This document shows positions 1 through 29,946 of a stretch of 29,946 nt of DNA, piece after piece (position 1 is the first letter of the stretch; every line of letters begins with the position of its first letter). This stretch comes from a virus. Location of the stretch: IMG/VR virus record IMGVR_UViG_3300010885_029103, positions 1-29,946 of that record; one strand, given 5' to 3'. The position numbers and the translations under genes were made by a program. Under the pieces are notes generated by a model that searched no databases, was not told the DNA's origin, and worked only from the letters and a program-made list of their open reading frames with translations.

Positions 1-187
1 ACTCAAGGTTCTTGATGATGCTTCAACACCTAAGAATAAGGTTGCTCGTGCAATTGAGGAAGATGCTCCTTGGGCTCGCGAGGAGGAAACTCCTAAGTTT
101 AAGTCAGCTGTTGCAGGAACTATTGCAACAGCGTCTGATGATGAAGATGATGATTTGATGGCTCACTTTAAGAGCCTTGCACGTTAA
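1..187 (+). CDS. 3' end of a rightward gene with acidic tail, possibly gp32 ssDNA-binding protein (partial)
   Basis: Open from the left edge in the frame starting at base 2, with 61 codons visible, ending at TAA 185-187. The visible part is Lys/Glu-rich (KVLDDASTPKNKVARAIEED), then Ala/Thr-rich, then has a strongly acidic stretch SDDEDDDLMAHFKSLAR at the very C-terminus. A flexible linker followed by an acidic C-terminal peptide is typical of the T4 gp32 single-stranded DNA-binding protein, where the tail recruits replication partners. That is the basis for the suggestion; the OB-fold and zinc site would lie upstream of the window and cannot be seen. It could be another acidic-tailed phage protein. 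It converges on the leftward lysin gene, with a hairpin terminator between them. Confidence 0.45.
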   Translation, partial: LKVLDDASTPKNKVARAIEEDAPWAREEETPKFKSAVAGTIATASDDEDDDLMAHFKSLAR

Positions 188-191
188 GATT

Positions 192-219
192 AAGGGGAGC
201 TTTTCAGCTCCCCTTTTTT
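192..219 (+). terminator. Rho-independent terminator between convergent genes
   Basis: A perfect 10-bp stem (192-201 pairing with 206-215, core GGGGAGCT/AGCTCCCC) closes a TTTC tetraloop. It runs into a T-rich tail (214-219) seven bases behind the upstream stop codon. On the minus strand the same hairpin lies just after the stop of the 829-aa gene, but only a short TTAAT tail follows. It should therefore terminate the + transcript well and the - transcript more weakly. Confidence 0.93.
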
Positions 220-220
220 A

Positions 221-2710
221 TTATGCAAATCTCACGTTTGTAAGATCGTGTGGATATGCTTGTTTTAATTTTTCATACCAGCTGACATCTACGCCACCAG
301 CAAAGAAAGCTGCAGTTTGAGGATCCATAGCACTATCAGAACGATTTGATGTTGGCACTTGATCTGCAACTTGTTGTTGCTGTGTTGGTTGCTGCATAGC
401 AGTTTGTTGTGCAGCTCTTTCTCTCAATGCATCTTGTTGTGCAGCAGTTTGGTTTAACGCCGAAGCACGATTCTGATTTTGATTTTGAGACATCATAGTT
501 GCTTGTGTTCTGTTATTTTCAGAACCACTGTTAGACAAACCACTGAGTAATTGATTCAGTACCGTGCCAATTAAGCCCCCAGCACGTCCACCAAACATCT
601 GGCCAATTCCACCTAATACATTACCATCAAACGGATCAGATCTCATTCTTCTTCCGCCCTGATATCCGTTTGAATATGGATCTGTATTTCCAGTATTCAA
701 CCCTTCATTTCCATCTTGATTTTGTTTACCACCAGCTCCCATACTAGATTGGCCTTGGCCACCTTGATCAAATGGATGGCCAGGAGCTCTATTGTTATCA
801 CTGGATTGTGTTGCTTCTCTTAACCAATCTGCGGCAGTAGCATTAGTTTTATCTTTACCCCAAATACCTTCTTTACCATATCCAACGTGTATTCTTGCTC
901 CATCAGGATCCATATATTCTTCACCAGCGCCGAAACCTGTCGCCCCTTCGGACTTAGCTTTCATTACAAATTTCTTAAATATATCAGCATTAGTTTTTGG
1001 TGTTAATCTTTTACCGCCTTGATATAAATCTAAGTCAGCAGCATTACCATTATCATGTCTTGTGGAGCCAGTTCTTCGTCCACCACCTTGAGATGGTTGT
1101 CCTCCTGATTTTACAACTACATCAACACCAGCAGCTGCAGCTGATTTTTGTAAAAGAGAAAGAAGACTTGGGCTAATTTTGCCACTTCGAATTCCAGATT
1201 GTTCTTGTCGAACGTTTCCGCCTCTAGGAACGACTTCATCTCTTTTTGTTGATTCACCACCCTGTGGTGCACCACCCTGTGGTGTTAACCCTGTACCATT
1301 TGTTTGTGGTGCAGTTGGTTGTTGTTCGCCACCAGCAGCCGGACTCGTTGGACTAGTTTGTGGACTCGTTGGACTAGTTTGTGGACTCGTTGGACTAGTT
1401 TGTGGACTAGTTTGTGGTGCAACACTGGCACCACCAGTTGGTTGTGCAGCACCAGCTCCTGATATAGGTGTAGGAGGAGATGTAATAACGTTAGTACTAT
1501 TCGCTGGTTTTGCATCCGGTACTCCAGAAAGCGAAACAGCATTATTTACTCTTTCTCTTCGTTTAGTACCATCTGATTTTTCATACATTTCATCAATTAG
1601 TATTGCAGCTGCATCTGCTGTTTTAGCACCTTTTAATGCATCACCGGCTTTTTTATATGTATGAGTCAATTCCCATTGTACGAATTCTAATTGTTCTTGG
1701 AATGTAGATCCTATTAAATCTTTTCCGTATAATTGTTTAAACTGTTTTTGTCTAGGTGCATGCCATTGAGCTATACCGACCGCAGATTCATTATCTCCTT
1801 TTCTTTTTCCTGATATTACATCTGCAGCAAAATTTACAGACTCGTGTTGTAAATTACCGACGATACCAGCAGCATGCTCTTTTGACCATCCTTTAGATCT
1901 AAAGAATTGCATAGCCTCCGAAGCAGAACCTCTTTGTCCTGCTGCTTTTACACCTCCGGTACTACCGCCAGTACCACCGACAGGTCCACCACTAGCACTA
2001 TTTTCAGGAGCTCCACCGGGTACTGTATCTATATTTCCACCGCTCCTCGAAGGTAAACCACCCGAAGATGGATATGCTGATCCATCAGCTGGTACTTTAC
2101 CTCCAAAAGTTCCTTCGCCAGCCGCTCCAGCGCTGGGCAGCTTACCACCGGGTAAATTATTTAATGCTTCATTTCCGCCATAAACAGCAGCACCAGCAGC
2201 ACCAATACCTAGCATCCACTTCAATGCAGTACCGAGACGTCCACCGCCTCCTGGTCTTACACTAGCTTTTTTTACGTTATCTATTTTTTGGGCGCTAAAC
2301 TCTTTATTTTTTTGAATATTTGTTAAACGCTCTGTATCATTTCCAGATCCACCGCCACCACCTCCGTTATACATCATCATCATAGTATTTTGTGCAACTT
2401 GTTTCATAAGGTTAGTCATCATGCCAAGCTGCTGCAGCATCATGTTTTGAACTTGCACGGAGTTTTCAAGTAAACTATTTGTTGTGTTTATTTTACCAGT
2501 AACTTGGTCTTGAGAATCAGAAATAGCATTCTCAATCGAAGTACTCATACTATTGATAGATTGACTTTGATTCTTAAAGACATTATGAACGTCTTTAAGA
2601 ATTCCTTTAACATTTTCGTTATGTTGTGTCGAAGCTTGTCTAAATTGGCTTACAGTAGAACCAAAATTACTAATAGATCTTGCGATTTGGGATAATTCTG
2701 CACCAGCCAT
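221..2710 (-). CDS. Virion-associated lysin: tail-lysozyme domain plus M15-type peptidase, in the tape-measure position
   Basis: 829 aa. Residues 1-110 are polar, helical and Met/Gln-rich (predicted coiled coil), followed by a Gly run (116-121). A hydrophobic stretch that could cross a membrane lies at about 160-178 (LKWMLGIGAAGAAVYGG). Residues about 262-395 look like the phage tail lysozyme family (GIVGNLQHES, likely catalytic Glu290; later VGIAQWHAPRQ). A Ser/Pro/Thr repeat linker (433-457) leads to a domain at about 512-632 with the Zn-peptidase M15 signature HxxGxAxD (His552, Asp559) and a later His608 in RIHVG. The C-terminus is Gly/Gln/Asn-rich. The role inferred is cleavage of glycan and peptide bonds of the host wall during infection. 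The ATG abuts the stop of the 59-aa ORF, with AGAAGG upstream as ribosome site. Its position directly after a G/GT-like pair is where tape measure genes usually sit. The enzymatic domains are well supported; the tape-measure role is inference. Confidence 0.8.
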   Translation of the reverse strand: MAGAELSQIARSISNFGSTVSQFRQASTQHNENVKGILKDVHNVFKNQSQSINSMSTSIENAISDSQDQVTGKINTTNSLLENSVQVQNMMLQQLGMMTNLMKQVAQNTMMMMYNGGGGGGSGNDTERLTNIQKNKEFSAQKIDNVKKASVRPGGGGRLGTALKWMLGIGAAGAAVYGGNEALNNLPGGKLPSAGAAGEGTFGGKVPADGSAYPSSGGLPSRSGGNIDTVPGGAPENSASGGPVGGTGGSTGGVKAAGQRGSASEAMQFFRSKGWSKEHAAGIVGNLQHESVNFAADVISGKRKGDNESAVGIAQWHAPRQKQFKQLYGKDLIGSTFQEQLEFVQWELTHTYKKAGDALKGAKTADAAAILIDEMYEKSDGTKRRERVNNAVSLSGVPDAKPANSTNVITSPPTPISGAGAAQPTGGASVAPQTSPQTSPTSPQTSPTSPQTSPTSPAAGGEQQPTAPQTNGTGLTPQGGAPQGGESTKRDEVVPRGGNVRQEQSGIRSGKISPSLLSLLQKSAAAAGVDVVVKSGGQPSQGGGRRTGSTRHDNGNAADLDLYQGGKRLTPKTNADIFKKFVMKAKSEGATGFGAGEEYMDPDGARIHVGYGKEGIWGKDKTNATAADWLREATQSSDNNRAPGHPFDQGGQGQSSMGAGGKQNQDGNEGLNTGNTDPYSNGYQGGRRMRSDPFDGNVLGGIGQMFGGRAGGLIGTVLNQLLSGLSNSGSENNRTQATMMSQNQNQNRASALNQTAAQQDALRERAAQQTAMQQPTQQQQVADQVPTSNRSDSAMDPQTAAFFAGGVDVSWYEKLKQAYPHDLTNVRFA
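1341..1415. repeat. 21-bp tandem repeat encoding a Ser/Pro/Thr linker
   Basis: Three exact copies of GGACTCGTTGGACTAGTTTG(T) start at 1341, 1362 and 1383, followed by a partial fourth copy (1404-1415). On the minus strand this encodes TSPTSPQ repeats (residues about 433-457 of the lysin), a flexible linker between the lysozyme and peptidase domains. Exact copies imply recent slippage and probably variable copy number among relatives. Confidence 0.92.
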
Positions 2711-2890
2711 TTACTCTTGCCTTCTCTTAGCATCTTCTACTTCTTGTAGATATTTTAGTAACATCTCAACATAAATGTCTCTTTCAAAAGGTATAAGATT
2801 TTCGATATCGCTAATCGAATATTTATGATGTTGAATTAAAGAGAAGTTAGTCGCATAATAATTCTGTAAAGAATTATGGTTTAGCGCCAT
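2711..2890 (-). CDS. 59-aa tail-assembly-chaperone 'T'-like ORF, probably made as a -1 frameshift extension of gp26
   Basis: The frame from ATG 2890-2888 to TAA 2713-2711 encodes MALNHNSLQNYYATN followed by HHKYSISDIENLIPFERDIY and a charged helix ending KRRQE. The pattern of a Tyr/Ser-start helix, then (L/I)PFER(D/E)IY, resembles the T part of phage tail assembly chaperones and the small ORF next to gp26 in aquatic T4-like phages. It might be labelled gp51 by position, but I cannot confirm homology to T4 gp51. The ATG lies inside the end of gp26, in the -1 frame, and has no Shine-Dalgarno sequence in the preceding 20 bases. The frame is closed by TGA (2902-2900) just upstream of a T7 run in gp26. 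Translation is therefore probably by frameshift, giving a fusion of about 293 aa, or by coupled re-initiation. The stop abuts the start of the lysin gene. Confidence 0.72.
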   Translation of the reverse strand: MALNHNSLQNYYATNFSLIQHHKYSISDIENLIPFERDIYVEMLLKYLQEVEDAKRRQE

Positions 2891-2899
2891 GTAAAAAAA
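2858..2899 (-). promoter_or_regulatory. Putative programmed -1 frameshift signal (T TTT TTT slippery site with downstream hairpin)
   Basis: Read on the minus strand, gp26 ends GAT TTT TTT ACA TGG CGC TAA. The T7 (2899-2893) is positioned as X XXY YYZ in the gp26 frame. A -1 slip continues TAC ATG GCG into the 59-aa frame. Fifteen bases downstream is an 8-bp perfect hairpin (ATAATTCT/AGAATTAT with 4-nt loop, 2877-2858), a candidate stimulatory structure. The spacer is longer than the usual 5-9 nt and the stem is AT-rich, so the hairpin is the weaker part of the case. Confidence 0.65.
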
Positions 2900-3591
2900 T
2901 CATTTAACGAGCTGAGGACAATTTGTCTATCATTCCCCAGTTCATTTTTGTATTCAATTTTGTATTGAATTTTTGGAGAATTGATTAAAAAAGTTTGAAT
3001 TGCTTCGAATATTTTAATATTCATACTTTCTAGAAATTCAGTCAACTCTTCTTTCTTATAATTTTTAGACTCGTACACATTGTCTTCGTAGTAAATTTTA
3101 TCGATACATCGAATAATTAATTCAAACATATAATCTTTATCGAGCTTAAGAAATTCTTCATCTTCATAAAGAGAAGCTGGTGGATATTTCATAACAATAC
3201 CAGATTTGTCTGATATCTTAATATCGTTTTCAATTTTATCTGGATTAACAATTTTAACATCATTTAAATCAATATTAAAAGTGTAATCCTTTTCGTCTTC
3301 ATAATCTTTATATGTTAGCTTAACAATATTATCTACAGAAACTGCACGAAGCTTTAAAAAGATATATTCAAGATCAAAGACGGCTATTTTATTTACATCA
3401 AATCCCTTATCGCTGCTGCAGTTATTTACGATCTGTTTAATAGCAGAAAGAATATCGGCTTCATTTTCGCTTTCTTTTGCCATAAGAAGAATTTTCTCTT
3501 CTCTAACTAAAAATGGTCTGAATTTGAAAACTTTATTAAGAGAAGGTACTTTGATATTATGTAAAGGATAGTCGATTTTAGGTAAAGACAT
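2881..3591 (-). CDS. gp26: gp26-like baseplate hub/assembly protein
   Basis: 236 aa, slightly longer than T4 gp26 (about 208). The N-terminus carries the family hallmark: a short basic strand, then VFKFRPFLVREEKILLMAKE (about residues 21-40), followed by acidic, Lys-rich sequence. This matches the T4 gp26 baseplate family (Pfam T4_baseplate). In T4 gp26 is needed for hub assembly and is not a dominant virion component, which fits a chaperone role. A GGAG ribosome site precedes the ATG (AATGGAGTTATAATATG). The last codons contain a T7 slippery run and overlap the 59-aa ORF in the -1 frame, which suggests that both gp26 and a longer fusion are made. It lies between the tail-tube-like gene and the lysin gene in a leftward operon. 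Confidence 0.87.
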   Translation of the reverse strand: MSLPKIDYPLHNIKVPSLNKVFKFRPFLVREEKILLMAKESENEADILSAIKQIVNNCSSDKGFDVNKIAVFDLEYIFLKLRAVSVDNIVKLTYKDYEDEKDYTFNIDLNDVKIVNPDKIENDIKISDKSGIVMKYPPASLYEDEEFLKLDKDYMFELIIRCIDKIYYEDNVYESKNYKKEELTEFLESMNIKIFEAIQTFLINSPKIQYKIEYKNELGNDRQIVLSSLNDFFTWR

Positions 3592-3612
3592 ATTATAACT
3601 CCATTATAATGT

Positions 3613-4305
3613 TCATGGTGTGATGGTTGTTGCGCCAGCTGGTGTAGCGTTTATCAAATTTAATTGTTGTTTATTTAATCTATCTTGTATATCTGAACCT
3701 TCTATATTATATTCAGAATATGATAAATTGATATTAATTTTTAAAAGGTTCCCATTATCTGCCCAACTCATAGGCGTTTCTCTCATAGCTACTGGAAAAA
3801 CTTCAAACAGATTAATTTTTTGAATAGCATTACCGAACATATCATACATTACTATTTGCATCGTTGTAGAATAGTCATGTTTATAATTCGATGTATACGT
3901 TGGAACTCTATTAGCAGTATTTACTCTAGATGCAGATGTTCCGGTAAATTCAAATACAGATCTTAACCAATTGTGCCAAAATTGCCAAATATTACCATAA
4001 CCATCAGATAACATGCTAAAACTAGTTTCGCTATATTGTGCATTGACCGGTTGTTTCTGTGTTGGTCCAATACCATATGGTGCATTATCAGCTGTTAATA
4101 AAGTTACACCAGGAATTCTCACTGTATCGATACGATAACAAAGATCACGAACTATGTTATTGACTAATTCTGGAGTACCGATATTATTGATTGCACTACC
4201 TGACAGTATAGGTGGTGGCGTAATAAACACCTCAAATTTATTAGTCGGTAAATAACCGTTACTGTTTATAGATGTTTTAAAAGTAGCTATATTAAATGCA
4301 CGCAT
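3613..4305 (-). CDS. Tail-tube-fold protein, candidate gp54 baseplate tube initiator
   Basis: 230 aa. The pattern is that of the T4 gp19/gp48/gp54 tail-tube superfamily: RIDTVRIPGV (58-67), PYGIGPTQ (76-83), then a strand/helix SMLSDGYGNIWQFWHNWLRS (97-116). After that come strands TMQIVMYDMFGNAIQKI (148-164), the FPVAM segment (170-174) and a final LLKININLSYSEY (187-199). Because a gp48-like gene is present nearby on the other strand and tube proteins proper (gp19) usually sit with the sheath gene gp18, which is absent here, gp54 is the best guess; gp19 is the alternative. An AGGA site precedes the ATG, 8 bases after the stop of the upstream 190-aa gene. T4 gp54 is longer (about 320 aa), so this would be a compact version. 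Confidence 0.6.
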   Translation of the reverse strand: MRAFNIATFKTSINSNGYLPTNKFEVFITPPPILSGSAINNIGTPELVNNIVRDLCYRIDTVRIPGVTLLTADNAPYGIGPTQKQPVNAQYSETSFSMLSDGYGNIWQFWHNWLRSVFEFTGTSASRVNTANRVPTYTSNYKHDYSTTMQIVMYDMFGNAIQKINLFEVFPVAMRETPMSWADNGNLLKININLSYSEYNIEGSDIQDRLNKQQLNLINATPAGATTITP

Positions 4306-4313
4306 AACTATTC

Positions 4314-4886
4314 CTAGTAAGGAGGAGAAGCTTTAGATGAGTATTTTTTATCTGGGTTCACAACCCATCTTTGAAGTGGCAATAATAAAGCTTTATCCCA
4401 ATCGGCAGGTTTAACATAGCGAAATGAACTTTTTAACTGTCCAAACAAATAACTTTTAATACAATTTTCGAATCCAGAAAACCGACTTGCTGATTGTTTC
4501 AAAAGTCCATATGAAATATTAAGTTTTGTAGAATCATTATATTTATCATTGTTGGCGATAGTGTGTAGAGCTTGCATAAGACTTGCTCTTGCTCTTGGTG
4601 GTAGATAATGGAGGTTAAGTGCCAAAAACCCCTCTTTTTTAAATTCAAATGGAAATGTCAATGGGTACATATCATAAAATGGTAATTTCGCTTTATGTTT
4701 TGGATCATATATAAAAAGGTACATTTTACCAATGGTGGGAGCTCCAACATCTTTGAACATTTTAAACGGATCTGTCTCTGTGCTGTTTAATTGACCTGCC
4801 TGATCAGCAAACCATTTGTTAGCGTCATTAATATCACGAGAAGTTATATTTTTATTAGATTCGTTCATTTGTTGAAAATTGTACAT
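4314..4886 (-). CDS. Conserved-looking protein of unknown function next to gp4
   Basis: 190 aa; no family that I can name with certainty. A polar N-terminus with many Asn/Asp residues precedes a compact core: APTIGKMYLFIYDPKHKAKL (about 49-68), then YPLTFPFEF and NLHYLPPRARASLMQAL, then basic helical sequence and a Ser/Pro-rich end (SSKASPPY). There is no signal peptide or membrane segment. The core (an aromatic/basic strand, then LPPxxR and a helix) is like proteins found beside gp4 in aquatic T4-like phages, where they are annotated only as structural or hypothetical. The ATG shares one base with the gp4 stop (TGATG), so translation is probably coupled to gp4. An in-frame second Met at residue 7 lacks a better ribosome site. 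A role in head-tail or baseplate assembly is inferred only from position. Confidence 0.75.
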   Translation of the reverse strand: MYNFQQMNESNKNITSRDINDANKWFADQAGQLNSTETDPFKMFKDVGAPTIGKMYLFIYDPKHKAKLPFYDMYPLTFPFEFKKEGFLALNLHYLPPRARASLMQALHTIANNDKYNDSTKLNISYGLLKQSASRFSGFENCIKSYLFGQLKSSFRYVKPADWDKALLLPLQRWVVNPDKKYSSKASPPY

Positions 4887-5326
4887 CAGTATGTTATTCC
4901 CAATTCTTTCTCGGTAAATATGACGAATAGCCAGCCTCTGTCTTTACAATATTCAACGGCTGATTTCCATTTAGCTTCATTTACACCCCATGTTTTAACC
5001 TCGGCAATAAATTGTTTGGTAACTCGACTTCTTGATTTAGGAGGTTTGGTTTGTTTTGAAGGTTTTATTTCGATTACCATCGTTTCTTTTATACCATTCT
5101 TATTTATTTTAGTAACAAGAAAATCAGGATAATATCTATGTATTCTGTTATCCAAAGGAGATATATACGGGATCGCAATTTCTTCGGATCCCCAAGAAAT
5201 AATTTGTGCATCTTCGTCTAGTCGAATCATTAATTTAAGTTCCCATCCGGAACGATAAATAATATTTGATGGATCACCTTTGTATTTTTTTGGATTTTTT
5301 GGTTTATATTTGCCTTGATACAACAT
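4886..5326 (-). CDS. gp4: gp4 head completion protein with nuclease-like signature
   Basis: 146 aa, almost the T4 gp4 (gp50/65) length of about 150. The N-terminus YQGKYKPKNPKKYKGDPSNI (3-22) and WGSEEIAIPYISPLDNRIHR (45-64) match the T4 head completion protein closely. A PD-(D/E)xK/TnsA-like arrangement is visible: Glu29 after Trp28, Asp68 in YYPDF, and Glu86-Ile-Lys88 in VIEIKPS. In T4 this protein acts on the packaged head before tail joining; gene order gp4-gp53 is also seen in T4. It is the first gene of the leftward operon, facing the baseplate operon across a 58-bp divergent spacer. No strong Shine-Dalgarno is seen before the ATG. Confidence 0.93.
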   Translation of the reverse strand: MLYQGKYKPKNPKKYKGDPSNIIYRSGWELKLMIRLDEDAQIISWGSEEIAIPYISPLDNRIHRYYPDFLVTKINKNGIKETMVIEIKPSKQTKPPKSRSRVTKQFIAEVKTWGVNEAKWKSAVEYCKDRGWLFVIFTEKELGITY

Positions 5327-5340
5327 ATTTCAATTTCCAT

Positions 5341-5348
5341 AATAAATA
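5341..5348 (+). promoter_or_regulatory. Putative T4-type late promoter -10 box for the rightward baseplate operon
   Basis: AATAAATA differs from the late consensus TATAAATA only at the first base. It lies 36 bases upstream of the gp48 ATG at 5385, and AAGGA serves as ribosome site closer in. Together with the minus-strand box 11 bases away it makes a compact divergent late control region. Confidence 0.45.
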
Positions 5349-5359
5349 CATGTTGCACA

Positions 5360-5367
5360 TATTTAGT
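5360..5367 (-). promoter_or_regulatory. Putative T4-type late promoter -10 box for the leftward operon
   Basis: On the minus strand the box reads ACTAAATA, six of eight bases matching the T4 late consensus TATAAATA. It lies 33 bases before the gp4 ATG, a suitable distance for a late leader. There is no -35-like element, as expected for gp55/gp45-dependent late promoters. The match is imperfect and the region is AT-rich, so the support is moderate. Confidence 0.4.
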
Positions 5368-5384
5368 AGATTATAAGGAATTAA

Positions 5385-6260
5385 ATGGCTACGATACCAT
5401 TACCACAACTGCCAAAAAAACCCACTGCTGGGTATTCGATGTTATCATATCCGGGCGATTTAATAGCTGACGGTAGAGAGTATTATACCCAAATACATTT
5501 TGTAAAATATCATTACACTTATGCTACTGATGGAAATAATGCAGAACCAAAAGGTGGGTTCATATTACCTTTACCTAAAAAAATTAACGAAGCCCAAACT
5601 TTAAACTGGGAAGCTGTTTCAGCAACAGCAGCTGCTGCACAAGGCGGACTAATATTATCTGGTATGAGTGGAGTTTCTGCAGGTGCAGGAAATTTGGCTG
5701 CTCGAATAGGAATGGCTGGTGGTATGGTCGCCAAAGGTATCCTTGGAGCTATGGCAGGCGTTGCGCCAAATCCATTCTTATGGATGTTGTTCACCCAACC
5801 AAATTTTAAAGAACATACATTTTCGTGGACCTTTACACCAAGTAACGCCAAAGAATCTGATACGATTCGGGCGATTATCCGTTATATGAAATTCAATTCA
5901 TTACCAGATGTAAAACTTGGGATAGCTTATGGATACCCATTAATAGCTTTAATAAAGTTTAAGCCAGATGATGTATTTACTTTTAAACTTAAACCTTGTG
6001 CTGTTGTTTCTGTACAAGTCGATTATACTGGTGGTGGGTCGCCTTCGTTCTTTAAAAATGGTGCACCAACCGTAATTAATTTATCTGTTGGATTTAGAGA
6101 AATTGAAGTTTGGACTCAAGACAATTATGATGGGGGTGGTAAATCTATGTTTGACCCAATTGATAAATTTATTGATCCAGCACAAGCAGACGAAGCAATA
6201 CGTGGTGCTATTGGAGATATTTCAGTACCAGCATTTGGCACTATGGGGATTGCTCAATAA
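5385..6260 (+). CDS. gp48: gp48-like baseplate tail tube cap
   Basis: 291 aa. After an N-terminal strand region there is an Ala/Gly-rich hydrophobic insert (about 78-128). The diagnostic gp48 segment follows: NPFLWMLFTQPNFKEHTFSW (129-148) and TPSNAKES, then IRAIIRYMKF. Next come LKPCAVVSVQVDYTGGGSPS (202-221) with FFKNGAP, and a last strand FREIEVW. In T4, gp48 caps the hub and with gp54 provides the platform on which the tail tube polymerises. T4 gp48 is about 364 aa, so this one is shorter. The ribosome site is AAGGA, 7-8 bases before ATG. It is first in the rightward operon and overlaps gp53 by one base (TAATG). Confidence 0.85.
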   Translation: MATIPLPQLPKKPTAGYSMLSYPGDLIADGREYYTQIHFVKYHYTYATDGNNAEPKGGFILPLPKKINEAQTLNWEAVSATAAAAQGGLILSGMSGVSAGAGNLAARIGMAGGMVAKGILGAMAGVAPNPFLWMLFTQPNFKEHTFSWTFTPSNAKESDTIRAIIRYMKFNSLPDVKLGIAYGYPLIALIKFKPDDVFTFKLKPCAVVSVQVDYTGGGSPSFFKNGAPTVINLSVGFREIEVWTQDNYDGGGKSMFDPIDKFIDPAQADEAIRGAIGDISVPAFGTMGIAQ

Positions 6261-7138
6261 TGTCACAAGACAAATATTTCGATAAATTTCCTATTATTCA
6301 ATATAGCAATACAACAGCTGTTGATATAACAGCCCGTGTTGTTATGAAAGATATTGTGTATAATGACCCTTATGTTTTTTATCCATACGATATCGGTGAC
6401 TCTGAAAGACCTGATCAGATAAGCTCGCATTATTATGATGATTCTTACAAAAGTTGGATGGTGTATCTATCTAATAAAATTATAGATCCATACTATGAAT
6501 GGTACCTTCAGCAAGATGAATTTGATAGTTTTATTGCCAGTAAATATTCTTCCGTCGAAGCTGCATCAACTAAAATTTCAAATTACATGAATAATTGGGC
6601 TGGTCAAGAAAACATAAGCGTTTCAAGATACAATTCTTTGACTATTAAACAAAAAGGTTATTACGAGCCGGTATACGGTTTTAATAATGCAGTTTCTGCG
6701 TATTCAAGAAAAAGAAAAGATTGGACGATTAATACCAATAGAATTATTTCTTATGGTGTTTCTAATACGAATTTTATTTTCGATGAAATTGTAAATATTG
6801 TGTTTAATGTTAATTATACTGGAACTGGGCAAGTATTGTCTAATAATGGTGTGCTCTATATTAAAAATGTATCAGGTTATGTATTGGCTAATACTGCAAA
6901 TCCTATAACCGGTTCTAGCTATATCTATGGCACCGAGAGCAATGTAAATACTGCTTTCGCAAATTCTACTCTTATATCAAATCCAATTGAACAGGAAGAG
7001 GAAGAATTTTACGAACCGATTACATATTATGAATTTGAAAGACAAAAAAACGAATACAATAAAACGGTTCGTCTATTAGATAATAGATATTCACCTTTAG
7101 TCGTTAGCAACTTAACAGATTTATTGAGAACAACATAA
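6260..7138 (+). CDS. gp53: gp53 baseplate wedge subunit
   Basis: 292 aa. The N-terminal 100 residues carry the gp53 hallmarks: YFDKFPIIQY (6-15), YPYDIGDSERPDQISSHYYD (41-60), then SWMVYLSNKIIDPYYEWYL (65-83). In T4, gp53 locks neighbouring wedges together when they join the hub. The rest (about 150-292) is Asn/Tyr-rich and makes the protein longer than T4 gp53 (about 196), probably an added beta domain of unknown role. An acidic run EQEEEEFYEP precedes a conserved-looking C-terminal helix (YYEFERQKNEYNKTVRLLDN). Start and stop overlap both neighbours by one base (TAATG), implying coupled translation with gp48 and the hub gene. Confidence 0.92.
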   Translation: MSQDKYFDKFPIIQYSNTTAVDITARVVMKDIVYNDPYVFYPYDIGDSERPDQISSHYYDDSYKSWMVYLSNKIIDPYYEWYLQQDEFDSFIASKYSSVEAASTKISNYMNNWAGQENISVSRYNSLTIKQKGYYEPVYGFNNAVSAYSRKRKDWTINTNRIISYGVSNTNFIFDEIVNIVFNVNYTGTGQVLSNNGVLYIKNVSGYVLANTANPITGSSYIYGTESNVNTAFANSTLISNPIEQEEEEFYEPITYYEFERQKNEYNKTVRLLDNRYSPLVVSNLTDLLRTT

Positions 7139-8367
7139 TGGCAGCTGGTGAAGTTAATATAAGCACATTTACTGTTGGTGGTATGGATATTAACGATCCT
7201 GGTGTAGTAAGCTTGGTCGGATTTAATATTTACGAAGATATTTTAAATCCTCTCGGTCCAGTAGGCGAAGCACGTGTTAACGATTTTAATGACGCTATTG
7301 GTGTGAATAAAATAAGTGGTAAAGAAGATGTTGTTCTAACATTCGGTCCTATTGATGGCGAACGAATTACTTTTAAATTTAAACTACATAATAATGTCAA
7401 TGGCCAAGATGGTTCTGTACAGGCCACAGGATCTATGCATAGCAAAATGTATGATTTACAATTCATATCACCAGAACTATTAAATGCACAGGGCAATTTT
7501 ATCGAAAAAGATTATAATACCCAAACCAGTGAAATGGTTAAACAGATGCTTAAAGATTTTATAAAAACTGAAAAATCTATTGACATTCAAGAACAAACTA
7601 AAGGCAAAAGACGATTAGTGTTTCATAATCAACATTTTACAAAAGCTTATGAAATATTAAACCATGAACATGTATCTTCTTCTAGTAAATCTTCATGTTA
7701 TGTAACTTATGTAGAAAGTGGGGCATCTCAAAAATACATATTTACTACATTTGAAAAATTGTTTAAAAAAGGTACAGTTGTAAAATTAAAACAGACAACA
7801 ACTTTATCGGTCGGTGGTGCATCTGACAGTGATCGTTTAAATTCTATTATGTGGTTTAAGCCATCGTCTACATTTTTTACACCCATTAGATCTTTGGTAA
7901 AATCAAACGAAACAACATATAATTTGGTTACCGGTAAAGCACATAGTGTTCCGCCAAAAGAACCAGTAAAATATGATGTGGCAGATTCAAAACCTCAATT
8001 TTCGGCAGCACCAGAAAAAACCAAATCTGTACCTTCTTATACAGTTAATGACCCATCTAATAATAAAGAAGCTACTAAAGTTGCCGATGCTAAAAAAAAT
8101 CGTGCAGCTTTCCTTGCATATTTATCACAAAATTCAGCAGAGTTAGAAGTTCCTGGTAATACGAAAATTAAACTCGGTAGTATGATTGAATTAAATATTC
8201 CTAAAAAAGCTAATACTGATAATGAAAAAGGCGAGCCACAAATTAATGGTAAAGCTCTAGTTGTTGCTATTAGACATAAAATTAAACCTTTTGGTCAACA
8301 ACCAAGGTACACAATGGTATTAAGAGTCGTTAAAGGCTCATATAAAGAAGGTGGTGAAAATGGCTGA
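7138..8367 (+). CDS. gp27: gp27-like baseplate hub protein
   Basis: 409 aa, near T4 gp27 (about 391). The N-terminus has the hub pattern of alternating strands (LVGFNIYEDILNPLGPVGEA about 26-45, then DVVLTFGPIDGERITFKFKL about 64-83) and a later QTSEMVKQMLKDFIKTEKSI helix, as in gp27 and related gpD/VgrG hubs. The C-terminal part after about residue 280 is a Lys/Pro/Ser linker followed by a strand region with TMVLRVVKGSYKEGGENG. Assignment rests on this fold pattern, length and position directly before the OB-fold gene, since gp27 and gp5 form the hub complex in T4. Its 3' end overlaps the OB gene by 8 bases. Confidence 0.72.
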   Translation: MAAGEVNISTFTVGGMDINDPGVVSLVGFNIYEDILNPLGPVGEARVNDFNDAIGVNKISGKEDVVLTFGPIDGERITFKFKLHNNVNGQDGSVQATGSMHSKMYDLQFISPELLNAQGNFIEKDYNTQTSEMVKQMLKDFIKTEKSIDIQEQTKGKRRLVFHNQHFTKAYEILNHEHVSSSSKSSCYVTYVESGASQKYIFTTFEKLFKKGTVVKLKQTTTLSVGGASDSDRLNSIMWFKPSSTFFTPIRSLVKSNETTYNLVTGKAHSVPPKEPVKYDVADSKPQFSAAPEKTKSVPSYTVNDPSNNKEATKVADAKKNRAAFLAYLSQNSAELEVPGNTKIKLGSMIELNIPKKANTDNEKGEPQINGKALVVAIRHKIKPFGQQPRYTMVLRVVKGSYKEGGENG

Positions 8368-8668
8368 GTTTCATGCAGCAGAAGTACGTAACGTTATGGA
8401 TCCTTTGGAATCTGGACGAGTGCAAATTAGAATATATGGTCTTCATGATGATGAGAAAGCTATCAAAGATGAAAATCTTCCATGGGCAATGCCTCTCATG
8501 CCATCAACATCAGCATCAACAGCTAAAGTTGGTGTTATACCCACAGGCCTTATTGTAGGATCAAGAGTTATTATTTCATTTTTAAAAAATGACACGGCGC
8601 AACAGTATCCAATTATATTTGGATCCTTTCATCGTGGCGGTGTACCAAAAGATGGAGTTGGTGTATAA
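8360..8668 (+). CDS. gp5-type OB-fold protein (stand-alone hub OB domain)
   Basis: 102 aa from ATG 8360. This start is preferred over in-frame GTG 8351 because GAAGG lies 9 bases before it and the product then begins MAEFHAAEVRNV. The sequence fits the N-terminal OB domain of T4 gp5: VRNVMDPLESGRVQIRIYGL (about 9-28), LPWAMPLMP (about 40-48), GVIPTGLIVGSRVIISFLKN (about 58-77) and a final PIIFGSFH. In gp5 this domain sits in the centre of the hub between gp27 and the needle. Here it ends after GGVPKDGVGV without lysozyme or needle, so it is a fragment of the T4 architecture encoded as its own gene. It overlaps the hub gene by 8 bases and the next gene by 1. Confidence 0.82.
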   Translation: MAEFHAAEVRNVMDPLESGRVQIRIYGLHDDEKAIKDENLPWAMPLMPSTSASTAKVGVIPTGLIVGSRVIISFLKNDTAQQYPIIFGSFHRGGVPKDGVGV

Positions 8669-10113
8669 TGGCTGTTTCTAAAACATCAGATTCGGAAATA
8701 ATTGATCCAAATAAAAAAGGAATAGATCATAATGGTAAAGCAAAAGACAATAGTTTAATTCCACATAATATTACTCTGGGCGGGGTTGGTGTAGATCCTA
8801 CACCAAAATATAATGAAGCTCCGGTTGTTGATAATGGTAAATCAGCGATACCAACATCACGTTCTAAATTTGCACCAAAGGCTGATAATCCAACACCTGC
8901 ATCGGCAGATCCTGGTATGAAACTTCCAGCTGCTATTGCCAAAGTAGATCCTATGGGAGTTGCTCTGTCATTAAAAAATGTGTATAAGCTTTTGTCGTTA
9001 GTTGGGAGTGTGATGAACAGTGCAAGTTCAGCGTCTCAAACAAAAACAGTTACCAAAGGATTTGCTGGCGCTCTTAAAATACTAGCACATGAATATGGGT
9101 ATTCGAAAGTAATAACGGTATTTAATTCAGCATTAGATAATTTCGGCATTCAGCAAATTGATCCATTATATCAACAAACTGTTAAAGAGGGTTTGGCCGA
9201 TCTTATTAAAGATGCTATCCTATATGGTGAAAATGCTATTCCAAAATCTGTTATTCCTCCAATCGTATATGGGTCAACATTACCACCAGCATCATTACTT
9301 TTAAATTTATCGGCAATACCAGATCTTTACATACAACAATATTATGCTGTTGATGAAGATCCATATCCAGGGTACATCCAATGGTTGGGACCAGATGGTG
9401 ATTCGTATTATTCGCAAAGAATACCAACTCAATATCCATATGAATCAGCTGATGAAGATATCCAAAAAACAGCTGAGATTGAAATTGCAGCCGACTTTGA
9501 ACCTTATATTGCTAATAAAGTTATGATTCTTACACCTTCAGTTATAAATAACATATTAGCAGCAGCAAGTACAAGTGTACAAGATAATGGTATGGAAAAG
9601 AATTTAGGTAAAAATTCAGCCGCTAATCTGATGAGTCTATTACCACAGTTAATGGGATTGGCAGGTACAGCATTGAATCTTTCACAACAATTGCATCTAC
9701 CAAATTCTGTTTTAGATGTTGGTGTAGTTAAAGAAGCGCAGAAAAAATTTGCAAAAAACATTGCCATGGCTAAATTGATGGAAGCTAAATCCGCCGGTGC
9801 ATTTGATATTCCATCAAGTTTATCAAGTCTTGGTAATATTGCTTCTATGGCAGGTGCATTAGGTGCACTTGGTATTTCTATTCCCAATATCAGTTTACCA
9901 AATATTGAATCATTGGGTTCAATTGGTTCTATTACTAGTGCTTTATCTTCTTCGGGCGCTCTTGAAAGTTTAGGTGTATCGCCATCTGAATTAGCAGTTA
10001 CTGCACTTAATGCAACATCATCAGCCGCCGGAATTGCATCTGTATTGACAAATTCTGGTTCTTCAGTTGTAGCTGCTGCTGCCACATTAAACATTTTAAA
10101 TAAGGTGTTATGA
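8668..10113 (+). CDS. Baseplate/virion structural protein of unknown fold (481 aa)
   Basis: Not assigned to a named T4 protein. Residues 1-90 are polar, Pro/Asp/Lys-rich and probably disordered. About 90-215 is helical with KALL/ALKIL patches. A distinctive aromatic acidic segment follows, AVDEDPYPGYIQWLGPDGDS (227-246), with a strand/helix EIEIAADFEPYIANKVMILT (270-289). The last 190 residues are Ala/Ser/Leu-rich low complexity (SSLSSLGNIASMAGALGALG) with no charged clusters. Its place between the OB gene and the beta-helix gene, where a single gp5 gene would run in T4, suggests a hub or central spike component. ATG overlaps the previous stop by one base. The long antisense reading frame opposite the C-terminus is a by-product of the Ala/Ser codons. 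Confidence 0.8.
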   Translation: MAVSKTSDSEIIDPNKKGIDHNGKAKDNSLIPHNITLGGVGVDPTPKYNEAPVVDNGKSAIPTSRSKFAPKADNPTPASADPGMKLPAAIAKVDPMGVALSLKNVYKLLSLVGSVMNSASSASQTKTVTKGFAGALKILAHEYGYSKVITVFNSALDNFGIQQIDPLYQQTVKEGLADLIKDAILYGENAIPKSVIPPIVYGSTLPPASLLLNLSAIPDLYIQQYYAVDEDPYPGYIQWLGPDGDSYYSQRIPTQYPYESADEDIQKTAEIEIAADFEPYIANKVMILTPSVINNILAAASTSVQDNGMEKNLGKNSAANLMSLLPQLMGLAGTALNLSQQLHLPNSVLDVGVVKEAQKKFAKNIAMAKLMEAKSAGAFDIPSSLSSLGNIASMAGALGALGISIPNISLPNIESLGSIGSITSALSSSGALESLGVSPSELAVTALNATSSAAGIASVLTNSGSSVVAAAATLNILNKVL

Positions 10114-10114
10114 T

Positions 10115-11020
10115 ATGAGTATTGGAGATAAGTTTAATAAAGTTTTGGAAACAGATCCACGTGATCGTTCTGAACCAAAGTATCCGGACATTTACGGAGA
10201 AAGTAGCCTCGCTGGCCGAAAGCTTATACGTTATGAACCTCGTGAAGCAAAAGATCAGGCTAAAGCTTTTGTAGAAGAAGTTCATCATGACGGTACTTTT
10301 ACAAATAAAGAAGCAAATGGTCTTCTTAATAGTCTTATAAAACAATGCAGAGAATATGTTTGCGGTGGTAAAAGTGTACACAGCGATGGCAATAATTCGG
10401 TAAAATCAGGATCTAATGTAGTTGTAGATGCAGATTTAGATACGGGCCAATCAACTGGTGGTAATCTTTATAAAGGTCAGGGTGGTAAAGAAATCGGCGG
10501 CGCCAAAGAAGGCAGTTATAGTGGCACAGATGGCGATGTTTTTAAAACTACAAAGGGCAATGAAGTTAAAACTCACAAAGGAAACAAACACAGCAGTACC
10601 GATGGAGATAGTTTAGCCACAGTAATTGGCACATATTATCAAACAGTCGTTGGTGAATGTGGCACTAATGTACAAAAGGGTAATTTTGATACAAAAATAA
10701 ATGATGGTAAACTTAGATTTGATGTGGCTGAAAACATATCAATACTAAGTCACGATCAAATTAATTTAAACGCTGATGCTGGTGTAGGCATTATCAATTT
10801 ACAAAGCTTAAATAAAATAATTTTGCAATTAGCAGGAGATTCTGGACCACAAATTATTATGGATGCTACCAGTATAATTTTAAAAGTCGGCACCGGTGAC
10901 GCCGCCAAAGGAATTAAAATAACATCTGATGGTGTTTCTATAACTAAAACAACATGGGTTGGTCAAGACAAAATTGGTGAACAAACAGGAACAGCGTCTC
11001 CAAAAGCTCATTTCCCATAA
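10115..11020 (+). CDS. gp5 C-terminal-like beta-helix spike protein
   Basis: 301 aa. After a charged helical N-terminus (about 1-90) the sequence becomes a run of short Gly-turn strands: VHSDGNNSVKSGSNVVVDAD (about 88-107), GSYSGTDGDVFKTTKGNEVK (about 132-151), THKGNKHSSTDGDSL. It ends in longer alternating strands (KLRFDVAENISILSHDQINL, GPQIIMDATSIILKVG). This resembles the triple-stranded beta-helix needle of T4 gp5 and VgrG/gpV spikes, which carries the membrane-piercing tip. No PAAR domain is visible, although a C-terminal HFP ending could cap the tip. Assignment is by sequence style and position, not by a unique motif. ATG follows the previous stop by one base; GGTGTTATGAT lies upstream. 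Confidence 0.6.
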   Translation: MSIGDKFNKVLETDPRDRSEPKYPDIYGESSLAGRKLIRYEPREAKDQAKAFVEEVHHDGTFTNKEANGLLNSLIKQCREYVCGGKSVHSDGNNSVKSGSNVVVDADLDTGQSTGGNLYKGQGGKEIGGAKEGSYSGTDGDVFKTTKGNEVKTHKGNKHSSTDGDSLATVIGTYYQTVVGECGTNVQKGNFDTKINDGKLRFDVAENISILSHDQINLNADAGVGIINLQSLNKIILQLAGDSGPQIIMDATSIILKVGTGDAAKGIKITSDGVSITKTTWVGQDKIGEQTGTASPKAHFP

Positions 11021-11035
11021 TAAGAAAGAAATAAA

Positions 11036-11461
11036 ATGGCGGTTACAAGGGCAGATGTTATAATCAATGCCAGAGGTAAAAGAGAAGATTTCTCTGATTT
11101 CCTGGATAGCTTTGCCATGACTCCATTCGGCAATCAACTTGGAAAAGTTACTGACGTTCAAGCGGTTAACCAATCTCTTAAAAATTTAATTTTTACTAAT
11201 TTGGGAGAAAGACTATTCCAACCTTATGTTGGGTGTAGTATAACAAATAGCCTTTTTGAAATGAATGATCAGATATTAGCCGGTAATATAGATTTTCTAA
11301 TTAGAAACACTATTAACAATAATGAACCAAGAGTTTCTATTAGAGACATATATATTAGACCAAATTCCGATGATCACACATTTTTAATAACTATTATTTA
11401 TAATCTAATAAATAACAGCGATCCTATAACGCTCAATTTTACACTAAAAAGAGTCCGATAA
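11036..11461 (+). CDS. gp25: gp25 baseplate wedge subunit
   Basis: 141 aa, close to T4 gp25 (about 132). The GPW/gp25 family pattern is complete: an N-terminal strand, then VTDVQAVNQSLKNLIFTNLG (39-58) with ERLFQPYVGCSITNSLFEM following, then an amphipathic helix and the RVSIRDIYIR strand with a terminal ITLNFTLKRV. gp25 nucleates the inner baseplate wedge and starts sheath polymerisation; it is the most conserved wedge protein of contractile systems. Its stop is followed directly by the ATG of gp6, the order also found in related phages. The upstream spacer (AATAAGAAAGAAATAAAATG) offers an AAGAAAG ribosome site. Confidence 0.94.
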   Translation: MAVTRADVIINARGKREDFSDFLDSFAMTPFGNQLGKVTDVQAVNQSLKNLIFTNLGERLFQPYVGCSITNSLFEMNDQILAGNIDFLIRNTINNNEPRVSIRDIYIRPNSDDHTFLITIIYNLINNSDPITLNFTLKRVR

Positions 11462-13285
11462 ATGGCCAATAGCTCTATACAGCTTTCTTCATTAGATTTC
11501 GACACACTTAAAAATAATCTTAAATCGTATTTGTCGAATCAGACTATTTTTAAAGATTATAATTTTAGTGGTTCAAATATCAATGTTCTCCTTGATGTTT
11601 TATCTTATAACTCATATTTGAATTCATTTTACTTGAATATGATTTCATCTGAAATGTTTATGGATTCGGCGCAGAAACTTGATTCTGTCGTTTCACATGC
11701 AAAAGAGTTAAATTATGTTCCAAGATCATCAAAATCATCAGAGGCTAGTTTCGGATTTAATGTAACTGGATACGGAACAACTTCGCCTTTCATTATTAAA
11801 AAAGGTTCGATGTTTAGTGGCACAAACTCTAATGGTAATTTTACATTTATTACAGATAGAGACTATGCATATACATCATCAAATAACGTATACGTTATTC
11901 CAGAATTAACTGTATATGAAGGCAAATACACAACTGATAGTTTTATCTATGATATTAACAATGAGGCTCAAAGATTTATTCTTTCGAACCCAAATGTTGA
12001 TACTGATAGCATCGAAGTGATTGTTACTGAAAGTTCAGTAAACACTACTTTTACAAAAGCAGAAACACTTTATAATTTAATAAACACCTCTTCGGTATAT
12101 TTTCTTCAAGCCGCTCAAAATTCAAAATATGAAATTGTTTTTGGCGATGGCAATTTTGGACGTATACCAAATAATTTATCAACAGTTACTATCAATTATA
12201 GAATAACAAACGGTACTGACGCCGATGGCATTATTTCTTTTATCTGTGATGAAGATCTGGGTGTAATGAATAATGGCGAAGCCACTATCGATACGATTAA
12301 TGTTACTTCAAATTCTTCCGGTGGATCAAACGCCGAATCTATAGATTCCATCAAATTTGCAGCCCCAAGATATTTTGCAACTCAGCAAAGAGCTGTTGCA
12401 TCAGATGATTATTCGTCGCTTGTTCTTTCAAACTTTGGTGGTATTATTTCAGACGTTAATGTTTATGGTGGTGAATTACTCGAGCCGAAACAATATGGTA
12501 GAGTTGTACTTGCACTTAAACCATCTGGCGCTACGATTGCTTCTGATTTTGTTAAAAATGAAATCTCTAGTTTCCTGAAACCTTATATTGCTCTTCCCAA
12601 TAGACTCATAATTACTGACCCAGATTATCTATACGTTAAACTTAATACCACAGTTCAATATAATAAAAACATCACAACAAGCTCTCCTGTGCAATTGCAA
12701 ACTTTTATTTTATCGGCGATTACACAATTTAGTACAGACCATATTGAAACATTTGGTTCAGATCTTCGATATTCTAAAATTGTTGCTCATATCGATAACA
12801 GCGATGTTAGTATCACAAGTAATGATACTGGTATTAAAATTATTAAAAGATTATCACCTAAAATAAATTATGCAACTTCTTTCAGTTTTAGTTTTAATAA
12901 TGCATCAGATCAAGAAGAAGAGTTTGCTGGATATAGTAAAAGAAATCCATTATCGGACGAACCAGCCATAACATCTTCACCATTTACTTACGTAACTTCT
13001 GATGGAACGAACTATCCATTGTCTTATATTCGAGATAATAATTTTGGATTGTTATTAGTATATACGGTTATTAATGGCGTATTTACTATTTTAAACGAAA
13101 ATATAGGTTCTATTAATTATACGACTGGTGATGTGAAAATCAATAATTTGTTAACATCTTCTTATGGAAATTATATTTCTTTATATATGCTTCCGATGAA
13201 TAAAGATATTGTAATCAATAATAATAAAATATTGATAATTGATCCTAACGATGTTACAATCACTATGATCGAAACTCTTGCGTAA
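11462..13285 (+). CDS. gp6: gp6 baseplate wedge subunit
   Basis: 607 aa, near T4 gp6 (about 660). N-terminal residues 32-70 (YNFSGSNINVLLDVLSYNSY, then LNSFYLNMISSEMFMDSA) are the strongly conserved gp6 helix pair that forms the wedge core ring, followed by the KLDSVVSHAKELNYVPRS motif. The middle contains the baseplate-J type region with EIVFGDGNFGRIPN and the DDYSSLVLSNFGGIISDVNV segment. In T4, gp6 dimers make the continuous ring that joins wedges and controls the hexagon-to-star change. It begins immediately after the gp25 stop, and the small overlapping +1 frame inside it is not a gene. I see no truncation or frame break. Confidence 0.94.
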   Translation: MANSSIQLSSLDFDTLKNNLKSYLSNQTIFKDYNFSGSNINVLLDVLSYNSYLNSFYLNMISSEMFMDSAQKLDSVVSHAKELNYVPRSSKSSEASFGFNVTGYGTTSPFIIKKGSMFSGTNSNGNFTFITDRDYAYTSSNNVYVIPELTVYEGKYTTDSFIYDINNEAQRFILSNPNVDTDSIEVIVTESSVNTTFTKAETLYNLINTSSVYFLQAAQNSKYEIVFGDGNFGRIPNNLSTVTINYRITNGTDADGIISFICDEDLGVMNNGEATIDTINVTSNSSGGSNAESIDSIKFAAPRYFATQQRAVASDDYSSLVLSNFGGIISDVNVYGGELLEPKQYGRVVLALKPSGATIASDFVKNEISSFLKPYIALPNRLIITDPDYLYVKLNTTVQYNKNITTSSPVQLQTFILSAITQFSTDHIETFGSDLRYSKIVAHIDNSDVSITSNDTGIKIIKRLSPKINYATSFSFSFNNASDQEEEFAGYSKRNPLSDEPAITSSPFTYVTSDGTNYPLSYIRDNNFGLLLVYTVINGVFTILNENIGSINYTTGDVKINNLLTSSYGNYISLYMLPMNKDIVINNNKILIIDPNDVTITMIETLA

Positions 13286-13294
13286 AGTAATAAA

Positions 13295-15559
13295 ATGCAT
13301 TTTTCCATAGAAAAAAAGATTTCGAATTTTATTGCGAATCAGTTTCCTCAATTTTACCATGAGGAAGGTGAAAACTTTATTCTATTTGCCAAAGCATATT
13401 ATGAGTGGATGGAATCTTCAGGTGGTCCTGTTGGGGAAGCTCGTACATTATTAGATTATAGAGATATCGACTCTACTCTCGATGATTTTCTTGAGCATTT
13501 TCAAACCAAATATTTGTACGGTATACCATTCGATGTTATCGTTAACAAACGATTTCTATTAAAACATATACTTGACGTTTATCGATCAAAAGGTTCTATA
13601 CAGTGTTATAAACTATTATTCAAACTTATATATAATCAAGATGTTGAAGTATATCTTCCTGGCGAAGATATACTTAAAGCTTCTGATGGAACATGGGTGC
13701 AGCCAAAATATCTTGAAATTAACGATAATGGTAATCTCGAATCTTTTGTTGGTAATAAAATTTTCGGTGTCACATCGGGCACATCGGCTATTGTTGAAAA
13801 TTTCGTAAAAGAACCAATTAACCAAGGAATTGTTTCTACTTTTACGATTACTAATATCTCGCCATTTGGAGGTTTGTTTATCCAAGGCGAAAAAATTATC
13901 GTCGATGGAAAAAGATCAGCAAATGATATTTCTACAGCACCCGTTATTCTTGGATCATTAGATTATCTTAAAATTGAAAATGGTGGTCAAAATTTTCAAC
14001 AAGGTGATATTCTTAAAATTGCGCATTATAGCGTATCAAATGTTTCTCAAATAATTGCAACTGGTACAAATGGAAGATTAAGAGTTACACAAGTAGCACG
14101 TGGTCAAGGATCAATTAATTTTAACCTTGTCGAAGGTGGATTTGGATATTTAAGTAATACTAAAGTTTTTGTGTATAATGGTACTGGTGATACGACTGGT
14201 AATGGGGCTTTGTTTTCAGTAGGAAATAGATCTTACATCAGAAACATATCATATAATACTGATTTAATTTGCGATTATGCTAGTTTGCCAATTAACTCTT
14301 CCACTTATGGATTACCATCAAATACTTCTGCAAATTCAGCTTCTCGAATTGTTCCTTCTTTAGCATATACTAATGGTGCATTTGGTACTATCGCAACATT
14401 AACAGATATATTCACAGGTAATGGTTATTCACAAGCTCCGTACGTTTTTGTTCGTTCAACACAACTTTCAAAAACTTTGACGGGCACAGTTAATATGTCA
14501 ACAAGCTCTAATACTATTACAGGAACGGGAACTAATTTCAATTATTATTTTTCTGCAAACGATGTTATTGCTCTACAAGCAAATAGTATTACGACTGATT
14601 ATCAAGTTATAAAATCAGTTACCAATTCAACTAGTATTATTCTTTACGGACCACCAAAATATTCGAATACAGTAGCTGCTTTTAAAGCAGCCCCTGTAAT
14701 ATTACCTTCTAATTTTGCTCTTTACGATCCTGAAATGGTTCGTTCTGATGCTACTATTAATGGTAAAAATGAAATTATCACAGCTTTACCGTCTAGTGGT
14801 AATAATATTGTTGCAGCAGTAACTGCTATTGGTTCAGGTAAAGGGTATATCGACAATGAATTTGTTAATGCTTATCGTTATAATGTATTAACGACACCAG
14901 AAATATTATCTGGTGGTTTAGGGTATGCCAATAACGATAAATTAGTATTTACCGGTGGTGGTTATAATTCTATCGCCGTTGGGTATGTAACTACAAATAG
15001 TATAGGTGGTATTACAGCATCAGTGTTAACATACACTGGATCGGGGTATTTTAATATCCCAACAATAACTGTTAATACGACAAATGGTACTGGTGCATCA
15101 TTAACTTCAACTATTCAAGAATTTGATACAACCAATCTTATTCAAGGTAAAGTGGTAAAATCTGGTATTGGTAGAGACGTAGGTTACTGGTCAACAACCA
15201 GAGGGTTTATGAACTCGGATAAATATATACAGGATAGCTATTTTTACCAAGATTATTCGTATCAAATTCGTACTGCATCAACTCTTGATAAATATAAAAA
15301 CATTTTATATACTACTTTCCACACTGCCGGTTCTGAATTATTTGGCGAGTTCTTCAAAACAATTCGTGAATCATCTTTAGTTGGAATATTGAACGAGTCA
15401 TCTGCTGCAATATTCAATATCATGTCCGATAGTACATTATATACTTCGGATAACACATTAATTACTGTTGATGATCTCTATGACCCAATGATTACTTCTG
15501 ACAGCACATACCTAACCGCAGATAGTACTCTTTACAGATCAGATTTAACAACATACTAA
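13295..15559 (+). CDS. gp7-like large baseplate wedge protein
   Basis: 754 aa. The first 110 residues define a family common in aquatic T4-like phages: NFIANQFPQFYHEEGENFIL (11-30), FAKAYYEWMESSGG, then RSKGSIQCYKLLFKLIYNQD. The remainder is beta-rich with GxGY turns (GLGYANNDKLVFTGGGYNS, TGSGYFNIPTITV) and one copy of a TGTGTNF module (about nt 14478-14652) also present in two later proteins. The C-terminus has SDSTL/TSDNTL repeats. Its place right after gp6 and before gp8 argues for the gp7 role, the wedge backbone, but sequence similarity to T4 gp7 (about 1032 aa) is not obvious to me. It starts 9 bases after the gp6 stop; the ribosome site is poor (TAAAGTAATAAAATG). Confidence 0.7.
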   Translation: MHFSIEKKISNFIANQFPQFYHEEGENFILFAKAYYEWMESSGGPVGEARTLLDYRDIDSTLDDFLEHFQTKYLYGIPFDVIVNKRFLLKHILDVYRSKGSIQCYKLLFKLIYNQDVEVYLPGEDILKASDGTWVQPKYLEINDNGNLESFVGNKIFGVTSGTSAIVENFVKEPINQGIVSTFTITNISPFGGLFIQGEKIIVDGKRSANDISTAPVILGSLDYLKIENGGQNFQQGDILKIAHYSVSNVSQIIATGTNGRLRVTQVARGQGSINFNLVEGGFGYLSNTKVFVYNGTGDTTGNGALFSVGNRSYIRNISYNTDLICDYASLPINSSTYGLPSNTSANSASRIVPSLAYTNGAFGTIATLTDIFTGNGYSQAPYVFVRSTQLSKTLTGTVNMSTSSNTITGTGTNFNYYFSANDVIALQANSITTDYQVIKSVTNSTSIILYGPPKYSNTVAAFKAAPVILPSNFALYDPEMVRSDATINGKNEIITALPSSGNNIVAAVTAIGSGKGYIDNEFVNAYRYNVLTTPEILSGGLGYANNDKLVFTGGGYNSIAVGYVTTNSIGGITASVLTYTGSGYFNIPTITVNTTNGTGASLTSTIQEFDTTNLIQGKVVKSGIGRDVGYWSTTRGFMNSDKYIQDSYFYQDYSYQIRTASTLDKYKNILYTTFHTAGSELFGEFFKTIRESSLVGILNESSAAIFNIMSDSTLYTSDNTLITVDDLYDPMITSDSTYLTADSTLYRSDLTTY

Positions 15560-15574
15560 AGGATTTAACTTACT

Positions 15575-16558
15575 ATGGCGCAGCAAATCATTAATATCGG
15601 TACTAGTCCAAATGACGGAACAGGCGATCCACTTCGCACAGCCATGACGAAAGTGGTAAACAATTTTGCCGAAGTTTATTCGGGCTTGTCTTTCACACTA
15701 GCGTCTAACAACGCTACGGCAGTTAATAATTTTACTGTTGCGGCAAATACGACATCGAATAACCTTACTGTTACATCAAACGCTACTGTTAATAATATTA
15801 ATATAACGACAAAATTGCAGGTCGGAAATGCTGTTGGCTATAATTTTGGTTCGCTCGCATCTATCGAAATTGATGCATCGCAAAACACTTATGTGCAATC
15901 TGTAATTCAAAATGCAAATAGTGGAGTTCAAGCCACTGGCGATTTGGTAATTACTGCTGATACTGGTAACGATTCTGTTAATTACGTAGACCTAGGTATT
16001 AACAGTTCAACATATTCTAATACAAATTATACTATTTCTGGTGCATTAGATGCTTATCTTTACTCATCTAATAGCAATTTAATTATTGGTACTGCTGCCA
16101 ATAACGGTTCTGTAATTTTCCATAGTAATGGAACATTAGCAGCCAATGAAAGAATGCGTATTTCCGGAAACGGTAATATCGGTATTGGTAACACTACTCC
16201 TGCTAATACGTTATCCGTCACAGGAACTTTTTCTGTTTCTGCTAATGTTTACATTGCAAATACCAATTTAAATCTTGGATCTTCATCAAAAGTTGCCAAT
16301 AACGGTTATACATATTTGCCAAATGGTTTGATTATGCAATGGGGTCAAGTTATTGCCAATACTTCATCCGCAAACGTAACATTTACTGTTCCATATACTA
16401 CTAACGCATATAGTATCAGTTTAACTGCAGCAAACAGCACAGCTGCAACGAATGGTAGCATTGCATATATTAATGGTGTCAATAGCACAGTTATTTCTAT
16501 TAGATCAGCAAACGCCACAACTGGCGCTCTTGTAAACTGGACAGCGATTGGCTCGTAA
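15575..16558 (+). CDS. Small tail fibre/spike protein with gp10-type N-terminus and knob-like C-terminus
   Basis: 327 aa. Residues 5-35 (INIGTSPNDGTGDPLRTAMT, then KVVNNFAEVY) match the N-terminal motif of T4 gp10 and of many baseplate-attached fibres, probably the part that docks on the baseplate. The centre is Asn/Thr/Ser-rich with beta-repeat character (NGNIGIGNTTPANTLSVTGT). The C-terminus contains YLPNGLIMQWGQV (about 246-258) and strands ending in LVNWTAIGS, as in a common receptor-binding fibre tip domain (gp53-like C-terminal family of enteric fibres). The likely role is a short adhesive fibre or a gp9/gp10 equivalent. AAAGGA lies before ATG. It is inserted between the gp7-like and gp8 genes, where T4 has nothing. 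Confidence 0.75.
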   Translation: MAQQIINIGTSPNDGTGDPLRTAMTKVVNNFAEVYSGLSFTLASNNATAVNNFTVAANTTSNNLTVTSNATVNNINITTKLQVGNAVGYNFGSLASIEIDASQNTYVQSVIQNANSGVQATGDLVITADTGNDSVNYVDLGINSSTYSNTNYTISGALDAYLYSSNSNLIIGTAANNGSVIFHSNGTLAANERMRISGNGNIGIGNTTPANTLSVTGTFSVSANVYIANTNLNLGSSSKVANNGYTYLPNGLIMQWGQVIANTSSANVTFTVPYTTNAYSISLTAANSTAATNGSIAYINGVNSTVISIRSANATTGALVNWTAIGS

Positions 16559-16567
16559 GGATTAAAA

Positions 16568-18088
16568 ATGGGAAAATTATTACCAACTTTTAAAACTGCT
16601 ATTATTGATGAAATTACTACTAGCATCAGTAGTAACACTTCTCAATATTATGCATTCGCTGCGTTTTCTGGAAATACGCCTTCTATAACGTCTGATGACA
16701 ATTTTATTAATGGATGGCAAACTGTTTTTGGTAAAAAGCTCGGCGCTGGTGATGTTATTCCCGTTATTTCTACCAAAATGTGGACTACAAATACCGTATA
16801 TGACATTTATGATAATCATACAAATCTTGCTAATTCTGATTTTTATGCTATCGCCCAAACTGGTGGGTATTATCATATCTATAAATGTATGGATAATGCA
16901 AATGGTTCGAGTTCTATTTCAAATCCAAGTTCGGTAGCATTACCAACTCAGGCAGAAACATTCCAAACAGCAGATAACTATAAATGGAAATATATCACAA
17001 CAATAAGCTCGGCAGTATATAATCGGTTTGCAACTGAAAAATATTTCCCAATTTATCCAAATAATTCTATAGTGGCATCAGCTACTATTAATAGTGGTGT
17101 CGACAATGTCATAATTTCTAATAGTGGTGTAGGATATAATGCATATCATAACGGCATTGTACAATTTGTAAATACCAGTTTAATTCAAATTGATTCAACA
17201 GCTGTTGCAACAAATACATATTATAACGACAATGCTATTTACCTCATAAATAACAATACACCATCTTCTTCTCAATTATTAATAGTTAATAATTACGTAT
17301 CAAATAGTTCCGGTAGATGGATATATGTTGATGGTGTACCAAATACTTCAATTGTCCAGGCAGGTGTAACAAATTATATTATTTCTCCAAGAATTAAATT
17401 TAATTCTGATGGCACAAATGACCCACAAGCATATGCAGTAATGAATACATTTTCAAATAGTATTGCGAATGTTATTATTATCACTAGTGGCTCGAATATT
17501 ACATGGGCAAATGTTACCGTTGTGAGTAATTCTAATTATGGAACTGGTGCAAATCTTCAGGCTATTGTTCCACCTATCGGTGGTCATGGTTCTGATCCCG
17601 CCAGTGAATTGTTTGTTCAAGGTATGGCAATCAATTTTAGGTTTGCAAATTCTGAATCAAATACTATTATTACGAATTCTTCATACAATAGAATTGGGTT
17701 AATTAAAAATCCTTACAGTATGACTACGACTGGTGCCAAAAGCACTAGATATTCAGCAAACGTTTTTAGTGAAGTTTTGAAAGCTACTTTATCGCCAGTA
17801 TTAAGTTCTTTATTTGCTGTCGGTGATACTGTTAATGGTAATACAAGCGGTGCAATTGGTACAGTCGTATTTTGTAACACGTCTACAGTATATTTAACTG
17901 GCGATAAGAATTTTTCTAATAACGAATATATCACTAGTAGCAATGGTTCAGTTACTACGACATTAGTTATAAATACACTTGGCGATGTTTATACCAAAAA
18001 TATAAAACCGCTTTATGTGCAAACTATTGACACTGTTACAAGAACTAACACTCAAAATGAAGCCTTTAAGCTGATAATCCAAATTTAA
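16568..18088 (+). CDS. gp8: gp8 baseplate wedge subunit
   Basis: 506 aa, longer than T4 gp8 (about 334). The N-terminal part matches the gp8 family: YYAFAAFSGNTP (27-38), WQTVFGKKLGAGDVIPVIST (50-69), KMWTTNTVYDIYDNH, then YHIYKCMDNANGSSS and ADNYKWKYITTISS. In T4, gp8 dimers attach to the gp6/gp7 wedge periphery. The extra C-terminal region (about 330-506) is beta-rich, includes SSLFAVGDTVNGNTSGAIGT and resembles decoration domains of the neighbouring structural proteins. AAGGA precedes the ATG by 6 bases. No frame break is seen; antisense and +1 frames within it are shadows. Confidence 0.9.
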   Translation: MGKLLPTFKTAIIDEITTSISSNTSQYYAFAAFSGNTPSITSDDNFINGWQTVFGKKLGAGDVIPVISTKMWTTNTVYDIYDNHTNLANSDFYAIAQTGGYYHIYKCMDNANGSSSISNPSSVALPTQAETFQTADNYKWKYITTISSAVYNRFATEKYFPIYPNNSIVASATINSGVDNVIISNSGVGYNAYHNGIVQFVNTSLIQIDSTAVATNTYYNDNAIYLINNNTPSSSQLLIVNNYVSNSSGRWIYVDGVPNTSIVQAGVTNYIISPRIKFNSDGTNDPQAYAVMNTFSNSIANVIIITSGSNITWANVTVVSNSNYGTGANLQAIVPPIGGHGSDPASELFVQGMAINFRFANSESNTIITNSSYNRIGLIKNPYSMTTTGAKSTRYSANVFSEVLKATLSPVLSSLFAVGDTVNGNTSGAIGTVVFCNTSTVYLTGDKNFSNNEYITSSNGSVTTTLVINTLGDVYTKNIKPLYVQTIDTVTRTNTQNEAFKLIIQI

Positions 18089-18101
18089 TTAGGGACAAAA
18101 G

Positions 18102-21100
18102 ATGCCACTTAATACAGATTTAAATACAACTCCCTATTTTGACGATTTCGATGCCAATAATCAGTATTATCGTATCCTTTTCAGACCAGCAACGGCTATT
18201 CAGGCTCGAGAACTAACACAGGTTCAATCGACTCTTCAAAATCAAATTGAAAGCTTTGGTAATTGGGCGTTCCGTAATGGTGATATTGTTTCTGGTTGTT
18301 CAATCAGCGACGTGCCAATTCTTCCATATATTCGACTTGCTGATTTCGCATCGAATAGCGTTGGTATTGCTACTAGTATCGGTGGATACGATATTGCTAA
18401 TCTAGTTGGCACACAGGCAGTTTCTAATTCTGGTCTTAATGCTCGTGTTCTTTTCGCGGCTCCAGGTCTTTCAACCAACTATCCAAATACTATGGTTATA
18501 TACGTACAGTATCTTGGTACAGGTTCGAATGCCACAACAAATAATATTACATCATTCTCGAATAACGAATCACTAACTTTTTATAAAGTTCCACAAACTG
18601 GTAATGCTACTGCTGATACTGTTGCGGTTATCAAGACATATGCTAACAGTGTTGCAAATCAAACTACATGTGGTAACGCTCATGGTATTTCTGTTTCGGA
18701 AGGCGTAGTTTTTCTTAATGGTAATTTCGTAAAAGTTCTGACACCAACGTTTGGTGTTGTCAATAATTTCGGAACAAATGCTGGTAACAATGTTATTGGT
18801 TTCCAGGGCGTTGAATCAATCGTTACTGAAAATCAAGATCCTACTCTTGCTGATAACGCTTTGGGATATTCGAATGAAAATGCTCCCGGTGCACATCGTT
18901 TAAAAATTATTCCTACTCTTGTTTCTTTCGATCCTGCCAATACGATACAAGCAAATACATACGCTAATAATTTTAATCCTATTTCCACATATAATATGGG
19001 TAATATGGTTACTAAATCATTATCTTCATCTAACTTATATTCTATCGTAGGCGATGCAATCGCTAAACGTGTATATGAAGAATCAGGTAATTACGTAGTT
19101 AATCCATTCGCTGTAGATTCTGTATCAGATCGTGGTGATGGGTCAACTCCATCCCTTGGTGCCAATGGCGTATTCGGTCGTATTAATCCAGGCGTTGGAT
19201 ATGCACAAGGACAGCGTGTTGAGCTTCTTAATACATATTACATCGACATGCGCCGTGGTGTTGATACACAAGTAAACAAAGAACAGATCATCACTTTTAA
19301 TTATGGTGGTTATCTTGTTATTAACGAAGTCGCTGGTAGTCCAGATTTTACACAGGCGCAAACAGTTACTTTATATGATGTGCCACAGAAAGCTATTACT
19401 AACAGAACTTTTTCTTCATTGACACCAACTGGTAATTCTATCGGTACTGCTTCTGTACGTTGTTTCACATATAAAAATGGCACTGTTGGTTCGAACGCCG
19501 CACAGTATAATTTGCATTTATTTAATATTAAAATGAATGCTGGGTACAATACCAACAAAATTAAATCGATATATTATAATGGTACAAAAAAATCAGTAGC
19601 TGACGTTGTCTCTTCTGGTCTTCTTGGTACTAGTAGTCAGGATCAGCTGTATAGTTTCGGTGTCAAGGGTTTAAAAAATCTTCGTGACGCTTCTAATACA
19701 AATAATACGCAGTATACCTATCGTACAAAATATTCAAACAATATGAATACATCAGGCCAGGTAACATTTACTTTAACTAATGGAGATCAACTTCCATATG
19801 GTTCAGGTATTTTATCTGATCTTAATGCAGCAACTTTTAATCTTATTGTTACATCAAATACAAATACTGCTGATCTTGGTGGTGGTGTAAACACTGTAAC
19901 TGTATATAATACTAATACTGCAGTTCTTGGTTCAGCTGGTACAAATTTCGTAACACAATACAGTCTTGGTGATCAAATTTTAGTTGGGGCTGATGTTCGT
20001 ACTGTCACTTCAATTACCAATTCTACATTTATGTCAGTCGATGCTGCATTCAGTGCTAACTCTAGCGGTAATCAGTATAAGAAAACTTTTTTGGCAGGTA
20101 AAATTTTACCAATTATTCAGAGTACTTCTGGTACATCGGGATATGTCAATGTGACCAATTCTACATCTTTTACTATTGTATCTGGTTATGCTCCTAGCGC
20201 CAATATGCCTGTCGATGTTATATTCGACACCGAAAGAAAACAGGCAGTTCCGGCCAAAAAAGATATTAAGAAAGATCGTTTCGTAAAAATTAATACTTCA
20301 TCAAACCCAAGCGGCCCATGGTGCCTTGGGTTTAGCGATATTCATCAAGTTAAGAAAATTTATGGCGGATCATCTGGATACAGCGCAAACAATGCAGATA
20401 TTACATCGCAATTCGTTTTCGATACAGGTCAGAAAGATACACATTACGATCTTGGATATATCTATCCTAAATCAAGTTATACTTCTACAACAAATCCATA
20501 TCTTCTTGTACAATTAGATTATTTTGCCGTCAATACTGCTCCTGGTATCGGGTTCTTCACTATTGAATCGTATCCAATTGACGATGCTAATACAGCTAAT
20601 AATACTGCTATCCAAACTAAAGATATTCCGCTTTATGTTGACGAAGCTGGTAATAAAATTGCTCTTAAAGATTATGTAGATTTCAGAACATCGGCCAATA
20701 ATCAGGCAACTGATACCGGCAATTTATCATACGATGCAAATAATGTTCCAACCTCAGCTTCGATTACAGCAGCTGTTGCTGCTGCATCAATTAATCCAGC
20801 CAATACTTTACAGTTTATAACTGGATCTGGATTAAACGTTCCTTCATATGGACAAAATTTTCAGGCAGATTACACTGTTTATCTTCCAAGAAAAGATTTA
20901 ATTTATATTACACCTAATAATATTGTTAAGGTAAAAGAAGGTCTTTCTTCACTTTCACCACAAACTCCATTATATCCTGAAAATTCGATGGCAGTTGCGG
21001 TTCTTAATGTTCCTCCATATCCATCATTATCTTCTGATCAAACAGATGCTATGATGAACATCAATAAACTTTCAAAAAACCTCGTTCGTGATACTTCTTC

Positions 21101-21857
21101 TTCAATAAACTGCACTATTGTCACCAATCGTCGTTATAGCATGAAAGATATTGGTAAACTTGATCAGCGTATTACAAATCTTGAATATTATACTTCGCTC
21201 TCATTACTCGAAAAGAAAGCTTCTGACCTTAAAGTTACAGATGCTTATGGTCTTGATAGATTTAAAAACGGTATTTTTGTCGATCCGTTTAGCAATTTTG
21301 AATTAAGCGATGTAACAGATGCAGAATACACTATCGCAATTGATAGCACTAAAGGTGTTGCAAGACCTCGAATTACACGTGAAGTTGTAAAAATTCAGTT
21401 CGCAAATAATGCAACGACACAACAGACCGGTCGATCTGTAACTCTTCCATATACAGAACAGGCATTTTTAGTTCAACCGTATGCTACTAAATATAGAAGT
21501 GCGGCTCTGGTAGCATTTGCTTGGAACGGTACTCTATATCTATTCCCATCTTTTGATAACCATGGTGATACTGTTAATACCGGTTCGCTCAATATTACTA
21601 TCGATAATTCTACACCATGGAAAGATTTCGCAAATAGTCCATTTGGTTCTGTTTGGGGTGACTGGAGAACAACTACTACTTCGCAAAGTAATTCAGTGGT
21701 TAATCAAGTTCGTAAAGCTGTAAATCTTGGTAAAGTTGCTGGTGGTACAACTGAAGCTGCAGTCAGGGCTGATATCTGGTCTTATCTTAAAAATGCTGGA
21801 TATTCACCAAATGATTACACCATAGGTAATTTATCGTTAAAATGGGGCGATGGTTAA
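18102..21857 (+). CDS. DUF4815-type large virion structural protein
   Basis: 1251 aa. The N-terminus is diagnostic of the DUF4815 family found in T4-like phages: LNTTPYFDDFDANNQYYRIL (8-27), then FRPATAIQARELTQVQSTLQ (28-47) and NQIESFGNWAFRNGD. The body is long and beta-rich, with one TNF-type module around nt 19885-20050. A helical segment near the C-terminus (YSMKDIGKLDQRITNLEYYT, SLLEKKASDLKV) has coiled-coil character, and there is a Trp-rich patch before the end (WKDFANSPFGSVWGDW). The function is not established; position after gp8 and size suggest the peripheral baseplate, filling the gp9-gp12 zone of T4. An AGGGA ribosome site lies 6 bases before ATG. It is the largest gene of the window. 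Confidence 0.8.
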   Translation: MPLNTDLNTTPYFDDFDANNQYYRILFRPATAIQARELTQVQSTLQNQIESFGNWAFRNGDIVSGCSISDVPILPYIRLADFASNSVGIATSIGGYDIANLVGTQAVSNSGLNARVLFAAPGLSTNYPNTMVIYVQYLGTGSNATTNNITSFSNNESLTFYKVPQTGNATADTVAVIKTYANSVANQTTCGNAHGISVSEGVVFLNGNFVKVLTPTFGVVNNFGTNAGNNVIGFQGVESIVTENQDPTLADNALGYSNENAPGAHRLKIIPTLVSFDPANTIQANTYANNFNPISTYNMGNMVTKSLSSSNLYSIVGDAIAKRVYEESGNYVVNPFAVDSVSDRGDGSTPSLGANGVFGRINPGVGYAQGQRVELLNTYYIDMRRGVDTQVNKEQIITFNYGGYLVINEVAGSPDFTQAQTVTLYDVPQKAITNRTFSSLTPTGNSIGTASVRCFTYKNGTVGSNAAQYNLHLFNIKMNAGYNTNKIKSIYYNGTKKSVADVVSSGLLGTSSQDQLYSFGVKGLKNLRDASNTNNTQYTYRTKYSNNMNTSGQVTFTLTNGDQLPYGSGILSDLNAATFNLIVTSNTNTADLGGGVNTVTVYNTNTAVLGSAGTNFVTQYSLGDQILVGADVRTVTSITNSTFMSVDAAFSANSSGNQYKKTFLAGKILPIIQSTSGTSGYVNVTNSTSFTIVSGYAPSANMPVDVIFDTERKQAVPAKKDIKKDRFVKINTSSNPSGPWCLGFSDIHQVKKIYGGSSGYSANNADITSQFVFDTGQKDTHYDLGYIYPKSSYTSTTNPYLLVQLDYFAVNTAPGIGFFTIESYPIDDANTANNTAIQTKDIPLYVDEAGNKIALKDYVDFRTSANNQATDTGNLSYDANNVPTSASITAAVAAASINPANTLQFITGSGLNVPSYGQNFQADYTVYLPRKDLIYITPNNIVKVKEGLSSLSPQTPLYPENSMAVAVLNVPPYPSLSSDQTDAMMNINKLSKNLVRDTSSSINCTIVTNRRYSMKDIGKLDQRITNLEYYTSLSLLEKKASDLKVTDAYGLDRFKNGIFVDPFSNFELSDVTDAEYTIAIDSTKGVARPRITREVVKIQFANNATTQQTGRSVTLPYTEQAFLVQPYATKYRSAALVAFAWNGTLYLFPSFDNHGDTVNTGSLNITIDNSTPWKDFANSPFGSVWGDWRTTTTSQSNSVVNQVRKAVNLGKVAGGTTEAAVRADIWSYLKNAGYSPNDYTIGNLSLKWGDG

Positions 21858-21872
21858 ATTATTAAATAATTC

Positions 21873-21886
21873 AGGAGAGTTAATTG
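21873..21886 (+). promoter_or_regulatory. Strong ribosome binding site before a TTG start
   Basis: AGGAGAG at 21873-21879 is followed four bases later by TTG at 21884. An in-frame TAA (21881-21883) directly precedes the TTG, so no upstream start is possible. The next in-frame ATG is about 80 codons downstream, inside a conserved-looking domain. Confidence 0.85.
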
Positions 21887-24628
21887 GCTAAATTAGATAA
21901 CAATGGTCCCAACAAAGATCAGGACCAAAATGACCAGCTTCCAGCAGCAACAGGTACGGGCACAAACACGACGACTACTGTTTCAACTACGGTTGCGACG
22001 CAAACTGGCACAAAAATAGTTGTTGATACTCAGGCCAATACTATTGCTATTGGCGATTTTGTTACTGACGTATCAATTCAACCATACATTGCTCCGCGAA
22101 TTATTGCATTTTATGCATATAATATGCGCCCGAATCATCAGATGCATATCTTTTTTGATGGCGTAAATGTTGATCAATATTGTGCTCCTGGTATTATCCC
22201 TGCTTCTGTTGCGGATACTTCTGATTATCGCTCTATTGCTAAAAATGGTAATTATGGCGACCCTATCAATACGGATGATAATGGCCAAGTTTCTGGTTGG
22301 TTTAATATTCCAGCCGCTACTTTCAAATCGGGCGATCGTTTACTTCAAATATCCGATGTTGAAAGTTTAGCCCTTGGTAATGATGCATTTTCAACGATTT
22401 CTTCGGCACATTTTACTGCATCTAACTTAAATGTTACTAAAAAAACAGTTACAATGACTACTGTTAATCCAGTACTTTCATATGTACCTATTTCTAATAC
22501 AGTTGTTACCACAAACACCAATGTAACCATCACACGTATAAAAGATATTATTGATGTTACAGCATTTTACGAACCTATCGCACAGGGTCTTACTATCAAT
22601 ACACCAGAAGGTGAAGCTGGTATTTATGCAACATCGCTTGATATTTTCTTTAAACAAAAATCATTAATTGGTACAAATGGTGTTACAGTTTATCTTTGTG
22701 AAATCGATAATGGTTATCCAAATGGTAATGCTATTCTTCCATTTTCAACAGTACACTTAAATTATGGTAGTATTAATGTTAGTGAAGATTCTTCGGTTGC
22801 AACTAATTTTAAATTTGAATCGCCAGTATTTTTAAATAATGGAAAAGAATACGCTTTCATTGTTAAGCCAGATGCAAATGACCCAGACTATTATGTTTAC
22901 AGTGCAAATTTAGGCGATATCGATTTAGCGACTGGTTATCAAGTATTCAGCCAACCAACAATCGGTACTGCATTTTATGGCGCCACTATGAGCCAGTGGA
23001 CCGCTCTACAAACTGAATATATTAAATTTCGTTTGAATAGAGCAAAATTCGCTAACAATAGCGGTGAAGCATATTTTTATAATTCAAACACTGATTATTT
23101 AACACCATATAATATTGCTTATTCTAATACTTCAATGGGTATTTTGCCAGGAGATTATATTTTTCAGGCAACAAGTAATTCAATTGCAACGGTAAATACT
23201 AGCATCAGTGGAATTTTAAATTACTATAACACTGATAAAGGTATTTTATACATTGATAATTCGACTGGTAATTTTACAAATAATTCGTTTATCCAGGTTC
23301 ACAGATTCGTTAATGCGACCGCTATTACTCCAAACGCTGCTACAATAGTTGCATGGGCTAATACGTTGGCTCTTCACAATCCACGTGTTAATGCTTTAGT
23401 TCCGCAATTTGCTACTCTTGTTCCGGGTGGTACAAGTTTAACATTCAATTATACTGGAACTTCTAATGCATATGTTGTCAATAGTTCAGAATATAAAATA
23501 ACTCCAGGTTATGACACCGAGTTTCTTGATTCAGAAAGAATAGTTGCAAGTCGTTCTATTGAAAATGCTTTAATGGCGAATGCCAAATCTATGACGATTC
23601 ATGCGACTATGACAACTGACTCTGATTACCTATCGCCATTGATAGACTTGGTAAAATATAATCAGCTTGTTATTGGTAATGAAATTGATCCTGTTGAGTT
23701 CAATTACCAAGAATTTTTATCAAATGGTCCTGCAAAAACAAAATATATTTCACAAATTGTTACACTAGCTGATGGTCAAGACGCTCAGGATCTTCAGGTT
23801 ATTCTTACTGCTTTCCGCCCAAATTCAACAGATATCCAAGTTTGGGTAAAATTTCTTAACGGTGAAGATACTGATCCTATTTCACAAAAAACTTGGACTC
23901 CTTTGATCAACAAAAGCAATACGCTGTATAGTGATCCAAGCAATCCAGATGATTTTAGAGAATATGTATTCACAACACCAATCGGTTTTGGTATGATACC
24001 AACAACTGGCACTATCACAGTTGCGAATAGCACAACAACAGTTACCGGTATTGGAACTAATTTTACGACTGAATTATCTCCAGGCTGGTTCATTAACATG
24101 AGAGCTAATGCGACATTCAGTGAAACCACTCGTCAAGTTGTTTCTATTACAAATAGCACTTCTCTTGTTCTTGATTCTGCATTTAATGGTAACTATACTA
24201 CAAACGCTTACTTTCTTGTGCCACCACCAACTACTGCGTATATGGCAGCAAATAATCAGAAACAGCTTTTTGCTGCCAATGGTTCAAATGCCACAGTGAG
24301 CGTAAGTAATGTTTCTAATATTATCACTGGAACTAATACCAACTTCACTGTTCTTCTTCCAAGAACTACTATTTTGGTTAATGGTGATGAACAAAAAATT
24401 ACTAACATAACTAACTCTACATCACTCAGTGTTGGTACACCATGGTCTTCTACTGCTTCTGGTGCTAATGCATATATTCGCACAACAGGCGGTTTAACTT
24501 ATCTTAATAAAAATAACAACCTGTATACGAATTTTAAACGTTTCCAAATTAAAATTATTTTGCAGTCGGATGATAGTTCGGCAGCTCCATTACTTAACGA
24601 TCTTAGAGCATTGGCGATGCAGCTATGA
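21884..24628 (+). CDS. Large baseplate/fibre-associated structural protein (914 aa, TTG start)
   Basis: The N-terminus is a disordered Asn/Gln/Thr-rich leader (1-60). It is followed by FVTDVSIQPYIAPRIIAFYA, then YNMRPNHQMHIFFDGVNVDQ and a Gly-turn region DDNGQVSGWFNIPAATFKSG, a pattern shared by large structural proteins that accompany DUF4815 proteins in aquatic T4-like phages. The middle is beta-rich with carbohydrate-binding-like strands. Two copies of a TGxxTNF module occur near the C-terminus (about nt 24004-24183 and 24290-24440), and the end is KIILQSDDSSAAPLLNDLRA. The precise function is unknown; a peripheral baseplate or fibre-anchoring role is inferred. The TTG start is supported by AGGAG. 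Its last four bases overlap the next ATG (ATGA). Confidence 0.78.
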   Translation: MAKLDNNGPNKDQDQNDQLPAATGTGTNTTTTVSTTVATQTGTKIVVDTQANTIAIGDFVTDVSIQPYIAPRIIAFYAYNMRPNHQMHIFFDGVNVDQYCAPGIIPASVADTSDYRSIAKNGNYGDPINTDDNGQVSGWFNIPAATFKSGDRLLQISDVESLALGNDAFSTISSAHFTASNLNVTKKTVTMTTVNPVLSYVPISNTVVTTNTNVTITRIKDIIDVTAFYEPIAQGLTINTPEGEAGIYATSLDIFFKQKSLIGTNGVTVYLCEIDNGYPNGNAILPFSTVHLNYGSINVSEDSSVATNFKFESPVFLNNGKEYAFIVKPDANDPDYYVYSANLGDIDLATGYQVFSQPTIGTAFYGATMSQWTALQTEYIKFRLNRAKFANNSGEAYFYNSNTDYLTPYNIAYSNTSMGILPGDYIFQATSNSIATVNTSISGILNYYNTDKGILYIDNSTGNFTNNSFIQVHRFVNATAITPNAATIVAWANTLALHNPRVNALVPQFATLVPGGTSLTFNYTGTSNAYVVNSSEYKITPGYDTEFLDSERIVASRSIENALMANAKSMTIHATMTTDSDYLSPLIDLVKYNQLVIGNEIDPVEFNYQEFLSNGPAKTKYISQIVTLADGQDAQDLQVILTAFRPNSTDIQVWVKFLNGEDTDPISQKTWTPLINKSNTLYSDPSNPDDFREYVFTTPIGFGMIPTTGTITVANSTTTVTGIGTNFTTELSPGWFINMRANATFSETTRQVVSITNSTSLVLDSAFNGNYTTNAYFLVPPPTTAYMAANNQKQLFAANGSNATVSVSNVSNIITGTNTNFTVLLPRTTILVNGDEQKITNITNSTSLSVGTPWSSTASGANAYIRTTGGLTYLNKNNNLYTNFKRFQIKIILQSDDSSAAPLLNDLRALAMQL

Positions 24629-24846
24629 GTATAAACAATAAATATCTAGTAACAGATATTGAAGGTTTGGTTAAAGATCCGAATTCTGGTGCTGTGCTTA
24701 GTGTTGATAACGTTGGTTTAGAAGCATATAGAAAACAGAAAGCTGCTTTTGAAACTTCTAAATCTTCGGCGGAAAAAATCGCTAAGTTAGAAAATGACAT
24801 TAACGATATTAAGCAAATGTTGCAACAGATACTAAAGAGACAATAA
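24625..24846 (+). CDS. Small coiled-coil protein of the fibre region
   Basis: 73 aa. YLVTDIEGLVKDPNSGAVLS (7-26) then VDNVGLEAYRKQK, followed by a helix with heptad spacing (SAEKIAKLENDINDIKQMLQ, 48-67) ending in ILKRQ. Proteins of this shape, with a short strand motif GLVKDxxSGA and a C-terminal coiled coil, recur next to structural genes in aquatic T4-like phages. The function is unknown; a trimeric connector or fibre chaperone is possible. ATG overlaps the previous stop in ATGA and no good ribosome site is present, which points to coupled translation. The stop abuts the next ATG. Confidence 0.82.
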   Translation: MSINNKYLVTDIEGLVKDPNSGAVLSVDNVGLEAYRKQKAAFETSKSSAEKIAKLENDINDIKQMLQQILKRQ

Positions 24847-25536
24847 ATGACTTGGCAAATTACTAATATCGCAAATACCGACACATTTCAAAAATGGCTT
24901 GACACAACTAACTATGTTGTCAATGCCATTTCAACTGCAGCGGTAACCACCGGAAATGCTGTTACAGGTGCAATTACAGTTAATGGGTCTATTAATTGTA
25001 ATACACTTGTTACTAATAATATTACGATTAACGCTAATCTTACTGTTAATGCTATTTCTGTTGGAAATTCAACAGTTAATACATCGGCCAATTCAACTGT
25101 ATTGAAAATTTCCAACTCTACAGCTTCTATGATACTGTCAGTACCAACTGCAGCTCAGGTTTCAAATGGTCAATATTACCATAATGCTAACGGTTCTTGG
25201 GCTCTAATTACACAACAGACAACTCCTGTTACTAATGGATCGTTTACAACAACTGGTACAAGCTCCCAAACAATAGATAGCTATCTTATGGCGTCGTATA
25301 CTTCGGCAGAATATCTCGTTAATATTTCTGATAATAATGCCAATAACCATTATACTTCTAAAATTTTAACGGCGCATAATGGTTCGGCCGTATATTCTAC
25401 AGAATATGCCGCTGTAACTACCACTGGTACTTCATTGGGAGTGTTTTCGACATCAACAGATGGCACAAGTTTACAGCTTGTATTTACACCAGTTTCATCA
25501 AGTACATCGGGTAAATTTACTAGGGTAACTGTCTAA
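24847..25536 (+). CDS. Short fibre-like structural protein
   Basis: 229 aa. The N-terminus NIANTDTFQKWLDTTNYVVN (7-26) resembles the attachment helix of small baseplate fibres. Next comes a Thr/Asn-rich beta region that includes SVGNSTVNTS, a motif shared with the 906-aa fibre and the last gene. The last 95 residues (SSQTIDSYLMASYTSAEYLV, then a Lys-Ile-Leu strand and VYSTEYAAVTTTGTSLGVFS) look like a known small beta-sandwich found at the C-terminus of phage tail proteins. The likely role is an accessory fibre or connector. It abuts the coiled-coil gene, and its TAA overlaps the ATG of an 8-codon minicistron (TAATG). Confidence 0.78.
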   Translation: MTWQITNIANTDTFQKWLDTTNYVVNAISTAAVTTGNAVTGAITVNGSINCNTLVTNNITINANLTVNAISVGNSTVNTSANSTVLKISNSTASMILSVPTAAQVSNGQYYHNANGSWALITQQTTPVTNGSFTTTGTSSQTIDSYLMASYTSAEYLVNISDNNANNHYTSKILTAHNGSAVYSTEYAAVTTTGTSLGVFSTSTDGTSLQLVFTPVSSSTSGKFTRVTV

Positions 25537-25562
25537 TGTCAAAAGAAAAAATAGGAGGCTGA
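25536..25562 (+). other. 8-codon minicistron carrying the ribosome site of the next gene
   Basis: ATG (25536-25538) overlaps the previous TAA and reads MSKEKIGG then TGA (25560-25562). The AGGAGG of the next gene lies inside its last codons. The TGA ends one base before the ATT start of the 127-aa gene. It may serve in coupled re-initiation, or be the remnant of an earlier start; the product itself is unlikely to matter. Confidence 0.5.
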
Positions 25563-25566
25563 TATT
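25553..25566 (+). promoter_or_regulatory. AGGAGG ribosome site with ATT start codon
   Basis: A perfect anti-16S hexamer AGGAGG (25553-25558) with a 5-base spacer (CTGAT) precedes ATT 25564-25566. An in-frame TAG (25552-25554) leaves only GAG, GCT, GAT and ATT as possible first codons. The whole frame downstream lacks ATG. This makes ATT, known as a rare bacterial start (for example infC), the best candidate. Confidence 0.7.
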
Positions 25567-25947
25567 TCTAGTAAAGCTAACTTAGTCATTGATCAAGGCG
25601 CTACTTTTTCAACTGATCTCTCGCTGTTAGACGATAACGGAGATCCTTTAAACCTTTATGGCTATCAGGCCAATTCTTTAATTAAAAAATGGTATACTTC
25701 ACAAACTTCAATACCATTTAATGTATCTATTAATGCTTCGGCAGGTATTATTACTTTAGAGTTAGATGCTAATACTTCTTCTAATTTGCAAACTGGTAGA
25801 TATGTATATGATGTTAATATTAAAGAAAATGCATCAAATTCAGTTTCAAGAGTTGTTGAAGGAATTATTACAGTAACTCCATCAGTTACTGCTGGTATAT
25901 TTTCAACAAACAATACATGGTTCGCTAACGGTTATTCGGGTGGTTAA
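25564..25947 (+). CDS. 127-aa beta-sandwich fibre-region protein with apparent ATT start
   Basis: An open frame runs from just after TAG 25552-25554 to TAA 25945-25947 without any ATG, GTG or TTG near its start. AGGAGG (25553-25558) stands five bases before ATT 25564. Starting there gives (M)SSKANLVIDQGATFSTDL, the expected N-terminus of a family common in T4-like aquatic phages (a short polar start, then NLVIDQGxTF). The rest alternates strands: DDNGDPLNLYGYQANSLIKK, IITLELDANTSS, LQTGRYVYDVNI, and VVEGIITVTPSVT. This is typical of small baseplate upper-protein-like beta-sandwiches, and it probably helps mount fibres. It is easily missed because of the start codon. The frame, length and composition are unambiguous; the ATT start is inferred. 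Confidence 0.85.
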   Translation: MSSKANLVIDQGATFSTDLSLLDDNGDPLNLYGYQANSLIKKWYTSQTSIPFNVSINASAGIITLELDANTSSNLQTGRYVYDVNIKENASNSVSRVVEGIITVTPSVTAGIFSTNNTWFANGYSGG

Positions 25948-25949
25948 AA

Positions 25950-26231
25950 ATGGTAACTGTAACAAATGTTATCGTATCAAAAAAAAGAAATGTAAAAATT
26001 TCAACCAATGCAACAGCTGGAATTATCGATACTACAGTACCAGTAACGCTTAAAGCAATTCCAACAATAATTAGCGGTGGTGCAACGACTTTAGAATCTT
26101 TAACTGACGTAGTATCAACAAATGAAACGACAGGCGATACATTAGTATATAATTCTACTACTAAACAATGGGTAGCTCAAAAATTAGATATCACTAATGT
26201 AACTGGATCATTAGATGGCGGAACTTTTTAA
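25950..26231 (+). CDS. Small fibre-tip-like protein ending in LDGGTF
   Basis: 93 aa. The N-terminus VTVTNVIVSKKRNVKISTNA is strand-rich. The middle SLTDVVSTNETTGDTLVYNS then TTKQWVAQKL is the common fibre motif 'LTDV..., LVYNSxxxxW', seen in the C-terminal parts of many phage fibres. The protein ends ITNVTGSLDGGTF. The last six residues are identical to the end of the 906-aa fibre encoded next. It is probably a fibre component or a detached tip of a fibre. ATG begins two bases after the previous stop; GGGTGG lies upstream as a moderate ribosome site. A late promoter starts 13 bases behind its stop. Confidence 0.8.
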   Translation: MVTVTNVIVSKKRNVKISTNATAGIIDTTVPVTLKAIPTIISGGATTLESLTDVVSTNETTGDTLVYNSTTKQWVAQKLDITNVTGSLDGGTF

Positions 26232-26243
26232 TTTTTTGTTTTT

Positions 26244-26251
26244 TATAAATA
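26244..26251 (+). promoter_or_regulatory. T4-type late promoter (perfect TATAAATA) before the large tail fibre gene
   Basis: TATAAATA matches the T4 late consensus exactly. It lies in a 52-base intergenic gap, 32 bases before the ATG at 26284, after a T-rich tract. AGGAAAAGGA serves as ribosome site nearer the ATG. This gives the fibre cassette its own late transcript apart from the baseplate operon. Confidence 0.8.
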
Positions 26252-26283
26252 CAATAAAAATAATCTAAAAATAGGAAAAGGAA

Positions 26284-29004
26284 ATGGCCGTGGCTAATAA
26301 TAAAATCCAAATTAAACGCTCGACAACTAACTCAACAGTACCAGCTCTTTCGAACGGTGAATTGGCTTTTACTGCCAATGGTAATATACTTTATATTGGT
26401 CATCCGGACGGTAGCACCGGTAATATTCGTATCGGTGGTAGACAGTACCCAGGTACGCTTACAGCGAACCAAGCGGTTGTTGTCAATGCCACATCTGGTA
26501 TAGACCAACTTATCGTTGCCAACTTACAGCCACAAGGAATTACCGCCAACGGTTCTGTTGGTACCGCAGGGTACATTCTTGCTACTGGCGGCGCTGGATC
26601 GAACGTCTATTGGCTCTCAGCCGCTGCCTATGGCGTAAACGTTACTGCACAATACACATGGACAAACACTCAATCGTATTCAAACACCATCACATTCAAC
26701 GGTGCATTAGTAACCACAAACGCTATTTCGGCCAACGGTTCTAATGGTACTTCGGGTTATGTTCTTGCTTCTGGTGGTAATGGTAACGTATACTGGGTCA
26801 ATCCAGCCACATTTTCTGTAAATGTTAATGCGCAATACGTATGGACTAATACTCATACATTCCAAAACACTATAACCTTTGGCTCTAACCTTGTAGTTGA
26901 CACCACATCTGTTAGATGGGTTGGTAATACCACTACTTCCCCAACTGTAACTTTTGCAAACAGTGGTGCATTAACTATTGGTAATAGTACTACCACACAA
27001 ACGACATCAATTATTTCGGTTGCTAACTCTGTTGGTAACGTTCAAATTGTTCCAACTTCTATAACAACTCAAACTAACTCAACTGTTAACTCAACAGTTA
27101 CATCTTCATTGGTTCAGGTTTCAAACAGTACTTCGAGTGCTAACGTAACAGCCACAGGTATTCAAGCTTATACTAACTCGACTGTTAACTCATCCATTAC
27201 TGCTTCATTAGTTCAAGTTTCGAATAGCACTTCGACTGCCAACCTTACCGCACTTGATCTTAAAATTGGTGCGACTACAGTTGTTAACTCTTCTCAAATT
27301 ACAGCGACTGTTCTTGCTGGTAACTTATCAGCTTCTTATGCTAATATTTCCGGACAAGTTAACACTGCCACACTTTATGCTGCTACTTCCGCAAACATCG
27401 CTTCTGCTGTACAAGCAAACTCGACTGGCGTTTGGACTACCGGTACGGTCAATGGTGCGACAATTTCGGTCGGCACTACTTTCATCGCCAATACTACAAC
27501 ATTAAACGCAAACGGGCTCGTTGTTAACTCAACTGGTGGTTTCTTAACTGGTTATGCTAACGCTTCTGGCTTTAACACCACTGGTTCTACAAATACTGCC
27601 ACACTTTATGCTACTACCTCTGCTAACATTGCATCAGCTGTTCAAGCTAATGCTACTGGTGTTTGGACTACTGGAACTGTTAATGGTGCAACTATTTCTG
27701 TTGGTACCACATTCCTTGCTAATACAACTGTATTGAACGCCAATGGACTCGTTGCTAATCTTGCCGGTGGTTTCTTCACTGGTTATGTAAATGCTTCTGG
27801 TTTCAGCACTACGGGTTCGACAAATACAGCTACCTTTACTGCCACAACATCTGCAAACGTTGGTGCTAACGTACAGTTAACAACTTCGGCATTAACTGTT
27901 GGTAATTCTACAGTTAATACTACTCATACTTCTGCAGTTATGCAGGTTGCCAATAGTACAACAACTGCCAACGTAACAGCTGCTGGTATTCAGGCTTATA
28001 CCAACTCAACAGTCAACTCAACAATGACTGCATCGTTGGTTCAGGTTTCGAACTCAACTGCAACCGCTAACTTAACTGCTACTGGTCTAAATATCGGCGC
28101 CACAACAGTCGTTAATACTATCGCTGTTGTTGCAACCACTCTTACTGGTAACTTATCAGCAACATATGCTAACGTTTCTGGACAAGTTAACACTGGTACT
28201 CTTTATGTAACTACTTCGGCTAACGTTGGAACGTATCTAACGGTTAACTCGACTGTTGTTAACTCTTCTGTTAATACTAGCATCGGAGCTAACCTAACAC
28301 TTACAGGCGCTCTTAACTCGTTTGGTGGTACAAACACCTCTATTACTTCGAATGTAACGTTCACTAGTGCTAATATCGACGCTACTTCATCGCTACTTCG
28401 TATTCGTGATATCGTTGCCAGTGGTAACTTAATTGTCGGCGGTACTGTTGTTTCTGTGAACACTTCACAGTTAATGATCAACGATAACATTATCCAGCTA
28501 GCTGACAATAACCTTACAACGGACGTTGTCGATAGCGGTTGGTTTAATCCATCAGGTAATGCTACAAATATTTGGTATTCAGGTATGGTTCGTCAGGCTG
28601 CAAAGTCTTCGAACAGTAATCCTTACTTCTGGCTTTTCGCTTCTAACACTAATCCAAATACTGCAACAACTGTTGATACTACAGCAAATAGCTCGACTGG
28701 TACTCTTCAAGCATACTTGTCTCCTTATGGAACTGGTGTGGCTTTCGTTGCTAACTCAACTGCTGTCACTCTTACTGCAAATGCTACGGTTAACGTAAAT
28801 ATTACTGCTAATTCTCTGTCATTATCCACTGCTCTTCCAGCCACATCCGGTGGTACAGGATATAACACTTATACTTCTGGTGATATTCTTATTGCTAACT
28901 CCGGTAATGCTCTGACCAAGTTGGGTATTGGTACTGATGGTTATGTTCTTCAGGTTAATGGAACAACAGTATCTTGGAACACTCTTGACGGTGGAACGTT
29001 TTAA
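26284..29004 (+). CDS. Long repeat-rich tail fibre protein
   Basis: 906 aa. The N-terminal domain KIQIKRSTTNSTVPALSNGE (7-26), then LAF...ILYIG, is an Mtd-like/fibre-anchoring pattern repeated at the start of the last gene in the window. Two related blocks follow (GTAGYILATGGAGSNVYW and GTSGYVLASGGNGNVYWVNP), each with a YxWTNTxxxxNTITF strand. Then comes a long Asn/Thr/Ser/Val-rich beta-helical shaft with 77-residue tandem repeats and a larger duplicated block. The distal part has the fibre motif VNTSQLMINDNIIQLADNN and a C-terminal GTGYNTYTSGDILIANSGN with WNTLDGGTF. The role is host recognition. The coding sequence shows more C-ending codons (AAC, ACC, GCC) than its neighbours at its 5' end. 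It is driven by its own TATAAATA promoter. Confidence 0.85.
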   Translation: MAVANNKIQIKRSTTNSTVPALSNGELAFTANGNILYIGHPDGSTGNIRIGGRQYPGTLTANQAVVVNATSGIDQLIVANLQPQGITANGSVGTAGYILATGGAGSNVYWLSAAAYGVNVTAQYTWTNTQSYSNTITFNGALVTTNAISANGSNGTSGYVLASGGNGNVYWVNPATFSVNVNAQYVWTNTHTFQNTITFGSNLVVDTTSVRWVGNTTTSPTVTFANSGALTIGNSTTTQTTSIISVANSVGNVQIVPTSITTQTNSTVNSTVTSSLVQVSNSTSSANVTATGIQAYTNSTVNSSITASLVQVSNSTSTANLTALDLKIGATTVVNSSQITATVLAGNLSASYANISGQVNTATLYAATSANIASAVQANSTGVWTTGTVNGATISVGTTFIANTTTLNANGLVVNSTGGFLTGYANASGFNTTGSTNTATLYATTSANIASAVQANATGVWTTGTVNGATISVGTTFLANTTVLNANGLVANLAGGFFTGYVNASGFSTTGSTNTATFTATTSANVGANVQLTTSALTVGNSTVNTTHTSAVMQVANSTTTANVTAAGIQAYTNSTVNSTMTASLVQVSNSTATANLTATGLNIGATTVVNTIAVVATTLTGNLSATYANVSGQVNTGTLYVTTSANVGTYLTVNSTVVNSSVNTSIGANLTLTGALNSFGGTNTSITSNVTFTSANIDATSSLLRIRDIVASGNLIVGGTVVSVNTSQLMINDNIIQLADNNLTTDVVDSGWFNPSGNATNIWYSGMVRQAAKSSNSNPYFWLFASNTNPNTATTVDTTANSSTGTLQAYLSPYGTGVAFVANSTAVTLTANATVNVNITANSLSLSTALPATSGGTGYNTYTSGDILIANSGNALTKLGIGTDGYVLQVNGTTVSWNTLDGGTF
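27166..27390 (+). repeat. Copy 1 of a duplicated fibre block (offset 828 bp)
   Basis: Encodes AYTNSTVNSSITASLVQVSN, then IGATTVVN, GNLSASYANISGQVNTATLY and TSAN. The same order and spacing recurs exactly 828 bp downstream, so the fibre shaft grew by duplication of a 276-residue segment that encloses the 77-residue repeats. Confidence 0.85.
27361..27822 (+). repeat. Two 231-bp tandem units in the fibre shaft
   Basis: Units 27361-27591 and 27592-27822 each encode 77 residues beginning NTATLYA(A/T)TSANIASAVQ and ending ASGF(N/S)TTGST. The proteins differ at about ten positions, while many codons differ synonymously. A third unit starts at 27823 (NTATFTATTSANVG) but diverges after about 15 residues. 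Confidence 0.9.
27994..28218 (+). repeat. Copy 2 of the duplicated fibre block
   Basis: Encodes AYTNSTVNSTMTASLVQVSN, IGATTVVN, GNLSATYANVSGQVNTGTLY and TSAN, parallel to 27166-27390 at a constant 828-bp offset. Synonymous codon changes outnumber amino acid changes by eye, indicating an old duplication under selection on the protein. Confidence 0.85.
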
Positions 29005-29063
29005 ACATCATCACAACATATATGATTATACTGTGTTTCAACGATTAAGTCAAGGTAAATAAT

Positions 29064-29378
29064 ATGATAAATTATACATGGAAATTCGAAACTTTTGATT
29101 GTGTCGATATTGATGAATTAAAAAATGTTATTAAAATTATCCGCTGGGACTTAACCGGTTCCAGCGGCGCTGCAGCGCATACGGTTTATGGTGTGACGTC
29201 AACAGAAGATCCAAACCCAGCTAATTTTATGCAATTTGAAGATTTAACGGAGGAAATTGCAATTGAGTGGGTTACGAAATACGAGGACATAATTTCTATT
29301 AAAAATAAAATTATAAATAACATTAATAATCAATTGCAAGTGACAATGGTTTCTTTATCTCCGCCATGGATTTCATAA
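29064..29378 (+). CDS. Small conserved-type protein of the fibre region, function unknown
   Basis: 104 aa: YTWKFETFDCVDIDELKNVI (4-23), then KIIRWDLTGSSGAAAHTVYG (24-43), FMQFEDLTEEIAIEWVTK and a C-terminal VSLSPPWIS. The order WxFExF, an aliphatic strand, WxLTG, TVYG, LTEEIxxxWV and PPW is typical of a small protein family I know from tail gene regions of T4-like and other aquatic phages (a DUF7936-type domain, from memory). It probably binds a structural partner; no enzyme motif is present. AAGG precedes ATG by 7 bases. It lies between two fibre genes, where fibre chaperones or attachment proteins are often found. The reading frame contains an unusual cluster of GC-rich palindromes. Confidence 0.75.
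   Translation: MINYTWKFETFDCVDIDELKNVIKIIRWDLTGSSGAAAHTVYGVTSTEDPNPANFMQFEDLTEEIAIEWVTKYEDIISIKNKIINNINNQLQVTMVSLSPPWIS
29141..29178. repeat. Cluster of nested GC-rich palindromes inside the 104-aa gene
   Basis: CCGCTGG (29141-29147) and CCAGCGG (29161-29167) form a perfect 7-bp inverted repeat around a 13-base loop that itself contains the palindrome AACCGGTT (29153-29160). Directly after comes GCGCTGCAGCGC (29167-29178), a 12-bp palindrome. The cluster stands out in this AT-rich window. It encodes RWDLTGSSGAAA, so protein constraint may explain part of it. Confidence 0.7.
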
Positions 29379-29397
29379 TTACTGAAAGATAATTATT

Positions 29398-29604
29398 ATG
29401 GAAATTGAATTTGTAAATATGTATATTGAAAGATTGGTGAAAGAAATTGAGGAGCTAACCAAAAGTCGGCTCCTCAACGAAGCTAGAAATCAGTATATTG
29501 ATGCTGCTAATAAAAAGCTATTAATTAAAATAGAAGAATTAGAAAAACAGTTAGAAAAACAAAATAAAAAAAAGAAACCAGAAGTAGATACTTCTGAATT
29601 TTAA
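29398..29604 (+). CDS. Small charged coiled-coil protein, function unknown
   Basis: 68 aa. It is almost wholly helical with heptad-like spacing: VNMYIERLVKEIEELTKSRL (6-25), then KKLLIKIEELEKQLEKQNKK and a basic tail KKKPEVDTSEF. No enzyme motif, signal peptide or membrane segment is present. Together with the preceding 104-aa gene it separates two paralogous tail fibre genes. Its shape would suit a trimerisation chaperone, a spanin-like component or a fibre connector, but nothing in the sequence decides between them. The start is ATG 29398 with a poor ribosome site (GAAAGATAATTATT), 19 bases behind the previous stop. Confidence 0.75.
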   Translation: MEIEFVNMYIERLVKEIEELTKSRLLNEARNQYIDAANKKLLIKIEELEKQLEKQNKKKKPEVDTSEF

Positions 29605-29638
29605 TACCTCGGTACATGCCGATTGATGAGGATGCCAT

Positions 29639-29946
29639 ATGGCTAATAATAGAATTCAAGTCAAGCGTACCAGTACGACTGGGCGCACTGCTAATACCAC
29701 AGATATAGCAAATACACAGTATATTGCAGCGGGCGAATTAGCCCTCAATATGACTGATGGTATTCTTTACTCATCAAATGGTTCTGCACTCATCACAGTC
29801 GGTGCCAATAACATAAATGTCAATATCACTTCTACATTGACTGTTGGTAATTCTACTGTTAATACTGCCATCAATTCGACCTCATTTGCTCTTGGTAACT
29901 CTTCTATAAGATTGAGTGCTAACTCAAGTGGTATCGGTTCTGGTGA
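29639..29946 (+). CDS. Second tail fibre paralogue, N-terminal part (runs off the window)
   Basis: Open from ATG 29639 to the window edge (about 102 codons). GAGG lies 7 bases upstream. The start NNRIQVKRTSTTGRTANTTD (3-22), then YIAAGELALNMTDGILYSSN, parallels the N-terminus of the 906-aa fibre (NNKIQIKR..., GELAF..., ILYIG), indicating a shared anchoring domain. Residues from about 60 include TLTVGNSTVNTAINSTSFAL, the VGNSTVNT shaft motif also present in the two earlier fibre-like proteins. It is therefore a second fibre on the same plan, likely with a different tip; its length and C-terminus are unseen. The frame ends at the window edge, not at a stop. Confidence 0.85.
   Translation, partial: MANNRIQVKRTSTTGRTANTTDIANTQYIAAGELALNMTDGILYSSNGSALITVGANNINVNITSTLTVGNSTVNTAINSTSFALGNSSIRLSANSSGIGSG

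Follow-up and report, generated by a model that had tools for sequence, protein, structure and literature searches.

A probable tail assembly chaperone gene with a -1 frameshift, formed by gp26 and the short 'gp51' reading frame of a T4-related phage contig

Introduction

In many long-tailed phages, ribosomes that slip back by one base produce a long form of a tail assembly chaperone. This frameshift between the tail genes G and T is conserved, and a review of 2016 named T4 as the exception to it (PMC5009743). The protein gp51 has been described as essential and of unknown function (PMC3004832). Cyanophages were reported to carry a 'truncated gp51' with about 20 % of the length of T4 gp51, in which the first ~200 amino acids are missing (Sullivan et al. 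2010, PMC3037559). According to the citing passages of two later papers, the tail assembly chaperone genes of T4-like phages were identified by Vladimirov et al. 2022 (Virology) (PMC10885494, PMC12846349). In these passages, the PRFect paper states that some T4-like phages do without the frameshift and hold a short gene and a longer, fused one (PMC10885494), and the paper on phage Adele cites Vladimirov et al. 2022 for poly-T -1 signals in the TAC-N genes of T4-like phages (PMC12846349). Because the citing papers credit that study with the T4-like chaperones and the poly-T signals, a frameshift in gp26 is not new in kind; a preliminary description of the present locus, which suggested that the frameshift in gp26 was undescribed, was mistaken at least in this respect. 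The main idea appears to have been published already, and the present work adds a survey of the junction, its distribution over lineages and the exceptions.

Materials and methods

The window is the whole stretch of DNA that was analysed, a viral contig of 29,946 bases; its gp26 region is read on the minus strand. The gp26 proteins of the window, of S-ShM2 and of phiM12 were the survey queries, and three scans of viral contigs together with three isolate loci provided 183 loci. These were selected via gp26 and are thus not a random sample; the slip site was absent from the listed search patterns. A T domain was present in 176 of the 183 loci, in the other seven the available DNA stops before or at the junction. 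The relatives group into 42 clusters below 70 % identity and into 26 below 50 %. An alignment by hhalign of the gp26 profile with T4 gp51 as a single sequence gave only a short, probably wrong stretch and was discarded; the Pfam and PHROG matches were used instead.

Results and discussion

The gene pair and its junction in the window comprise the following features:

2881..3591, minus strand: gp26, predicted short (G / TAC-N) product of 236 aa, stop codon included (PF12322, phrog_150, AlphaFold2)
2893..2899, minus strand: heptamer T TTT TTT, a slippery sequence whose phase suits a -1 slip (0-frame GAT TTT TTT; from the sequence)
2900..2902, minus strand: TGA shutting the -1 frame immediately 5' of the heptamer (from the sequence)
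2711..2899, minus strand: extension in the -1 frame (T / gp51 domain), which starts with FF and has 62 codons before its stop (phrog_634, C-terminal end of phrog_150, alignment)
2888..2890, minus strand: start codon (ATG) of the 59-aa ORF as called mechanically; it is not conserved and lacks a Shine-Dalgarno sequence
2858..2877, minus strand: A+T-rich hairpin of 8 bp, 15 nt 3' of the T-run, not conserved within the clade
221..2710, minus strand: tape-measure-like protein of 829 aa with a Phage_lysozyme2 domain (PF18013, phrog_9570)
3613..4305, minus strand: tail tube protein gene, upstream of gp26 (phrog_45)

The 3' end of gp26 reads GAT TTT TTT ACA TGG CGC TAA. The preliminary description had placed a run of seven T in the phase of a -1 slip, with the -1 frame closed by a TGA directly before the run and open after it, and this is what the sequence holds: the run occupies 2893-2899 and is followed in the -1 frame by 62 sense codons (FFYMALNHNSL...) up to a stop at 2711-2713. 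Translation gave the two product lengths proposed before, 236 aa for the short form and 293 aa for gp26 fused to the -1 extension. The sequence 5' of the ATG of the 59-aa ORF is TTAAATGATTTTTTTAC and contains no Shine-Dalgarno sequence, again as first described.

Both parts were assigned by profile matches. The window gp26 belongs to PF12322 (T4_baseplate; E=7.1e-55) and phrog_150 (E=7.2e-57). The 59-aa ORF matched phrog_634, the "baseplate hub assembly catalyst" gp51 (E=4.6e-25), and on these matches it is a gp51 homologue. It matched in addition the C-terminal end of phrog_150, the gp26 family profile (E=2e-5), which indicates that some members of the family hold both parts in one protein. 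Profile alignments by hhalign related the gp26 family to T4 gp26 (E=3e-17) and the T domain to the C-terminal end of T4 gp51 (E=3e-5). Searches of PDB sequences with the gp26 and T-domain profiles yielded nothing meaningful.

Compared with predicted viral structures, the AlphaFold2 model of gp26 (pLDDT 90.9) resembled further proteins named "baseplate hub". Solved structures searched with this model gave no significant match; the HK97 tail assembly chaperone 2ob9 was found with an E-value of about 2.5 and a target TM of 0.42-0.45, so that the resemblance of the modelled fold is suggestive only. The -1-frame domain was predicted to be all-helical with modest confidence (pLDDT 76).

The gp26/51 pair sits between a tail tube gene and a tape-measure-like gene, the order V-G-T-H of lambda. 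The upstream gene matched the tail tube family phrog_45 (E=1e-18), and a tail tube gene is annotated upstream also in S-SCSM1, phiM12, RHph_I1_9 and pf16. The downstream 829-aa protein matched PF18013 (E=5e-25) and the tail length tape measure family phrog_9570 (E=2e-27), the latter over the lysozyme region only. The Phage_lysozyme2 domain is internal to this tape-measure-like protein (window 221-2710, minus strand; residues 263-392). Elsewhere in the window, three proteins encoded on the plus strand among the genes for baseplate and tail fibres had no PHROG match at an E-value of 0.001: one of 301 aa (10115-11020), one of 229 aa (24847-25536) and one of 906 aa (26284-29004).

The comparison of junctions proposed in the preliminary description revealed a conserved heptamer and phase. 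Among the 176 loci having both parts, the T (gp51) domain was read in the -1 frame in 175, and without exception these 175 end gp26 with T TTT TTY in phase, as T TTT TTC in 138 and T TTT TTT in 37 loci. At other codon positions of gp26 the same in-phase motif was observed only 3 times in 9777 (42 cluster representatives). The wobble base of the codon preceding the slip site was T in 42/42 clusters, across codons for D, N, S, A, H and T, and the first Phe of the slip site was always TTT, while a third of the Phe codons in these genes are TTC. Compared with codon usage of the same genes, and ignoring relatedness, log10 P was -10.1 for the wobble T and -7.2 for the TTT. From the slip site to the T core, stops in the -1 frame were absent in 174/174 loci and the +1 frame was closed in 174/174. 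Within the clade of the window, pS in the -1 frame 3' of the gp26 stop was 0.93 versus a pN of 0.24, compared with pS/pN values of about 0.3/0.4 in the other frames: the -1 frame is under purifying selection.

Very probably, then, gp26 and the 59-aa 'gp51' ORF are a single tail assembly chaperone gene whose long form arises by a -1 frameshift. The G/GT-type reading, offered in the preliminary description as the T4-type counterpart, is supported at the level of sequence by the conserved slip site and phase, a conserved -1 peptide that in most clusters has no start codon, purifying selection, synteny and the homology to T4 gp51. What the sequences show is the slip site with its phase, the conservation, the homology and the order of the genes; the slipping itself, its rate and the chaperone roles are inferred. 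Most ribosomes would terminate at the TAA of gp26 and release the short form of 236 aa (G-like, TAC-N). Some of the tandem Phe-tRNAs would re-pair one base back on T TTT TTT, and the ribosomes that slip there would continue in the -1 frame and yield a long form of 293 aa (GT-like, TAC-NC), whose C-terminal domain is predicted to be helical. If the locus works as in lambda, the N part shared by both forms would coat the tape measure protein, whose gene follows immediately downstream, and the task of the rarer C domain would be to recruit subunits of the tail tube. In T4 and in phages close to it, the two proteins are encoded by the paralogous genes 26 (short) and 51 (long).

A separate small gene gp51 with its own start, translated by coupling or reinitiation at the gp26 stop next to an incidental T-run, is the least improbable of the other explanations and still a quite unlikely one. 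The ORF in the window has an ATG, and in 13/42 clusters a start codon is found among the first 4 codons of the -1 frame. The gp26 stop overlaps the gp51 start in the Vibrio phages 1.244.A, K474, V09 and VP-1 and in Rhizobium phage RHph_I1_9, and in S-SCSM1 the T domain lies in the +1 frame. However, the first seven -1-frame codons are free of ATG, GTG and TTG in 29/42 clusters, and the conserved domain start, F-F-x-x-x-L-x-H-x-S-L-x-N-Y-Y, could therefore be made there only by frameshifting; its first residues would be out of reach for a separate gene. Against this explanation stand also the nearly invariant heptamer and phase, the existence of a fused form in T4, and ACG-2014d and S-CAM1, whose annotation has no gp51 gene at all although their -1 frame encodes the domain.

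RNA polymerase slippage on the T-run, as the source of the frame change in place of ribosomal slipping, is less probable again. The T7 of the window clade is a homopolymer on which a polymerase could slip, but 138 of 175 relatives carry T6C. This run is shorter than those usually needed for transcriptional slippage. Moreover, the run holds the exact codon phase required by a tandem -1 tRNA slip, whereas transcriptional slippage is independent of phase. Errors are common in homopolymers, and T4 has gp51 as one fused ORF, yet the chance that a sequencing or assembly error in this metagenomic contig split one fused ORF is negligible, since a second contig (L005), whose gp26 is 100 % identical to that of the window, shows the same T7, which argues against an assembly error, and the phase recurs in 175 loci, isolate genomes included.

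Candidate stimulatory elements were rejected. The hairpin ATAATTCT-TTAC-AGAATTAT of the preliminary description is present at 2858-2877, with 8 bp and -4.4 kcal/mol, and begins 15 nt 3' of the T-run. Thirteen further members of the clade retain pairing at only 3-7 of the 8 positions, and the hairpin therefore looks incidental. Folding of the downstream 60 nt differed weakly from control stretches (mean z -0.9 vs -0.35), and no conserved downstream structure was found across the relatives. As a stimulator, the hairpin was dismissed on the lost pairing and the weak z difference. A Shine-Dalgarno-like GAGGG or GGAGGG ends 9 nt 5' of the heptamer in 15/42 clusters, and GAGG stands at 16 nt in 2 more. 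The Glu codon at this site was GAG in 15/22 cases versus 28 % elsewhere (about 1e-4, binomial). An internal Shine-Dalgarno stimulator was also discarded: the window clade lacks the motif, which moreover goes with a conserved Glu-Gly pair.

The junction with T TTT TTY and -1 phase was found also in the Aeromonas phages Ahp1, AS-zj and 65.2, the KVP40-like V09, Desulfovibrio 7757, Pseudomonas pf16, Methylophilales Melnitz and Synechococcus MA10; Sinorhizobium phages have the -1 junction as well. Deviations occurred. Rhizobium RHph_I1_9 has T TTT TTG as slip site. The Vibrio phages 1.244.A, K474 and VP-1 retain the -1 phase with a slip site of only NTT TTT, and their gp51 ATG overlaps the gp26 stop (TAATG); a mixture of frameshifting and reinitiation is possible in these phages. 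Synechococcus S-SCSM1 (MK867354.2; locus around 1714-1740) has extra bases past the gp26 stop that place the domain in the +1 frame. This phase differs from the 175 other surveyed loci, related contigs included, and may be a sequencing error or a true exception.

T4 itself distributes the two products over two genes. PF12322 matched the window gp26 (7e-55), T4 gp26 (9e-64) and T4 gp51 (4e-52). T4 gp26 (208 aa) contains the N part of the family only and ends where the slip site would correspond. T4 gp51 (249 aa) has PF12322 over residues 1-201 and matched phrog_150 with residues 3-248 of 249 (E=2.6e-84), the C part being covered, as well as phrog_634 (E=1.2e-23). Judged by these alignments, T4 gp51 is homologous to the entire gp26-51 fusion and T4 gp26 to the short product only, and T4 has two paralogous genes for what the phages surveyed here appear to make by -1 frameshifting. 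Phage 44RR and an Acinetobacter phage share the 26/51 arrangement of T4. Klebsiella phage CP-p-KP-21068 (locus 2501-3792) carries a long gp51-type and a short gp26-type gene in tandem right after the tail tube gene, the position held elsewhere by the frameshifted gene.

A tree of the N domain separated the T4-type 26, the T4-type 51 and the frameshift-type genes into one group each (support 84/86, 100/100 and 93/82, respectively), with the KVP40-like and the Aeromonas Emmerichvirinae among the frameshift-type genes; with its long branches and arbitrary root, the direction of change is not readable from it. Only tentatively, and with considerable doubt, may the finding be generalised to -1 frameshifting at T TTT TTY as the general route to the long chaperone in relatives of T4 other than the T4/44RR/Acinetobacter-type group, among them Kyanoviridae, Emmerichvirinae and KVP40-like phages. 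The short 'gp51' annotated in many of their genomes would then not be a gene of its own, and T4 would owe its genes 26 and 51 to a duplication that took the place of frameshifting, unless the change ran the other way.

A G/GT scheme for gp26 and gp51 would explain why the gp51 of marine T4-like phages looks "truncated" or is missing. The annotation of many T4-like phages would be corrected, 564 phage records containing a match to the -1-frame domain. One frameshifted gene and two paralogous genes would also offer a natural comparison of how the ratio of the chaperones is set.

Comparison with described systems

The 'truncated gp51' of cyanophages (PMC3037559) corresponds to the same ORF as the -1-frame extension; it was presented there as a reduced gene, and the word "frameshift" is absent from the main text in the parts consulted. 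Pseudomonas phage Adele and other Vandenendeviridae (PMC12846349) share a poly-T run close to the TAC-N stop with a -1 slip, giving TAC-N and TAC-NC, and a C part in the -1 frame that precedes the tape measure and is listed as a hypothetical gene in its own right, whereas the motif there is GTTTTT. The hub assembly chaperones gp26 and gp51 of T4 belong to the same family as the window proteins and resemble the short and the fused long product, respectively, but T4 encodes them in two paralogous genes on opposite strands and uses no frameshift. With the tail assembly chaperones G/GT of lambda, which arise by a -1 programmed frameshift, the locus has in common a predicted short product and a minor -1-extended one, a slippery heptamer that ends the first ORF, and the order tail tube, G/GT, tape measure. 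In contrast to lambda, the G-like part is larger (236 aa), belongs to the PF12322 family and has T TTT TTY as slip site, and no solved chaperone was matched significantly, be it by sequence or, for the gp26 model, by fold.
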